DNA of 64,000 bases from Chlorobium sp. Its GTDB lineage: Bacteria > Bacteroidota > Chlorobiia > Chlorobiales > Chlorobiaceae. The DNA is taken from the NCBI GenBank assembly GCA_005862285.1, contig SZXW01000003.1:186001-250000 (forward strand). Reading direction: 5' to 3'. Positions 1-64,000 of the stretch are shown here, one piece after another. How positions within the stretch are numbered: position 1 is the first letter of the stretch; each line of letters begins with the position of its first letter. The position numbers and the translations under genes were made by a program. The notes beneath the pieces were generated by a model that was not told the origin of the DNA, ran no database searches, and worked only from the letters and a program-made list of their open reading frames with translations.

Positions 1-159
1 AATGGCAAGTTTTGCGCCATCCCGCATCGAAATGCCCATCGGGGCTGATCCTCCGGAAAATGGTCCTGTAAGGGCTATTTTCACCACATCTGCAGCCGTG
101 GCTGTTGCGGAGCATGAAAACGCAAGCAAAAGGGCAAGAAAGGAACGATGTGCATTCAT
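1..159 (-). CDS. Branched-chain amino acid-type ABC transporter substrate-binding protein (5' part only)
   Basis: The first 53 codons of a gene that runs off the left edge. They start with an ATG at 159 and read a signal peptide: Asn-Ala-His-Arg, a Leu/Ala-rich core, then a likely cleavage site near Ala-Thr-Ala-Ala. Next comes VVKIALTGPFSGGSAPMG, which is the usual beginning of LivK/Peripla_BP_6 proteins, where the first beta strand leads into the ligand-binding glycine/serine loop. Such proteins catch branched-chain or other amino acids, amides or urea in the periplasm and deliver them to an ABC permease. The ligand cannot be told from this fragment, and the permease genes are not in view. 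Confidence 0.72.
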   Translation of the reverse strand, partial: MNAHRSFLALLLAFSCSATATAADVVKIALTGPFSGGSAPMGISMRDGAKLAI

Positions 160-544
160 GGCTGATGTTCTTAGGGATTAATGGATACTTCGGGTTTAAT
201 TGAAGAATGAGGGTTTTTTTATCCTTTTTCCTGTTAAACCGCTATTGAGTATTTTTTTACCATGCGGTACAAAATATATACGTATTCGGTACTCCTTTGC
301 AAATTTACACTGCACCTTTCATACACAATTCTTTTATTTATATGTGCGACGATCCGTACAGTTCATACTGAACCGCCGGATTTGCTTCCTCTTCCGGCTT
401 CATTCTCTTCCATGGAGTTTTTCTCTCTCCGCTATTTTGCTATATTCTATGCTTTATGGTTTGAGGCCTGACCAGGGGTTTATATCCATATAAGTACCAT
501 ACTCCCTTGTCGCCATAAACTGTCAAGTCAAGTAGAATTTCAAG
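160..544. other. Divergent spacer upstream of bchV
   Basis: This spacer lies between the leftward binding-protein gene and rightward bchV, so it should hold promoters for both. It is T-rich on the + strand. Two short open frames (about 70 and 97 codons) look like chance: their composition is Phe/Leu/Ser-rich and neither has a recognisable domain or a good ribosome site. A TATATT near 440-446 could be a -10 element for bchV, but I see no matching -35, so I do not call a promoter. Confidence 0.4.
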
Positions 545-1018
545 ATGCCTCGTTACACTCCGGAACAGCTCGTCAAAAGGAATGCTTCCGTCTGGACCGA
601 TATCCAGATCATTCTTGCCCCGGTCCAGTTCATTTTTTTCGTTGCCGGAGTTACTGTTACCACGCTTTATGTAAATGGATTATTTCAGAACAGTTTTTAC
701 TGGGTCAGCATAGCCATTCTCTTCAAGACCCTGTTTTTTGCACTGCTTTTTACGACCGGCATGTTTTTCGAAAAAGAGATTTTCGATCAGTGGGTTTACT
801 CGAAAGAATTTCTCTGGGAAGATATCGGAAGTACCGTCGCTGCGTTTTTCCATCTCTTTTATTTTTATCTCGCTTTCTTTGATTATCCCCGTGAAGTGTT
901 GGTATGGGATGCCTATATCGCTTATTTCACCTATGTGATCAACGCCATGCAGTACCTGATCAGGATCATACTTGAAAAACGAAATGAACGCAGAATGAGA
1001 ATGGAAGGGCATCTGTAA
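545..1018 (+). CDS. bchV: 3-vinyl bacteriochlorophyllide hydratase (BchF/BchV family)
   Basis: Hydrates the C-3 vinyl group of (bacterio)chlorophyllide intermediates to a 1-hydroxyethyl group, a step in bacteriochlorophyll a and c synthesis. The 157-residue length is usual for the family. The opening [20 protein letters not shown] and the later segments [21 protein letters not shown] and [10 protein letters not shown] are typical of BchF/BchV as I know them. Four hydrophobic membrane segments lie near residues 23-45, 53-75, 97-116 and 121-140. Green sulfur bacteria carry two paralogues. Here the gene is followed by an aldolase/SDR fusion, an aldolase and an RLP, the neighbourhood I recall for bchV in C. 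tepidum, so I prefer bchV. The paralogue assignment is inference; the family is not in doubt. Confidence 0.82.
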
Positions 1019-1028
1019 GAGGAACAAA

Positions 1029-1265
1029 GTGAACAATGCAGGACACTCCATGAAATACAGTTTCAAAAAACTCTGGAATACCATGTTTCTCTTTGTCGGA
1101 CCTGGCTGGTATGTGCTGGTCTGGATGATCTGGTCTTCCGGACAGCTTCTGACTATCGAGGACAAACTCATCTTTCTTTGCATCGTTATTCCCGGTTTTC
1201 TCATGATTTATTTTGCGGGATTCTGGATTGAAGGCTGGCATAAAAAGAAACATGGCCTTGTGTAA
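1029..1265 (+). CDS. Small two-helix membrane protein downstream of bchV
   Basis: A 78-residue protein with a basic, aromatic N-terminus, two hydrophobic helices (about residues 22-37 and 47-65) and a basic Lys/His-rich tail. It begins 10 bases after bchV. A GTG at 1029 has a good ribosome site (AGAGGAA) just upstream; an in-frame ATG at 1050 is the alternative, which would remove seven residues. I do not recognise a family. Its tight link to bchV suggests co-transcription and perhaps a role beside a membrane-bound pigment enzyme, but that is inference from position only. Confidence 0.6.
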   Translation: MNNAGHSMKYSFKKLWNTMFLFVGPGWYVLVWMIWSSGQLLTIEDKLIFLCIVIPGFLMIYFAGFWIEGWHKKKHGLV

Positions 1266-1340
1266 TGGAAGGGTTCCTTTTTCCTGTTTCAAATTTATCA
1301 ACCAAACACACCGAATAGGTGTAAGAAGTATATTATCACT

Positions 1341-3458
1341 ATGCAGAACAGCTGGAATGATGCTGATCTTCAACGCTCCGTAGAGGAGTATTCCGGTACT
1401 CCCGAACTGGCTTCAGAACTGGTCGACCTTGTCTATGTTTCAAGGCTGCTTGGCAGCGAAAATTCGCTTGTCATGCACGGAGGGGGCAATACATCGGTCA
1501 AATGCGAACTTGTCGATATGGTTGGGAACCGTGTCGATGTGCTTCTTATCAAGGCCAGTGGTGTAGACCTCAGCCAGGTAACCGGTCATGATTATACACC
1601 TGTCAAGCTTGCACCCCTGCGCAATCTCGGGCATCTGTTCAAAGAAAACGACCGGATCAGCGAAGAGGAGCTGCAGCGATTTTCGACGAAAGAGTTCAAG
1701 CATATCCTGCTTTTGAATCTCTTCAGCCTCACGGACCATATGGCCGAAAAGCGCCTGACACCCTCTATCGAAACCCTGCTTCACGCATTCCTGCCGCATC
1801 GTTACATCCTGCATACTCATTCACTTGCACTGTTGACCCTGAGCAACCAGCCTGACGGCGAAAAGCTCTGCAAAGAGGTGCTGGGAGATGGGTTCGGTTC
1901 GGTTCCCTATATCAAGCCGGGTCTTCATCTTGCACTGTCAGCCCACGATGTCTATGAAGCCGATAACAAAATTGAAGGGCTGGTATTACAGAAGCACGGG
2001 CTGGTTACTTTCGGAAATACGGCAAAGGAAGCCTATGACCGTATGATTGACGCGGTTACCTGCATAGAGCGCAGAATTTCCGCAGCCGGAAGAAAACCGT
2101 TTGCCAGGTTATCCCTCCCTGCCTCGATCGCTTCGCAGGAAGATGTAGCCCCGGTAATCAGAGGGGCTTGTGTCGAGGAGAAGATTCCCGGCATGAGAGA
2201 TTTTGAACAGTTCATCCTCGATTTCAGAACATCGCCTGAAATCCTTGACTATGTCAACAGCGCTGATCTCGTGAAGATGAGCCAGAAAGGTGCCATGACG
2301 CCTGATTTCATTATCCGTACGAAAAACAAACCCCTCGTTGTGTCAGCACCTGATGCTTCTGATCTTGCCGGTTTCAAACAGGCTGTTCAAGAGGCGGTTC
2401 AGAGGTATTGTGAGGAGTATACCAGGTATTTTACTACCCTGCAGCAGGAAACGGGGCTCAAAGTCAGCATGCTCGATCCGCTGCCAAGGGTCGTGCTCGT
2501 GCCGGGACTCGGATTGTTCGGTCTCGGAAAAAATTTCGATGCAGCATCGGTCAATGCCGATATTGCAGCAAGCACGGCGTCGGCTATCCTCGATGCGGAA
2601 TCACTTGGCTGTTTCGAGTCAATAAGCGACAGGGAGGCGTTCGAGATTGAATACTGGGATATGGAACAGGCCAAAATGAACAAGGTTCACAATGATGTTC
2701 TGGCCGGGAAAGTGGTAATGGTTTCCGGTGCGGCCAGCGGTATCGGCCTCGCGACCGCGAAAGCGTTCCAGCGCAAGGGAGCGGAGCTTGTTATCCTCGA
2801 TCTCTCCCGTGAGGCGCTCGATCGTGCTGCTGAAGAGATCGGAGGTAATGTTCTTGCAATGACCTGCGACGTAACATCGAGGAAAGATATCCGGGCAGCC
2901 TTCGATGGTGCCTGCAGGAAGTTCGGCGGTGTCGATATTGTCGTTTCCAATGTTGGTGCGGCATTCCAGGGACGTATCGGAGATGTGGCCGATGAACTGC
3001 TTCGCAAGAGTTTCGAACTGAACTTTTTCTCGCATCAGTATATTTCCCAGGAGGCTGTCAGGGTAATGAGGCTGCAGGGAACCGGCGGAGTGCTGCTCTA
3101 CAACGTTTCCAAGCAGGCAGTGAATCCCGGTCCGGATTTCGGGCCATACGGACTTCCGAAAGCCGCTACCATGTTCCTCGTGCGCCAGTATGCGCTCGAT
3201 CATGGACGAGACGGCATCCGTGCGAACGGCATCAATGCCGACCGTATCCGTACCGGTCTTCTGACCGAAGAGATGATCAAGTCCCGCTCGACAGCGAGAG
3301 GATTGAGCGAAAGGGAATATATGGCAGGAAACCTCCTGCAGCTCGAGGTGACCGCCGATGACGTCGCGCAGGCTTTTGTGCATCTTGCGCTTGAAACGAA
3401 AACCACAGGGTCGATCGTTACCGTGGACGGGGGCAATATTGCTGCCGCTCTGCGTTGA
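1341..3458 (+). CDS. Bifunctional class II aldolase / short-chain dehydrogenase
   Basis: A 705-residue fusion. Residues about 20-260 are a class II (zinc) aldolase/adducin domain: a GGGNTSVK phosphate-binding segment near residue 47, the metal histidines H158 and H160 in HTHS, and H219 in QKHGLVTF. Residues about 450-700 are an SDR domain with the nucleotide loop SGAASGIG (462-469) and a catalytic Y603-GLP-K607. The architecture is that of the RhaD/YuxG-type fusions, which cleave a deoxyketose 1-phosphate to dihydroxyacetone phosphate plus an aldehyde and oxidise the aldehyde or a related alcohol. Substrates in the wider family include rhamnulose and fuculose phosphates and 5-deoxy- or 5-methylthio-ribulose phosphate. 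The substrate here is unknown. Its place just before an LsrF-like aldolase and an RLP argues for a dedicated sugar-phosphate salvage route. Confidence 0.88.
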   Translation: MQNSWNDADLQRSVEEYSGTPELASELVDLVYVSRLLGSENSLVMHGGGNTSVKCELVDMVGNRVDVLLIKASGVDLSQVTGHDYTPVKLAPLRNLGHLFKENDRISEEELQRFSTKEFKHILLLNLFSLTDHMAEKRLTPSIETLLHAFLPHRYILHTHSLALLTLSNQPDGEKLCKEVLGDGFGSVPYIKPGLHLALSAHDVYEADNKIEGLVLQKHGLVTFGNTAKEAYDRMIDAVTCIERRISAAGRKPFARLSLPASIASQEDVAPVIRGACVEEKIPGMRDFEQFILDFRTSPEILDYVNSADLVKMSQKGAMTPDFIIRTKNKPLVVSAPDASDLAGFKQAVQEAVQRYCEEYTRYFTTLQQETGLKVSMLDPLPRVVLVPGLGLFGLGKNFDAASVNADIAASTASAILDAESLGCFESISDREAFEIEYWDMEQAKMNKVHNDVLAGKVVMVSGAASGIGLATAKAFQRKGAELVILDLSREALDRAAEEIGGNVLAMTCDVTSRKDIRAAFDGACRKFGGVDIVVSNVGAAFQGRIGDVADELLRKSFELNFFSHQYISQEAVRVMRLQGTGGVLLYNVSKQAVNPGPDFGPYGLPKAATMFLVRQYALDHGRDGIRANGINADRIRTGLLTEEMIKSRSTARGLSEREYMAGNLLQLEVTADDVAQAFVHLALETKTTGSIVTVDGGNIAAALR

Positions 3459-3515
3459 CGGGAGAAGAAAAATGCAAACAGACAACCAACAATACTGAAA
3501 CAGGAGACCACCATC

Positions 3516-4397
3516 ATGGCGGAATATGATAAGGACAAGCAGGCAAAAGAGTACTATACCGATATTCCGGTAAACAACTATGGATTTTTCCTCAAAGGTG
3601 CTCATTCGCTTGACTGGGGGATGAAAAACCGTCTTTCAAGGATTTTCCGTCCCGATACGGGAAAGACCGTCATGTTCGCAATCGATCATGGTTACTTCCA
3701 GGGCCCTACAACCGGACTTGAGCGCCCCGACGTCAATATCGTTCCCCTAATGCCTTACGCCGATGCCATCATGCTCACTCGAGGCATTCTTCGTACCACC
3801 GTTCCTCCGAGCCTCACCAAAGCCGTGGTCATGCGGTGCAGCGGAGGTCCGAGCATTCTCAAGGAACTGTCGGACGAAGAGCTTGCCGTAGATATCGAGG
3901 ATGCCATCCGTATGAATGTGGCGGCCATCACACTGCAGGTTTTCATCGGAGGCGAGTACGAGACCCGTTCGATCCGCAACATGACAAGACTTGTCGATAT
4001 GGGGCTCCGTTATGGCATTCCCACCATGGCTGTGACTGCAGTCGGAAAGGATATGGTCCGTGATGCAAAATATTTCAGGCTTGCCTGCAGGATTTCGGCC
4101 GAGCTTGGTGCCCAGATAGTGAAAACCTATTATGTGCCTGAAGATTTCGAGACGGTTGTTGCCTCATGTCCGGTCCCGATTGTCATGGCTGGAGGCAAGA
4201 AGATTTCCGAGCTCGATGCTATCACCATGTCTTTCCGTGCAATCGATGAGGGTGCTTCAGGTGTCGATATGGGCCGCAACATTTTCCAGAGTGAGGCACC
4301 GCTTGCAATGATGAAAGCCGTCAACAAGGTTGTCCATGAAAAAATGCAGCCGAACGAAGCTTTCGAATATTTCAACAGCATAAAAGCCGAGGGATAA
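3516..4397 (+). CDS. LsrF-like class I aldolase/thiolase
   Basis: A 293-residue TIM-barrel Schiff-base aldolase of the DeoC/FbaB group. It is strikingly similar to E. coli LsrF along its length: [13 protein letters not shown], then [19 protein letters not shown], the TRGILR segment, [19 protein letters not shown] and [14 protein letters not shown]. The lysine in QIVKTYYV is K203, the same number I recall for the LsrF Schiff-base lysine. LsrF transfers the acetyl group of 3-hydroxy-2,4-pentanedione 5-phosphate to CoA in autoinducer-2 breakdown. None of the Lsr transporter, kinase or repressor genes is nearby. The enzyme may therefore act on a different phosphorylated diketone or ketose made within this cluster. 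The start has a good ribosome site (CAGGAG) about 12 bases upstream. Confidence 0.85.
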
Positions 4398-4414
4398 AGA
4401 TATCCGGTGCTTTT

Positions 4415-4458
4415 TCTGCGGCGGGAGCACCTGGCCTGCCGCAGAGATGATTTTTTTT
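4415..4458 (+). terminator. Rho-independent terminator between the LsrF-like gene and the RLP gene
   Basis: An 11-base stem (TCTGCGGCGGG at 4415-4425 with CCTGCCGCAGA at 4435-4445, one G-T pair) has a 9-base loop and is followed by GATGA and eight T residues at 4451-4458. It should end or attenuate transcription arriving from the upstream aldolase genes, so the RLP gene probably has its own promoter or receives only read-through. Confidence 0.75.
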
Positions 4459-4498
4459 AATAACTAATAAGCCTCCATCAGTACACCTTCGGCATTCT

Positions 4499-4532
4499 GA
4501 AGGGGGGTATGACGTTTTTCTATGAACACTGA
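4499..4532 (+). promoter_or_regulatory. RLP ribosome site with an overlapping 7-codon reading frame
   Basis: A strong AAGGGGGG element (4500-4507) sits 14 bases before the RLP ATG (4522), farther than usual. Only one base after the G run an ATG at 4509 opens the frame Met-Thr-Phe-Phe-Tyr-Glu-His-stop, which ends at 4532 and so spans the RLP start in another frame. It may be chance, or it may hand ribosomes on to the RLP start. There is no other in-frame RLP start nearer the G run. Confidence 0.3.
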
Positions 4533-5823
4533 GGATATACAAGGTTTTTTTACGACAAGGGAGCAGCTTGACATGGCTGACTACCTGACGCTTGATTATT
4601 ACCTGGAATGTGTCGGTGATATCGAAACCGCATTGGCGCATTTCTGCAGCGAGCAGTCAACCGCTCAGTGGAAGCGTGTCGATTATGACGAGGATTTCCG
4701 GCCGAAATACGCTGCAAAAGTAATCAGCCTCACTATAGAAGGTGAATTGCCGGAACTCAGCTATCCGGTGAGGCATTTCGAGACCGGGCCCATTCATGCC
4801 TGCCGGGTGACGATTGCCCATCCTCACCGCAATTTCGGTCCCAAGCTGCCCAACCTGATATCCGCAGTGTGCGGCGAAGGAGCTTTTTTTACGCCGGGAG
4901 TACCGGTTGTGAAACTGCTCGATATCGGATTTCCGGAACCTTATCTGAATGAGTTCGACGGGCCGAAATTCGGTATTGACGGTATACGCGATCTTCTGAA
5001 AGCATACAACCGCCCTATATTTTTCGGTGTGGTGAAACCCAATATCGGCCTGAGCCCGGAACATTTCGCCGAAATCGCTGGCCAGAGCTGGCTGGGGGGG
5101 CTTGATATCGCCAAGGACGACGAAATGCTTGCGGACGTTCAATGGTCTACGCTCGAAGAACGATCCCGTGTGCTGGGCCATGCGAGGCTCAGGGCTGAAA
5201 GGGAAACAGGCGAACCGAAAGTCTATCTCGCCAATATAACCGATGAGGTCGACCGGTTGATCGAGCAGCACGACATTGCCGTCAGGAACGGTGCAAACGC
5301 CCTGCTTGTCAATGCCCTTCCGGTCGGCCTCAGTGCCGTCAGAATGCTTGCAAAACATACAACGGTACCTCTGATCGGTCATTTTCCCTTTATCGCTGCT
5401 TTCAGCCGCATGGAAAAATTCGGTGTGCATTCGAAGGTTATGACCAAACTGCAGCGCCTTGCCGGCTTGGACTCCATTATCATGCCGGGATTTGGGAGCC
5501 GGATGATGACTCCTGAGGAAGAGGTCAGGGAGAATATCGAGGAGTGCCTTCAGGATTTCGGTCATATCAAAAGGTCGTTACCCGTTCCGGGCGGAAGCGA
5601 TTCCGCGCTTACCCTGGAGAGTGTCTACCGGAAAGTGGGAAGCATCGATTTCGGTTTTGTTCCAGGCAGGGGAATCTTCGGGCATCCTATGGGCCCTAAA
5701 GCCGGTGCTGCGAGCATCCGCCAGGCCTGGGAGGCCATTGAAAAAGGTGTATCCCTTGAAACCTATGCTGAAAGGCATGAAGAGCTCAAGGCGATGATCG
5801 AAGGAGCAGGCGAAAAAAAATAG
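4522..5823 (+). CDS. RuBisCO-like protein (form IV)
   Basis: A 433-residue protein related to the RuBisCO large subunit. The N-terminal alpha/beta domain (about 1-145) is followed by the TIM barrel: [20 protein letters not shown], then [10 protein letters not shown] with the metal-binding triad equivalents K198, D200 and E201, then [26 protein letters not shown] and VPGGSDSAL. The usual RuBisCO loop 6 with its catalytic lysine is not seen, as is typical of RLPs, so CO2 fixation is not expected. RLPs of other groups enolise or isomerise 2,3-diketo-methylthiopentyl phosphates or 5-methylthioribulose phosphate. The photosynthetic-group RLP of C. tepidum has been linked to sulfur metabolism and oxidative stress, with no settled reaction. 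The neighbours are two aldolases and two SDRs. Confidence 0.92.
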
Positions 5824-5850
5824 CTTTTCTATCCGAGGAGCAATCTGTTC

Positions 5851-6675
5851 ATGGGGTGTCTTGACCAGAAAATTGCAGTCATAACCGGTTCCACAAAAGG
5901 AATCGGCAAAGCCATAGCCCAAAGTTTCGTCAGCGAGGGTGCGAAAGTCGTGATCACCTCTTCGTCAGCTGCGAACGTGGAAAAGGCTGTTGCGGAGTTT
6001 CCGGAAGGCAGCGTATACGGCTGCGTTTGCGATGTTTCCTCAATTTCCGATATCGAGAGGCTCGTGGCTTCGGTTACGGCACGATTCGGCCGGATTGACT
6101 GTTTCATTAACAATGCTGGAATCTCGGATCCATTCATGCCGATAACCCAGAGCGATCCGCTCAAGTGGGGAAAAGTGATCGATACGAACCTGAAAGGTAC
6201 CTATTACGGAACAAGGGTTGCCATTTCTTATTTCCTGAAAGAAAATATCAGGGGAAAGATTATCAATATGGCTGGTTCCGGAACCGACAGGAAATCGAAT
6301 ACCCCATGGATGAGCGCCTATGGTGCAACGAAAGCAGCGATAGCGCGTTTCACTTTCGCAGTTGCCGAAGAGTACCGCAGCACCGGGATATCAGTCATGC
6401 TTCTGCATCCGGGACTTGTAAGAACCGAGATGCTGAGTTCAGAAAATCCGACTCCCGAGCTTCAGCGCCAGATGGAGACGTTCAATACCATTCTCGACAT
6501 TTTTGCCCAGCCGCCATCTGTTGCAGCCCGTCTTGCCGTGAAAATGGCTTCGGGATGGAGCGATACGAAAACCGGGATTTATCTTTCCGCTTTGAACGGA
6601 AGAAGAAAAAAATGGTTGCTCCTCAGCTATCCCTTCCGTAAAATAATGAAGAGGATCGATCGAAGAACTTATTAA
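5851..6675 (+). CDS. Short-chain dehydrogenase/reductase in the RLP cluster
   Basis: A 274-residue classical SDR. The dinucleotide loop TGSTKGIG is at residues 12-19, NNAG at 87-90 and the catalytic Y157-GAT-K161 further on. It follows the RLP gene by 27 bases and precedes lptE by 14, so it is probably co-transcribed with both. The C-terminus is basic and aromatic (FRKIMKRIDRRTY), which could touch a membrane or a nucleic acid. The substrate is unknown. An oxidoreductase partner for the RLP and aldolase products is a reasonable guess from position. It is not FabG-like in its context, as no acyl carrier genes are near. Confidence 0.82.
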   Translation: MGCLDQKIAVITGSTKGIGKAIAQSFVSEGAKVVITSSSAANVEKAVAEFPEGSVYGCVCDVSSISDIERLVASVTARFGRIDCFINNAGISDPFMPITQSDPLKWGKVIDTNLKGTYYGTRVAISYFLKENIRGKIINMAGSGTDRKSNTPWMSAYGATKAAIARFTFAVAEEYRSTGISVMLLHPGLVRTEMLSSENPTPELQRQMETFNTILDIFAQPPSVAARLAVKMASGWSDTKTGIYLSALNGRRKKWLLLSYPFRKIMKRIDRRTY

Positions 6676-6689
6676 TACCCCGGTTTACC

Positions 6690-7199
6690 ATGCGGAAAAC
6701 AACCATAACCCTCACTGGCTTGCTAATTCTCTTTCTCTGCCTGTTTCAGGGTTGTTACAGTTTTTCCGGTTCTTCGCTTCCCCCATATCTGAAAAATGTT
6801 GCGATACCCGTTTTCGATGACCGTTCCGGAGCCGGAATAGCGCAATACAGGGGGGAATTGACCAAAGGTCTGGTTGACAGGATTGAATCGCAGAGTCCAC
6901 TTCGTATCACCCCGTCATTTGTCAGTGCCGATGCATTGATCGAGGGTGCGATCGTTTCCTTTTCCGATTCTCCAAGTCAGCTGTCGAGCAAGACGGAAAG
7001 GGCGGTAACGAACCGTATAACCATTGTTGTCCAGGTGGCAATGGAGGACCGGGTAAAAAAATCAAAAGTTTTTTCACAGACGTTCGTTGGTTTTGCCGAT
7101 TATCCGGTGGGGAATTTCACAGCGCAGAGAGAAGCTATCCGTTTTTCATTTAACCAGATTATCGACGATATTTTTGACAGGGTGGTTTCCGGATGGTGA
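6690..7199 (+). CDS. lptE: LptE-type LPS-assembly lipoprotein
   Basis: A 169-residue exported lipoprotein. The signal peptide is short and hydrophobic and ends in the lipobox FQGC, with C22 as the lipidated residue. The mature part (YSFSGSSLPPYLKNVAIPVF, then GELTKGLVDRI, LIEGAIVSFSD and an amphipathic end) matches the LptE fold of Bacteroidota/Chlorobiota as I know it. LptE plugs the LptD barrel and helps carry lipopolysaccharide to the outer leaflet of the outer membrane. It lies 14 bases after the SDR and 43 bases before the HEPN gene. The lptD gene is not in this window. Confidence 0.8.
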   Translation: MRKTTITLTGLLILFLCLFQGCYSFSGSSLPPYLKNVAIPVFDDRSGAGIAQYRGELTKGLVDRIESQSPLRITPSFVSADALIEGAIVSFSDSPSQLSSKTERAVTNRITIVVQVAMEDRVKKSKVFSQTFVGFADYPVGNFTAQREAIRFSFNQIIDDIFDRVVSGW

Positions 7200-7242
7200 C
7201 AAGCAGGAACTGCAACAGGCAGTGAAAAAAGGAGGAAATACT

Positions 7243-7671
7243 ATGGGATCACAAAAAGATATTGACTATCGTCTCGAGCTTGCCCGCGGCTTTCTGAACG
7301 AAGCGGAATATGAATTTTCTGTCAAACGGTGGCGGGCCTGTGTTTCAGCTTCCATACTTGTTGTTGAGAATGCCGGACTTGCCGTGCTTATGCTGTTCGG
7401 TGTCTCAGCACAGACCCATAAACCGGGAAAGCACTTGCAGCAGCTTGTTTCAGAAGGAACGGTTTCTGACGAGATTGCCGCTCTGGTGAGAGAGCTTCTT
7501 CCCGAACTGGAGAAACACGATTCGCACGAAAAAATGCTTGCAAAATATGGTGACGAAAGCGAATACCGTTTACCCTGGGATATATTCAGTGAAAATGAAG
7601 CATTGATTGCTCTTGAAGCGGCTCGCAATTGTATGAGGATAAGTTCCCAGATAGTTGATCTGCTTCAGTAA
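7243..7671 (+). CDS. Stand-alone HEPN-domain protein
   Basis: A 142-residue all-helical protein with the HEPN pattern: a first long helix (DYRLELARGFLNEAEYEF), a second with KRWRACVSASILVVENAG, then LRE/LLPELEKHD and a last helix EALIALEAARNCMRI. The ATG at 7243 is chosen because a strong AAAGGAGG lies 8 bases before it; the frame is open further upstream into lptE but has no such site. No R-x4-6-H ribonuclease motif is apparent and no MNT nucleotidyltransferase partner is adjacent, so a toxin role is unlikely. HEPN proteins of this kind may bind nucleotides or act as adaptors. Confidence 0.65.
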   Translation: MGSQKDIDYRLELARGFLNEAEYEFSVKRWRACVSASILVVENAGLAVLMLFGVSAQTHKPGKHLQQLVSEGTVSDEIAALVRELLPELEKHDSHEKMLAKYGDESEYRLPWDIFSENEALIALEAARNCMRISSQIVDLLQ

Positions 7672-7811
7672 CAGTTCTTTTTAAAAAAAGGCTTTCAGGG
7701 AGAAAGCGGTTCATTTCCCCTGGTTCCGATCCGGATAATGGATACTTGCGATCAAGGTATTTAAGCGGATAGTATTCCTGGTCAGAGGTTTTACATCATG
7801 TTCAGCGTCAA

Positions 7812-8177
7812 ATGATATCGATATCTATGAAACATTTTTTTCTTCTGATCGTGACATGCCTGTTTTTCAGTTCATTGTCGCATGCGGCAACAAAACCGAT
7901 GACCGGTGACGCTATTTACAACAAGTACTGCAGTGTATGTCACACCATGAACCCGCCCCCCAAGCTTGCGCCTCCACTTCGATCGATCGCTGCGATGTAC
8001 CGCGGAAAATATTCTTCAAAAAAGGAAGGCGTCGAACGTATTGCGGCATTTGTAAAACTGCCGAATATTAAAAACGCCCTTGCACCCGGTGCAGTGAAAA
8101 AGTATGGACTGATGTCAAGACTGCCTATTTCAAGTAATGATATACGTACAATAGCAGAGTGGGTCTGGGATCACTGA
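7812..8177 (+). CDS. Small monoheme c-type cytochrome
   Basis: A 121-residue exported protein. A signal peptide (core FFLLIVTCLFF) ends near SLSHAA. One heme site, C40-SV-C43-H44, follows, and Met101 in KYGLMSRLP is the likely distal ligand, so this is a class I cytochrome c of the periplasm. The start could also be the ATG at 7827 (Met-Lys-His-Phe), which gives a more usual signal peptide; the upstream ATG at 7812 adds five residues. It should carry electrons between periplasmic donors and the reaction centre or cytochrome bc complex, but the partner cannot be told from the sequence. Confidence 0.82.
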   Translation: MISISMKHFFLLIVTCLFFSSLSHAATKPMTGDAIYNKYCSVCHTMNPPPKLAPPLRSIAAMYRGKYSSKKEGVERIAAFVKLPNIKNALAPGAVKKYGLMSRLPISSNDIRTIAEWVWDH

Positions 8178-8230
8178 CGCTGGCGTGTGTAATGAACTCT
8201 ATGTGAAAGCGGTGGTCTGTTGAAAATTAA

Positions 8231-8288
8231 GAAAGGCGGGAAGGGAATAATGAAAGCTTTTTCCTGACCGCCTTTCCATGAATTTTTT
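8231..8288 (+). terminator. Terminator between convergent genes
   Basis: GAAAGGCGG (8231-8239) pairs with CCGCCTTTC (8268-8276). A 28-base loop separates the arms and AATTTTTTA follows. It lies just before the end of the leftward Ada-like gene and after the cytochrome gene. The long loop makes it a moderate call. Confidence 0.5.
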
Positions 8289-8682
8289 ATGGTTTGCAGA
8301 TCTTGCAGGGTTTATATCCAGCCTTGATTGCTTCCTCGCGGGTTTTGAACACTACCGTGCTGTTTTTGCTGTTGTAGAAACGGCAGGTTGATTTATGAAA
8401 AACCTTTTCACCGGTATTTCCGTGCAAAGGTCCTGCTGTAGTTCCAGCTGTTGTTTTTTCAGTGGTGCCCATCGTTTTTGGAGCGGCAGGAGCAGTTGCA
8501 CCTGTTTTGGCTCCCGTGTTTTTTGCTGTAGATTTGTTACTGCTCTGGTCTTTTTTGTCAGTTGTTTTTCCCTTGGCTTCTGTTTTTGTCGCAGGCGCAG
8601 TCGTAGCAGCCTCTTTTGCCTGGAGCTGACAGGTGCATGCCAAAAAAAGCAGGCCGAAGAGAATGGTGCTGAAGGTTTTCAT
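8287..8682 (-). CDS. Exported protein with Ada-like metal-binding domain
   Basis: A 131-residue protein in three parts: a signal peptide (residues 1-22, core TILFGLLFLACTC), a low-complexity linker of about 70 residues made almost only of Lys, Thr, Ala, Gly and Ser, and a C-terminal domain GEKVFHKSTCRFYNSKN ... YKPCKICKP. The last part has the cysteine layout of the small Ada-like zinc-binding domain that is often fused to secreted nucleases, with C101, C126 and C129 visible and His/Cys nearby. The linker would let it reach across the periplasm or to the surface. The function is unknown; metal or nucleic acid binding is plausible. Confidence 0.62.
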   Translation of the reverse strand: MKTFSTILFGLLFLACTCQLQAKEAATTAPATKTEAKGKTTDKKDQSSNKSTAKNTGAKTGATAPAAPKTMGTTEKTTAGTTAGPLHGNTGEKVFHKSTCRFYNSKNSTVVFKTREEAIKAGYKPCKICKP

Positions 8683-8873
8683 TGCAGTGATATTTTGGTT
8701 GTTTTTTTACATACTTGCGAAAATGAAAGGTTTCCTGCAGTCAAATTGTTTTGTAAAAAAATTCAACTGATGACTTTTCAAGAGGGATCATGTATCGTTG
8801 TACCAGCCGGCACAGTCTTCATGACCGGCCGGTACAGGATACTGCTTCAGGTAGATACTCAGAACGTCTTGAT

Positions 8874-9098
8874 TCAGCGACGTGCTCTTACTTTCCTGTG
8901 ATGCTTGTTGTGGTGGTGCTTTCTGTGATGCTTCTTTTTGGCAAACCTATGGGATTCCGGACCTTTTGCGCGCAGTTCAGTCGGGGCGGGACCTTGCCCT
9001 GGACCCTGAGGAGCATGCTCTGCAAGGGATATGGAACTGCAAGCGCCGCTGAAGGTAAGGGCTGCAACAAGAGTCATGACGATTTTTTTCATATGCAT
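8874..9098 (-). CDS. Small exported His/Lys/Arg-rich peptide
   Basis: A peptide of 72-74 residues with a signal peptide (KKIVMTLVAALTFSGACSSI, cleavage near SLA), a Pro/Gly segment (APQGPGQGPAPTE) and a very basic tail containing about ten His and many Lys/Arg. The start is ATG at 9098 or the ATG two codons later (Met-Lys-Lys). The tail could bind metal ions or polyanions such as LPS. I know no characterised homologue. Coding is supported by the clean signal peptide rather than by family match. Confidence 0.5.
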   Translation of the reverse strand: MHMKKIVMTLVAALTFSGACSSISLAEHAPQGPGQGPAPTELRAKGPESHRFAKKKHHRKHHHNKHHRKVRARR

Positions 9099-9434
9099 GG
9101 TAACAGGTATTAGAAATTGAGAGCTTTTAATATCGGCGACAGCATTCTTTCTGAAGCCTAAGAGTATTACGAGGCATGCAATGCATTTCTTTCAAACATT
9201 ATTTTCGATAGAACAGGAAAAAGCAGTGCCGACGTATCCTGGATTTGTATTTTGTGTTATGGTTTAGTAGAATGACTTTGAAATTACACAGTTCCCGTCC
9301 CCCGCAATTCTTTATGTTCTGTTGTTTTGTTCAGGTAACTTCATACTGTTTTGACAGTTTGGGCGGAATATTTTTTAGATTGAACAGGTCTGTTCCGTTA
9401 ATCTTTCGTGGTTGTTTATAACAGGTAATCGTCT
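9099..9434. other. Spacer upstream of the rml operon
   Basis: No gene is seen. The left part should hold the promoter of the leftward His-rich peptide; the right part holds a candidate promoter for rmlA. The rest is AT-rich with no clear hairpin or long repeat. Confidence 0.4.
9351..9380 (+). promoter_or_regulatory. Candidate promoter of the nucleotide-sugar operon
   Basis: TTGACA (9351-9356) matches the sigma-70 -35 consensus fully. TTAGAT (9375-9380) follows after an 18-base spacer as a weak -10. The site is 54 bases before the rmlA start. It is called from sequence match alone. Confidence 0.35.
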
Positions 9435-10313
9435 ATGAAAGGAATAATACTTGCCGGTGGTTCCGGGACGAGGCTTTATCCCGTTACAAAGGGTATATCG
9501 AAACAACTGCTTCCGATATATGACAAACCGATGATTTATTACCCCCTTGCCACGCTGATGCTTTCCGGTATCAGGGATATTCTCATTATCACAACCCCTG
9601 AAGACCAGCCGATGTTCATGAAGCTGCTCGGAGACGGCAGCGAATGGGGAATTTCGCTTGCCTATACGGTTCAGCCTTCTCCTGACGGTCTTGCGCAGGC
9701 ATTCATTCTTGGAGAGGAATTTATCGGTGCTGATGATGTTGCCCTGATTCTCGGTGACAATATTTTTTTCGGCTATGCTTTCAGCCAGATACTGGAGGAT
9801 GCGGAAAGGACAGTCCGGCAGGATCGCAAAGCCAATATTTTCGGCTATTATGTCAGTGATCCTGAACGGTACGGGGTTGCTGAATTCGACCAGAGAGGAA
9901 ATGTTTTGTCTATAGAAGAAAAGCCACGGAACCCGAAATCGAATTTTGCGGTTGTAGGGCTTTATTTCTATACAAACGATGTCGTAGAAATTGCCGGTGA
10001 GGTCAAGCCTTCTGCACGGGGAGAGCTTGAAATCACTTCCGTGAACGAAGAATATCTTCACAGGGGACAGCTTAAATGCTCGATACTGGGACGGGGTTTT
10101 GCATGGCTCGATACCGGTACACACGAGTCTTTCCAGGAAGCAGGTAACTTCATCCAGACCGTGGAAAAACGTCAGGGCCTGAAGGTTGCCTGTCCGGAGG
10201 AAATAGCATGGCGGCAGGGATGGATAGGCGACGAGGAACTTGTAAAACTTGCCAGGCCGCTTATGAAAAGCAATTACGGCGAGTACCTGATGCGGCTGCT
10301 TGTCCAGAAATAA
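9435..10313 (+). CDS. rmlA: Glucose-1-phosphate thymidylyltransferase
   Basis: Joins dTTP and glucose 1-phosphate to make dTDP-glucose, the first step to dTDP-L-rhamnose for LPS O-chains or other glycans. The 292-residue length is normal. The N-terminal signature [20 protein letters not shown] carries the nucleotide-binding glycines and the catalytic Arg/Lys. [10 protein letters not shown] holds the metal aspartate, and [10 protein letters not shown] and [10 protein letters not shown] follow in the expected order. It is the first gene of a six-gene + strand operon (rmlA-C-D-B, galE, manC). Confidence 0.95.
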
Positions 10314-10346
10314 AACGAGTTCAATTATAAAGAATATTTCAGTGTT

Positions 10347-10937
10347 ATGCAGGTGATACCTACAGCTATTCCCGATGTTCTTGTCTTTGAACCGAAAGTT
10401 TTCGGGGACGACCGGGGATATTTTTTCGAATCGTTTCGTCAGGATATTTTTGAAAGGCATGTGGGGAAAGTTGCCTTTTTACAGGACAATGAATCCAGGT
10501 CGGCATACGGTGTGCTCAGGGGCCTGCATTTTCAGAAGCCGCCCTTTACGCAATCAAAGCTGGTCAGAGTTGTTTCCGGCAGTGTGCTCGATGTTGCGGT
10601 TGATCTGCGTTATGGATCCCCGACGTACGGAAAGCATGTGACATGCCGGCTCGATGCGGAACGGAAAAACATGCTCTGGATCCCGAAAGGATTCGGTCAC
10701 GGTTTTCTTGTCCTCTCACCGGAAGCGATTTTTACCTACAAGTGCGACAATTATTATTCCCCTGCCCATGATGCCGGAGTGTTCTGGGGCGATCCCTCAC
10801 TTGCTATCGGCTGGAGTTTGCCTCTGGAAGAGATCAGGGTGTCGCAGAAGGACGCTTCACTGCCGAAGTTCGGCGAAGATCTTTATTTCCGGTATGAAGA
10901 TTACGAGCATCATCGTCTGTATCCTGAAGTCAGCTAA
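10347..10937 (+). CDS. rmlC: dTDP-4-dehydrorhamnose 3,5-epimerase
   Basis: Epimerises dTDP-4-keto-6-deoxyglucose at C3 and C5, the third rhamnose step. At 196 residues it is slightly longer than most RmlC. Family signatures are FGDDRGYFFESF, NESRSAYGVLRGLHFQ with the catalytic His (H64), KLVRVVSGSVLDVAVDLR with the catalytic Asp, and WIPKGFGHGFLVLS with the substrate-facing Tyr/His region. It follows rmlA by 33 bases. No ribosome site of note precedes the ATG, which is common in this genome. Confidence 0.94.
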   Translation: MQVIPTAIPDVLVFEPKVFGDDRGYFFESFRQDIFERHVGKVAFLQDNESRSAYGVLRGLHFQKPPFTQSKLVRVVSGSVLDVAVDLRYGSPTYGKHVTCRLDAERKNMLWIPKGFGHGFLVLSPEAIFTYKCDNYYSPAHDAGVFWGDPSLAIGWSLPLEEIRVSQKDASLPKFGEDLYFRYEDYEHHRLYPEVS

Positions 10938-11075
10938 CTGTAAATGATCCCATAAAGCTTCCATGAGCCGTTTCCTTTTTCCCCCGGACAGCAAACCGGT
11001 TTTCGGGACAACACTGTCAGCATTCGGTTGTCGAAATCCGGGAAGTTTCTTGTTATCATTTTTTACCGAATGTTC

Positions 11076-11951
11076 ATGAATATTCTTGTAACTGGGAGTA
11101 ATGGGCAGCTCGGCTCTGAAATAAAGGCCCAGTCGCCTTTATACCCGAACCGTCATTTTCATTTTCTTGATCTTCCCGATCTCGATATCACAAACCAGGA
11201 GCAGGTCGACACCTTCTGCCGGGAGAAAAAGATAGACATCATCATCAACTGTGCGGCATATACAGCTGTCGACAAGGCTGAGTCGGATGCAGAAGCTGCA
11301 TTCCTGGTCAACAGGGAAGGTGCGGCCGTACTTGCGTCGTGTGCTTTGAAATACAATTCCCTGCTTGTGCATATATCCACAGATTATGTATTCAGCGGGG
11401 AAGCTTTCACGCCTTACCGGGAAAGTGATACAGCGTCACCGCTCGGGGTTTACGGTATATCCAAATGGGAAGGAGAAGAGCGTATCAGGGAGATAGCTCC
11501 TTCTTACTTCATTATCCGGACCTCCTGGCTTTATTCATCGTATGGTGCCAATTTTCTGAAGACCATGCTTCGCCTTGGCGCGGAACGCGAGAGCCTGAAC
11601 GTGGTCTTTGACCAGATCGGGAGCCCGACAAGCGCATCGGACCTGGCTGGCGCGATCCTTTTTCTTCTCGACCGGACCGATTCCGATCACCGGTACCGTC
11701 ATACTTATCATTATTCAAATGAAGGGGTCTGTTCCTGGTACGATTTCGCGGTATCGATCATGGATATAGCCCGGCTCGGCTGCATCGTAAGACCTGTCGA
11801 GAGTTCGGAATATCCCCAGACCGCGAGGCGGCCTCATTTCAGCGTCCTGAATAAATCCGCCATCAAAAGGGATTGGGGTATTCGTATTCCGCATTGGAGG
11901 GCTTCACTTGTCCGGGAGATTGAAAAGATCATGAAGAACGCTGAGCGGTAA
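11076..11951 (+). CDS. rmlD: dTDP-4-dehydrorhamnose reductase
   Basis: Reduces dTDP-4-keto-L-rhamnose with NAD(P)H to dTDP-L-rhamnose. The start is placed at ATG 11076, which gives the canonical MNILVTGSNGQLGSEI. An ATG at 11070 and a TTG farther up are in frame but would add unconserved residues. Other signatures are INCAAYTAVDKAE, STDYVFSG and the SDR pair in YGISKWEGE. The product is 291 residues. The stop overlaps an ATG (TAATG at 11949-11953), which allows translational coupling to rmlB if the longer rmlB start is used. Confidence 0.93.
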   Translation: MNILVTGSNGQLGSEIKAQSPLYPNRHFHFLDLPDLDITNQEQVDTFCREKKIDIIINCAAYTAVDKAESDAEAAFLVNREGAAVLASCALKYNSLLVHISTDYVFSGEAFTPYRESDTASPLGVYGISKWEGEERIREIAPSYFIIRTSWLYSSYGANFLKTMLRLGAERESLNVVFDQIGSPTSASDLAGAILFLLDRTDSDHRYRHTYHYSNEGVCSWYDFAVSIMDIARLGCIVRPVESSEYPQTARRPHFSVLNKSAIKRDWGIRIPHWRASLVREIEKIMKNAER

Positions 11952-11995
11952 TGGAAGGAAAATGCGGTTCAGAGAACACTAATTATCGTTTCCCC

Positions 11996-13045
11996 ATGCA
12001 TATACTTATTACCGGCGGTGCCGGATTCATCGGATCACATGTCGTGAGGCACTTCCTCGGTACCTATCCCGGCTACAGTGTGACCAATCTCGACAGCCTG
12101 ACCTATGCGGGCAACCTGAACAATCTCAGGGATGTCGAAAGCATGCCGAATTACCGGTTCGTGAAAGGTGATATCACCGATGCTGAATTCCTGCTGCACC
12201 TTTTCAGCGAACATTGTTTTGACGGTGTGATCCATCTTGCGGCAGAATCGCATGTGGACCGCTCGATAGCCGATCCGACGGCGTTCGTGAAAACGAACGT
12301 GCTTGGAACTGTCAACCTGCTCAATGCGGCAAGGAGCTCCTGGAAGGGGAAATACGACGGAAAACGGTTCTATCATATTTCAACCGACGAGGTTTACGGT
12401 TCGCTCGGAAAAGATGGTCTGTTCACCGAAGAGACCCCGTATGATCCGCACAGTCCCTATTCAGCATCAAAAGCCGCATCCGATCATTTCGTTCGTGCTT
12501 ATTACGATACCTACGGACTTCCGACGGTCATCAGCAACTGCTCGAACAATTACGGGGCATGCCAGTTTCCCGAGAAACTCATACCTCTTTTCATCAACAA
12601 CATCCGGCTGGGCAAACCGCTGCCGGTTTACGGAAAAGGTGAAAACATCCGTGACTGGTTGTGGGTTGTGGACCATGCACAGGCAATCGACGTGATCTTC
12701 CATCACGGGAAAACCGGGGAAACCTACAACATCGGCGGCCATAACGAATGGACCAACATCGATCTGATCAGGCTGCTCTGCAGCATCATGGACAGGAAGC
12801 TCGGCAGGGAAGCGGGTGAGTCGGCCAAGCTCATAACTTACGTGACCGACCGCGCAGGCCATGATCTGCGATACGCGATCGATTCGTCGAAACTGCAGCG
12901 GGAGCTTGGCTGGGTCCCTTCCATCACGTTCGAGCAGGGGCTCGAGGAAACCGTTGACTGGTACCTCGCGAACCAGGTATGGCTTGACAACGTCACCTCG
13001 GGAAGCTATATGCACTATTACGAGGAGATGTACGGGAGCAGGTAG
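11996..13045 (+). CDS. rmlB: dTDP-glucose 4,6-dehydratase
   Basis: Second rhamnose step: converts dTDP-glucose to dTDP-4-keto-6-deoxyglucose with bound NAD. Signatures are MHILITGGAGFIGSHVVRHF, HLAAESHVDRSI, the active-site STDEVYGSLG and YSASKAASDHFVRAY with the YxxxK pair, then RDWLWVVDHAQAI. The ATG at 11996 fits homologues. An in-frame ATG at 11951, overlapping the rmlD stop, would add 15 residues that do not look conserved, but it has the better chance of coupled translation. The product is 349 or 364 residues. Confidence 0.94.
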   Translation: MHILITGGAGFIGSHVVRHFLGTYPGYSVTNLDSLTYAGNLNNLRDVESMPNYRFVKGDITDAEFLLHLFSEHCFDGVIHLAAESHVDRSIADPTAFVKTNVLGTVNLLNAARSSWKGKYDGKRFYHISTDEVYGSLGKDGLFTEETPYDPHSPYSASKAASDHFVRAYYDTYGLPTVISNCSNNYGACQFPEKLIPLFINNIRLGKPLPVYGKGENIRDWLWVVDHAQAIDVIFHHGKTGETYNIGGHNEWTNIDLIRLLCSIMDRKLGREAGESAKLITYVTDRAGHDLRYAIDSSKLQRELGWVPSITFEQGLEETVDWYLANQVWLDNVTSGSYMHYYEEMYGSR

Positions 13046-13080
13046 GACATGAGAAACGAAAAAAAACCAACAATCTGTTT

Positions 13081-14064
13081 ATGAAGAGAATACTGGTTAT
13101 CGGAGGAGCGGGCTATATCGGCAGTCATGTGGCAAGGGCTTTCCTCGACCGGGGTTATGACGTGACGGTATTTGACAACCTGCAGAGCGGCGTTCGTGAA
13201 AACCTTTTCGAGGATGCCCGTTTCATTCACGGTGATATCATGCGTCCAGACCAGCTCCGAACCGCAATGGCCGGTGGATTCGACGGATGTGTGCACCTCG
13301 CTGCGCTGAAAGCGGCAGGACAGTCGATGGTAAAGCCGGAAGAATATGCCGAAGCAAATATCACGGGAACCATCAATATCCTTAACCAGGCGGTTGCCGC
13401 AGGCATATCAGCGGTTATTTTTTCCTCTTCAGCTGCGGTATATGGTTCACCCCGTTATCTGCCCATTGATGAGAAGCATCCAAAGGACCCTGAAAACTTT
13501 TACGGTTTCACCAAACTCGAAATCGAACGGATTCTCGAATGGTATGATAAACTGAAAGGATTGCGTTATGCCGCCATACGCTACTTCAACGCGGCAGGCT
13601 ACGATGTGAAGGGCCGGATAAAGGGCCTCGAGATCAATCCTGAAAACCTTCTGCCGATCGTCATGGAAACCGCTGCCGGAATCAGGACGAAGCTTTCGAT
13701 ATTCGGCAATGACTATCCGACAAGGGATGGAAGCTGCATTCGCGATTATGTCCATGTAAGCGATCTCGCCGAGGCGCATGTAACGGCATTCGAACATATT
13801 CTCGAAAACAACAGGAGTTTTTCCGTCAACCTCGGCAGCGAAACCGGGGTGAGCGTGCTCGAGATGGTGGATCGTGCCCGTGCTCTGACCGGAAGGACCA
13901 TTCCCGCTGAACTGACCGGAAGGAGAGCGGGCGATCCGGCCGAACTTGTCGCCACGTCGGCAAAAGCCCGGGAGCTTCTCGGATGGGAGCCGAAATACAG
14001 CGATGTCGATACTTTGATCACATCAACCTGGAAGATGTACGAAAAACGAATAGTTATCCATTAA
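13081..14064 (+). CDS. galE: UDP-glucose 4-epimerase
   Basis: Interconverts UDP-glucose and UDP-galactose through a 4-keto intermediate with tightly bound NAD. The 327 residues show the Rossmann start KRILVIGGAGYIGSHVARAF, HLAALKAAGQS, the catalytic serines in FSSSAAVYG, and YGFTKLEIE with Tyr and Lys three residues apart. It then reads ISYFNAAG-type substrate residues (here YAAIRYFNAAGYD) and RDGSCIRDYVHV. The family also has members acting on GlcNAc or uronic acid forms, so the precise sugar is open. It sits 35 bases after rmlB and 16 before manC. Confidence 0.9.
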   Translation: MKRILVIGGAGYIGSHVARAFLDRGYDVTVFDNLQSGVRENLFEDARFIHGDIMRPDQLRTAMAGGFDGCVHLAALKAAGQSMVKPEEYAEANITGTINILNQAVAAGISAVIFSSSAAVYGSPRYLPIDEKHPKDPENFYGFTKLEIERILEWYDKLKGLRYAAIRYFNAAGYDVKGRIKGLEINPENLLPIVMETAAGIRTKLSIFGNDYPTRDGSCIRDYVHVSDLAEAHVTAFEHILENNRSFSVNLGSETGVSVLEMVDRARALTGRTIPAELTGRRAGDPAELVATSAKARELLGWEPKYSDVDTLITSTWKMYEKRIVIH

Positions 14065-14080
14065 TAAACCCCTATCATTG

Positions 14081-15496
14081 ATGATTATTCCCGTAATACT
14101 CAGCGGCGGATCGGGCACAAGGCTCTGGCCGCTTTCCCGATCGCTCTATCCCAAGCAGCTGCTGGCTCTGTCAGGTGAAAAAACCATGCTTCAGGATACC
14201 GTGCTCCGGCTTGATGCTGTTGAAGGGACCGGACCCGTATACTGTATCTGCAATGAAAGCCATCGTTTTCTCGTTGCCGAACAGCTTCGCGAGATCAAAG
14301 CGGAGACCGGAGGTATCGTTCTCGAACCGTTCGGCCGTAATACCGCTCCTGCTGCTGCTGTTGCCGCCATGCTTGTTGAAAAGGCATATCCGGGTGCAGT
14401 CATGCTGATTCTGCCTGCAGACCACGTGATCCTCGATTCCGGGGCTTTTGGCGCTGCTGTCGCTGCAGGAAAAACTGCAGCAGAAGAAGGAAGGCTTGTG
14501 ACATTCGGGATCGTGCCGCTTTCACCTGAAACCGGATATGGTTATGTCAGGGTGTCAGCGAAAGAAAAGGATGAGCATGGAGTATACCCGGTGATCCGGT
14601 TTGTCGAAAAGCCTGACAGGGAGAAAGCCGAAGAGTATCTTGCTTCCGGTGACTATTACTGGAACAGCGGCATGTTTCTTTTCAAGGCGGAAGCATATCT
14701 CGATGAGCTCGGGCGGCAAAATCCCGCTATGATTGACGCTTGCCGTGAGTCCCTCGACAAGGCGGCCGAAGATCTTGATTTTCTTCGTCTTGACCCAGCC
14801 TCTTTCCAGAGCTGTCCTTCAGATTCCATAGACTATGCTGTCATGGAAAAAACGGCGAAGGCCGCACTTGTGCCTCTTGATGCGGGCTGGAATGATGTCG
14901 GAGCCTGGTCTTCGCTCTGGGATGTGCATGAGCGGGATGAAGAGGGCAATGTGAAGAAAGGCGATGTGCTCGTTCACGACGTAAGGGACTCCTATATCCA
15001 GGCCACAAGCCGTCTGGTCACTGCGGTAGGACTTGAAGGACATATCATCGTAGAGACTGCGGACGCAGTGCTCGTTGCGTCGAAAGACCGTGTCCAGCAT
15101 GTCAAGAAGCTTGTTGAGGAACTGCAGAAAAACAAGCGCGAAGAGATTGAGACGCACCGGCGGGTTTACCGTCCCTGGGGTTTTTATGAAACAGTTGATT
15201 TTGGCGAACGTTTCAAGGTCAAGCGGATCAACGTGAAACCCGGAGCGGCGCTTTCGCTCCAGAAACATCTGCACAGGGCCGAGCACTGGGTCGTGGTAAA
15301 AGGAAAAGCAGTCGTGACCGTTGCAGATAAAAAAATCCATCTGGCGGAAAACCAGTCGACCTACATCCCTGTCGAGACTTTTCACCGTCTCGAAAACCAG
15401 GAGCAAATCCCACTTGAACTGATCGAGGTTCAGTCCGGGGATTACCTTGGAGAGGATGATATTATCAGGGTGGAAGACCGTTATGGGCGCCTGTAG
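14081..15496 (+). CDS. manC: Mannose-1-phosphate guanylyltransferase / mannose-6-phosphate isomerase
   Basis: A type II PMI-GMP enzyme (471 residues) that supplies GDP-mannose. The N-terminal nucleotidyltransferase (about 1-335) starts IIPVILSGGSGTRLWPLSRS with PKQLL, then GRNTAPAAAVAAM, LPADHV and FVEKPD. The C-terminal cupin domain (about 360-470) carries RPWGFYETVD, VKPGAALSLQKHLHRAEHWV and PVETFHRLEN, the metal and substrate residues of the isomerase half. The ATG at 14081 is used; the TTG one codon before is less likely. It closes the nucleotide-sugar operon. Confidence 0.93.
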   Translation: MIIPVILSGGSGTRLWPLSRSLYPKQLLALSGEKTMLQDTVLRLDAVEGTGPVYCICNESHRFLVAEQLREIKAETGGIVLEPFGRNTAPAAAVAAMLVEKAYPGAVMLILPADHVILDSGAFGAAVAAGKTAAEEGRLVTFGIVPLSPETGYGYVRVSAKEKDEHGVYPVIRFVEKPDREKAEEYLASGDYYWNSGMFLFKAEAYLDELGRQNPAMIDACRESLDKAAEDLDFLRLDPASFQSCPSDSIDYAVMEKTAKAALVPLDAGWNDVGAWSSLWDVHERDEEGNVKKGDVLVHDVRDSYIQATSRLVTAVGLEGHIIVETADAVLVASKDRVQHVKKLVEELQKNKREEIETHRRVYRPWGFYETVDFGERFKVKRINVKPGAALSLQKHLHRAEHWVVVKGKAVVTVADKKIHLAENQSTYIPVETFHRLENQEQIPLELIEVQSGDYLGEDDIIRVEDRYGRL

Positions 15497-15588
15497 GCAT
15501 GTGATTTTTTTTGAAGGTACGATTTATTAAGTATATTGAGCTCGTATGTTCCTGTGTACAAGTCAATAACCCTAAATATCAGTATCAT

Positions 15589-15789
15589 ATGGCTGAAGAA
15601 ATGAAATCTTCCGGGAGTGCTGGTGATGTTGTCAAAGGTGATTTTTCAACGATCCTGGTTGGCGTAGGTTCACTTCTTGACAGTGCTCTCACTCCTCTTG
15701 GCAAGCTGGTTGCCGAGACTCTCGACTCCCTGGCCGGAGTCGCGAAGCAGATCCTTGAAGGCGTCAACACCACGCTCGGCAACAAGTAA
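15589..15789 (+). CDS. Small amphipathic protein, possibly a CsmB/CsmF-like chlorosome envelope protein
   Basis: A 66-residue protein without a signal peptide. After a polar N-terminus (residues 1-20) come two amphipathic Ala/Val/Leu segments: STILVGVGSLLDSALTPLGK and LVAETLDSLAGVAKQILEGV, ending TLGNK. This two-part pattern with a central Pro-Leu-Gly and a short Lys end resembles the CsmB/CsmF group that coats chlorosomes, but I match it by character, not by a clear motif. The ATG at 15589 is used; the open frame upstream (to 15511) has no other good start. It stands alone, with a strong hairpin after it. Confidence 0.45.
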   Translation: MAEEMKSSGSAGDVVKGDFSTILVGVGSLLDSALTPLGKLVAETLDSLAGVAKQILEGVNTTLGNK

Positions 15790-15836
15790 GAGCCTGGTAT
15801 TTCAGGCATTGGCTTCGGCGTCCTCTGCGGTATGTT

Positions 15837-15875
15837 TTCAGGCAAGCTTTTCAATAATTGGAAGGCTTGCCTGAA
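15837..15875 (+). terminator. Strong hairpin after the csm-like gene
   Basis: TTCAGGCAAGC (15837-15847) pairs with GCTTGCCTGAA (15865-15875), and the stem nearly extends through TTTTC/GAAG. A T run does not follow closely (ACTATTTAT), so it may be a terminator or a 3' mRNA stabiliser. It lies 48 bases after the stop codon. Confidence 0.55.
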
Positions 15876-15962
15876 CTATTTATAAAAGGATTCTTGTATA
15901 TTGCTTCTTTTTTAAATGCAGGTGCGGAAAAACCTGTTTTGACCGAATGATTATTAAGAAAA

Positions 15963-18900
15963 ATGGCTGATAAATTTGCAGAGTATCCCTCCAATGTATC
16001 ATACAGTGCTGTGGAGGCCGATGTACTGGCTCACTGGAATGAGAACGGAATTTTCAGGAAAAGCCTCGATAAAAAACCCGCAGGACGCATATACTCGTTT
16101 TATGAAGGCCCTCCGACGGTAAACGGCAAACCCGGTGTACACCATGTATTCAGCCGTACCATCAAGGATGTGGTCTGCCGCTACAAAACCATGCAGGGCT
16201 ACCGTGTACCCCGTATGGCGGGCTGGGATACCCACGGGCTTCCTGTTGAAATTTCGGTCGAGAAGAAACTCGGCCTGAAAAACAAGGCCCAGGTCGAAGA
16301 GTATGGTGAGGGTGAGTTCAATGCCGAAGCACGCTCCCTCGTTTACCATCATATCGACGACAACCGGGAAGGATGGGGAAAACTTACCGAGGAGATGGGG
16401 TACTGGGTCGATATGGACCACCCCTACATAACTTGTGAGAACAACTATATCGAATCGGTCTGGTGGGCGCTCAAGACCATTTTCGAAAAAGGGCTGATCT
16501 ACAAGGATTACAAGATCGTTCCTCAGGACCCGAAATCCGAGACGGTTCTCAGTTCGCACGAGCTTGCCCTCGGGTACCGCGAAGTGAAAGATCCGAGCAT
16601 CTATGTGAAGTTCAGGCTGAAAGGTTCCGGTGAATCGTTCCTGGTCTGGACAACCACACCATGGACACTCATTTCAAATGTAGCTCTCTGCGTCGGCCCT
16701 GATATCGATTATGTGAAGGTCCGGAACAGCGAGACCGGGGAGGTGCTGATCCTTGCCCAGTCGCGCCTGCAGGTGCTTCTTGAGAAGAACGAAGCTGGAG
16801 ATTCGCTCTGGCAGGTAACCGGAAGCATGAAAGGCCGCGATCTCGAAGGCACGTCATATGAGCCTCTTTTCACCTATATGCAGCCATCGAGGAAATGCTG
16901 GTATGTCGCTTCCGGGCCTTTCGTATCGACGGGGGACGGAACCGGTATCGTGCATATAGCTCCGGCATTCGGTGCGGACGACTACGAACTTGCCAAAAAA
17001 TACGACCTTCCGATGCTGCAGCCGGTGGCACGCAACGGGTGCTTCACTTCCGAGGTGAGCGATTACGAAGGAGTGTTCTTCAAGGATGCCGATCCCGATA
17101 TCATCCGCCGGCTCAAGGAGGCAGGAAAGATCTACCGCAAGGAGACCATTACCCATACCTATCCTTTTTCATGGCGATATGATGTGCCTGTGATTTACTA
17201 TGCAAGGGAATCCTGGTATATCAGAACGACCGCCATTGCCGACCGGATGGTGGAGCTGAACAAAACCATAAACTGGTGCCCGCCCGAAATCGGGACGGGA
17301 CGTTTCGGCAACTGGCTTGAAGAGAACAAGGACTGGGCGCTTTCACGCGAGCGCTTCTGGGGTTCACCGCTTCCGCTCTGGGTTTCCGGGGACTTTTCAA
17401 TCGGTGACGGATGCGAGTCCGGAAAGATTTTTGCAATCGGTTCTGTTGCCGAGCTGCGGGAGGGTTTCATCGATATCGATGGTGAACGCTACCTTCTCGG
17501 TGAAGCACTCGACAAGGGTCTGGTCGAGCTCGACCTGCACAAACCGTTCGTTGACCGCATCTATTTCATCAGGGATGGCAAACGTTTCCACCGTACGCCT
17601 GAGCTGGTCGATGTCTGGTTCGACAGCGGTTCGATGCCCTTTGCCCAGCTCCATTACCCGTTCGAGAACCGCGAACTCTTCGACAGTACCTTCCCGGCCG
17701 ATTTCATTGCCGAGGGGGTTGACCAGACCAGGGGATGGTTTTATACTCTTCATGCGATCGCCACGCTGATATTCGACAAACCGGCATATCGCAACCTCAT
17801 CGTGAACGGCCACATTCTCGACCGAAACGGCCACAAAATGTCGAAATCGAAAGGGAATGTCGTCGATCCTTTCGAAACCATGGAACGTTACGGCGCGGAC
17901 GCCCTGCGCTGGTACTTGCTTGTGACAAGTCCTCCGTGGAGGCCGAAATCCTTCAATGCCGACGAAATAGAGGAAGAGCAGCGGAAATTCTTCCGTGCCT
18001 TCATCAACAGCTACAACTTCTTTGTGCTCTATGCCAACGTCGACGGTTTCCGCGGTTCGGAACCTCCGATTCCCGTCGGCGATCGCTCCGAGCTTGACCG
18101 CTGGATACTGTCCTCCCTTAACACACTTGTCGGAGCGGTCCATTCGCGCATGGAACATTATGACCTGACCGGCGCGGTAAGGCTGATAAACGAATTCATT
18201 GTCGACGATCTGTCGAACTGGTATATCAGGCGTTCACGCAAGCGGTTCTGGAAAAGCGACATGGGACAGGACAAGATCGCCGCATACCAGTCGCTCTATA
18301 CCTCGCTCGAAACGCTTGCAAGGCTCCTTGCTCCATTCACGCCGTTCATTTCGGACCGTATCTGGCTGAACCTGAACGATGTCAGCGGGCTCGAGCAGCA
18401 AAAGTCCGTTCACCTCGCTGATTTTCCGGTGATGGACAACGCAGCGATCGACCGCCCGCTCGAGCGGCGCATGAAGAAAGCCCAGATCATCACTTCACTG
18501 GTGCGCACGATGCGGGAGAAGGCTTCCATCAAGGTGCGTCAGCCGCTCAAGAGGATCCTGCTTGCCATCGAGGATGCTGCAGCGAGGGAAGAGTACTCAT
18601 TGGTCGCTGATATCATTCTTGAAGAGGTGAATGTCCAGAAAATAGAGTACATTGAAGAAGAGGGTTCGGTTATCAGCAAGAAAGTGAAGCCGAATTTCAA
18701 AGCCCTCGGCCCCCGTTTCGGTAAAGACATGAAGATGCTTGCAGAGTCCATCAGGTGTATGAGCCACAAGCAGATTGCCATTCTGGAAAAGGAGGGCAAG
18801 ACAATGCTCGATGTTCAGGGAAATGTTTTTGAAGTGCTGCGAGAAGATGTCGAGATCGTTCACGAAGATATCGAAGGATGGCTTGTCGCTTCCGATGAAG

Positions 18901-19220
18901 CACACGGCATCATGGTCGCTCTCGACACCGAGATGAACGATGAGCTTGAAATGCTTGGTCTGTCGCGCGAAATCGTGAGCCGCATCCAGTCGCTTAGAAA
19001 AGAGAGCGGCCTCGATATCACCGACCGTATTACGCTTGCAATCGATGGTTCGGCAAAACTTCTCGATGCGGTGAAACGAAATGATGCGTATATTAAGTCT
19101 GAAACCCTTGCAACGGAGCTCACGGCTTCCTTACTCGATCCATCATCAGCGGCAGGCGGAAAAGAAGAGTCTGTTAACGGTGAAATCTGCCGGATATCAC
19201 TTGAAAAAAATGCGGGGTAA
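15963..19220 (+). CDS. ileS: Isoleucyl-tRNA synthetase, type 2 (IleRS2)
   Basis: Charges tRNA-Ile. At 1085 residues, with C-terminal domains unlike those of E. coli IleS and no C-terminal zinc cysteines in view, it belongs to the eukaryote-like IleRS2 group, which is typically resistant to mupirocin. KMSKS is at 625-629. The class I ATP signature, normally H-x-G-H, reads P-G-V-H-H: G58-V59-H60-H61, so the first and third positions are exchanged. [34 protein letters not shown] and VDVWFDSG mark the catalytic core, and [15 protein letters not shown] the anticodon-binding domain. The gene is single and starts at 15963. Confidence 0.95.
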
Positions 19221-19279
19221 TCGTATACTAAAAATCGGTTTTTTTAAAGCATTTGTTAGAATCAGCAAACAGGTGGAAT

Positions 19280-19717
19280 ATGGCTACTAAAAAAAGCAGC
19301 AGTGCCTCCAAGAAGGAAAACGAAATTATCGACGAACCGGTTCTGACCAAGACCTATTTAACCGACGATGAGCTCGAGCACTTCCGGCAGATCCTGCTCA
19401 AAAGGCGGGACGAGGTGCTTCGCGATCTGGATATTCTGCGTTCATCGCTTTCCGATGAAAACGTGGAAGATTCGATCAATTCCAATTATTCCATGCACAT
19501 GGCTGATCATGGCACCGAAACAATGGACCGTGAACAGCGTTTCATGTTCATAGCCCGAGACGAGAAGTATATTGGCTATATCGACCAGGCCCTCGACAGG
19601 ATAAGGAACAAGACCTACGGCATCTGTATTAAATCCGGCAAGCCTATTCCGAAGAAAAGGCTGGAAGCGGTTCCCCATACCGCTGTCAGGATCGAGTTCA
19701 AGCAGGGTAAAAAGTAA
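19280..19717 (+). CDS. DksA/TraR-family regulator without zinc cysteines
   Basis: A 145-residue protein of the DksA/TraR family, which enters the RNA polymerase secondary channel and, with ppGpp, tunes promoters. A long helical pair (YLTDDELEHFRQILLKRRDE ... FIARDEKYIGYIDQALDRI) leads to the usual RNKTYGICIKSGKPIPKKRL. A normal finger has four Cys; only the first remains (YGIC), the second is Ser, and the last pair is replaced in TAVRIEFKQGKK. This matches the zinc-less forms of the Bacteroidota/Chlorobiota. The ATG at 19280 follows AGGTGG by three bases and beats the upstream start at 19253. Confidence 0.85.
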   Translation: MATKKSSSASKKENEIIDEPVLTKTYLTDDELEHFRQILLKRRDEVLRDLDILRSSLSDENVEDSINSNYSMHMADHGTETMDREQRFMFIARDEKYIGYIDQALDRIRNKTYGICIKSGKPIPKKRLEAVPHTAVRIEFKQGKK

Positions 19718-19757
19718 AATCACCGCTGCAGGTTATTGAATTACGGTTGCAGAGCGT

Positions 19758-19798
19758 AAAAAAAGCTGCCTCATGTATCGTGTTTGAGGCAGCTTTTC
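19758..19798. terminator. Bidirectional terminator between the dksA-like gene and purF
   Basis: AAAAAAGCTGCCTCA (about 19759-19773) pairs with TGAGGCAGCTTTT (19785-19797). The A run on one side and the T run on the other let it stop both the rightward dksA-like transcript and the leftward purF transcript, whose stop is at 19826. Confidence 0.8.
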
Positions 19799-19825
19799 CG
19801 TTTTCGTCGATTCCCGGATTGTCAA

Positions 19826-21319
19826 TCAGTCGTTTTCCTCCTTATCGGTGGTGGCGTCGACAATCTGTATCGGGTAATCGCCGCTGAAGCAGGCCGTGCA
19901 ATAGCTCCTGGTTTCGTTCTCGAATGAGGGTACGCTGTTTATCAGTCCCTGCATGGAGAGGTATTTCAGAGAATCGACACCGATAAATTCCCTGATTTTT
20001 TCGATCTCCTCATCGTTATTGTCAAAACTGTCGAACATATGGGTCAGCAGCTGCCGTTTTGTCGGGAAATCCATGCCATAGAAGCAGGGACTCGTGATCG
20101 GCGGAGAACTGATATGCAGATGAATTGCCTTCGGGTCGGCTTCCCGTATCAGCTTGATCAGCATTTTAGCGGTTGTGCCGCGTACGATAGAATCGTCGAT
20201 GAGAATGATCGGCCTGTCCAGAAGGACGCCACGAACGATATTGTATTTGGAACGTACCTTGATATCACGGCTGTGAATGCCCGGCTGGATGAACGTTCTT
20301 CCGACGTAATGGTTCCTGATAAGTCCGTGCTCGAACCTTGCCGGTCTGCCGAGTTTTAAGCTTTCACGCACAAACCCGAGCGCGGCGGTGTTCGACGAGT
20401 CGGGAACGCTGACAACCGTGAGTTCCTTGTCGCCTTCCTGAGGCCGGATCTTCGATTCCCTTGCAAGGTTCTTTCCGAGGTTCCGCCTTATCTTGTCAAC
20501 GGAATTCTGGAATATGAAACTGTCCGGACGGGCGAAATAGACATATTCAAATATACAGCGGGCTTTGTATGGCGCTGGAGGAAGGAAAAGCGAGGTCGGC
20601 TTTTCGTTCGCAACGGCAAGATGATCGATCAGAAGGATTTCGCCCGGTTCGATATCGCGAATGTATTCGGCCTGTATGATATCGAAGGCACAGGTTTCGC
20701 TGGCCACGATGTAGGCAAGTTCACCGGTGAGCGGGTCGACTTTCTTACCGAGTGCAAGCGGCCTGAACCCATAGGGATCCCTCGCGGCGATCATCTGGTT
20801 GTTTGCGAGTATCACCATCGAGTATGCACCCTGCACCTGATTGAGGGCATGGTATATCTGCTGGATCGGTTCCTTTTCACGACTCCGTGCAGCAAGATGC
20901 GGGATGATCTCCGTGTCGGACGATGCCTGGAAAATTACACCGAGCTCCGTCAGTTCACGCCTGAGTGTTCTCGCGTTGGTAAGGTTTCCGTTGTGGGCTA
21001 TTGCAAGGCTTCCGGAGCGGTAAGTGAGCGAAAAAGGCTGGGTGTTGTTGGTGGATTTCGACGAGCCGGTGGTGGAATATCTGTTGTGGCCGATAGCGGC
21101 ATAGCCGCTGAGGTTTTCAAACACCATTTCATCCTTGAACACTTCCGAGACAAGACCCATTCCCTTGTGCTGCTTGAAAATGGTCTTCTTTTTGGCTTTG
21201 TTATATTCTGCGACAACGATACCTGCTGCTTCCTGCCCCCTGTGCTGCAGGGAGTACAGTCCATAGAACGTATCTTCCGCGGGAGTTTTTGAATTAAAAA
21301 CACCGAAAACTCCACACAT
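19826..21319 (-). CDS. purF: Amidophosphoribosyltransferase
   Basis: First committed step of purine synthesis: PRPP plus glutamine gives phosphoribosylamine. The product is 497 residues. Starting at ATG 21319, the second residue is Cys (MCGVFGVF), the Ntn nucleophile freed when Met is removed; a start two codons earlier would block that. The glutaminase half has LQHRGQEAAGI, GHNRYSTTGSS, IAHNGNLTN and SDTEIIPHL. The PRPP half has the signature ILIDDSIVRGTTAKMLIKLI. The Cys in EYVYFARPDS-adjacent segments and in SPPITSPCFYGMDFPT is usual for the family. It is monocistronic, between two terminator-bearing spacers. Confidence 0.95.
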   Translation of the reverse strand: MCGVFGVFNSKTPAEDTFYGLYSLQHRGQEAAGIVVAEYNKAKKKTIFKQHKGMGLVSEVFKDEMVFENLSGYAAIGHNRYSTTGSSKSTNNTQPFSLTYRSGSLAIAHNGNLTNARTLRRELTELGVIFQASSDTEIIPHLAARSREKEPIQQIYHALNQVQGAYSMVILANNQMIAARDPYGFRPLALGKKVDPLTGELAYIVASETCAFDIIQAEYIRDIEPGEILLIDHLAVANEKPTSLFLPPAPYKARCIFEYVYFARPDSFIFQNSVDKIRRNLGKNLARESKIRPQEGDKELTVVSVPDSSNTAALGFVRESLKLGRPARFEHGLIRNHYVGRTFIQPGIHSRDIKVRSKYNIVRGVLLDRPIILIDDSIVRGTTAKMLIKLIREADPKAIHLHISSPPITSPCFYGMDFPTKRQLLTHMFDSFDNNDEEIEKIREFIGVDSLKYLSMQGLINSVPSFENETRSYCTACFSGDYPIQIVDATTDKEEND

Positions 21320-21500
21320 AAGCAATCATATGTTAAAGTTGTATAAACTCTCGAGCACCCTAAAATCGAAAATGCATGACAATATTCAAACGGAATAATT
21401 AAAATAATCGTTGCATGTCTTTGTATCGTATTGAACGATAACCCTTTTTAACGGAGGGACAACATCTTACGGCATTTCCATTCACCATTTCCTGAATATC

Positions 21501-22025
21501 ATGGCATTAACGGCAAAAAAAGATCAGAGGCCTCCGGGCCCTTTTATCTGGATATCAGTAACCCTGCTTTGGGGGACGGTTTTTTTCTTTACCTCGATTT
21601 TCATGCTCAAGGCAGCTTCGGATCTGCTGAGGCAGGGCTTTTTCAATCCGTCCTGGCGTGAAATTTTCAGTGTTTACGGAATTCATGCAGCAATACTGGT
21701 AGTGTTCGCTCTTGCAGCCATGCTGATGAAGCGGGTAATCGATCCCGGAAGCACGAAGCAGGTGCAGCGGTGGCAGGACATCAACGAAGGAAAAGGGGAG
21801 AAGATTTTCATTTCCTTCGCAGGAAGCATAGCCACGAGCTTTTTCTTTACCGGTCTAACGGCTGCGAATTTTTCCCTTGCGGCGAGAATATTTGATCTGA
21901 CGGTCGAATTTTCCGTTCCTGCGATTTTCCTTGCGGCACTGTTCAATATCGCGGCGGGGCTTGCCGCGTCTCTCATTGTCGGAATTATTTTCCTTGTGGG
22001 GAAGGTCGGAAACAGGAAAGGATGA
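21501..22025 (+). CDS. Membrane protein of unknown function
   Basis: A 174-residue protein with four hydrophobic helices at about residues 15-40, 56-78, 103-126 and 132-166, and a polar loop between the second and third (VIDPGSTKQVQRWQDINEGK). The N-terminus is basic and polar, so it is probably inside. I do not recognise a family. It has no partner gene: the next feature is a tRNA on the other strand, and a bidirectional terminator follows. Codon use looks like that of the neighbours. Confidence 0.7.
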   Translation: MALTAKKDQRPPGPFIWISVTLLWGTVFFFTSIFMLKAASDLLRQGFFNPSWREIFSVYGIHAAILVVFALAAMLMKRVIDPGSTKQVQRWQDINEGKGEKIFISFAGSIATSFFFTGLTAANFSLAARIFDLTVEFSVPAIFLAALFNIAAGLAASLIVGIIFLVGKVGNRKG

Positions 22026-22061
22026 AATCAGGGGCAGAAGGGGCTGCGCTTTATATAAACG

Positions 22062-22093
22062 AAAAAAGCGCAGTTTGAAAGCTGTGCTTTTTT
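22062..22093. terminator. Bidirectional terminator between the membrane protein and tRNA-Ala
   Basis: AAAAAAGCGCAG (22062-22073) pairs with CTGTGCTTTTTT (22082-22093) through one G-T pair and an 8-base loop. It serves the rightward membrane-protein gene and the leftward tRNA. Confidence 0.8.
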
Positions 22094-22095
22094 TG

Positions 22096-22168
22096 TGGAG
22101 CTAAGGAGACTCGAACTCCTGACCCTTTGCATGCCATGCAAATGCTCTACCAACTGAGCTATAGCCCC
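22096..22168 (-). tRNA. tRNA-Ala (GGC anticodon)
   Basis: The minus strand reads GGGGCTA-TA-GCTC-AGTTGGTA-GAGC, then an anticodon stem TTTGC/GCAAA enclosing ATGGCAT (anticodon GGC), a variable loop, and the T arm AGGAG-TTCGAGT-CTCCT with acceptor TAGCTCC and discriminator A. The acceptor has the G3-U70 pair that marks alanine tRNAs. CCA is not encoded. It reads GCC and GCU codons. There is no rRNA operon next to it, so it is a single tRNA gene. Confidence 0.96.
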
Positions 22169-22236
22169 GTTTTCCTGCTCTAATTAAAAGAAAAAAAACT
22201 TGTTTTTCCAACTTGTTTTGATCATTCTTTCATTTT

Positions 22237-22297
22237 GGTGATCGGACCGATCAGACCGATCCGTCCAATCGGTCAGATTCTGACCGGTCCGATCACC
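22237..22297. repeat. GATC-rich inverted repeat, copy A
   Basis: A 61-base imperfect palindrome. GGTGATCGGACCG (22237-22249) pairs with CGGTCCGATCACC (22285-22297), and inner ACCGAT pairs with ATCGGT. It contains a 27-base segment (22256-22282) that recurs with two differences at 24174-24200. It lies between tRNA-Ala and ftsX and ends 25 bases before the ftsX ATG. Confidence 0.8.
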
Positions 22298-22322
22298 CTC
22301 CTTAAAAATTCAGGAAAGGGTC

Positions 22323-23207
22323 ATGTCACTGTCATTTATCGTCAAGGAAGGTTTTTCGGGCATAGGCAGGGCGAAGCTTCCGGCTGCCATCACCATCGTA
22401 ATCAGTTTTTTCGCTCTTGTCCTGCTGGGAATTTTCGGGTCTGTTTCGCTCAGTTTTTATGATGTCATGCAGGAACTGCGCCGCAAGGTGGAACTGGAAG
22501 TGTTTTTCAGCGATTCGATGAGCGAATCCCGGGCTGCAGAAGCGGCAAAACAGATGACTGCGATCAGGGGAGTGCAGGATTCGCATTTCGTTTCGAAAGA
22601 TGAAGCTGCAAGCATATTTACCAGCGATTTCGGAGAGGATGTGGTGAAAATCCTCGGTTCCAATCCCCTTCCGAGATCGGTAAAGCTGAAATTCCTTCCG
22701 GAATACACCTCTCCCGACAGTATCGAGAAAAAAATCGTACCACTTGTTCGCAAGATCGCTCCTGATGCCGACATCCGTTACAATCAGGCACTGCTTCAGA
22801 GGATCGAGAAAAATGCAAAACTGTTCACGATTCTTACGGGAGGCATCGGTATTCTCATTTCACTTTCCACGATCGTGCTTGTCGGCTACACCATACGGCT
22901 TGCGATGTATTCAAGGCAGGAACGTATCCGCACCATGCGTTTTGTAGGAGCGACGGGATGGTTTATCGGAGCTCCCTATGTGATCGAAGGGGCATTGCAG
23001 GGAGTTGTTTCCGGCCTCCTCGCTGCTCTGACGGTATACCTGCTGCTCGATAAAGTGCTCTTGACCTATGACAAGGCTATCTACTCCATACTCCAGCCAT
23101 CCACCCTGCTTATTTTTCCTGCCGTGGTGCTTCTTGGCATGCTGCTCGGGATTTTCGGCAGCGCGCTTTCAGTGGGGCAGTATCTGCGCGGTATCTCGAA
23201 ATGGTGA
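22323..23207 (+). CDS. ftsX: FtsX-family cell-division ABC permease
   Basis: A 294-residue FtsX-type protein with one N-terminal membrane helix (about residues 21-43), an extracytoplasmic domain of about 120 residues (LEVFFSDSMSE ... IRGVQDSHFVSKDEA ... VRKIAPDADIRYNQ), and three C-terminal helices near 165-190, 215-240 and 260-285. FtsX works with the ATPase FtsE to control septal peptidoglycan hydrolases through the periplasmic loop. ftsE is not adjacent here, unlike in many bacteria. The gene is flanked on both sides by repeat-filled spacers. Confidence 0.9.
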   Translation: MSLSFIVKEGFSGIGRAKLPAAITIVISFFALVLLGIFGSVSLSFYDVMQELRRKVELEVFFSDSMSESRAAEAAKQMTAIRGVQDSHFVSKDEAASIFTSDFGEDVVKILGSNPLPRSVKLKFLPEYTSPDSIEKKIVPLVRKIAPDADIRYNQALLQRIEKNAKLFTILTGGIGILISLSTIVLVGYTIRLAMYSRQERIRTMRFVGATGWFIGAPYVIEGALQGVVSGLLAALTVYLLLDKVLLTYDKAIYSILQPSTLLIFPAVVLLGMLLGIFGSALSVGQYLRGISKW

Positions 23208-23259
23208 TGGGTAATGGGTAGTGGGTAATGGGTACTGGGTAGTGGGGATTGGGTACTGG
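23208..23259 (+). repeat. Heptamer tandem array (TGGGTAN) beginning at the ftsX stop
   Basis: Seven tandem 7-base units, TGGGTAA/G/A/C/G, TGGGGAT and TGGGTAC, followed by a partial TGG. The array starts at the base right after the ftsX stop codon. Each unit gives a GGG run spaced by four bases, so the + strand can form a three-tetrad G-quadruplex. Confidence 0.9.
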
Positions 23260-23302
23260 AAATCGGTCCGATCGGACGGATATTACCGATCAGTCTGATC
23301 TT
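23259..23302. repeat. GATC-rich repeat, copy B
   Basis: AATCGGTCCGATCGGACGGAT followed by ATTACCGATCAGTCTGATC, made of the same GGTCCGATC and CCGATCAG words as copies A and C. It contains a short palindrome around CCGATCGG and reaches to 14 bases before the nfo ATG, next to the nfo ribosome site (AAAGGAG). Confidence 0.65.
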
Positions 23303-23316
23303 AAAGGAGTTTATCG

Positions 23317-24156
23317 ATGAAACGGATAGGAGCACATGTCAGCATTGCAGGAGGCATCGAAAACGCTCCACTCAATGCTGCGGGGATTGGAGCGAAAGCG
23401 TTTGCCATGTTCACGAAAAATCAGCGTCAGTGGAAGGCTCCGAAACTCTCTCCGGAATCCATCGGCACGTTCCGGAAGAATTGCCTTGAAAACGGTTTCA
23501 AACCCGGTCATATCCTGCCTCATGACAGCTATCTGATCAACCTCGGCAGTCCTGAAAAAGACAAGCTGCAGCGTTCCCGGGAAGCTTTCGTAGAGGAAAT
23601 GATACGCGTTGAACGGCTCGGTCTTTCAATGCTCAATTTCCACCCTGGAAGCCATCTGAACGGAATCTCCGTTGATGAGTGCCTCCGGCTGATAGCAGAA
23701 TCGGTCAACAAAGCGCTTGAAGTTACTTCCGGTGTAATCGCAGTTATTGAAAACACTGCGGGGCAGGGAAGCAATCTCGGATTCCGCTTTGAACATCTCG
23801 CAGCATTGATTGATATGATAGAAGACAGATCGAGGGCAGGTGTCTGCCTCGACACCTGTCACCTCCATGCGAGCGGTTACGACATCGGGACAATGGACGC
23901 TGTCCGAATGGTTTTCAGCGAGTTCGACAGTATCGTAGGCATGAGATATCTCAGGGGGATGCACCTGAACGATGCCATTCATCCTGCCGGGAGCAAGCTT
24001 GATCGTCATGCCTGCATAGGTAAAGGGACGATAGGTCTGGAAGCTTTCCGGTACATCATGTCAAACCCGTCATTCGACGAAATCCCGCTGATCCTCGAAA
24101 CACCTGATTCAGAGAACTGGAAAGAGGAAATCCAGCTGCTTTATTCGCTTGCTTAG
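23317..24156 (+). CDS. nfo: Endonuclease IV (AP endonuclease)
   Basis: Cuts DNA at abasic sites in base-excision repair, using three zinc ions. The 279 residues start MKRIGAHVSIAGGIENAP with the family motif H7. Zinc-ligand motifs follow: NFHPGSHL, IENTAGQGSNLG, VCLDTCHLHASGYD, HLNDAIHPAGSKLDRHACIG and IPLILETPD. A clear ribosome site (AAAGGAG) is 8 bases before the ATG. It is a single gene flanked by GATC-rich repeats. Confidence 0.95.
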   Translation: MKRIGAHVSIAGGIENAPLNAAGIGAKAFAMFTKNQRQWKAPKLSPESIGTFRKNCLENGFKPGHILPHDSYLINLGSPEKDKLQRSREAFVEEMIRVERLGLSMLNFHPGSHLNGISVDECLRLIAESVNKALEVTSGVIAVIENTAGQGSNLGFRFEHLAALIDMIEDRSRAGVCLDTCHLHASGYDIGTMDAVRMVFSEFDSIVGMRYLRGMHLNDAIHPAGSKLDRHACIGKGTIGLEAFRYIMSNPSFDEIPLILETPDSENWKEEIQLLYSLA

Positions 24157-24200
24157 TGATCCGTCCGATCCGACCGATCCGTCCAATCCGTCAGATCCTG
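24157..24200. repeat. GATC-rich repeat, copy C
   Basis: GATCCGTCCGATCCGACCGATCC and a continuation to 24200. Positions 24174-24200 match copy A (22256-22282) at 25 of 27 bases. The last ten bases lie inside the 3' end of the leftward glycosyltransferase gene and supply its stop and final residues. Confidence 0.8.
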
Positions 24201-25183
24201 CTATCCAGCAGCTTCTTTTGCGTTTCACCGAGGTTCCTTGTTTCACGGATAGCGAAAGGTGTGCCTTTGGATATCGAGGTGATGAAAAGCTCACCGAGCA
24301 GGCCGGTGGAAAACAGCTGGACGCCGAGGATAAGCAGCAGGATGCCGAGGAAAAGGATCGGACGGTTGCCGACCGGCTTGTGCAGCAGGACCTTGTCGAG
24401 TGTGACGTAGAGGCTTATCAGGAATCCCGATACAAAGCTGACCAGCCCTGCCATACCGAAGAAATGCATGGGGCGGCGCAGGTAACGGGTAATGAAGAGC
24501 ACCGAAAGAAAATCGAAAAGCCCAGCAAAAAAGCGCGACGAGCCGAACTTCGAATTGCCGAACTTGCGGGCTCTGTGCGGGACGGGAACTTCGGCGATCC
24601 TGAACCCCATCCAGTCGGCAAGTACCGGGATATAGCGGTGCATCTCGCCATGCAGCTCGAGACGGCTAGTCACATTCCGGCGGTAAACCTTCAGTCCGCA
24701 GTTGAAATCATGTATCGTGATACCGGTAAAAAGCCGTGTAACCAGGTTGAAAACCCTGGAGGGGAAGATTTTCGAGAAAGGGTCTTTTCGCTCCTGCTTC
24801 CAACCGCTCACAAGGTCGTATCCTTCCTGAAGCTTTTTCAACATTGTCCTGATGGCGAAGGGGTCGTCCTGCAGGTCGGCATCGATCGTGCAGACATATT
24901 CTCCTGAGGCAGCCATGAAGCCGGCAGAGAGCGCGGCGGTCTTTCCGAAATTTCTCTGAAACGAGATCAGACGGAGTTCGGGTTTCTCCTGGATCAGATT
25001 GCCGATCACTTCCGGAGAGCCGTCGGTAGAACCGTCATCGACCATGATGATCTCGAAGCTGAATGGCTTTTCGAAAAGCTCGTGCAGCTCCTTTTCGCGC
25101 ATGGCTGCATAGAGCCGGTCGAGCAGTTCGGGAAGGGATTCCCGCTCATTGAACAACGGGACGATGACTGAAAGGGACGGCAA
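24191..25183 (-). CDS. Family 2 glycosyltransferase with two C-terminal membrane helices
   Basis: A 330-residue membrane-anchored transferase of the polyprenol-phosphate sugar type (DPM/ArnC/GtrB-like). The GT-A domain has IVPLFNERESLPELLDRL, MVDDGSTDGS (D49, D50), the metal motif TIDADLQDDP and a FNCGLKVYRR region. Two helices near residues 232-255 and 266-292 end the protein. Such enzymes move a sugar from a UDP or GDP donor to undecaprenyl phosphate for LPS or protein glycosylation. It follows queE by 73 bases on the same strand. Confidence 0.85.
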   Translation of the reverse strand: MPSLSVIVPLFNERESLPELLDRLYAAMREKELHELFEKPFSFEIIMVDDGSTDGSPEVIGNLIQEKPELRLISFQRNFGKTAALSAGFMAASGEYVCTIDADLQDDPFAIRTMLKKLQEGYDLVSGWKQERKDPFSKIFPSRVFNLVTRLFTGITIHDFNCGLKVYRRNVTSRLELHGEMHRYIPVLADWMGFRIAEVPVPHRARKFGNSKFGSSRFFAGLFDFLSVLFITRYLRRPMHFFGMAGLVSFVSGFLISLYVTLDKVLLHKPVGNRPILFLGILLLILGVQLFSTGLLGELFITSISKGTPFAIRETRNLGETQKKLLDSRI

Positions 25184-25256
25184 TATCTGTTACGATAAAA
25201 AGTTGAATGATCAGAGTGAAAGTAACGAGGAAACTGGCAATATTCAAAAAAACGGA

Positions 25257-25919
25257 CTATACACCCCTCATACCCGGATCCCAGATATATTTGTGAAGCT
25301 GCAGCTGCATCCTTACCCTGAGGCCGTCGTAAAGGATCCACCCGGCAAGAGCGGACGGTTCCAGTTTTCCGAACACCACGCCCATCAGGATCTCAGATGT
25401 TTCATGAAGAGAGGTTTCGGCAAGCAGTTCCCTGGCCCAGAGGTAATCGTTCCTGTCGGCGATAACGATCTTGAACTCGATATGTCTTTTCGTTTCAGGA
25501 TCATCTGACTGTGCAAGAGCGATGTTCTCAGGGTTGTTTCCTCCAGAAACTCCTGATGATGGTGATTTGAGGTCGATGATACAATGTACCCGCGGATCGA
25601 CATCGGTAACAGAAATGAAGCCTCCTGTTTCGAGCAGGACGGTTTTTCCCTGGTCACAGAGCTGCTTCATGAGCGGATATACTTCTTTCTGCAGCAGCGG
25701 TTCGCCTCCGGTGATCTCCACTAAAGGGGAGTCAATTTCAGAAACTTTCCGTACGATCTCCTCGATCTCCATCGGAATTCCTTCTTCTTCGGCGTAAACT
25801 GTATCGCAGTACCTGCAGCCGTGCCCGCATCCGGACAGGCGTACAAAGGTGCATGGCCATCCGGCGAACGACGATTCGCCCTGGATTGAATGGAAAATTT
25901 CGCTGATTTGGAGGCTCAT
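25257..25919 (-). CDS. queE: 7-carboxy-7-deazaguanine synthase (radical SAM)
   Basis: Makes 7-carboxy-7-deazaguanine from 6-carboxytetrahydropterin in queuosine synthesis. The 220 residues begin SEIFHSIQGESSFAGWPCTF, the typical QueE opening. The cluster cysteines are C31-GHG-C35-RY-C38 followed by D39, and ITGGEPLLQ is the SAM-binding motif. It lies 8 bases after purN, so the two are probably co-transcribed. Another queuosine gene, queG, is about 9 kb away in this window. Confidence 0.92.
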   Translation of the reverse strand: MSLQISEIFHSIQGESSFAGWPCTFVRLSGCGHGCRYCDTVYAEEEGIPMEIEEIVRKVSEIDSPLVEITGGEPLLQKEVYPLMKQLCDQGKTVLLETGGFISVTDVDPRVHCIIDLKSPSSGVSGGNNPENIALAQSDDPETKRHIEFKIVIADRNDYLWARELLAETSLHETSEILMGVVFGKLEPSALAGWILYDGLRVRMQLQLHKYIWDPGMRGV

Positions 25920-25927
25920 AGGGGGGA

Positions 25928-26530
25928 TCAGGCTTTCTGTTCACTGAGCAATTTTCCGAGCGCACGCGGATAGAGTTCATGTTCGCATGCGAGCACACGC
26001 TGTGCAAGCGTTTCAGGTGTGTCTCCCGGCAATACCGGAACCTTCTGCTGCATAAGGATCCTGCCCCGGTCGTACACTTCATCGACCATATGGACCGTAG
26101 CGCCGCTTTCTGTTTCTCCGGCTTCAAGCACTGCAGCATGAACGCGGATACCGTACATTCCTTCTCCACCGAATTTGGGGAGAAGGGCGGGATGGACGTT
26201 GACGATCCTGTCGCGGTAAACCTCCACAACCGCATCAGGTATCTTGCGCATGTACCCGGCAAGGACAATGTATTCTACCCGGTTTTCCTGCAGCGTGTCA
26301 AGCATGGCTGCGGCAAACCGTTCATAATCGGGAAACTGGTTTTCGGAAACCTGCAGTGCCGGAATGCCGTTTTCCCTTGCGTACTCCATCGCTCCGCACT
26401 GTGAACGGTTGGAGAGGCAGAGCACGAATTCGGCGTTAATATATTTTTCATTAGTGGCACGATGAAGGGCCTTGAAATTGCTGCCGGTTCCCGAGCAGAA
26501 AACGGCAAGCCTGGTTATATGTTCAGCCAT
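25928..26530 (-). CDS. purN: Phosphoribosylglycinamide formyltransferase
   Basis: Third purine step: transfers a formyl group from 10-formyltetrahydrofolate to GAR. The product is 200 residues from the ATG at 26530; the TTG one codon earlier is unlikely. Signatures are LAVFCSGTGSNFKAL (phosphate loop), VLAGYMRKIP and the catalytic NVHPALLPKFGGEGMYG with Asn and His. VHMVDEVYDRGRIL follows, with the catalytic Asp. It heads a leftward purN-queE pair. Confidence 0.95.
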   Translation of the reverse strand: MAEHITRLAVFCSGTGSNFKALHRATNEKYINAEFVLCLSNRSQCGAMEYARENGIPALQVSENQFPDYERFAAAMLDTLQENRVEYIVLAGYMRKIPDAVVEVYRDRIVNVHPALLPKFGGEGMYGIRVHAAVLEAGETESGATVHMVDEVYDRGRILMQQKVPVLPGDTPETLAQRVLACEHELYPRALGKLLSEQKA

Positions 26531-26686
26531 CAAATGGTTGTTTCAGCGTAACGAAAATCAATACCGTTTCAAGCAGCGGCATGCTTTCACCGCTGCATGC
26601 ATGTGCATATCTCTCAAAATAAGCAACTTCAGGCGATTGAGGAACTGAAACCTCCAAAGCGGACAGGTACAGAGAGAGGGAAAAAA

Positions 26687-26710
26687 AAAGTCCGGCGATG
26701 ACCGGACTTT
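26687..26710 (-). terminator. Terminator of the CI-like regulator gene
   Basis: On the minus strand AAAGTCCGG, a 6-base loop and CCGGACTTT are followed by a run of T (the A run at 26681-26689 of the + strand). It lies just past the stop of the leftward regulator gene. Confidence 0.85.
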
Positions 26711-26717
26711 CCCTGCT

Positions 26718-27029
26718 TTATCCAATTGTCCTGAGCTTGTGGTAGACTCTCGTCAGTACATGCTCCATTTTCTGGAGTTCCCGGGCTTCCTTAAGGGCGT
26801 CTGCATAACATTCCTTGCGGTACATGCACCCTTCGCCTGTGAGAAGCCAGTGCGGGTCGATGCCCCGGGACAGTACTTTTCTGATCAGGAGATCGAGCTT
26901 AGGGTTTCTTTTTTTCTTTCTCGTGTCAGCGGGATTTTTTCCGCCGGTACCGAGAGCCTGGGCAGGGGCCCTGCTTTCAGTGGCTTCGAGTGCGTGCTCG
27001 AGGCGTTCGATGAGTTTGTTGCTGTTCAT
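26718..27029 (-). CDS. Orphan phage CI-like DNA-binding protein
   Basis: A 103-residue protein. The N-terminal half has a leucine-rich helix (NSNKLIERLEHALEA) and a basic Lys/Arg stretch, then a segment LLIRKVLSRGIDPHWLLTGEG. The WLLTGEG end is characteristic of CI/Bacteroidota-type phage repressor helix-turn-helix domains, where it closes the last helix. The C-terminus is a Glu/Lys-rich helix (DALKEARELQKMEHVLTRVY), not a peptidase domain. I place the start at ATG 27029. No other phage gene is near. Two dyads lie upstream and could be its own operators. Confidence 0.55.
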   Translation of the reverse strand: MNSNKLIERLEHALEATESRAPAQALGTGGKNPADTRKKKRNPKLDLLIRKVLSRGIDPHWLLTGEGCMYRKECYADALKEARELQKMEHVLTRVYHKLRTIG

Positions 27030-27551
27030 GTTCAACAATCCGGATAATCATATTTACAGGTATCATAAGTATCGGAGAATTAGTCCTTGCAAAGGACCGT
27101 GGGGCCTCCGTAAGTATTCACAGGGAAATAAGTAAACAATACTTTTGAAAAATCAAAACAAAAGCTTCGTTTATGTGGATAAATTTTCAGAAAATTTACG
27201 CAGGGACCTTGAGTGACGGGATTAAATGGGCACAATCAGTAAATTCAGGAAAGAAAATGCTCCAGATGAATGTTATAAACTCCGGTCTATGACGAAATGC
27301 AGCTGTTTTTTCTGGCTTGAAAGACTTCGGTTCAACGTTCATGGCGTCCATGAGGGAGTCGAACCTTTCCTTTCAACTCCCACTACTTCAGCCATTCAAT
27401 CGACTCATCACCTGCCGACTCTTCCCATACAGGATGTGCAATTGAAAGAAAAACCGGTGGTCATTTGAACGAAGCGGAATGACAGCGTATTTCCTGGTTA
27501 TAATATCTGCCAGATTGCTTTGCTGTTTCCTGCCTTTCAAATCACCGGATT
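27030..27551. other. Spacer between the CI-like gene and msrA
   Basis: About 520 bases without a convincing gene. An 80-codon + strand frame at 27226-27468 has no recognisable domain, an odd composition and no ribosome site, so I leave it out. Two dyads near 27083-27144 are listed separately. A stretch near 27335-27370 (GGTTC ... CATGG CGT CCATG ... GAACC) can fold and includes a tRNA T-arm-like GAGTCGAACC, but no full tRNA can be built around it. Confidence 0.4.
27083..27144. promoter_or_regulatory. Two dyads upstream of the CI-like gene (candidate operators)
   Basis: GTCCTT-gca-AAGGAC at 27083-27097 is a compact inverted repeat. AAGTATT (27112-27118) and AATACTT (27138-27144) form a second, wider one. 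They lie 54 to 115 bases upstream of the regulator start, where autoregulation is usual for CI-type repressors. No binding data exist here. Confidence 0.3.
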
Positions 27552-28139
27552 TCAATCCTTGAATCTCTTCTGGTAAATATGGCAGTAGGGTTGGCCTCCA
27601 GTTCTTTCGTAATAATCCTGATGGTATTCCTCAGCTGGGTAGAACTTCCCGGCAGGTTCAACCTGCGTTACGACTTTGTAACCGTAAGACTTCAGTTTGG
27701 CAATGAGTTTTATGGCTGTTTTTTTCTCCTCATCGTTTCCATAGAAAATTGCTGAACGATACTGTGATCCGATATCCGGCCCCTGCCGGTTCAACTGTGT
27801 CGGGTCGTGGATTTCAAAGAACAGTTTAGCGAGCTTTTCGTAAGTGATTTTTGAAGGATCATACTCGACCTTGATCGCTTCCGCATGGCCGGTATTTCCC
27901 GTCGAGACTTCCCGGTAGGTTGGATGATCCGTTTTCCCGCCGGTATAACCCGATGTCACCTTGATTACCCCCGGTCTGTTTTCAAAACTGTATTCCATAC
28001 CCCAGAAGCAGCCCCCCGCGAAAAGTGCCGTTGCAATGTTATGCGGCTCCTTTTTCGAAGGGTTACCGACAGCATATGCCGATACAGATGTTATTGCAGC
28101 AAACAGCATAAGCAAAACCATGAACCGTAACTTTTTCAT
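27552..28139 (-). CDS. msrA: Exported peptide methionine sulfoxide reductase A
   Basis: Reduces methionine-S-sulfoxide in oxidised proteins. The 195 residues begin with a signal peptide (core FMVLLMLFAAITSVSAYA), so the enzyme acts in the periplasm. The catalytic motif is AGGCFWGMEY with C44, followed by VTSGYTGGKTDHPTY, NTGHAEAIKVEYDP, GSQYRSAIFY and FYPAEEYHQDYY, all standard MsrA features. A Cys near the C-terminus (QPYCHIY) may be the resolving residue. There is no msrB domain or adjacent msrB. Confidence 0.93.
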   Translation of the reverse strand: MKKLRFMVLLMLFAAITSVSAYAVGNPSKKEPHNIATALFAGGCFWGMEYSFENRPGVIKVTSGYTGGKTDHPTYREVSTGNTGHAEAIKVEYDPSKITYEKLAKLFFEIHDPTQLNRQGPDIGSQYRSAIFYGNDEEKKTAIKLIAKLKSYGYKVVTQVEPAGKFYPAEEYHQDYYERTGGQPYCHIYQKRFKD

Positions 28140-28273
28140 ACCGCATCAATTTTTTTCATTAACACTGTCAGAATAAGTAACAATTGTTATCAGCTCTCCG
28201 TTTCATCCGGCAATCCTGTGCCTTACAGGTGAACTTCTCTCCGGGCAGGATTGTTAAATTGGAACAAAACTCA

Positions 28274-30394
28274 ATGAAGCAGCACATGACGCAACAGGCC
28301 CGCAATCCGAATCTCCTTATCGGAGAAACAAGCCCCTATCTTCTCCAGCATGCTTACAACCCTGTCAAGTGGTTTCCCTGGGGTGATGAGGCTTTTGAAA
28401 AGGCACAGAAGGAAGACATGCCGATTTTTCTCTCTATCGGCTATTCAACCTGCCACTGGTGCCATGTGATGGAACGTGAATCGTTCGAGAACGAAACCAT
28501 AGCTGATGTTCTGAACCGGTCGTTTGTTTCCGTTAAAGTAGACCGGGAGGAACATCCGGATATCGACCGGATTTACATGACCTACGTTCAGGCCACTACC
28601 GGCCGGGGAGGATGGCCGATGTCGGTCTGGCTCACGCCGGACAGGAAGCCTTTTTTCGGCGGCAGTTATTTCCCTCCGGCCGACCGGTATGGCCAGCCCG
28701 GTTTTTATAATCTTCTGCTCTCAATCGAAGGTACATGGAAACAGGACAAGAAAAGGCTCATCCTTGCCGCAGACCGGATTTTCGCTGAACTGACGGCACT
28801 CTCCATGCACACCGGCGAACCGTCGATGCTTTCCGGCAAGACGTTTCATGATGCTGCCGATGTATTCAAACGTCAATTTGATAAGGCATACGGGGGTTTT
28901 GGTGAAGCACCGAAGTTTCCCCAGCCCTCCATTCTCGATTTTCTCCTTGCATACTCGTTTTATACCGGCAAACGTGAATTTCAGGATATGGTCCTTTTCA
29001 CCCTGCGGAAAATGAACGCCGGGGGAATTCATGATCATATCGGTGTCAGAGAAATGGGCGGGGGAGGTTTCGCCCGCTACTCGACCGATCGCCGCTGGCA
29101 TGTACCTCATTTCGAAAAAATGCTTTACGACAACGCACAGCTTGCCTCGACCTTTATCGATGCTTTCAGGATTTCCGGCGACCGTTCATTTGCTTCAAGC
29201 GCAGAGGACATTCTGAACTATGTACTTTGCGATATGGGCGCAGGTGAAGGGGGCTTTTATTCCGCTGAAGATGCGGACAGCATTCCTGCTGGAAAGAGCA
29301 TGGTTAAAAAAGAGGGCAGTTTTTATCTCTGGAGCCGGAAGGAAGTTGAAGCAGTTCTTGATCGTTCGGAGAGCGAGCTTTTCTGTTACGTTTTCGGGGT
29401 GAGAGAGGAGGGGAACGTGCAGGATGACCCTCATGGAGAGTTTGACGGGCAGAATGTGCTGATGATCGAGCATGGAGAGGATGATGCCTCCGGAAAATTC
29501 GGAATACCACAGGAAACAGTGAAATCGGTTCTTGAGAATGCGAAAAAGAAACTTTTCGAGACGAGGCAATTAAGGCCGAGACCTGACCGGGACGACAAGA
29601 TTCTGACTTCCTGGAATGGCCTCATGATCAGCGCTTTCTGCAAGGCATATAACGCTTTTGGAAACGGGAAATACCTCGATGCGGCAAAAAAGGGCGCAGA
29701 TTTCATTCTGGAAAACCTGCTCGGAAAAGAAGATGGTCAGCTTCTCCGGCGGTACAGGAACGGTGTGGCCGGTATCCGGGCAAAAGCCGATGATTATGCA
29801 TTTTTCATCCAGGCGCTGCTGGACCTTTATGAAGCCTCTTTTGATCCTGACTATCAGAAAACGGCCGTTTCTCTGATGGAAAAACAGATCGAGCTTTGTT
29901 ATGACGAGGTAACAGGCGGCTTTTTCAGCACTCCGTCGGATGACCCATCTGTTCCTCTGCGCATGAAAGAGGATTACGACGGAGCGGAACCGTCGCCTGA
30001 TTCAATCACTGTCAGGAACCTGTGGAGACTTGGTGAACTCAGTGAGCGTGATGATTTTATTCAGGTCGCAGAAAAAACCATCGGGTTTTACAGTGATATT
30101 CTCAATACATCCGGGTATCACCTGCCGGCAATGCTGACGGCGGCTATGATGCATCACTACGGTATTTGCAGAGTTGTACTGACAGGAAACCCGGGAAACG
30201 CTGCACTTGAAGGTTTCCAGAAGTTGATCGGAGGGAAATACCTGCCTGATACGGTCGTGATGCATGCATCACTTTCTGGAGAAACAGGCAATGAAGTTTC
30301 AGCGCTTGTCTGTGCGGATAATATCTGTCATCCAGCTGCGAAAGAAACCGAAAGCCTCTCAGCATTGCTCGCCCATACATGGAGGAAGGAATGA
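28274..30394 (+). CDS. DUF255 (YyaL/SSP411-type) thioredoxin-like protein
   Basis: A 706-residue protein in two parts: an N-terminal thioredoxin-like domain with the family opening [19 protein letters not shown], then [18 protein letters not shown] holding C60-HW-C63, and a large alpha/alpha-barrel domain with [19 protein letters not shown] and [20 protein letters not shown]. The family is widespread and poorly understood; it has been linked to redox or sugar (epimerase-like) chemistry. The ATG at 28274 follows TTGGAA and gives the usual N-terminus; the open frame extends to 28184. Its stop overlaps the NAT start (ATGA), so the two are translated together. Confidence 0.88.
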
Positions 30395-31161
30395 AAGCTG
30401 AAAATTTCAACCTTGCCGCATATTTGTCGAGGATCGCTTTCCAGGGGATGGCATCGGCCGATTTCGCGACGCTGAAGCGCATGATGAGGTGTCAGCTCTT
30501 TACGGTGCCTTTCGAAAACCTCGATGTTCAGGCAGGAAAGATCATTTCGCTCGTGCCCGAGGAGATATACAGCAAAATCGTGGAACAGCATCGCGGCGGG
30601 TATTGCTATGAAGTGAATGGAATCTTTGCCATGGCGCTCGAAACCATCGGGATTCCCTGCCGGTTTGTTGCAGCACGGCCGATGACCTATTCTGTCCGTC
30701 GCCCAAAAACACATATGGCAATTGTTGTCGAAATGGATGGCGGAGAGTGGCTCTGCGATCTGGGTTTCGGCAGTTACGGCATTCGTGAACCATACAGTCT
30801 TGCATGGACCGTCATGGAGGTCCGGCAGGATTACGACATGTTCAGACTGACGATGACCACAGATCGGGATTATGTCCTGCAATCTTTTACCGACGGAGTA
30901 TGGAAAAACCTCTATGAGTTCGATCTTTCTCCACAGGAATGGGTGGATTTCGAACCCGCCAATTTTCTGAACTCCAGGCACCCTGATTCGATATTTGTGC
31001 GCGGCCTGATGATTGTTCTGCAGAACCCTTCAGGGAAGAATGTTCTGCTCGGAAATCGCTTCAAATCAGTTTCCGAAGGCCGATCCAACGAGTGGACGGT
31101 GAGCCCCGGGGAACTTTCTTCGCTGCTCAGGGAAAAGTTTTCTCTGCAGTTCCCGGTGTGA
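30391..31161 (+). CDS. nat: Arylamine N-acetyltransferase
   Basis: Transfers acetyl (or another acyl) from CoA to aromatic amines or hydrazines. The product is 256 residues. The catalytic triad is visible: C72 in HRGGYCYE, H108 in KTHMAIVV and D123 in LCDLGFG, at nearly the same numbers as in the Salmonella enzyme. The start is ATG 30391, preceded by GGAGGAA six bases upstream and overlapping the stop of the DUF255 gene; the ATG at 30379 lacks such a site. The physiological acceptor is unknown. The coupling to a thioredoxin-like protein is noted in the findings. Confidence 0.9.
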
Positions 31162-31383
31162 AACGTGTTTGTCTGATCTGTATTTCCTCGTCTGACTGTA
31201 TTGTTTTGATCTTTTTTCTGGGTAGTGGTTCTCCACAGGAATAAGAAATATTTTCATCAAGTGGCGGAATGAACCTCCTTCAAATGAGTTCATGAAAGAG
31301 TGAATGCATATCAGCAGGATTATTATTAACTTGAAAAACTATATACCTGTTACCGTGAACCTTTTCAAGGAGGATATCGGAAC

Positions 31384-32199
31384 ATGTCTGAAAAAATTGC
31401 AGTTGACCTTGGCAGCGTTCAGACTACCCTGTTGCTTCCGCTATGGGGAAGGGCAATGGAAACCCGGAAAACGAAACCCCGGCTCATCGACAGAAAAGCC
31501 GTTGAAATCATAGACAGGATCGACTATGATTTTTCTAAAATCGCTTCGGGCATCCACAATGTTACACAGCTGGAATGGATCGCCAGAAGCGTGCATATTG
31601 ACAGGACTATCAGGGAATTTCTCGCTGCGCATCCTGCCGCTACGATCATCAATGTGGGATGCGGTCTGGATACGACTTTCGAGAGGGTCGATAATGGCCG
31701 GCTTTTCTGGTATGACCTCGATCTTCCCGATGCTATCGAGTTACGCAGGAAATTCATTCAGGAAAGCGAAAGGCGGAAGTTCCTGCCCTGTTCTTTTCTC
31801 GATGAGTGCTGGTTCAATCAGATAAAGGTTCATCAGAACGTTTTCCTCATGGCTGCGGGAGTGCTGTACTATTTCGAGGAAACCCAGGTCAGGGAGATTT
31901 TCGATAAAATCTGCTCGACATTTCCCGGGAGCGAATTTGTCTTCGATGCGGCTTCGCATATGGGTGTCAGGATGGCGAACAGGAAAGTCATACAGAACGT
32001 CGGACTTGACGAACAGTCTTTCCTGAAATGGGGCATCGAACATGCTTCCGATATACGCAAATGGAACAGCCATATAGAGGTTATCGAGGATTACCCGGTT
32101 TACAGCGGAATGAAAAAAGGCTTGTGCCTGCTCGACAGGTACATGGCATTCATAGCCGACAGGCACAGGATCATGTTCATGGTTCATCTGAGGATGTGA
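31384..32199 (+). CDS. SAM-dependent O-methyltransferase (LCM/PPM family)
   Basis: A 271-residue methyltransferase of the leucine carboxyl methyltransferase/polyketide O-methyltransferase group. The SAM loop is TIINVGCGLDTTFERVD (G92, G94) followed by WYDLDLPDAIELRR, the acidic strand, and FLMAAGVLYYFEE for motif III. This group methylates carboxyl or hydroxyl groups of small molecules or proteins. The ATG at 31384 follows CAAGGAGG by nine bases. It has no partner gene; the next gene is on the other strand. Substrate unknown. Confidence 0.8.
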   Translation: MSEKIAVDLGSVQTTLLLPLWGRAMETRKTKPRLIDRKAVEIIDRIDYDFSKIASGIHNVTQLEWIARSVHIDRTIREFLAAHPAATIINVGCGLDTTFERVDNGRLFWYDLDLPDAIELRRKFIQESERRKFLPCSFLDECWFNQIKVHQNVFLMAAGVLYYFEETQVREIFDKICSTFPGSEFVFDAASHMGVRMANRKVIQNVGLDEQSFLKWGIEHASDIRKWNSHIEVIEDYPVYSGMKKGLCLLDRYMAFIADRHRIMFMVHLRM

Positions 32200-32265
32200 C
32201 CGGCGGAATCTGTCTATCAACGATATGTCCGGGTGAACCACCGGGAATATATACCGGGTGCCGCT

Positions 32266-32763
32266 TTACTTCGGCGTATTCTCTTTTATCCCGTATTTCA
32301 TGATACAGCACTCGTCGCCTTCGAGCAGGCAGCTGCTGCGTGAAAAGGTGATGCGGTCCGAAAAACCTTCTGTAAAGGGTTCATCCCTCGAACAGCTCAG
32401 GATATGGCCGAGTTCCTCGAGGCCTGCTTCTCCATACATGGTGGCATAATCACACCTGCGGACCGTTATTTCAAGTTCTTCAGGGAGTACCCTGATCTCT
32501 GCGTCAAGGACCTTTCCATCCGCAAGTTTCTGCCAGATGGCACGTATTCCTTCGAGGTCACGTTCAGGGTTGCTTTTGGCCCATTCTGCCCCGACATTCC
32601 TTGCAAGTCCTGAAACGGTTCGCAGCATTATTTCTTTTGCAGTTTCCGTTCCAACAGCATTAACCATCTCCTTGTAGAGAGGAGCAAGGACGCCGAGCTC
32701 GATTTTCCGCTGCTGGAATATGGAAATCGGCTGCATTTCGTGACTTAAGGTTTGTTGTTCCAT
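32266..32763 (-). CDS. ATC-hydrolase-like protein
   Basis: A 165-residue protein of the L-2-amino-thiazoline-4-carboxylic acid hydrolase family (also related in fold to the 4-vinyl-reductase domain). The recognisable segment is RRCDYATMYGEAGLEELGHI, then LSCSRDEPFTEGF, TFSRSSCLLEGDECCIMKYG with the family Cys and Glu-Gly pair. The N-terminal half is helical (GTETAKEIMLRTVSGLARN). Members open a thiazoline ring in cysteine synthesis from ATC, but most are uncharacterised. Its neighbours do not help. The true substrate here is unknown. Confidence 0.7.
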   Translation of the reverse strand: MEQQTLSHEMQPISIFQQRKIELGVLAPLYKEMVNAVGTETAKEIMLRTVSGLARNVGAEWAKSNPERDLEGIRAIWQKLADGKVLDAEIRVLPEELEITVRRCDYATMYGEAGLEELGHILSCSRDEPFTEGFSDRITFSRSSCLLEGDECCIMKYGIKENTPK

Positions 32764-33043
32764 AGTTGTCGATGAAGGGTGTTGTGTTTTTCAGCGGATC
32801 ATCTGTAAGCTGAAAAATTACATTAAAAAATGTTTTCAGACCAGTTCCGGCTGGTGTTTTTTCCCTGTTCCGGAAATTCGGACCAGAGGAAAATTTGCAG
32901 GTAAACCCTTACGTTACTGCTGTTAAAGCTACTGCAGGCTGCATGAGGTCTATCGAAGCTTATGCAATGAACCTGAAATAATTGGTGTTTATTTCTTAAA
33001 TTCGCCGGTTGCCATAACAAACCAACTTATAAATCTTCAGTAC

Positions 33044-34621
33044 ATGTCTGATCCTGTCATCAAACGGGCGCTGGTCTCTGTATCCGATAAAACCGGTATA
33101 GTCGATTTCTGCCGTGAACTGTCGTCGCTCGGCGTCGAAATCTTTTCGACAGGCGGAACCCTGAAAGCACTGCAGGATGCAGGAATTGCAGCATCATCTA
33201 TTTCAACCATCACGGGATTTCCGGAGATCATGGATGGAAGGGTGAAGACGCTCCATCCGAAAATCCACGGCGGCCTGCTTGCCGTCAGGCATAATGCAGA
33301 CCATGTCAGACAGGCGATTGAGAACGGTATCGGATTCATCGACATGGTGGTCGTCAACCTCTATCCGTTCGAAGCGACTGTCGCAAAACCGGACGTTACC
33401 TTCGAGGACGCCATCGAGAACATCGATATCGGCGGACCGTCTATGCTCAGGAGCGCAGCGAAGAACAATGAATCGGTTACAGTGCTTGTCGACAGCGGCG
33501 ATTATGCCCGGGTGCTCGAAGAGATGCGGTCGAACGGCGGATCGACAAGTCGAGCCACCCGCCTCATGCTTGCACGAAAGGTGTTCGATCTGACCTCCCG
33601 TTATGACCGGGCTATCTCTGATTACCTTGTCAGGGCGGAAGGCGTTGCATCCGAGGTTGCGGCAGAATCGATAACGGTCAGACTCGACAAGGAACTTGAC
33701 ATGCGCTATGGAGAGAATCCTCATCAGAGCGCCGGATTCTACAAGCTTGCCGATTCCTATGGAAGCCGTTCATTCGGTGCGTTTTTCGAGAAGCTGCATG
33801 GCAAGGAACTTTCCTACAACAACATGCTCGATATTGCCGCTGCGGCTGGCATCATCGAGGAGTTCCGCGGAGAGGAACCTTCAGTCGTAATCGTAAAGCA
33901 TACGAATCCCTGCGGTGTCGCACAGGCGCCGACGCTTGCCGAGGCTTACCGGAGGGCTTTTTCCACAGACACACAGGCACCGTTCGGCGGTATCATAGCC
34001 TTCAACCGTTCTCTCGATATGGAAACCGCAACAGTCGTGAACGAGATATTTACTGAAATTCTCATAGCCCCCGGTTTCGAGGAAGGCGTACTCGATCTTC
34101 TCATGAAAAAGAAGGACCGCAGGCTTGTATTGCAGAAACAGTCTCTTCCGAATGGCGGCAGGGAGTTCAAATCAACTCCGTTCGGGATGCTTGTTCAGGA
34201 ACGTGACACGAAATCCGTTGCAAAGGAAGATCTCAAAGTCGTAACGAAAAGGTTGCCGACCGAAGCGGAACTTTCGAATCTCCTGTTTGCCTGGAAAATC
34301 TGCAAACATATCAAATCGAACACGATCCTCTATGTCAAGAACCATCAGACTTACGGCGTAGGCGCAGGCCAGATGTCGCGCGTGGATTCATCGAAAATCG
34401 CACGATGGAAAGCAAAAGAAGCCGGTCTCGACCTGAATGGTTCAGTTGTGGCTTCTGATGCATATTTCCCGTTTGCAGACGGTCTTATCGCAGCAGCGGA
34501 AGCAGGCGTGACCGCTGTCATTCAGCCTGGCGGGTCAATCCGTGACAACGAAGTGATCGAGGCGGCAGATGCGAACAACCTTTCCATGGTGTTTACGGGC
34601 ATGCGTCATTTCAAGCACTGA
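33044..34621 (+). CDS. purH: Bifunctional AICAR transformylase / IMP cyclohydrolase
   Basis: Last two purine steps to IMP. The 525 residues hold the N-terminal cyclohydrolase (about 1-200; [59 protein letters not shown]) and the C-terminal transformylase (about 205-525; [24 protein letters not shown], the catalytic [28 protein letters not shown]-type). I looked upstream for a ZTP (pfl) riboswitch and could not build one. A hairpin follows the gene. Confidence 0.96.
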
Positions 34622-34651
34622 TCGCTGGCACTCATTTCGATATACTTAATT

Positions 34652-34701
34652 CAGAGCCTCACGATCCCATTTGTATTGCAAAAGGGAACAGTGAGGCTCT
34701 G
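34652..34701. terminator. Hairpin between purH and the DUF1566 gene
   Basis: CAGAGCCTCAC (34652-34662) pairs perfectly with GTGAGGCTCTG (34691-34701), with a further CCC/GGG inside. No good T run follows on either strand, so termination is inferred from its place between convergent genes. Confidence 0.55.
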
Positions 34702-34706
34702 CTGGT

Positions 34707-35207
34707 TCAAAACGGCCTGACAGCCCGGACATGACCGGTTTTCGACATTTTATCGGTAGTGTACTGTTTTCCGGTTTTAAAACCCTGTCCCCACGAATAG
34801 TCGGGGTCTTTTTCGGATGAGCTCCAGTAGAAAATTTCCTTCTTCGGGTTTTTAGCGAACCCTCCTATGGCCGATTTCTTTGCATAGAGCTTGTCCAGTT
34901 CATTCCTGTCAGGGAGGTACCAGTCGCTGTAGCCGTTTTTTTTCAGCCGTTCGGCTGCAGCAAGAGCATCGGGCCAGTCGTATACGCCGCTGAGGTCGGC
35001 AGTATCTGCCACCAGCCCGTGCTGTACCTTCGAGTCGTACCCTTTGTCTCCGGGCTTGAGGATATATGCGATTTTCCCGCCTCCGAAACTGCCTCCGACA
35101 GCGAGCGGAGCGGCATCAGCCGATGTTGATGTCATTGCGATGCATAAGCTGGCAAACAGTATGTTTGCGCAATTACGGTGCAACCTGTTTTGGATGGTCA
35201 TTTTCAT
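34707..35207 (-). CDS. Exported DUF1566 (Lcl C-terminal) domain protein
   Basis: A 166-residue exported protein with an N-terminal signal segment (NRLHRNCANILFASLCIAMT to near TSADAAP). The mature domain has the DUF1566 pattern: GKIAYILKPGD, a DAL-AAERLK segment, SDWYLPDRNELDKLY, FYWSSSEKDPDYSWGQ and the closing HVRAVRPF. In the wider family this fold is found in surface or adhesion proteins (Lcl of Legionella). The function here is unknown. It is convergent with purH. Confidence 0.8.
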   Translation of the reverse strand: MKMTIQNRLHRNCANILFASLCIAMTSTSADAAPLAVGGSFGGGKIAYILKPGDKGYDSKVQHGLVADTADLSGVYDWPDALAAAERLKKNGYSDWYLPDRNELDKLYAKKSAIGGFAKNPKKEIFYWSSSEKDPDYSWGQGFKTGKQYTTDKMSKTGHVRAVRPF

Positions 35208-35366
35208 CTTAGACGTACCTGTTGAGTTTATGGGGGGCGTATCGTATCGATTATTGCGATAGTTAACAATTGTAAATTATAACATTAATGTAAAACGCCA
35301 AAGGCCGGTACGCAAATATTTCATCATTTATATCCGATGTTTCCCCAACCTTTCAAGTAGCGTCGA

Positions 35367-36326
35367 TTATTGTGCTTTTTTTCTTCCGGAAATATTTTCA
35401 GCTACGGCCCGGGCGTTGCGTTTCAGTCGTCGAAGGCCTATGCGATAAACGGGTGTGTCTGAGAAAAGATCGCTGAAACCTGATTTCGTAAGGTTCAGGA
35501 TGGATTCAGTGGTTATGTCAAGCAGGTTTCTGTTCTGATAAAATGACTTTTCAGCTTTGACAAGCGCCTGCATATTGTAGGGACAGACTTCCTGGCAGCG
35601 GTCGCAGCCGAAAAGGTTTTCACCGATCATTTCAGCTTCTACAGGTGTGAACTCCCGTTTCAATTCAATGGTGAGGTAGGAGATGCATTTCGTTGCATCG
35701 AGTTTCCCTGCTTCGGCAAGGGCTCCGGTCGGACAGTTTTCCATACAGGCGCTGCATCCTCCGCAGGGATAGGGAAGCGGCGGTTTCATATCGGTGATTT
35801 CCCGGTCGATCAGGAGCTCTCCGAGGAAGATATAGGATCCTGCCGAAGGTACGATCAGCAGGGTATTTTTACCGGTTCTTCCGATCCCGGACTGTTCAGC
35901 CCAGGCTTTTTCCAGAACGGGAGAACTGTCGACGGCAACTGCTGTTTTCAAAGGTTCATCGAACAGGGTTTTCAGGAAGTTTCCCAGTTCCTCGAGTTTG
36001 CTCCGGATAATGACGTGATAGTCTCCAGCCAGCGCATATCGTGATATTTTCGGCTTGCCGGAGACAGTATCGAGATGGTGATTGTAACTGATTGCTGTGG
36101 AAATGATGGTTTTCAGGCCGGGAAGGAGTATTTCGGGTTTTGCCCTTTCCTGCAGATGTTTTTCAAGGAAAGTCATATCTCCATGCCTTTTTTCCCGGAT
36201 CATCTGTTCGTACCGTTCTATTGCAGTTGCCTGTTTCTGCGGAGCTGAAAAACCGATTGCTGCGAATCCAAGCCGTGCGGCTTCTCTGCGGATGTTACGT
36301 ACAAGATCGGGCTGTTCTGCGGCCAT
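35367..36326 (-). CDS. queG: Epoxyqueuosine reductase
   Basis: Last step of queuosine synthesis: reduces epoxyqueuosine in tRNA with cobalamin and two [4Fe-4S] clusters. The 319 residues have the N-terminal cobalamin/substrate domain (GFAAIGFS ... RHGDMTFLEKHLQERA, SYNHHLD, VDSSPVLEKAWAEQSGIG with the catalytic Asp) and a ferredoxin-like domain with CGGCSACMENCPTGAL and CDRCQEVCPYN. The C-terminus is short, without the HEAT repeats of some homologues. It stands alone. A 218-base spacer separates it from the divergent crtU gene. Confidence 0.94.
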   Translation of the reverse strand: MAAEQPDLVRNIRREAARLGFAAIGFSAPQKQATAIERYEQMIREKRHGDMTFLEKHLQERAKPEILLPGLKTIISTAISYNHHLDTVSGKPKISRYALAGDYHVIIRSKLEELGNFLKTLFDEPLKTAVAVDSSPVLEKAWAEQSGIGRTGKNTLLIVPSAGSYIFLGELLIDREITDMKPPLPYPCGGCSACMENCPTGALAEAGKLDATKCISYLTIELKREFTPVEAEMIGENLFGCDRCQEVCPYNMQALVKAEKSFYQNRNLLDITTESILNLTKSGFSDLFSDTPVYRIGLRRLKRNARAVAENISGRKKAQ

Positions 36327-36545
36327 GGATGGAAAAAAGTATTTTAAGGTTGGTTAAGCAAGTAAATATCGCTAAATAAATATACAGGTAGTTAGTGTTA
36401 AATTGTACCGGGAATCCGGTATCTCATGCAGTGTTTGCTGAAAAGCCGGCGGCTGACGGGTTTTTATCTGTAGTTCCGGCACATTTCAGTACACTTTGCA
36501 GGAAAGACAGCGATTCCGCTGTTTTCTTCATCACTTCTGTATGGC

Positions 36546-38468
36546 ATGGAAAGACGTGAATTCTTAAGGAGACTGTTTAAACGCACAGCTATTGGAGCTG
36601 GTGCAGCGGCTGCAGGCAGTGCGGGTCTCGTTGGTTATTATCAGCCGAGGAAGGAATTTTACCGGAAGAACACCCGGGAGAATGAGGGCAGGGAAAAACT
36701 CGACAGGCCGAGGAAGGTTGTGGTTATTGGTGGAGGTCTTGCCGGAATCAGTGCTGCTCTCGAACTTGCGAAGAAAGGGTTTCAGGTCACACTGGTGGAA
36801 TCGTCCTCTTCACTTGGCGGAAAACTGACCGGCTGGCAGCTCGATGCACTTGGTGAGCGGTTTCCGGTCGAGCATGGTTTTCACGGCTTTTTTGACCAGT
36901 ACTACAACCTGAACGAAATATTTTCTCTTGGAGGGGTGAAGCGGGAAGTCTTCAGTGAATCACCCGGTTATCCTGTGCTTTTCAGGGATTTTCCCGCTGA
37001 AGTATTCGGCCAGACCCCGAAATATTTTCCTTTCAATGTATTCTCGATCCTCGGCCAGTCCAGAAGGCTGGACCTGATGTCCTTTCTGAAAAACTCGAAG
37101 GGGCTTATTTCAACGCTGCAGCTGTTCCAGTATGATTACGCAACGGCATTCAGCCGTTATGATTCCATCGATTTCCTGACCTTCTGCCGCAGGAAAGATA
37201 TCCTGCCCGCTTTTGTCGATACTGTTCTCCACCCTTTCGCTGATGCCACCATGAACCGGATGGAGGTACTTTCAGCAGCTGAAGCTCTCCGTTACTTCCA
37301 TTTTTATTTCATGGGCAGCCCTGAAGGTCTTGCATTCCGAATAACTAACCGGGACTGCATGAGCGCGCTTATCGATCCGCTCGAATCGAAGCTCCGCGAA
37401 TTGGGTGTCACGCTCAGGAAAGGCAGCACGGCAAGGAAACTTGTTACGGAAGGCCGCAAGGTGTCAGGTGTGCTCATCGATTCCGGCGCGAGCGGTGGGG
37501 CGCTGTATCTCGAAATCGACCGGAATGAAGTTCCTGACAGAGGATTCAGGGTTTTTCATACCGCTGAAGGCATACCTGTTCTGATCGGAAAGCATGGCGG
37601 AGGATTTGCAGCTTTTGACGCGAGGTGTACGCATATGGGCTGCCCTGTCAGTTATGAGGTTCAGAGCGGCGGTTTTTACTGCCCCTGCCATTCAGGCCGG
37701 TATGATCTGTCCGGCAAACCCGTAAGCGGTCCGCCAAAAGCTTCACTGACCCTGCTTTCGGTTTCGATTGAAGGCGGACGGCTTGTCGTAAAATCTGCAG
37801 CTGACAGCGGCGGAGAACTCCTGGCATGCGACTATTGCATAGTGGCATCCAATGTCAGCGGTACCAGGGAACTTGTAAAGGCATCCACAATTGAAGAACC
37901 GGCTTTCGAAAAGAAGGTTGCTTCGCTTGGAGAAGCCGACCCATACTCTGTCTACAGGCTCTGGCTCGACAAACCGCTCGATACTGCTCATTTTCCCTTC
38001 TATACGACATCGGGATATACCTATACCGATTCTGCCACGATCTACTCACATTTCCAGGAACCGTTCATTTCATGGGCGAAAAAAAGAGGAGGTTCGGTTA
38101 TCGAGCTCCATGCCTATGCCATAGCTCCCGGCGATATCAGGCCGGAAGAGGAAATAAAATCAACGATGCAGCGAGAAATGCGCTCGATGTTTCCTGAAAT
38201 TGCCGGTGCGAATGTGCTGCACGAATTATACATGCAGCAGTCCAATTTTACACGGTGGGCACCGGGGGATCATGCTTCGCGTCCCGGGGTCGAAACTCCC
38301 GTTGCCAACCTTTTTCTTGCAGGAGACTGGGTGAGGGTGGATGCTCCGGTTTTTCTGATGGAAGCCGCAGCTTTTACAGGGCGGATGGCGGCAAACGCCG
38401 TTTTCCGAAACGAATCACTGAAAACCGTGCCGCTTCCCATTGTTCCGATGGAAGGTATTTTTGCCTGA
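36546..38468 (+). CDS. crtU: Carotenoid aromatic-ring synthase (CrtU-type) with Rieske domain
   Basis: A 640-residue flavoprotein of the carotenoid desaturase superfamily. Order of parts: twin-arginine-type leader (RREFLRRLFK then a Gly/Ala core, residues 3-31), FAD loop VVVIGGGLAGISAALELAKK (G62-G64), substrate domain, an inserted Rieske [2Fe-2S] domain with C361-T-H363 and C379-PC-H382, and the C-terminal FAD part ending FLAGDWVRVDAPVFLMEAA. This layout fits CrtU of green sulfur bacteria, which desaturates and shifts a methyl on a beta-ring to give the phi-ring of chlorobactene or isorenieratene. A broader FAD/Rieske oxidoreductase role cannot be fully excluded. Confidence 0.75.
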   Translation: MERREFLRRLFKRTAIGAGAAAAGSAGLVGYYQPRKEFYRKNTRENEGREKLDRPRKVVVIGGGLAGISAALELAKKGFQVTLVESSSSLGGKLTGWQLDALGERFPVEHGFHGFFDQYYNLNEIFSLGGVKREVFSESPGYPVLFRDFPAEVFGQTPKYFPFNVFSILGQSRRLDLMSFLKNSKGLISTLQLFQYDYATAFSRYDSIDFLTFCRRKDILPAFVDTVLHPFADATMNRMEVLSAAEALRYFHFYFMGSPEGLAFRITNRDCMSALIDPLESKLRELGVTLRKGSTARKLVTEGRKVSGVLIDSGASGGALYLEIDRNEVPDRGFRVFHTAEGIPVLIGKHGGGFAAFDARCTHMGCPVSYEVQSGGFYCPCHSGRYDLSGKPVSGPPKASLTLLSVSIEGGRLVVKSAADSGGELLACDYCIVASNVSGTRELVKASTIEEPAFEKKVASLGEADPYSVYRLWLDKPLDTAHFPFYTTSGYTYTDSATIYSHFQEPFISWAKKRGGSVIELHAYAIAPGDIRPEEEIKSTMQREMRSMFPEIAGANVLHELYMQQSNFTRWAPGDHASRPGVETPVANLFLAGDWVRVDAPVFLMEAAAFTGRMAANAVFRNESLKTVPLPIVPMEGIFA

Positions 38469-39608
38469 CTACTGAAGGCCGAGGCATCTTACGACAGTGT
38501 CGTGCAGCAGCGGCCGGAATTTGCGGATTTTGATGTTTTCGGATGTCGGATAGACCCTGTTGCAGAGGAATATCACAGCCAGGTTTCTGGTCGGGTCGAT
38601 CCAGATACTGGTGCCGGTATAACCGAGATGGCCATAGGATGCGGTTGAAAAGAGGGTTCCCGCCGATGAACTTCCGCCGGGCGAACGAACATCCCATCCA
38701 AGCGCACGCAGACCTTCTGGATGTGACAGGAATTTCCGTATGGTGCTTTCCTGCACATAGACTTTGTTGTCAAGCTTTCCTCCGTTCATGATCATCCTTG
38801 CGAACCGGACGAGGTCGCCTGTTGTGGAATAGAGACCGGCATGACCTGCGGCACCTCCAAGAAGGGCGGCGTTCTGGTCGTGCACAAGTGGACGTGGAGT
38901 TGAAAGTGGCCAGTCGCTGTCCTTTTCCACCGGTGCGATATGCCATATCAGCGACTGAGCCGGATTGAACATCGTTGTGTTCATGCCGAGCGGTACCGCA
39001 AAGCGTTCATGGAAGTTGGATGCGAGGCTTTTTCCTGTGACAGTTTCAATGATTCTGCCGAGAAGGATGAACCCGAGATCGCTGTAAACCGTCGTTGTGT
39101 TGGGAGCATTGGTCAGGGTATCGTTATAGATAGCAGTAAAGACCTCATCGGGGGTTCTGCAGCTTTTCGCAAACCAGGTATGTGCCCTGAGCCCCGAATT
39201 ATGACGCAGGAGGTTTTCGATGGTGACTTTTTCCTTGCCGTTTCTTGCGAAATCCGGAAGGTAACGGCAAACAGGAGCCCCCAGTGATAGCGAGTCCCGT
39301 TCCGCAAGCTGCATGATGATGCTTGTCGTGGCTACAGCCTTGGTCAGAGACGCGAGGTCATACACCGTTTCCGTATCCACCGGACGGCTTGCACCGTCAT
39401 AGGTCATCCGGCCGAAAGCTTTCCGGTATACCACCTGATCCCTGCATATAACAGCAATGCCTGCACCCGGAAAAACGCTGTCCCTGACCGCTTTTTCGAT
39501 TGCAGAATCGAGAGGCCTGAAATCATGGACAGAAGCCCTTGCCTGTAGCGATAAACCAAGACAGACGATACAAAGCCATGCTGTTGTTATGGTACGCTGC
39601 ACGCTCAT
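38469..39608 (-). CDS. Exported serine hydrolase (class C beta-lactamase/PBP fold)
   Basis: A 379-residue protein with a signal peptide (TAWLCIVCLGLSLQARAS) and the beta-lactamase-related hydrolase fold. The nucleophile motif is S87-LT-K90; the second motif is Y175-S-D; a third region HLGYTGTSIWI fits the HxG-type strand. Such proteins act as D-amino acid peptidases, esterases or cell-wall hydrolases; true beta-lactamase activity is not implied. It is the last gene of the leftward mlaE-F-D run (14 bases after mlaD) and its stop codon is directly next to that of convergent crtU. Confidence 0.85.
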   Translation of the reverse strand: MSVQRTITTAWLCIVCLGLSLQARASVHDFRPLDSAIEKAVRDSVFPGAGIAVICRDQVVYRKAFGRMTYDGASRPVDTETVYDLASLTKAVATTSIIMQLAERDSLSLGAPVCRYLPDFARNGKEKVTIENLLRHNSGLRAHTWFAKSCRTPDEVFTAIYNDTLTNAPNTTTVYSDLGFILLGRIIETVTGKSLASNFHERFAVPLGMNTTMFNPAQSLIWHIAPVEKDSDWPLSTPRPLVHDQNAALLGGAAGHAGLYSTTGDLVRFARMIMNGGKLDNKVYVQESTIRKFLSHPEGLRALGWDVRSPGGSSSAGTLFSTASYGHLGYTGTSIWIDPTRNLAVIFLCNRVYPTSENIKIRKFRPLLHDTVVRCLGLQ

Positions 39609-39622
39609 GGGAATTTCCGGCG

Positions 39623-40501
39623 CTAAAAGAGCGAGAATTTCACATACCGGCCCGGTTTCCTTTTCAGGTCGATCAGGACGGAATCAAGCGAAGCGATCGT
39701 ATGGCTCAGGTTGTTATAGAGCTTCGGGTTGGAAGCAAGCTGGCCGAGCGTACCTTTGTCGCTGTTGATCTTGGCGAGCAGCGTTTCAGTCTGCTGGGCC
39801 GCCTGGTTGAGGCGCTCGATAGTTTCTTCGGTGTTTTTCGCCATCGCTTTGTCATTGATCAGCTTCGGCAGAAGCCCGTCCCCATGTGAAGCCTTTCTGG
39901 AAAGCGCGGAAAGTTCGCTTGTTGCGGTTTTCAGGTTGCCGACAGTTTCAGCAAGTTCATTACCGAGTTTTTCGTCCGAAACAAGTCTTCCGGCCATCCC
40001 TTTTCCGCTGTTGAGGTGGTCGAGCAGTTCATTGACTTTTTCAAATGTAGCAACAGCCTTGTCGGTAAGTGATGCCATGCCGTCTTCGGTTTTGAGAGAG
40101 ATATAATCTCCATTCTGGATTTTCGACCCTTTTCCGGTCGTGATGTCGATATATTTGTCCCCGAGAATGCCAAGGGATTTGATCGTCGCTTTCGAATCTT
40201 TAGTGACAAGAGGAGCGAATTCGTTTTTGAGACGGAGTTCGGCTACGACAAAGAGTGAATCGTGTCTCGATATAAATTCCATTTTCGAAACCGAGCCGAT
40301 CTTTTTGCCGGAAACCGAGACGAAATTGTTTTCAGCAAGGCTCTGCATATCCTGCGACATGACTTTTACGGTTGTGACACCGGTGAACATGTTCGTGTTC
40401 TTGCCGATTACAAGTCCGAGGTAAGCTGCAAAACCGATGCCGAGAATGAAAAAAATACCGGTTTTCAGATCGCTCCATTTCAAAGCGTTCGGATTTTTCA
40501 T
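39623..40501 (-). CDS. mlaD: MlaD/MCE-domain lipid-transport protein
   Basis: A 292-residue protein with one N-terminal membrane helix (about residues 12-31, IFFILGIGFAAYLGLVIGKN) and an MCE domain (about 38-115, including SGKKIGSVSKMEFI and LGILGDKYIDITTGKGS). A long helical region rich in Leu/Lys/Asn and Gln follows. MlaD-type proteins form a periplasmic ring that passes phospholipids between the inner-membrane ABC complex and the outer membrane. It follows mlaF by 21 bases and mlaE by about 760. No mlaC or mlaB is next to it. Confidence 0.88.
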   Translation of the reverse strand: MKNPNALKWSDLKTGIFFILGIGFAAYLGLVIGKNTNMFTGVTTVKVMSQDMQSLAENNFVSVSGKKIGSVSKMEFISRHDSLFVVAELRLKNEFAPLVTKDSKATIKSLGILGDKYIDITTGKGSKIQNGDYISLKTEDGMASLTDKAVATFEKVNELLDHLNSGKGMAGRLVSDEKLGNELAETVGNLKTATSELSALSRKASHGDGLLPKLINDKAMAKNTEETIERLNQAAQQTETLLAKINSDKGTLGQLASNPKLYNNLSHTIASLDSVLIDLKRKPGRYVKFSLF

Positions 40502-40522
40502 ACAGAAAAAGTCATTTGGAAG

Positions 40523-41257
40523 TTATAATTCAAGGATCTTGTCTGAAAGTATTGACCGTATAAATGGATGCTGCGAGTCATGGAGCTTTTCCGTGACATC
40601 GTCGAATATGATCTCTCCCTGGTAGAGAACGGAGACACAATCGGCTGTATGAAACACATCGTCAATAATATGGGTGACGATAACGGCTCCGAGATTGTTG
40701 TTGTGACGCAGATCACTGATAAGGGAAAGGATTTTTTTTGAACTGACCGGGTCGAGACCTGCCGTAGGTTCGTCAAAAAGGATCATGCGAGGCTTGAATA
40801 TCATGGCCCTGCCGATCGCGACCCTTTTACGCATGCCGCCGCTCAGGCTTTCGGGAAGTTTGTCTTCGTAACCTTCGAGGCCTGCGAACCGGATCTGTTC
40901 TCCAACTCTCTGAGCGACCTCCGATTCCGGAAGGTTAAGGTTTTCCCGAAGAAAAAAACCGAGGTTCTGGCTGATTGTCAGAGAATCGAAAAGCGCATTT
41001 CCCTGAAACACCATTCCCATTTTCCGCCGGATTTCATAGAGCTCGGTCTCCTTCATGCTGGTGATGTCGGTGCCGTCAACCAGCACTTTGCCGCAATCCG
41101 GTTTGATCAGGCCCAGCATAAGCTTCAGGATCGTGCTTTTTCCCACGCCGCTCGGTCCGAGAATTGCCTTGATGGTGTTATCCTGGACCTTCAGTGAGAT
41201 ATTTTTCAGGATCTGTTTGTCTCCGAAGCTCAGGCATACATTTTTCAACTCGATCAT
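40523..41257 (-). CDS. mlaF: MlaF-type ABC ATPase
   Basis: The 244-residue ATPase of the phospholipid transport complex. Walker A is LGPSGVGKSTILKL, the signature is SLSGGMRKRVAIGRAM, Walker B is MILFDEPTAGLDP, and the switch histidine lies in VIVTHIIDD. The insertion LPESLSGGMRKR and the C-terminal tail are typical of the Mla/Mkl group. It starts 4 bases after mlaE, so the two are coupled. It would energise retrograde or anterograde phospholipid movement that keeps outer-membrane asymmetry. Confidence 0.92.
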   Translation of the reverse strand: MIELKNVCLSFGDKQILKNISLKVQDNTIKAILGPSGVGKSTILKLMLGLIKPDCGKVLVDGTDITSMKETELYEIRRKMGMVFQGNALFDSLTISQNLGFFLRENLNLPESEVAQRVGEQIRFAGLEGYEDKLPESLSGGMRKRVAIGRAMIFKPRMILFDEPTAGLDPVSSKKILSLISDLRHNNNLGAVIVTHIIDDVFHTADCVSVLYQGEIIFDDVTEKLHDSQHPFIRSILSDKILEL

Positions 41258-41261
41258 TGGC

Positions 41262-42056
41262 CTACATGTTTTCCAGGACTATTTTGGAGACGTAAAAATT
41301 TGCAACCAGCACAAGTCCGGAAGACACGACGATTCCCTTGATGGTGGAGCGCCCGACGCCGGCCGTTCCACCCCTGGCGGAAAAGCCGTTGAAACTGCTG
41401 ACAAGCGTAATAATGATTGCGAATACCGGGGCCTTGAGGAATCCCACCACGAAATCTTTCGGCACAAGCCTCGGATAAACCGAATTCCAGAATATGCCCG
41501 GGTCGAGCTTGTGGTAATGCTCGGCAAGATAGGCCGCACTGTGCAGTCCGGCATAATCAGACAAGGCTGTCAGTGGAAAAAACATGATGAGAGCAGCCAC
41601 CAGTCTCGGCATGACCAGTTTGGCAATCGGATCGGTACCGAAGGCACGAAGGGCGTCGATCTGTTCGGAAATTTTCATGGCGCCAAGCTCGGCTCCGTTT
41701 CTCGATCCGAACCGCGCAGAGAGCATGAGCCCCATCAGCAGCGGGCCAAGTTCACGGAGAACGGAAATGGACGTAGATCTTCCGAGCATGGTTTTTGCAC
41801 CGAAATCTTCAAGAAGGTTTCCGACCTCTATGGCAAGCAGGGCCCCGATAGATATGGAACTGACCAGAACAATCGGAATCGAGTCAGTGCCGCAGATCGC
41901 CATCTGGTCAAGAACATCTCTCCAGTAGCGTTTCATTTTCGGAAACGTGAAAAAAGCCCTCAATGAAAAAAGGAAAAACTCCTGAATGTTATAGAGAAAT
42001 TCCTTGAGATCCGAGGTGAACTGTTTCCACAGATTCCCTATGATGTTTGACAGCAT
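41262..42056 (-). CDS. mlaE: MlaE-type ABC permease
   Basis: A 264-residue permease with five to six membrane helices and the MlaE/YrbE signature: IPIVLVSSISIGALLAIEVGN, SVLRELGPLLMGLMLSARFGS, AELGAMKISEQIDALRAFGTDP (coupling helix to the ATPase) and AVFAIIITLVSSFNGF. It heads the leftward mlaE-mlaF-mlaD-serine hydrolase operon. The N-terminal 60 residues precede the first strong helix and are mostly polar. Confidence 0.92.
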   Translation of the reverse strand: MLSNIIGNLWKQFTSDLKEFLYNIQEFFLFSLRAFFTFPKMKRYWRDVLDQMAICGTDSIPIVLVSSISIGALLAIEVGNLLEDFGAKTMLGRSTSISVLRELGPLLMGLMLSARFGSRNGAELGAMKISEQIDALRAFGTDPIAKLVMPRLVAALIMFFPLTALSDYAGLHSAAYLAEHYHKLDPGIFWNSVYPRLVPKDFVVGFLKAPVFAIIITLVSSFNGFSARGGTAGVGRSTIKGIVVSSGLVLVANFYVSKIVLENM

Positions 42057-42156
42057 AAACGTTTAATGATAAGGGTCACTGCCCGCAGACAGCAGAGCCT
42101 GAAAAACATGTTTGAAATAATAGCAAAACTTCGTTAAAAGCCAAATCACACATTTT

Positions 42157-43017
42157 TCAGGCATTTACAAGCCGGCATTTCATTTTCGTCACCCATTGGT
42201 AGGGGATGGTAACCTTCCCGAAAGTATCTTCATCACGTTCTTTCAGTCCATGGTAATCGGACCCCCCGGAAAAGAGGAGAAAATACTCGTTGGCGATTTC
42301 CCGATAGTAATTCTGTTTGTAGGTATCATGGGATGGATGAACAATTTCAATGCCGTCAAGGCCGAACGTGATCAGCTGTTTGAGGGTTTCATCGGGTACG
42401 TTCTGTGCCGGATGGGCAAGAAAAGAGAGCCCCGAAGCCTCGTTGATGAGTCTGATAACTTCACCCGGATGTGTTTCAATGCTTTTCACATAAGCGGGGC
42501 TGTGCGAACCGAGATATTTGCTGAAAGCCTCGCTGAAGCTTTTCACATATCCGACATCCTGGAGCACAGCGGCTATATGGGGCCTGCCTACACTACCGTT
42601 CTGGGCTTTGGTAATGATCTGCTCAATACCGATCTTGACGCCCATTTTGGCAAGTTTGGTCACCATTCTTTCAGCTCTTTCGGTACGAAGCTGACGGCAA
42701 TGGTCGAGATATCTTTTCAGCTCCGAATGCTGATAATTGAAAAAATAACCAAGGACATGAATATCATAGCCCTTGTAAGTCGAGCTCATTTCTACACCAG
42801 GAATAAGTTCGACGCCTTTCTCCAAGGCTAATGGCTTTGCTTTGTCAATACCTAAAACAGAGTCATGATCAGTTATACTAATGGCATTCAATCCTGACTG
42901 GGCGGCTTTCTCTATAATCTCCTCAGGGGTGAAAATGCCATCTGAACATTTTGTGTGTATGTGTAAGTCTGCTTTTTCAAAGCCATTATGCCCTACGCCT
43001 GACGAGCTGTACGGCAT
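42157..43017 (-). CDS. PHP-domain phosphoesterase
   Basis: A 286-residue member of the PHP family (RNase AM/YciV/TrpH-like), with metal ligands in ADLHIHTKCSDG (H19, H21), ISITDHDSVLGID, GVEMSSTYKGYDIHVLGYFF, SFLAHPAQN and GGSDYHGLKERD. Members hydrolyse phosphoester bonds of nucleotides or short RNAs, for example 3',5'-bisphosphates or 5' ends of oligoribonucleotides. It lies 114 bases after uppP on the same strand, so it may be the end of that operon. The substrate is not certain. Confidence 0.87.
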   Translation of the reverse strand: MPYSSSGVGHNGFEKADLHIHTKCSDGIFTPEEIIEKAAQSGLNAISITDHDSVLGIDKAKPLALEKGVELIPGVEMSSTYKGYDIHVLGYFFNYQHSELKRYLDHCRQLRTERAERMVTKLAKMGVKIGIEQIITKAQNGSVGRPHIAAVLQDVGYVKSFSEAFSKYLGSHSPAYVKSIETHPGEVIRLINEASGLSFLAHPAQNVPDETLKQLITFGLDGIEIVHPSHDTYKQNYYREIANEYFLLFSGGSDYHGLKERDEDTFGKVTIPYQWVTKMKCRLVNA

Positions 43018-43130
43018 GTCTGACTGGTTAAGTTGTTAATTATACATTTCTATATATAAGAAAATTTCACAGTCCGTTTTACAGAAATGAGAATTATTTT
43101 TTATGGTAAAAAGTTGCCAGCTTCTCCCTC

Positions 43131-43979
43131 TCAGGGTTTCAGCAGCCCCGAGGAAATGAGGTACAGGATACCCGCTCCGGCAGCGATACGATATACGATG
43201 AAAATCGTTGTCGTATGTTTTTTCAAATAGTTGAGCAGGAACGCTATGGATGCATATCCGGTGATCCCCGCAACTGCTGTAGCGACAATCAGGTTCAGTC
43301 CGCTTGCCGGTGATGAGGCGATGCCGTGCCATGAATGGTAAAGTTCCAGCATCGCAGCGGCAAATACGGAAGGAAGTGAGAGCAGGAAAGAGAACCTGGC
43401 AGCGGTAGAGCGATCGAGATTCAGCAGAAGTCCTCCGGTTATCGTGACCCCTGAACGTGATGAACCGGGAATGAGCGCCACGCTCTGGGCAAATCCGATC
43501 AGGATCGCTTCCTTCCAGCCGATGTTTTCAAGGGATTTCATGGGAAGGTTCCTTTCAAGCCTCTTCTTTATTTTCAGTTCAGCCAGGATAAGCACGAAGG
43601 CAAGGATGATGAGAGCCCCACTGATCCAGTAAAGTGAACGAAGACTTGTTTCAATCTGCGATTTGAACAGAAGACCGAAGAAAACGATCGGAACGGTGCC
43701 TGCTGCGATCATCCATCCCATTTTCGCTTCTGTGGTCTCCAAGGGTTTGCGGTGAAGCAATCCCAGGATAACTGCCCGCGAGATCGAAAAAATATCATTG
43801 CGGAAATAGATCAGCACGGCCGCAAGGGTTCCCAGCTGAATGATTGCCGTGAAAGCGGCACCGGGGTCTTCCCATCCGGCGAGCGCGGGAACGATTCTCA
43901 GGTGAGCGGTGCTGCTGATGGGCAGAAATTCCGTCAATCCCTGTATCAGGCCGAGAAGAGCTGCTTCTGGAGTGGTCAT
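43131..43979 (-). CDS. uppP: Undecaprenyl-diphosphatase (UppP/BacA)
   Basis: Dephosphorylates undecaprenyl pyrophosphate to recycle the lipid carrier for peptidoglycan and LPS. The 282-residue membrane protein has seven to eight helices. The motifs are LGLIQGLTEFLPISSTAHLR at the N-terminus and LIPGSSRSGVTITGG in the middle, the two catalytic Gly/Ser/Arg boxes. Its start overlaps the rdgB stop by four bases (ATGA), showing translational coupling in a pdxJ-rdgB-uppP operon. Confidence 0.95.
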   Translation of the reverse strand: MTTPEAALLGLIQGLTEFLPISSTAHLRIVPALAGWEDPGAAFTAIIQLGTLAAVLIYFRNDIFSISRAVILGLLHRKPLETTEAKMGWMIAAGTVPIVFFGLLFKSQIETSLRSLYWISGALIILAFVLILAELKIKKRLERNLPMKSLENIGWKEAILIGFAQSVALIPGSSRSGVTITGGLLLNLDRSTAARFSFLLSLPSVFAAAMLELYHSWHGIASSPASGLNLIVATAVAGITGYASIAFLLNYLKKHTTTIFIVYRIAAGAGILYLISSGLLKP

Positions 43980-44677
43980 TGTTTTTCAGGTTGGCGATTG
44001 GGGGAAGATGATTGCTGCAAAATGTTATTCAGGTCGGCGACCGCTTTTCTGACGGCAAGGGCCCGGTGGCTGAGGGAGTTTTTTTCGGCGATGCTCATTT
44101 CAGCATAGGTTCTGCCTGTCCCGTTCACCATGAAAACCGGATCATAGCCGAAACCTTCGCTACCTGTCCGTTCAAGGGTGATCGTGCCGCTGACAGAGCC
44201 TTCGCAGGTATGCTCGAATGAAAAATCCCCTCCTGCGGACTGAATGCATCCTTTCAAGGCAATCACGGTACGGAAATGTGCCTTACGGTTTTCGACACCC
44301 TGCATGCGTTCGAGCAGATAGCGGACATTGTCTTCATAAGCCGGCGGCCTCCCGTCCGGCATGGGTGCAAAACGGGCCGAATAAACCCCGGGAGCTCCCT
44401 GCAGCGAATCCACCTCGAGCCCGGTGTCGTCAGCAAGGGCGATCATGCGCCGGAACCGTCCTGCAAGGTGGCTGATTATGGCCCTTGCCTTTAGCAGTGC
44501 ATTTCCCTCGAGGGTTTCTTCGGTCTCGTCCACCTCGATTTCGACACCGAGGTCCCGGAGGCAGAATACATCGATAGAGGGTGAAATGTTTTCGAGAAGA
44601 GGACGCATTTCCTTCACCTTGTCTCGATTTCCCGTGGCGAGAACGATCGCGGTCCTGTTTTCCGAAACTGGGTCCAT
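43976..44677 (-). CDS. rdgB: Non-canonical purine NTP pyrophosphatase (RdgB/HAM1)
   Basis: Removes dITP, XTP and similar damaged purine nucleotides. The 233 residues include the family opening IVLATGNRDKVKEMRPLL, IEVDETEETLEGNALLKARA, the metal Asp in ALADDTGLEVDSLQGAPGVYSARFA, and GFGYDPVF with SHRALAVRK. The C-terminal tail of about 15 residues is polar and extra. It lies between pdxJ (5 bases) and uppP (overlap). Confidence 0.94.
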   Translation of the reverse strand: MDPVSENRTAIVLATGNRDKVKEMRPLLENISPSIDVFCLRDLGVEIEVDETEETLEGNALLKARAIISHLAGRFRRMIALADDTGLEVDSLQGAPGVYSARFAPMPDGRPPAYEDNVRYLLERMQGVENRKAHFRTVIALKGCIQSAGGDFSFEHTCEGSVSGTITLERTGSEGFGYDPVFMVNGTGRTYAEMSIAEKNSLSHRALAVRKAVADLNNILQQSSSPNRQPEKQ

Positions 44678-44682
44678 GGTCG

Positions 44683-45393
44683 TTATCCGATGATGCTGAT
44701 CATTTCTTGTACCGCTTCGCCAAGACCGGTCATGACTGCACGAGCGATAATGGCATGTCCGATGCTGACTTCCTCTATTTCAGCTATTTTCCTGAAGGGC
44801 GCGATATTGCCATAGTTGAGCCCATGTCCGGCAACGACTTTCAGCCCGAGGCTTTTCGCATATGCGGCGGCCTCACTGATCCTGCGGAATTCATGTGCAA
44901 TGGCGTTCTCATCGTGCTGCAGTGCGTATTTGCCGGTATGCAGTTCGACAAGGTCAGCCCCTGCATCGCGGGAGAGATCGATAGCATGTTTTTCAGGTTC
45001 GATGAACAGGCTGATCTCGATTCCCGACCCCTTGAAGGGTTTCACGAATTCGACAAGAGTATTGAAATGGGCTGCAATATTGAATCCGCCTTCTGTCGTG
45101 AGCTCCTCTCGCTTTTCAGGAACGAGCGTGATGAGCTCGGGTTTCGTTCTGAGCGCAATCGCCTGCATCTCGGGCGTCATGGCCATTTCAAGATCGAGTT
45201 TCGTCGTGACGGCAGAGCGCAGGTTCCTGAGGTCATCGTCCTTGATGTGCCGGCGGTCTTCACGAAGATGGCAGACAATGCCCGCAGCTCCGCTTTTTTC
45301 CGCAACAAGTGCCGCTTCGACCGGATCGGGAACACCCTCTCCGCGTGCGTTCCGCAACGTGGCGATATGATCTATATTGACGGCTAATCTCAT
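44683..45393 (-). CDS. pdxJ: Pyridoxine 5'-phosphate synthase
   Basis: Joins 1-deoxy-D-xylulose 5-phosphate and 3-amino-2-oxopropyl phosphate to make pyridoxine phosphate. The 236-residue TIM-barrel enzyme starts [19 protein letters not shown] with the catalytic His of HIATLR, then [23 protein letters not shown] and [10 protein letters not shown]. Its substrate is made by Dxs, whose gene is about 4 kb away in this window. It is the first gene of the pdxJ-rdgB-uppP operon. Confidence 0.95.
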
Positions 45394-45503
45394 GGAAGTT
45401 CAGATGGAAACAGTTGAAAAAGCTTATAATGAAACTGCCTGTTGACCGGATGATCACTTGTAATGCGAAGGTAACGAAAAAAATATAAAAGAGATAACCT
45501 GGT

Positions 45504-45719
45504 TCAGTCGTCAGTGATTCCCCAGCTTATACGGCTCCATGCTCTTTCATGCAGAAAGTAGCCGAGTGATGTATAGATGTTGCTGACGATCATGAAGCCG
45601 AGTGCGAGCTGAACCTTTCCGGTGAACAGGTAGATGGTCAGGAAGTCAAGGCAGACAATGAAGATGCGGTAGGTGACCGCTTTTATCAGCGATCTTTTCA
45701 GAGTAACGTTCCGCGGCAT
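45504..45719 (-). CDS. DUF2061 small membrane protein
   Basis: A 71-residue protein of the DUF2061 family: PRNVTLKRSLIKAVTYRIF at the start, two membrane helices, and YTSLGYFLHERAWSRISWG at the end. The start is ATG 45719 because GGAGG lies four bases before it; an upstream ATG (45731) contains that same site within its codons. Members often lie in sulfate or sulfur metabolism gene groups or next to kinases, but none of those is here. Function unknown. Confidence 0.8.
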   Translation of the reverse strand: MPRNVTLKRSLIKAVTYRIFIVCLDFLTIYLFTGKVQLALGFMIVSNIYTSLGYFLHERAWSRISWGITDD

Positions 45720-45931
45720 AAAGCCCTCCATGATTGAAAGATTTATTTCCTTTTCGATTATTTTCCAGAACAGTCAACCGCCGTTATTGATTTCTTTTTC
45801 ATGTTGTGAAAACTGTTCAACATCATGAAATTCTGCTGCGTTGAAAGAGTGTTTGAAAGCCAGGTGCCGTTTTTTATGTTTACGGCGGATAAGTAACTGA
45901 TTGAAACGTATATGGACCACAGTAGGTGTTT

Positions 45932-48307
45932 ATGAACAGTCTGACATTGAAAAAACTCGAATTCGACAAGGTCGCCGGTTATACAGCCAGATTCTGTCTT
46001 TCTTCCATGGGGCGGGACAGACTCCTTGCCTCGAAGCCTTTCCTGTCACACCACGAGCTTGTTTCCGAGCTTGAAAAGGTGCTCGAACTGAAGAATCTGC
46101 TTGAAGAAGGCCGTTCCATTCCGGTTTCTTTCCTGCCGGATACGCGACCGCATCTGAAAAAGCTTGAAATTCTTGAAAGCTACCTCGAGCCTGAGGAACT
46201 TCAGGATATTTTTCATCTTCTCCATTCATCGGTACAGTTGCGGAAATTCATGTTCCAGAACCGCGAGGTGTACCCGCGAACCAATGACCTGACGATAAAT
46301 CTCTGGCTTGAAAGGAGCCTGCAGGCCGCGATCCGCAGCATAATAGACGAACAGGACAATGTGAAGGATACGGCAAGCGATACGCTGCTGATGATCAGGC
46401 AGGAGCTGAGTTCCGGAAGGGAGCAGATCCGCAGGAAGATGGAGCGCCTGCTCCGGCACTGTTCCGCCAACGGATGGCTTATGGAGGAGGTAGTGGCTGT
46501 AAAGAACGCTCGTCTCACGCTTGGTCTGAAAATCGAGTACAGGCACAAACTGAATGGCTATATCCAGGATTATTCCGGCTCGGGACAGACGGTTTTTATC
46601 GAACCGGCTGAAACGCTCGATATGAGCAACAGGATTCAGCACCTTCAGATCGCGGAACGGAGAGAGATCGAAAGGATACTGAAGGAGATTTCAGACAAGC
46701 TGCGCCTTGAACTTGAAAACATAAGGCACAACGAGAACCTGATGTGCGAGTTTGATTCGCTCTACGGCCGGTCACGTTTCGCTGTTGAAATTCATGGCGT
46801 GCTGCCGGGGATTGCGGATACGAATATACTGCGGATCATAAAAGGATTTCATCCGTGGCTGCTGATCTCCCACCGCGACAAGAAGGTTTTTCCCCTCGAT
46901 CTGGTCCTTGAGGAAAACGAACGGGTGCTGGTGATTTCAGGTCCGAATGCCGGCGGCAAGACCGTTGCCATGAAAACCGTCGGCCTTCTCTGCTGCATGC
47001 TGGTTCACGGTTACCTTCCTCCATGCAGCGAAAGCTCGGTTTTCCCCAGTTTCAGGGACATTTTCATCGAGATCGGTGACGACCAGTCGATCGAAAATGA
47101 TCTTTCCACGTTCAGCTCCCATCTTGGAGAAATAAGAAAGATAATCGATGCAGCCGGTTCATCGGATCTCGTCATGATCGATGAATTGTGCGCCGGAACC
47201 GATGTCGAAGAGGGTGGTGCGATTGCCAGGGCAATTATCGAAGAACTGCTCGATCGTTCAGGCAAAGCCATCGTCACAACGCATATCGGCGAACTGAAAG
47301 CCTACGCTCATGAACGCGAAGGTGTGCTGAACGGCGCGATGGAGTTCGACCGGTCGGGGCTCGAACCGACTTTCAGGTTCATCAAGGGTTTGCCGGGCAA
47401 CAGCTTTGCCTTCGCGATGATGAAGCGCATGGGCTTTCCTGCTTCAATGGTTGACAAGGCATTGAGCTACATGCACAGTGAACGTATCGGTCTCGACCGT
47501 ATGCTCGAAGATCTGCAAGCCCTGCTCGAGGAAAACCGTGTACTGAGGAAACGTCTTGCCGGAGAGGAACGGGAGCTCGAAGAACGCGAACGTACGCTTC
47601 GCGAGGAAGAAACCGTGATTGCCGCAAAACGCAAAGAGCTCAGGCTCGGTGCAGCGAAGGAGGTCATGAGGGAGGTTGAGCATGCCCGAAAAGAGATAAA
47701 GGGTATACTTCATGAGGTTAAAAGCTCACCGGACGATGAACTGAAAATTCGGGAAGCAAGAAAAAAGCTCGAGGACAAAAAGAAGAGCGCTGAAAAAGAT
47801 GTATCCGTTATTTTCGGGGAAACGGAAGCAAAGTCCGATTACACGATAAGGGAAGGTGATCTTGTCAGGATCCTCGATTCGAACACGACGGGAGAAGTTG
47901 AAAGCATCAGCAGGGAAACGGCTGTTGTCAGATGCGGTAATTTCAGGATCACGACCTCCCTGAAAAACATCGAAAAGATTTCAAAAAAACAGGAGAAAAA
48001 AATCAGCAGGGATTCCGCAGAGCAATCCGTAAAAACCTCATGGTCGGTCACTTCCGGGGGAATCGATTCGACAAGGCTCGATCTTCGGGGTCTCAGTGGA
48101 GATGAGGCGATCATGAAAATAGACCGCTTCATCGATTCGATGCGGCTTAACACTATCCGTTCGGGCACGATTGTCCATGGAAAGGGAAGCGGTTCCCTCC
48201 GTCAGCGGACCGCGGAATTTCTTCAGCAGCATCCATCGGTAAAAAGCTTCCGTCTCGGCGAGTGGAACGAAGGGGGAAGCGGGGTGACCGTTGTGGAACT
48301 GAAGTGA
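45932..48307 (+). CDS. mutS2: MutS2 (DNA-binding ATPase/endonuclease)
   Basis: A 791-residue MutS2. The core and clamp domains come first (about 1-310), then the ATPase with Walker A ISGPNAGGKTVAMKT, DDQSIENDLSTFSSHL, MIDELCAGTD (Walker B) and VTTHIGELK. A charged coiled coil (about 510-620) and a C-terminal Smr domain with RLDLRGLSGDEAI and HGKGSGSLRQRT follow. MutS2 lacks the mismatch-binding domain and acts on recombination intermediates or stalled, collided ribosomes. The ATG at 45932 follows TAGG; a GTG at 45926 is in frame but less likely. Confidence 0.94.
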   Translation: MNSLTLKKLEFDKVAGYTARFCLSSMGRDRLLASKPFLSHHELVSELEKVLELKNLLEEGRSIPVSFLPDTRPHLKKLEILESYLEPEELQDIFHLLHSSVQLRKFMFQNREVYPRTNDLTINLWLERSLQAAIRSIIDEQDNVKDTASDTLLMIRQELSSGREQIRRKMERLLRHCSANGWLMEEVVAVKNARLTLGLKIEYRHKLNGYIQDYSGSGQTVFIEPAETLDMSNRIQHLQIAERREIERILKEISDKLRLELENIRHNENLMCEFDSLYGRSRFAVEIHGVLPGIADTNILRIIKGFHPWLLISHRDKKVFPLDLVLEENERVLVISGPNAGGKTVAMKTVGLLCCMLVHGYLPPCSESSVFPSFRDIFIEIGDDQSIENDLSTFSSHLGEIRKIIDAAGSSDLVMIDELCAGTDVEEGGAIARAIIEELLDRSGKAIVTTHIGELKAYAHEREGVLNGAMEFDRSGLEPTFRFIKGLPGNSFAFAMMKRMGFPASMVDKALSYMHSERIGLDRMLEDLQALLEENRVLRKRLAGEERELEERERTLREEETVIAAKRKELRLGAAKEVMREVEHARKEIKGILHEVKSSPDDELKIREARKKLEDKKKSAEKDVSVIFGETEAKSDYTIREGDLVRILDSNTTGEVESISRETAVVRCGNFRITTSLKNIEKISKKQEKKISRDSAEQSVKTSWSVTSGGIDSTRLDLRGLSGDEAIMKIDRFIDSMRLNTIRSGTIVHGKGSGSLRQRTAEFLQQHPSVKSFRLGEWNEGGSGVTVVELK

Positions 48308-48394
48308 ATGCTTTCTTGTTCACTTATCTGAAGTTGCATTGAAAAACCGGTTACAATACCGTATCTTAAGCCGTAAAGATCCACCTGCGGAAGC

Positions 48395-49033
48395 ATGCAA
48401 CATAAACCAGAAGGCTTGAAAACGCCATTGCAGACATACCTGACCATTCCCAATCAGCTTACTGCCCTGAGGATACTGCTTGTGCCGGTCTTTGTCGTGC
48501 TGCTGCTCAAGGATGACCCGTTACTGAAAATTCTCGGAGTCGCCGTCTTTGCGATCGCTTCCCTGACCGATATTTATGACGGTTATCATGCGAGGAAGTA
48601 CGGTGAGACAACACGTCTCGGTGCTTTTCTCGATCCGCTGGCCGATAAACTGCTTATTACAGCGGCTTTTCTTCTGTATGTCTGGCTTGGCTATCTTGTC
48701 CTCTGGATGGTGGTGCTCGTCGTCATCAGGGATGTTCTTGTAACCGGTCTGAGAGTCTATGCCGAAATGAAAGACAAACCGGTGGTAACGAGTATGGAAG
48801 CGAAATATAAGACACTTGTCCAGCACCTGTTCGTTTATGCGGTGATGTTTCTCGTTTTGCTGAAGGAGACGGCCTTTTTCGGCAGAAGTGTCACAAAAAT
48901 GATCACCAGCTTTCTCATGTCGGGTATTCTCGACTATATCATGCTGGCTGTGACCGTCTTTACCGTCTATACCGGTGTGTCATACCTGGTCAGCAACTGG
49001 AAAGTTTATCTTCAGAAGCCTCTCCAGGGGTGA
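48395..49033 (+). CDS. pgsA: CDP-diacylglycerol-glycerol-3-phosphate phosphatidyltransferase
   Basis: Makes phosphatidylglycerol phosphate. The 212-residue membrane protein carries the CDP-alcohol phosphotransferase motif with D59, D62-G63, A66-R67, G76, D80 and D84 (LTDIYDGYHARKYG then LGAFLDPLADKL). Five to six hydrophobic helices are visible. The next gene, pgpA, starts 7 bases after its stop and encodes the following enzyme, so the pair forms a phosphatidylglycerol operon. Confidence 0.94.
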   Translation: MQHKPEGLKTPLQTYLTIPNQLTALRILLVPVFVVLLLKDDPLLKILGVAVFAIASLTDIYDGYHARKYGETTRLGAFLDPLADKLLITAAFLLYVWLGYLVLWMVVLVVIRDVLVTGLRVYAEMKDKPVVTSMEAKYKTLVQHLFVYAVMFLVLLKETAFFGRSVTKMITSFLMSGILDYIMLAVTVFTVYTGVSYLVSNWKVYLQKPLQG

Positions 49034-49040
49034 TGCTGGC

Positions 49041-49517
49041 ATGAAACTCATTGCTGCCAAAATTATTTCGACCTGTTCCGGAATCGGGTACTTTCCCGTT
49101 GCACCGGGCACGGTGACCAGCGCAGCAGCTGTTGCAGTGTATCTCCTTGTTCCCGGTATCCGGGATCTTCCGGTCCTGCTTATCCTGATTTTACTCTCCT
49201 CCATTGCAGGAATCTGGTCCGGTCAGATCATGGAGGAGCAATATGGCAACGACCCTTCGATTGTAACAATCGATGAACTTGCAGGACAATGGATAGCTCT
49301 TCTCGCGATTCCTGCGGGAGCTTTGCCGCTGCTGCTTTCATTTGCTTTTTTCCGGTTTTTCGATATCGCGAAGCCCGGCCCTGTCAATTCCGCGCAGAAT
49401 CTGCCGGGAGGATGGGGGATAATGGCCGACGATCTTCTCGCCGGCCTGTTCGCAAATCTTTCCGTGAGGGGAGTGCTGCTGCTCCTTCCGCTGTTTCACC
49501 TGCCTTCGGGCTTGTAA
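49041..49517 (+). CDS. pgpA: Phosphatidylglycerophosphatase A
   Basis: Dephosphorylates phosphatidylglycerol phosphate. The 158-residue protein (start ATG 49041) has the family motifs GIGYFPVAPGTVTSAAAV, VTIDELAGQWIAL (metal Asp/Glu), FRFFDIAKPGPVN and GWGIMADDLLAG. The membrane helices lie between these motifs. Its 3' end overlaps the 3' end of convergent dxs by 22 bases (49496-49517). Confidence 0.93.
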   Translation: MKLIAAKIISTCSGIGYFPVAPGTVTSAAAVAVYLLVPGIRDLPVLLILILLSSIAGIWSGQIMEEQYGNDPSIVTIDELAGQWIALLAIPAGALPLLLSFAFFRFFDIAKPGPVNSAQNLPGGWGIMADDLLAGLFANLSVRGVLLLLPLFHLPSGL

Positions 49518-51427
49518 AACCTTTTAATTTTTTCGGTAAGCGACGGTGTGTCGAGGCCGGTCTCCCGGTAGAGGTCGTCCATGTGCCCGTGCGTAACGAA
49601 GGCATCGGGAAGCCCGAGTTTCATGACAGGAAGTTTCACGCCGAGTTCGTTCAGATTATCGATAACCGCGCTGCCAAGACCTCCGATACAACTGTTCTCT
49701 TCCAGTACTGCGATATGGGTTGAACGGGAAGCGGCCTCTTCAAGAATTTTTGTGTCGAGCGGCTTGAGAAACCTCATGTCAACCACTGACGGATTGATGC
49801 CATGCTGCATGAGCGCTTCAGCCGTTTCGAGACCTTTTCCGGTCATGGTGCCCATACAGAGCAGAGCAATGCCCTCTCCTTCCCTGACGAAACGGCCCTT
49901 GCCGATTTCAAGGGATGTGAACTCCCTGTTCAGCGGTATGCCGGTCCCGTTTCCTCTTGGATACCTGATGGCAACGGGGCCATTGACGCTGTAAAGTGCC
50001 GTATAGAGCATGTCGCGAAGCTCCTGCTCATCTGACGGGGCCATGATCACCATTCCCGGAACAACCTGGAGGTAGGAGAGATCGAATGAACCGTGATGGG
50101 TCGGGCCGTCTTCACCTACAAGTCCTGCCCGGTCGATCGCAAACACGACATGGAGTTTCTGCTGTGCGACATCGTGGATGATCTGGTCGTAGGCCCGCTG
50201 CAGAAAGGTAGAATAGATGGCGCATACCGGTTTCAGCCCCTGTATCGCAAGTCCGGCGGCGAACGTGACGCCATGCGGTTCGGCTATGCCGACATCGTAG
50301 AATCGTTTCGGAAAGGCGTCCTGGAAAAGGTCGAGCGATGTGCCGGTGGGCATGGCTGCAGTTATGGCGGTGATCCGGATGTCTTTGCGGGCGAGTTCAA
50401 CGAGTGCTTCGCCGAAAACTTCCTGGTACTTCGGCGGCAGTGTTGTATCGGCTTTTTTAAGGGATTTGCCCGTTACGGTATCGAACCCGCCGCTGTGGGC
50501 ATGCCACTTGCTCTGGTCTTCCTCGGCCGGTTTGAACCCTTTGCCTTTGGTCGTCATGATATGCAGCAGCTTCGGGTGGGGAAGGTCATGCATTTCCTTC
50601 AGGGCCTTGACAAGCTGTTCCATGTCGTGACCGTCGATCGGTCCGAAATAGCGCAATCCGAGGGCTTCGAAAAATGCTCCGGGAGTGAGAGCCGCCTTTA
50701 TGCCGTCTTCTATTTTGTGGAGAGCGTTCTTTGCTGTATTGCCAAGATCGTTGTTGAACAGGGATACGGACTGCCAGATCAGTTTGCGGAGCTTGTTGTA
50801 GGTTTTGTTAAGGCTTATGTTAACAAAATGATTACTCAGACCGCCGGTACTTGGCGAAATGGCCATCTGATTGTCATTGAGAATGACGAGAACATCGCTT
50901 TTCAGGTCCCCGAGGTGGTTCATCGCCTCGAATGCCATGCCTCCGGTCATGCTTCCATCTCCGATCACGGCGATTACCTTTTCTTTTCCGCCGACAAGGT
51001 CCCTTGCCGCAGCCATTCCCGCCGCTGCTGAAATCGAGGTTGAAGCGTGGCCGGTTCCGAATGCGTCGTAAGGACTTTCCGTTATTTTCGGAAACCCGGC
51101 AAGTCCGCCGTACTGACGGTTCGTATGCATGCGGTCCAGTCTTCCGGTCAGAATTTTATGAATGTATGCCTGATGCCCTACGTCCCAGATGATTTTGTCC
51201 TGCGGAGTATTGTAGACATGATGGAGCGCAACGGTCAATTCCACTACACCGAGGCTCGAAGCGAAATGCCCGCCGTTCATGGATACCAGATTGATCACTT
51301 CCTGCCGGCATTGTTCCGCTATCGACTCAAGCTCTGTAATGCCGAGGTTTTTCAGGTCGTCAGGTGAGTGTATATCAGCTATTCGCGGGGGATTCGAGAT
51401 GAGGGGAAGCGTTTTGGAATCGGGCAT
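49496..51427 (-). CDS. dxs: 1-deoxy-D-xylulose-5-phosphate synthase
   Basis: Condenses pyruvate and glyceraldehyde 3-phosphate to DXP, the entry to the MEP isoprenoid route and to pyridoxal phosphate and thiamine synthesis. It therefore feeds the bacteriochlorophyll tails, carotenoids and quinones of a photosynthetic cell. The 643 residues include HFASSLGVVELTVALH, WDVGHQAYIHKILTGR, VIGDGSMTGGMAFEAMNHLG (thiamine diphosphate/Mg site), LNDNQMAIS, DVGIAEPHGVTFAAG (catalytic Glu) and DRAGLVGEDGPTHHG. It is a single leftward gene. Confidence 0.96.
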   Translation of the reverse strand: MPDSKTLPLISNPPRIADIHSPDDLKNLGITELESIAEQCRQEVINLVSMNGGHFASSLGVVELTVALHHVYNTPQDKIIWDVGHQAYIHKILTGRLDRMHTNRQYGGLAGFPKITESPYDAFGTGHASTSISAAAGMAAARDLVGGKEKVIAVIGDGSMTGGMAFEAMNHLGDLKSDVLVILNDNQMAISPSTGGLSNHFVNISLNKTYNKLRKLIWQSVSLFNNDLGNTAKNALHKIEDGIKAALTPGAFFEALGLRYFGPIDGHDMEQLVKALKEMHDLPHPKLLHIMTTKGKGFKPAEEDQSKWHAHSGGFDTVTGKSLKKADTTLPPKYQEVFGEALVELARKDIRITAITAAMPTGTSLDLFQDAFPKRFYDVGIAEPHGVTFAAGLAIQGLKPVCAIYSTFLQRAYDQIIHDVAQQKLHVVFAIDRAGLVGEDGPTHHGSFDLSYLQVVPGMVIMAPSDEQELRDMLYTALYSVNGPVAIRYPRGNGTGIPLNREFTSLEIGKGRFVREGEGIALLCMGTMTGKGLETAEALMQHGINPSVVDMRFLKPLDTKILEEAASRSTHIAVLEENSCIGGLGSAVIDNLNELGVKLPVMKLGLPDAFVTHGHMDDLYRETGLDTPSLTEKIKRFYKPEGR

Positions 51428-51526
51428 TACGGATGTCTGTTTCAGGTTGAGATTCGTTTTGTTTCAATGCACTAACCACATTTCGTCCTTTCCGGTTCCA
51501 TAAAGTACTTTCAAAGAGTAATTCTC

Positions 51527-51952
51527 TTATATGCCTGATATCTGCAGGAGCACATTTCTTTTGTCGCGCGGTCCGTCAAGTTCCATGAAGAAGAGTGACT
51601 GCCACTGGCCGAGCAGCAGTTTGCCATCGGACACGGGAATGGCAGCTGAAGCGTTCATGAACAGTCCGAGAAGATGGGAATGGGCATTGTCCCTTCCGTC
51701 AACGGATGTCAGGTTATGACCGTAATTGCCGTCTTTCGGAATAAAGCGTTTGAGAAAAGTTTCCATGTCTTCAAGCAGGCTCTCTTCTTTTTCGTTGACG
51801 GCGATATATGCGGTTGTGTGACGGCTCATGACAGTGAGCTGACCATTCTGAACTCCTGATGCAGCGACAGCCGCCATGGCTTCTGCTGTTATATCAATGA
51901 TTTCTATCGGTTTCGAAGTGCGCAGTGAAATATTTTTGATGATGAATCGCAT
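51527..51952 (-). CDS. YjbQ-family protein (UPF0047)
   Basis: A 141-residue protein of the YjbQ family, with TVMSRHTTAYIAVNEKEE (metal-binding His and Thr), NAHSHLLGLFMNASAAIPV with the HxH pair, and GQWQSLFFMELDGPRDKR. Members can show weak thiamine phosphate synthase activity in vitro; the physiological role is unsettled. It is a single gene between dxs and the GH13 gene, 79 bases from the latter and on the same strand. Confidence 0.9.
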   Translation of the reverse strand: MRFIIKNISLRTSKPIEIIDITAEAMAAVAASGVQNGQLTVMSRHTTAYIAVNEKEESLLEDMETFLKRFIPKDGNYGHNLTSVDGRDNAHSHLLGLFMNASAAIPVSDGKLLLGQWQSLFFMELDGPRDKRNVLLQISGI

Positions 51953-52031
51953 GACTTGAAAAGGTTAAGGATTGCCCGGAAAAGAATGAAAATGAAGAGC
52001 GGCCGGATAATTCTGCAGGCAGAGGCGCATG

Positions 52032-53474
52032 TCAGGGAATGATCACCACCGCTTCATGAGGCGCGAGATGAACATGCAGAAACGGCGGCTCATAAACGAT
52101 ATCGTCACTTTTGTCCACATTTTCAGAGCTCATGATATTCAGCGTGCTGATATCGGTTTTTTCAAGCGAAGGATGACGGAATTCGATTGCTATGCCCGTG
52201 GCGCTGAAGTTGGCGAGCACGAAGGCGTGTTCGTCACCATACGAACGCCGGAAACCGAAACAGTGCGACGAACATGCGGTATTCAAGTCGAGCCAGTCGA
52301 TCTGGCCTTCCTGGAAAAGCGGTTTTTTCTGCAGGATGAACAGTTTCTTGTACAGTTCTTCGAGATCAGTGTCGTTGATCTCCGGCGACTGTCTGACAAG
52401 CTGTACCGGTATTTTCTTGTGAAATCCCGATATCTGGTCCTGATGGACAAGGTGCATGCCGGGTGCGGTGAGTAAAACAAGTGCCGCAGCCTTGTTGTTC
52501 AGCCGGATTTTTTCTGCCGCCCTCGGTTCATCATGGTTTTCAATGAACCGGCAGAGATGCTTCTGATACTCCCATTGGGCTCTGAGGTGTCCGGAAAGCT
52601 TTTCGACGTTGACCGGTGAACTGCTTATGAAGTCGTAAAACGGTTTGTCGTATGTGAAATCAAAACCAAGCTGCTGCAGTTCCCACTCCTTGTTCCAGTA
52701 GGACTCGGCGAGAAAGAGAAACTCAGGGTGTTTCTTTCTCACCGATGCGATAGCAGAGGTCCAGAATTCCTGTGTCATCGGGCCGCTCAGGCGGCTCCAT
52801 GTCGTGTTGAACACGCTTTTCAGAACGAGCATGGCAACGTCGCACCTCACCGCATCGCACAGGGCACTGATTTTATGCAGGTTGCCGATCATCATCTCAT
52901 GCGTCTCCATTCTCGCGTAATTGAGCTGCAGGGTATCGGTCCATGGTGCGAAATAAGGGTCCTTGCCGCAGGCAAGGTATTTACCGCGGGTATATTCGAA
53001 CCCCGAGCCGTGATCATTGTTCCACTCCGCCCGGGATAAAGGCATGAAATATTCCGGGTGCTGGGGCAGCCATTCGTTGTCGAGCGAGAGGTGGTTCGGA
53101 ACGAAATCGAGCATCAGTCTGATTCCGAGTGAATGCAGCCTGCTGTGGAATTCGAGCAGCCCTTGTTCCCCGCCCAGCGTTTCGTTAACCGTATATGAGG
53201 GTATTGAATAGGGTGATGAGGCGATATCGCCCGGATCAACTTCATCAATATGTTCGAGGAAAGATGTCCTGAGCCCGGGATGAGCCGTAGCGATCGCCCT
53301 GCTGTAAAGGCTTGGTCTCCACACGCCCATGAGCCATACGATATCGAACCCGCAGGTTGAAAAAAAAGCGAATTCACTTTCCGGAATATCGCCGAGCGTG
53401 ACTTTGCGGTTATGCAGGGCGCTTAATTTTCTCAGCCAGATTCTGGTGTTTATTTCGTAGACGAGAGGAAACAT
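52032..53474 (-). CDS. GH13-family alpha-amylase-like enzyme
   Basis: A 480-residue cytoplasmic (no signal peptide) glycoside hydrolase family 13 protein. The four conserved regions are intact: LMLDFVPNHLS (I), AVRCDVAM with nucleophile D212 (II), LFLAESYW with acid/base E257 (III) and FIENHDEPR with D315 (IV). I place the start at ATG 53474 (MFPLVYEINTRIWL); an upstream start adds 15 residues. It may act on glycogen, maltodextrin or trehalose-type sugars, but the subfamily cannot be settled by eye. No other glycogen gene is near. Confidence 0.85.
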   Translation of the reverse strand: MFPLVYEINTRIWLRKLSALHNRKVTLGDIPESEFAFFSTCGFDIVWLMGVWRPSLYSRAIATAHPGLRTSFLEHIDEVDPGDIASSPYSIPSYTVNETLGGEQGLLEFHSRLHSLGIRLMLDFVPNHLSLDNEWLPQHPEYFMPLSRAEWNNDHGSGFEYTRGKYLACGKDPYFAPWTDTLQLNYARMETHEMMIGNLHKISALCDAVRCDVAMLVLKSVFNTTWSRLSGPMTQEFWTSAIASVRKKHPEFLFLAESYWNKEWELQQLGFDFTYDKPFYDFISSSPVNVEKLSGHLRAQWEYQKHLCRFIENHDEPRAAEKIRLNNKAAALVLLTAPGMHLVHQDQISGFHKKIPVQLVRQSPEINDTDLEELYKKLFILQKKPLFQEGQIDWLDLNTACSSHCFGFRRSYGDEHAFVLANFSATGIAIEFRHPSLEKTDISTLNIMSSENVDKSDDIVYEPPFLHVHLAPHEAVVIIP

Positions 53475-53800
53475 GAACGGTGTTTTTTGTGCGATAAACT
53501 TTGAACGTAAATATAGCAACTCTTTGAGTATTCATGGGTAATCGATGGATAAAATATTATCAAAGTCCTGCGATATTCTTTCAAACCTCATGCGGAGCTT
53601 CTGTTAACGTGTGAGGAATTTTATTACGGGAGAGGATCGGCTTCATGGCTGAGGCCGATGCCGGGGTTTCGGGCAATTTGTTTGCCGGTTATTTGTAAAA
53701 AGGATAAAGTTATACGAAATTCAACTGGATATTTTTCGGTGCTGTTCCGGTAACCTGACAATGCCGGGAACACTGCAACTGTTAACTGGTTGTCAAGAGT
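53475..53800. other. Divergent spacer between the GH13 gene and uvrD
   Basis: About 326 bases holding the promoters of two divergent genes. It contains a small hairpin (ATCGGC ... GCCGAT near 53637-53663). A second inverted repeat, at the uvrD start, is listed separately. No open frame of note. Confidence 0.4.
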
Positions 53801-53806
53801 TTGACA
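53791..53806 (+). promoter_or_regulatory. Inverted repeat over the uvrD start codon
   Basis: TGTCAA-GAGT-TTGACA at 53791-53806 is a perfect 6-base inverted repeat with a 4-base loop. Its right arm contains the TTG start codon (53801-53803) and its loop and left arm the only ribosome-like AAGAG. In mRNA it could fold and hide the start. Confidence 0.35.
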
Positions 53807-56020
53807 GATTTTTTAAACGATCTCAATGACGTGCAGCGCGACGCTGTCACCGCTACTTCAGGCCCGGTCATGGTGCTTGCCGGAGCAGGTTCTGGAAAGA
53901 CGAGGGTAATTACCTATCGCATAGCATACCTCATCCGGAATGAGGGCGTCCCGCCTGGAAATATCCTTGCCCTGACATTTACCAACAAAGCCGCCGGAGA
54001 GATGCGCCACCGCATCGATACCCTTCTGCAGCAGCGCAGTTCGGGCGGTTTGTGGATCGGGACGTTCCATTCGGTTTTCGCGCGTCTTCTGCGCAATTAC
54101 ATCCATCTTCTCGGGTTCAGCAGGAATTTTACCATTTTCGATGCCGATGACAGTAAAAGCCTGATCAGGCAGTCGATGACCGAGCTCAATATTTCACATG
54201 ATGCCCTTCCGGTCAATACGGTGCAGGGCATTATCAGCAGGGCGAAAAACAGCTTCATACAGCCTTCGGCAATTCAACGTAATGCAGGGGATTACAACCA
54301 GCAGAAAGCCGCGCTGATCTACGAGGTATATAACAGGAAGCTTCGGGAGAACAATTCCCTTGATTTTGACGACCTGCTTATAAAGCCGATCGAACTGTTC
54401 AACGAACATCCCCAGATCCTCGCAGAGCTGCAGGAGATGTTCCGCTATATCCTGATCGATGAATACCAGGATACCAATCGTGCGCAGTACCTTGTCGCCA
54501 AAATGCTCGGCGCCCGGTACCGCAATATTTTCGTTGTCGGTGACGATGCCCAGTCCATTTATTCTTGGCGGGGTGCGGACATTACGAACATTCTCAATTT
54601 CCAGGAAGACTACCAGGATGCCCGGACATTCAAACTGATCGAAAATTACCGGAGTACGGGCAATATCCTCAAGGCTGCGAACACCGTGATCAGCCGCAAT
54701 GTCCGGCAGATCAAAAAAGAACTGATATCACACCGGAGCGATGGTGAGCCGCTGACATTGATGGAGGCTCTCGACGAACGCCATGAAGCGGAAAAAGTCG
54801 GGGAACGGATCATTTCAATGCATGTGAAAAAGGGGTATGAATTCAGCAGTTTCGCTGTTTTCTACCGCACCAATGCCCAGTCGAGGGTGATCGAGGACCT
54901 CATGCGCAGGCAGAGGATCCCCTACCGGATTTTTGGCAGCGTATCGTTTTACAAACGCAAGGAGATCAAGGATGCCGTTGCCTATCTTCGCTTTATCCTC
55001 AATGACCGCGACACCGAGTCACTGCTCAGGATCCTCAATTTCCCTCCCCGGAAGATCGGTGATGTCAGCATCTCAAAGCTCAGGGATTTTGCCGAAGAGA
55101 AAGGTATACCGCTGTATGAAGCCATCAGACGCGCGGAAGAAGGCGGATTCCAGCAACGGCTGATGAATGCCCTGAATGCTTTCAGCAGCGTTATCGAACA
55201 GCTCAAGTCAATGGCCGAGAATGCATCGGTCTACGAAGTTCTCAGCGAGCTGTTCAATCTTACTTCCATACCGATGCTTCTTCAGGCCGAGAATACTGCC
55301 GAATCGATGGCACGTTATGAAAACCTGCAGGAACTGCTCTCGATGGCGAGAGATTTTACCGACCATAATCCAGACGGATGCACGCTCGGCGATTTTCTCG
55401 AGAACATTTCACTTGCCTCCACCTATGATGAGACGCAGGATTCGGATAACTATGTTTCCCTGATGACCGTGCATGCTGCCAAAGGTCTCGAGTTTCCTGT
55501 CGTTTTCATAACCGGCCTCGAAGAACGGCTTTTTCCTCTCAACTCGTACGAACCTGAAGAGCTCGAGGAAGAGCGGAGGCTTTTCTATGTTGCGATGACC
55601 AGGGCCCAGGAGAAGATTTTCCTTTCATGGGCAAAGAGCCGCTATCAGTACGGCCAGCCGCATTACTGCCTGAAATCGATGTTTATCGGCGAGATCGATG
55701 CTTCTATCGTTCAGAGGGAGGGCGGCACGTTTCTGTCGGAGCATATTGAAAAAGAAAAACCAGGAGGAGCATCCGCACGTTCACCGCTTGCCCGTCAGCA
55801 GATGACAGAACCGGTATCGGCCGCAGTTCCTGAAAACCGGCCCAAACAGCAGAGCCCGGGAATCCGGAAAGGGACGATGGTACATCACGCCGTATTCGGT
55901 TCCGGAATGGTTCTCGATGTCCAGGGCTCCGGAGCGAAACAGAAAGCAAGAATAAACTTCCGGAGTGCGGGAGAAAAGACGCTGATGGTCCAGTATGCAA
56001 ATCTCAAGGTCCAGCAATAG
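53801..56020 (+). CDS. uvrD: UvrD/PcrA-type DNA helicase
   Basis: A 739-residue superfamily 1A 3'-5' helicase. Walker A is VLAGAGSGKTRVITYRIA, motif Ia LTFTNKAAGEMR, motif II ILIDEYQDTNRAQYLV, motif III VVGDDAQSIYSWRGADI, motif IV YRSTGNIL, motif V LMTVHAAKGLEFPVVF and motif VI FYVAMTRAQ. The C-terminal region (GTMVHHAVFGSGMVLDVQG ... LMVQYANLK) is the RNA-polymerase-binding tail found in PcrA. It takes part in nucleotide excision and replication restart. The start is TTG, within an inverted repeat. Confidence 0.94.
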   Translation: MTDFLNDLNDVQRDAVTATSGPVMVLAGAGSGKTRVITYRIAYLIRNEGVPPGNILALTFTNKAAGEMRHRIDTLLQQRSSGGLWIGTFHSVFARLLRNYIHLLGFSRNFTIFDADDSKSLIRQSMTELNISHDALPVNTVQGIISRAKNSFIQPSAIQRNAGDYNQQKAALIYEVYNRKLRENNSLDFDDLLIKPIELFNEHPQILAELQEMFRYILIDEYQDTNRAQYLVAKMLGARYRNIFVVGDDAQSIYSWRGADITNILNFQEDYQDARTFKLIENYRSTGNILKAANTVISRNVRQIKKELISHRSDGEPLTLMEALDERHEAEKVGERIISMHVKKGYEFSSFAVFYRTNAQSRVIEDLMRRQRIPYRIFGSVSFYKRKEIKDAVAYLRFILNDRDTESLLRILNFPPRKIGDVSISKLRDFAEEKGIPLYEAIRRAEEGGFQQRLMNALNAFSSVIEQLKSMAENASVYEVLSELFNLTSIPMLLQAENTAESMARYENLQELLSMARDFTDHNPDGCTLGDFLENISLASTYDETQDSDNYVSLMTVHAAKGLEFPVVFITGLEERLFPLNSYEPEELEEERRLFYVAMTRAQEKIFLSWAKSRYQYGQPHYCLKSMFIGEIDASIVQREGGTFLSEHIEKEKPGGASARSPLARQQMTEPVSAAVPENRPKQQSPGIRKGTMVHHAVFGSGMVLDVQGSGAKQKARINFRSAGEKTLMVQYANLKVQQ

Positions 56021-56053
56021 GCAGGGGCATTCCACTTAAATTGTATCAGCAGC

Positions 56054-57085
56054 ATGAAGATCCTTTTCGGTGTTCAGGGAACGGGAAACGGTCATATCAG
56101 CCGGAGCAGGGAACTTGTCCGCAAGCTCAAGGAGGACGGGCATGATGTTCAGGTCGTCATCAGCGGCAGGAAAGAGAGTGAACTGAAGGAAATAGAGGTG
56201 TTCAGTCCCTACCGGGTCATGAAGGGCATGACCCTCGTGACTTACAAGGGCAGGATGAACTACATCGAAACGATGTTCCAGCTCGATCTGATGCGGTTGA
56301 TGTCCGATGTTCTCATGCTCGATACCAACGGGACCGATCTCGTCATTACCGATTTCGAGCCTATCACCTCTATGGCGGCAAGGATCAGGAACATTCCTTC
56401 AATGGGCTTCGGGCACCAGTACGCATTCAGGTTCGACATCCCTTTCGCGAAAGGCAATGTGTTTGAAAAATACACGCTGCTGAATTTTGCTCCCGCAAGA
56501 TACAATGCCGGGCTGCACTGGAGCCATTTCGATCAGCTGATATTCCCCCCGGTCATTCCGGCGACACTTTACGACAGGGATATTCTCAAGCCGGTAAAGG
56601 GAAAAATTCTGGTCTATCTTCCGTTTGAAGAGGTGGAGGATGTTACCGGTTTCATCGCACCTTTTGAAGGGTATGAATTTTTCATCTACGGAAAAGTTCG
56701 TGAAGCGCTTGACAATGGCCATATGCATTACAGAACATACTCCAGGGAAGGATTTCTCGCCGATCTCATGGAGTCCAACGGAGTGGTCTGCAATGCCGGC
56801 TTCGAACTTCCCGGCGAGGCCCTGCATCTCGGCAAGAAGCTTCTTCTAAGGCCACTCGACGGACAGATCGAGCAGGAATCGAACGCTCTGGCCATCGATA
56901 TGCTCGGGTTCGGCATGGTGATGCACTCCCTTGACCGTGCGGTTCTCGGCGACTGGCTTGAAAAACCCGACAGGGAACCGATGAACTATTCAAGAACGGT
57001 GGATTATATTGCGGAGTGGATAGGTAGCGGCAAATGGGAAGACCTTCAGAAATATACCGATGCTGCCTGGCGTGAAAAGCCATAA
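56054..57085 (+). CDS. Glycosyltransferase of the MJ1255/VC2487 family
   Basis: A 343-residue GT-B-type transferase with the N-terminal GVQGTGNGHISRSRELVRKL. The TDFEPITSMAAR region and a C-terminal donor site (SNGVVCNAGFELPGEALHLG with LLLRPLDGQIEQESNALAI) are those of UDP-sugar transferases of this family. The donor and acceptor are unknown. It is followed by a nitroreductase-like gene with an 11-base gap, then aat and an ArsA-type gene, so the group may be one operon. Confidence 0.8.
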   Translation: MKILFGVQGTGNGHISRSRELVRKLKEDGHDVQVVISGRKESELKEIEVFSPYRVMKGMTLVTYKGRMNYIETMFQLDLMRLMSDVLMLDTNGTDLVITDFEPITSMAARIRNIPSMGFGHQYAFRFDIPFAKGNVFEKYTLLNFAPARYNAGLHWSHFDQLIFPPVIPATLYDRDILKPVKGKILVYLPFEEVEDVTGFIAPFEGYEFFIYGKVREALDNGHMHYRTYSREGFLADLMESNGVVCNAGFELPGEALHLGKKLLLRPLDGQIEQESNALAIDMLGFGMVMHSLDRAVLGDWLEKPDREPMNYSRTVDYIAEWIGSGKWEDLQKYTDAAWREKP

Positions 57086-57095
57086 ATTGTAAAGG

Positions 57096-57683
57096 ATGCT
57101 GTTCAGGGACCTTGTCACCAAATGCCGGAGCTACCGGAAATTCAGCGCTTCAGCGGCTGTCCCGGATGAACTGCTCCGTGACCTTGTGGAGCTTGCCTGT
57201 TATGTACCTTCAAAGGGCAATCTTCAGCCTTTGAAATACCTTGCCGTATCGGATGCCCCCGATGTTGCGGCTGTTTTTTCCTTTCTGCTTCATGATGCTC
57301 CATCCTGCAACTGGCCGGGCACCGCTGAAGAAGAGCGGCCAATGGCTTTTATCGTGATGCTCGGGGATCTCCGCATAAGCAGTGAATTTTCCTTTGACAG
57401 CGGAATCGCAGCCCAGACTATCCTGCTCGGGGCAACTGACGCAGGATATGGCGGATGTATGACAACATCTCTCGACAGGGAGGGTATTCGGGAACAACTG
57501 CGTATCCCCGGATATTTCACCATTCTCATGGTCATCGCACTCGGCAAACCTCTTGAGACCGTCGTCATCGATCAGATATCGGGAGATGATTCCACTGCTT
57601 CGTTCGAGGATGCTCACCATATCCGTCATGTTCCCAAAAGGATGCTGGATGACGTTCTGCTCGAGTTCCGTAAAACGCAGTGA
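57096..57683 (+). CDS. Nitroreductase-family flavoprotein
   Basis: A 195-residue FMN-binding NAD(P)H oxidoreductase. Family features are RDLVTKCRSYRKF at the start (flavin phosphate-binding Arg/Ser), LACYVPSKGNLQPLKYL (active-site loop), GIAAQTILLGATDAGYGGCMT and IPGYFTILMVIALGKP near the C-terminus. The substrate is unknown; members reduce nitro groups, enones or flavins. It lies between the glycosyltransferase and aat genes with gaps of 10 to 15 bases. Confidence 0.85.
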   Translation: MLFRDLVTKCRSYRKFSASAAVPDELLRDLVELACYVPSKGNLQPLKYLAVSDAPDVAAVFSFLLHDAPSCNWPGTAEEERPMAFIVMLGDLRISSEFSFDSGIAAQTILLGATDAGYGGCMTTSLDREGIREQLRIPGYFTILMVIALGKPLETVVIDQISGDDSTASFEDAHHIRHVPKRMLDDVLLEFRKTQ

Positions 57684-57698
57684 AGCCCGCCGGAAGCG

Positions 57699-58298
57699 AT
57701 GATCCGCATTGAAGATCTGATCAGGGCATATCGTACGGGTTTTTTCCCGATGTCCGATCCGTCAGACGGAATGGTTTACTGGTGCCAGCCTCACAGGAGA
57801 GCTGTTTTTTCTCTCGAAACCTACAAGCCTTCACGGCAGGTCGGCAGAGTGATCAGGAAAAGAGAGTTCACCGTCACGATCGACAAGGCTTTCGAGCAGG
57901 TGATCAGGGAGTGTGCCGCACCGAGGGCATCGGACAGTGAAACCTGGATTTCAGATGATATCATCGATGCGTATATCACACTTCATCATCTCGGCCTTGC
58001 GCACAGTTTTGAAAGCTGGTACAAGGGCGAACTTTCCGGCGGGCTTTACGGGATAGCGATGGGCGGGGCTTTTTTCGGTGAATCGATGTTTTTCCGCCGT
58101 TCATATGCGTCGCAGGTGGCATTCGACCGGCTGGTTTTTCACCTGAGAAGCCGGGGTTACCTGCTCCTTGACGCCCAGATCATGAACCCGCATCTGGGTA
58201 AACTGGGCGCATTCGAAATCAGTCACGAGGAGTATATGAATCTGCTCGCGTCGGCACTCAGGAAAAAGATTGTTTTTCACCAAGCTGGGGAAAAATGA
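57699..58298 (+). CDS. aat: Leucyl/phenylalanyl-tRNA-protein transferase
   Basis: Adds Leu or Phe from tRNA to N-terminal Lys or Arg of proteins, marking them for the ClpAP N-degron route. The 199 residues show LIRAYRTGFFPMSDPSDG, VYWCQPHRRAVF, ITLHHLGLAHSFESW, GLYGIAMGGAFFGESMFF and LLDAQIMNPHLGKLGA, all of the Aat fold. It begins 15 bases after the nitroreductase gene. The clpA gene is not in view. Confidence 0.95.
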   Translation: MIRIEDLIRAYRTGFFPMSDPSDGMVYWCQPHRRAVFSLETYKPSRQVGRVIRKREFTVTIDKAFEQVIRECAAPRASDSETWISDDIIDAYITLHHLGLAHSFESWYKGELSGGLYGIAMGGAFFGESMFFRRSYASQVAFDRLVFHLRSRGYLLLDAQIMNPHLGKLGAFEISHEEYMNLLASALRKKIVFHQAGEK

Positions 58299-58379
58299 TA
58301 CTTTGTTAAATTATGCCTTTATTATCCTTCCGGAAGGGGAGGCTTTTCAGGATCAATGACCTTTAACAGCGGAGTTTTT

Positions 58380-59681
58380 ATGTCTTCGAGGGATTTAGCG
58401 GAAAACGAACTGCGTACAAGAGTAATAATTTATTCAGGCAAGGGAGGAACAGGGAAAACGACGATTTCGTCTTCCACGGCGGTTTCCCTGGCAAGGCAGA
58501 ACAAGAAGGTTCTGATCATGTCTTCCGATCCCGCCCATTCGCTTTCCGATGTGTTCAACATGCGCATCAGCCGTAACGATCCCCAGAAGATCGAGCATAA
58601 CCTGTATGGCCTGGAGGTCGATACGATCTATGAGCTGAAGAAAAATATGTCGGGTTTCCAGAAATTTGTTTCTTCTTCCTACAAAAACAAGGGTATCGAC
58701 TCCGGCATGGCCACCGAGCTGACGACACAGCCGGGCCTTGACGAAATTTTCGCATTGAGCCGATTGCTCGACGAGGCCCAGTCAGGCAGATGGGATGCCG
58801 TCGTGCTCGATACATCGCCCACAGGCAATACGCTCCGCCTGCTTGCATATCCGGAGATCATCATCGGCGGAAACATGGGAAAACAGTTTTTCAAGCTCTA
58901 CAAGAGCATGTCGTCGATTGCCCGCCCGCTGAGCGGCAACTCCATTCCCGATGACGAGTTTTTCAATGAAATCAATGTGCTGCTCAAGCAGATGGAGGAT
59001 ATCAACAAGTTCATCCTCAGTCCTGAAGTTACGTTCCGCCTTGTCCTCAACCCGGAAAAACTCTCCATTCTCGAAACGAAAAGGGCTTACACCTTCGTCC
59101 ATCTCTACGGCATCAATATCGACGGTATCGTCATCAACAAGATTCTTCCTACCTCGAAAACCGTAGGAGAGTATTTCGAGTTCTGGGCTGATCTTCACAG
59201 CAGGTACCTCATGGAGATCGACAATTCGTTTTATCCCACTCCTGTTTTCCGCTGCCAGCTCCAGAGGACCGAGCCAATCGGTACGGATGCTCTTTTTGAT
59301 ATCAGTAAAAAGGTTTTCGGTGACCAGCTGCCTGACAAAATCTTTTATTCCGGCAAGAATTTCTGGATCGAAACCAAGAAAAATGCCGTCACGGAAGATC
59401 ATCAGGAGATTCTCTGCATCAAGATACCGTTTCTCAAGGATGTCGAGGAAGTGGTTGTCGAGCGCATGGGCACCGATATCGTCGTTACCATCGACAGGGC
59501 TCAGCGTATCATCACGCTTCCAAGGGCCCTCTACAGCCTCGAGTTGGAAAAATATTACCGGGAGGACAACCTGCTGAGGGTGGTGTTCAGGGAAATTCCG
59601 GTTGAAAAGGAAGAGATGGAGCTGAGTGTCAACAAGAACATGCTCGACAAGCTCCGTTCAATGAGGCGATTGAAGATATAG
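58380..59681 (+). CDS. ArsA/Get3-type anion-transporting ATPase
   Basis: A 433-residue P-loop ATPase of the ArsA/GET3 group. The P-loop is IIYSGKGGTGKTTISSSTAV, with the deviant Walker A lysine of this class. SSDPAHSLSDVF is switch I, and VLDTSPTGNTLRLL is switch II. A C-terminal region of about 130 residues (FWIETKKNAVTED ... VVERMGTDIVVTIDRAQ) reads as a small beta-sandwich fold, as in the ArsA-like paralogues of green sulfur bacteria. ATG 58380 is preferred for its GGAG six bases upstream; an ATG at 58356 would add eight residues. No arsB or arsR is near, so arsenite transport is not implied. Confidence 0.8.
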   Translation: MSSRDLAENELRTRVIIYSGKGGTGKTTISSSTAVSLARQNKKVLIMSSDPAHSLSDVFNMRISRNDPQKIEHNLYGLEVDTIYELKKNMSGFQKFVSSSYKNKGIDSGMATELTTQPGLDEIFALSRLLDEAQSGRWDAVVLDTSPTGNTLRLLAYPEIIIGGNMGKQFFKLYKSMSSIARPLSGNSIPDDEFFNEINVLLKQMEDINKFILSPEVTFRLVLNPEKLSILETKRAYTFVHLYGINIDGIVINKILPTSKTVGEYFEFWADLHSRYLMEIDNSFYPTPVFRCQLQRTEPIGTDALFDISKKVFGDQLPDKIFYSGKNFWIETKKNAVTEDHQEILCIKIPFLKDVEEVVVERMGTDIVVTIDRAQRIITLPRALYSLELEKYYREDNLLRVVFREIPVEKEEMELSVNKNMLDKLRSMRRLKI

Positions 59682-59820
59682 CGCCGGCTACGCCTGTATC
59701 ACAGTGAAAAATTCAGGGGAAACTGTTTAAGTTTTCGCTCGAATCTTGTATCTTCAATGTTTATAATAATCAGTCAATGGGCTTTTGCCCCCAATCTTCG
59801 ATAAAGAACCTGCATATATT

Positions 59821-60702
59821 ATGTCCGAGAAAGCGCACTATGGCCTGTTGAAAGGAAAAAAAGGGATTGTTTTCGGTCCGCTCGATGAAAGCAGTATCGG
59901 TTGGCAGATCGCTCTCCACGCTTACAAGGAAGGTGCTCAGATCGCAATATCCAATGTCGCCCCGGCTTTGCGTTTCGGTAACATGGATGAACTGTCGGCA
60001 CTCTGCGGCAACGCCCCTGTAATACTTTGCGATGCTTCAAAAAACGAAGATGTTGACAACTGTTTCAAGGAACTGAAGGAGAAAATCGGTTCTGTGGATT
60101 TCATCGTTCACTCGATCGGCATGTCTCAGAACATCCGCAAACAGCTGCCTTATGAAGACCTTAATTACGAGTGGTTCATGAGGACGCTCGATGTTTCGGG
60201 CCTTTCGCTCCACAGGATTGTATCTTATGCATTGAAAAACGAAGCGATCAATGCCGGGGGAAGCATCCTTGCGCTTTCCTATATCGCATCCCAGAGAAAT
60301 TACTGGACCTATTCGGATATGGGGGATGCAAAGTCGCTGCTCGAATCCATTGTCCGCAGTTACGGGCCGAGGCTTGCAAAGTTCGGAATCCGCATCAACA
60401 CCATTTCTCAAAGCCCTACCTATACCAAGGCTGGAAGCGGTATCCCCGGATTTGAAAAAATGTACGAATACAGCGATCTCATGTCTCCGCTGGGAAATGC
60501 TTCTGCAGAAGAGTGTGCGGAGTATACCATGACCCTGCTCAGCGATCTTTCCCGCAAGGTAACCATGCAGAACCTTTTCCACGACGGTGGCTACAGTTCC
60601 ATGGGAGCGACAATTCCCATGATAAAACTTGCTCATGAAGTGTTGACCGATAAGGATCTTGCGGAAAAAGTCGGTCTTGATGAGTATTTTTCCTCCAGGT
60701 AA
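59821..60702 (+). CDS. fabI: Enoyl-[acyl-carrier-protein] reductase
   Basis: Last step of each fatty-acid elongation cycle. The 293-residue protein has the FabI features rather than those of a classic SDR: GKKGIVFGPLDESSIGWQIA, HSIGMSQ, and the Y-x6-K pair Y164-SDMGDA-K171, plus LAKFGIRINTISQSPTYTKAGSG. It starts at ATG 59821; the frame is open to a TTG at 59785. It lies between the ArsA-type gene and icd and is probably transcribed on its own. Confidence 0.95.
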   Translation: MSEKAHYGLLKGKKGIVFGPLDESSIGWQIALHAYKEGAQIAISNVAPALRFGNMDELSALCGNAPVILCDASKNEDVDNCFKELKEKIGSVDFIVHSIGMSQNIRKQLPYEDLNYEWFMRTLDVSGLSLHRIVSYALKNEAINAGGSILALSYIASQRNYWTYSDMGDAKSLLESIVRSYGPRLAKFGIRINTISQSPTYTKAGSGIPGFEKMYEYSDLMSPLGNASAEECAEYTMTLLSDLSRKVTMQNLFHDGGYSSMGATIPMIKLAHEVLTDKDLAEKVGLDEYFSSR

Positions 60703-60766
60703 TTGCCAGAGGAACCGGTTCGTAGCAGGTTTCCCTGTTATTCATCGACAGTTGCACTATCAGTTG

Positions 60767-60803
60767 CCCGGATGATTTCCGGGTAATAAGAATTTCGTTT
60801 TTT
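60767..60803 (+). terminator. Weak terminator-like hairpin after fabI
   Basis: CCCGGA (60767-60772) pairs with TCCGGG (60778-60783), with a T-rich segment ten bases later. It lies 65 bases after the fabI stop. The stem is short, so the call is weak. Confidence 0.35.
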
Positions 60804-60885
60804 CCGGGTTCTGATTTCAGATCAGTGTCCAGTTTCCCGGTCTGCCGGTTTCCAGCAGGCCTTGTACCTTATTCTGTTAGTGATA

Positions 60886-60899
60886 AAAACCGCGGTTTT
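60886..60899. promoter_or_regulatory. 14-base palindrome upstream of icd
   Basis: AAAACCGCGGTTTT is a perfect palindrome 195 bases before the icd start. Its size and symmetry fit a dimeric regulator site. No regulator is known for it here. Confidence 0.3.
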
Positions 60900-61012
60900 A
60901 TGACCGGCGGTTAAGAGAGCTTTTTGTTACGGGTTTGTTCTGTAATAGCAAAAGCCATAAGAATTTCATGCATTATCCCGGTTATAGCTGTTTTTTTTCG
61001 GCAACAGCCTGA

Positions 61013-63319
<2,307 letters not shown>

Positions 63320-63343
63320 CCGGTAACGGTCATAAAATAACAG

Positions 63344-63386
63344 AAGAGGCTGTCTCAGAATCAGGAACTGAGGCAGCCTCTTTTTT
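63344..63386. terminator. Terminator between icd and the L,D-transpeptidase gene
   Basis: AAGAGGCTGTCTCAG (63344-63358) pairs with CTGAGGCAGCCTCTT (63368-63382) with one mismatch-like G-T pair, followed by TTTTTTA. It stops icd and, by its symmetry, may also stop the leftward gene that ends at 63417. Confidence 0.85.
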
Positions 63387-63416
63387 ATTCTATTGAGAAA
63401 CCCTTTTCACGTTTTT

Positions 63417-64000
63417 TTATCTGCCTGTCCTCAGAGCGGTAGTGTCCGCCCATGCGTAGATGAAGGCGCCACGAGCGAACGTTGCGATTACCTCGTCGAT
63501 ATCTGAGGGTGAAACGACGAAACAGCCGTTGCTTCTGCCGATCATCGGTCCGTTGAGCGTCAGGAGGTTGAGCAGGATATAGCCTTGCGAAACGTAGTCC
63601 GCCGAGTGCAGCACGATGTCCCGGACGAATGCGCTGTCGTTGACCGCCGGGTCGAGCCCTTCGAGCCGCATGGCCTTGCCGTGATCGCCGTTATACACAT
63701 CGAGCACCTTGTAGAGGCCGAGGCTGCTCATGTTCGACTCTCGAACGTTGGAAAACGCTGCCGGATAAAGCATGCCGGTTTTTCTGCCGTGAGCTATCCG
63801 GTAATATGACCTGTTGCCGTTTTTCAGGTCAACGACTGCCATCCGTTTAACATAGGAAGGTTTGGAATAATCGACGACAGCAATGATAGCGGGATTTTCT
63901 TCAGGGTGCTGAGCGCGGTAGCGATCGAGCGCCGAAAATGCTGACCGGTATGCTTCCGGGGAAATTTTTTCTTTCGGTTGAAGCAGGGTGCTGCCTGCAA
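63417..64000 (-). CDS. L,D-transpeptidase-like protein (YkuD_2 type), 5' end beyond the window
   Basis: The frame stays open to the right edge: 193 codons are in view, beginning mid-gene with GSTLLQPKEKISPEAYRSAF. The segments AIIAVVDYSKPSYVKRMAVV, GNRSYYRIAHGRKTG and LNGPMIGRSNGCFVVSPSDID fit the YkuD_2 family, whose Cys in the last segment would be the catalytic residue. In the typical YkuD motif the residue two before the Cys is His; here Asn precedes Gly-Cys. The family cross-links or anchors peptidoglycan, but enzyme activity of this branch is uncertain. An in-frame ATG at 63842 is internal, not the start. Confidence 0.72.
   Translation of the reverse strand, partial: AGSTLLQPKEKISPEAYRSAFSALDRYRAQHPEENPAIIAVVDYSKPSYVKRMAVVDLKNGNRSYYRIAHGRKTGMLYPAAFSNVRESNMSSLGLYKVLDVYNGDHGKAMRLEGLDPAVNDSAFVRDIVLHSADYVSQGYILLNLLTLNGPMIGRSNGCFVVSPSDIDEVIATFARGAFIYAWADTTALRTGR

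Follow-up and report, generated by a model that had tools for sequence, protein, structure and literature searches.

The exchange of the first and third residues of the class I HXGH signature in isoleucyl-tRNA synthetases of type 2 (IleRS2) is already known, having been described in 2023 by Brkic et al. (PMC10485003). In their survey, 86 of 163 prokaryotic IleRS2 carried the exchanged form G/AXHH and 77 the form HXGH; the exchanged motif was termed broadly distributed, and at least two origins were inferred for it. GXHH was absent from the IleRS1 enzymes of that survey, and an engineered swap in IleRS1 was inactive. The kinetics reported there come from the Priestia megaterium, Thermus thermophilus and Deinococcus radiodurans enzymes, the structural steps from P. 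megaterium IleRS2. For the natural D. radiodurans enzyme (DrIleRS2, ALHH), which carries the exchange without catalytic cost (kcat 45.5 per s), the mupirocin Ki is 6.6 mM and drops 823-fold on reversion to HVGH. Introduction of GVHH raised the Ki from 0.20 to 35 uM in T. thermophilus IleRS2 and from 1.08 to 460 uM in the P. megaterium enzyme, swaps in both directions changing the Ki about 200- to 820-fold; in the engineered enzymes kcat fell up to about 10-fold and KM was raised. Crystal structures in the same work showed that the N-epsilon-2 of the third-position histidine occupies the site from which the first histidine usually acts, that the displaced helix tip of IleRS2 is what allows this third histidine to be tolerated and, by modelling, that it clashes with mupirocin (PMC10485003).

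A natural case of the exchange lies in a stretch of 64,000 nucleotides from a Chlorobium sp. genome of 2.6 Mb in 15 contigs, referred to here as the window (Table 1). The ileS gene is an uninterrupted frame whose product scores 937.8 bits against the NCBIfam isoleucine-tRNA ligase model, above the cut-off of 621.4, and contains the class I catalytic domain. In HMMER comparisons with PDB chains, the top match was 8c8w, the GVHH chain of P. megaterium IleRS2, at 872.6 bits, and chains of IleRS1 scored far lower (8c9f, 365.2 bits; 1ffy, 349.4 bits). Together with the DUF5915 C-terminus and the motif HYPFE, defined as an IleRS2 marker in PMC4861432, these scores identify the product as an IleRS2. 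Its nearest named relatives are those of Chlorobiaceae MAGs (at most 96% identity, L136) and Chlorobium ferrooxidans (86%), which bears out the preliminary description in assigning the DNA to a green sulfur bacterium. The IleRS fragment 1wk8, to which the editing region was aligned, is the CP1 editing domain.

Table 1. Features of ileS and its surroundings in the window.
Feature	Position	Strand	Residues	Basis or detail
Hairpin of 18 pairs, then T-rich stretch, upstream of ileS	15837..15875	+		hairpin search
ileS, type 2 isoleucyl-tRNA synthetase (IleRS2)	15963..19220	+	1085 aa	TIGR00392; best PDB relatives are IleRS2 chains
Class I signature, exchanged form	16134..16145	+	G58-V59-H60-H61	codons GGT GTA CAC CAT
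CP1 editing-domain region	16569..17165	+	203-401	aligned to 1wk8 (IleRS fragment), E 8.8e-35
HYPFE, eukaryote-like/IleRS2 marker motif	17652..17666	+	564-568	read in sequence
KMSKS, second class I signature motif, intact	17835..17849	+	625-629	read in sequence
Anticodon-binding domain PF08264	18096..18554	+	712-864	Pfam match
C-terminal domain DUF5915, PF19302	18609..19208	+	883-1082	Pfam match
DksA/TraR-type zinc finger protein, directly downstream of ileS	19253..19717	+		PF01258

Directly upstream of ileS, a small ORF (15511-15789, + strand, 92 aa) ends before the strong hairpin, which is likely its terminator; terminator-like sites were overall no commoner than in shuffled sequence, and only this long stem is persuasive. 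The small ORF matched no Pfam family with confidence, HAMP_2 falling just under the cut-off; it may resemble a small chlorosome envelope protein. On the other side, the order ileS-dksA/traR recurs in Parabacteroides and Riemerella. A tRNA gene detected with Rfam (22096-22168, - strand) is flanked by the ORFs at 21501 and 22323.

The preliminary description, made from the letters of the window, had read the exchanged motif at residues 58 to 61 and an intact KMSKS at 625 to 629, and both readings, as well as all of its coordinates, proved correct. With glycine at position 1, histidines at positions 3 and 4 and KMSKS preserved, the segment matches the pattern of the G/AXHH subgroup. It stands in gapless register with HVGH of T. 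thermophilus IleRS (1ile), with HVGH of P. megaterium IleRS2 (8c8u) and with GVHH of the engineered mutant (8c8w), and a comparison of the short motif segment with PHVGHAQARSYKD (T. thermophilus IleRS) and PHVGHALGRTIKD (P. megaterium IleRS2) was likewise gap-free. Since the alignment to these crystallised enzymes runs without gaps, no other segment supplies the ATP-binding histidines, the possibility on which the earlier reading might have foundered. The residues Gly1, His3 and His4 are moreover the same in every relative examined, including those from genomes with only about 45-50% identity, and GVHH is therefore not the product of chance or of a sequencing error. Taken together, a sequencing or assembly error, a pseudogene or a different ATP-binding segment is rejected as having negligible probability, nothing having been found in its favour, given the long intact frame, its standing as the sole IleRS, the identity of the motif in relatives and the gapless register.

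In the whole genome, a single locus exceeded the TIGR00392 cut-off; weaker matches were ValRS, LeuRS and other class I synthetases. With only one IleRS encoded, the GVHH enzyme must, on gene content, be active and serve translation.

The distribution of the motif was uniform: one IleRS was read in each of the 148 genomes sampled from the GTDB phylum, and all 148 carry GXHH (106 GIHH, 41 GVHH and 1 GMHH). A genome obtained twice (G095) was counted once, and a locus missed by the motif pattern (L199) was included after direct inspection showed that it reads GIHH. No reversion to HXGH was seen in these 148 enzymes. The named loci gave the same picture, 79 of 79 being GXHH (58 GVHH, 16 GIHH, 5 GLHH); there were 80 such loci, all from Chlorobia/Ignavibacteria or ‘Bacteroidetes’ MAGs, and 79 include the N-terminus. 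At the DNA level, 98 genomes of the window's class were screened with a degenerate pattern for the GXHH segment, and 94 matched. All 74 genomes with a completeness of 90% or more and a contamination of 5% or less were among them; completeness in the four without a match is 81-88%. GXHH is thus fixed across the sampled phylum, and the Chlorobium copy is an ordinary member of a phylum-wide state. Because the motif is invariant there, a green sulfur bacterium carrying it is to be expected, and the earlier suggestion that such a bacterium would widen the known spread was overstated, all the more as the motif had been termed broadly distributed in 2023. Its universality suggests that GXHH most likely goes back to an ancestor shared by the whole phylum and did not arise by local adaptation.

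A mobile resistance gene was also considered and was rejected: the ileS genes of Parabacteroides and Riemerella filed under plasmids read GIHH in a chromosome-like context, and two other IleRS2 genes that are plasmid-borne, those of Staphylococcus hominis (mupA) and Sutcliffiella, read HAGH. The two records concerned, Parabacteroides distasonis NZ_OY725767.1 (L244) and Riemerella NZ_CP072187.1 (L245), are labelled plasmid and carry ileS-dksA/traR-lspA along with other housekeeping genes; they look like chromosomal pieces.

A separate irregularity was seen in Chlorobi bacterium AM_0510, where an in-frame TAG follows 135 codons of ileS and the homology runs on past it (L032:1501-1905, L129:3362-3766). 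The two loci apparently belong to one genome, which comes from an uncultured organism, and the TAG reflects either a true nonsense mutation or a fault of the assembly.

The reading that we hold with high confidence is that ileS of the window is the housekeeping gene for IleRS2 in a green sulfur bacterium akin to Chlorobium, and that its product has the natural GxHH form and works by the published mechanism. By homology, the N-epsilon-2 of H60 would lie at the place of the first histidine of HxGH and support isoleucine activation, replacing that histidine in the stabilisation of the transition state, and the bulky side chain of H60 would clash with mupirocin and exclude the drug. A Ki higher by two to three orders of magnitude would be expected from such a clash, reaching the millimolar range in natural enzymes. 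An AlphaFold model built from 36 sequences starts a helix at residue 59, as expected, although its core, with pLDDT <50 in several active-site segments, is too poor for the active-site geometry to be judged from it. By analogy with the enzymes studied, the motif gives good grounds to predict mupirocin hyper-resistance for the Chlorobium IleRS2; a literature search turned up neither aminoacylation nor mupirocin measurements on an IleRS from Chlorobia or Bacteroidota. The statement in the preliminary description that the exchanged motif had been reported in some IleRS and linked to very high mupirocin resistance agrees with the 2023 account (PMC10485003), and its addition that this comes without loss of activity holds for natural DrIleRS2 but fails for the engineered swaps.

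Two explanations of the cause of the exchange, and of the cause only, deserve consideration. Fixation of GXHH as an adaptation to mupirocin-like inhibitors of IleRS that green sulfur bacteria or their ancestors encountered would accord with the hyper-resistance that the motif causes in other IleRS2 enzymes (PMC10485003), but inheritance accounts for an unreverted, phylum-wide fixation across very different families just as well as ongoing selection does, and the present data do not tie drug exposure to the motif; we regard this explanation as rather unlikely. The exchange may instead be catalytically neutral or of slight benefit, with drug resistance as a by-product, an explanation that we hold to be somewhat less likely than not. 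The fixation of the motif in whole groups and the unimpaired turnover of natural DrIleRS2 speak for it, whereas the losses in kcat and the raised KM of the engineered swaps indicate that the change is not trivially neutral (PMC10485003).

Whatever its cause, the exchanged motif is evidence that even a signature among the most conserved in translation enzymes is open to rearrangement; intrinsic hyper-resistance to mupirocin is predicted from it. What the present case adds is only the phylum-wide count: GXHH appears to be fixed in all of the GTDB phylum that was sampled, and mupirocin should therefore inhibit IleRS poorly in the whole group.

The sole ValRS of the same genome, encoded outside the window (G000:C9, about 154684-157398; L003:139-2853), departs from the class I signatures too, reading TLGH for HxGH and KLSKS for KMSKS. 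Its segment PPPNVTGSL-TLGH was aligned to HMGH of T. thermophilus ValRS, so the first HIGH histidine is lost, and none stands at position three. A DNA pattern for TxGH ValRS matched 43 of the 148 phylum genomes, HxGH was found in 90 and neither in 15; the TxGH genomes comprise 35 of the 37 sampled from the window's order or nearer, and 8 others of the phylum. A search of the accessible literature for a TLGH valyl-tRNA synthetase yielded no paper, no title or abstract being clearly on point. We would suggest, tentatively and with considerable doubt, that in green sulfur bacteria both of these sister synthetases, IleRS (GVHH, with a replacing histidine) and ValRS (TLGH, with no replacing histidine), do without the first HIGH histidine. 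Provided that the TLGH form proves to be new to the literature and to have full activity, Chlorobia would offer a second natural route to class I catalysis without this histidine, perhaps with the threonine in its role.

Compared with known enzymes, the Chlorobium IleRS shares the class I catalytic core with bacterial IleRS1 (P. megaterium 8c9e, S. aureus 1ffy) but differs in its scores (365 bits against IleRS1, 872 against IleRS2) and in its GXHH, which no IleRS1 of the 2023 survey carried. With the HXGH enzymes of type 2 (P. megaterium 8c8u, T. thermophilus 1ile and MupA) it has the type and the domain order in common, being about 40% identical to MupA, whereas these read HVGH or HAGH and the T. 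thermophilus and P. megaterium enzymes have reported mupirocin Ki values of about 0.2-1 uM. The G/AXHH enzymes of Streptomyces griseus (SgIleRS2) and D. radiodurans belong to another phylum, and DrIleRS2 reads ALHH against GVHH in Chlorobium; with them the Chlorobium enzyme shares the type 2 assignment, the histidine at position 3, the glycine or alanine at position 1 and KMSKS.
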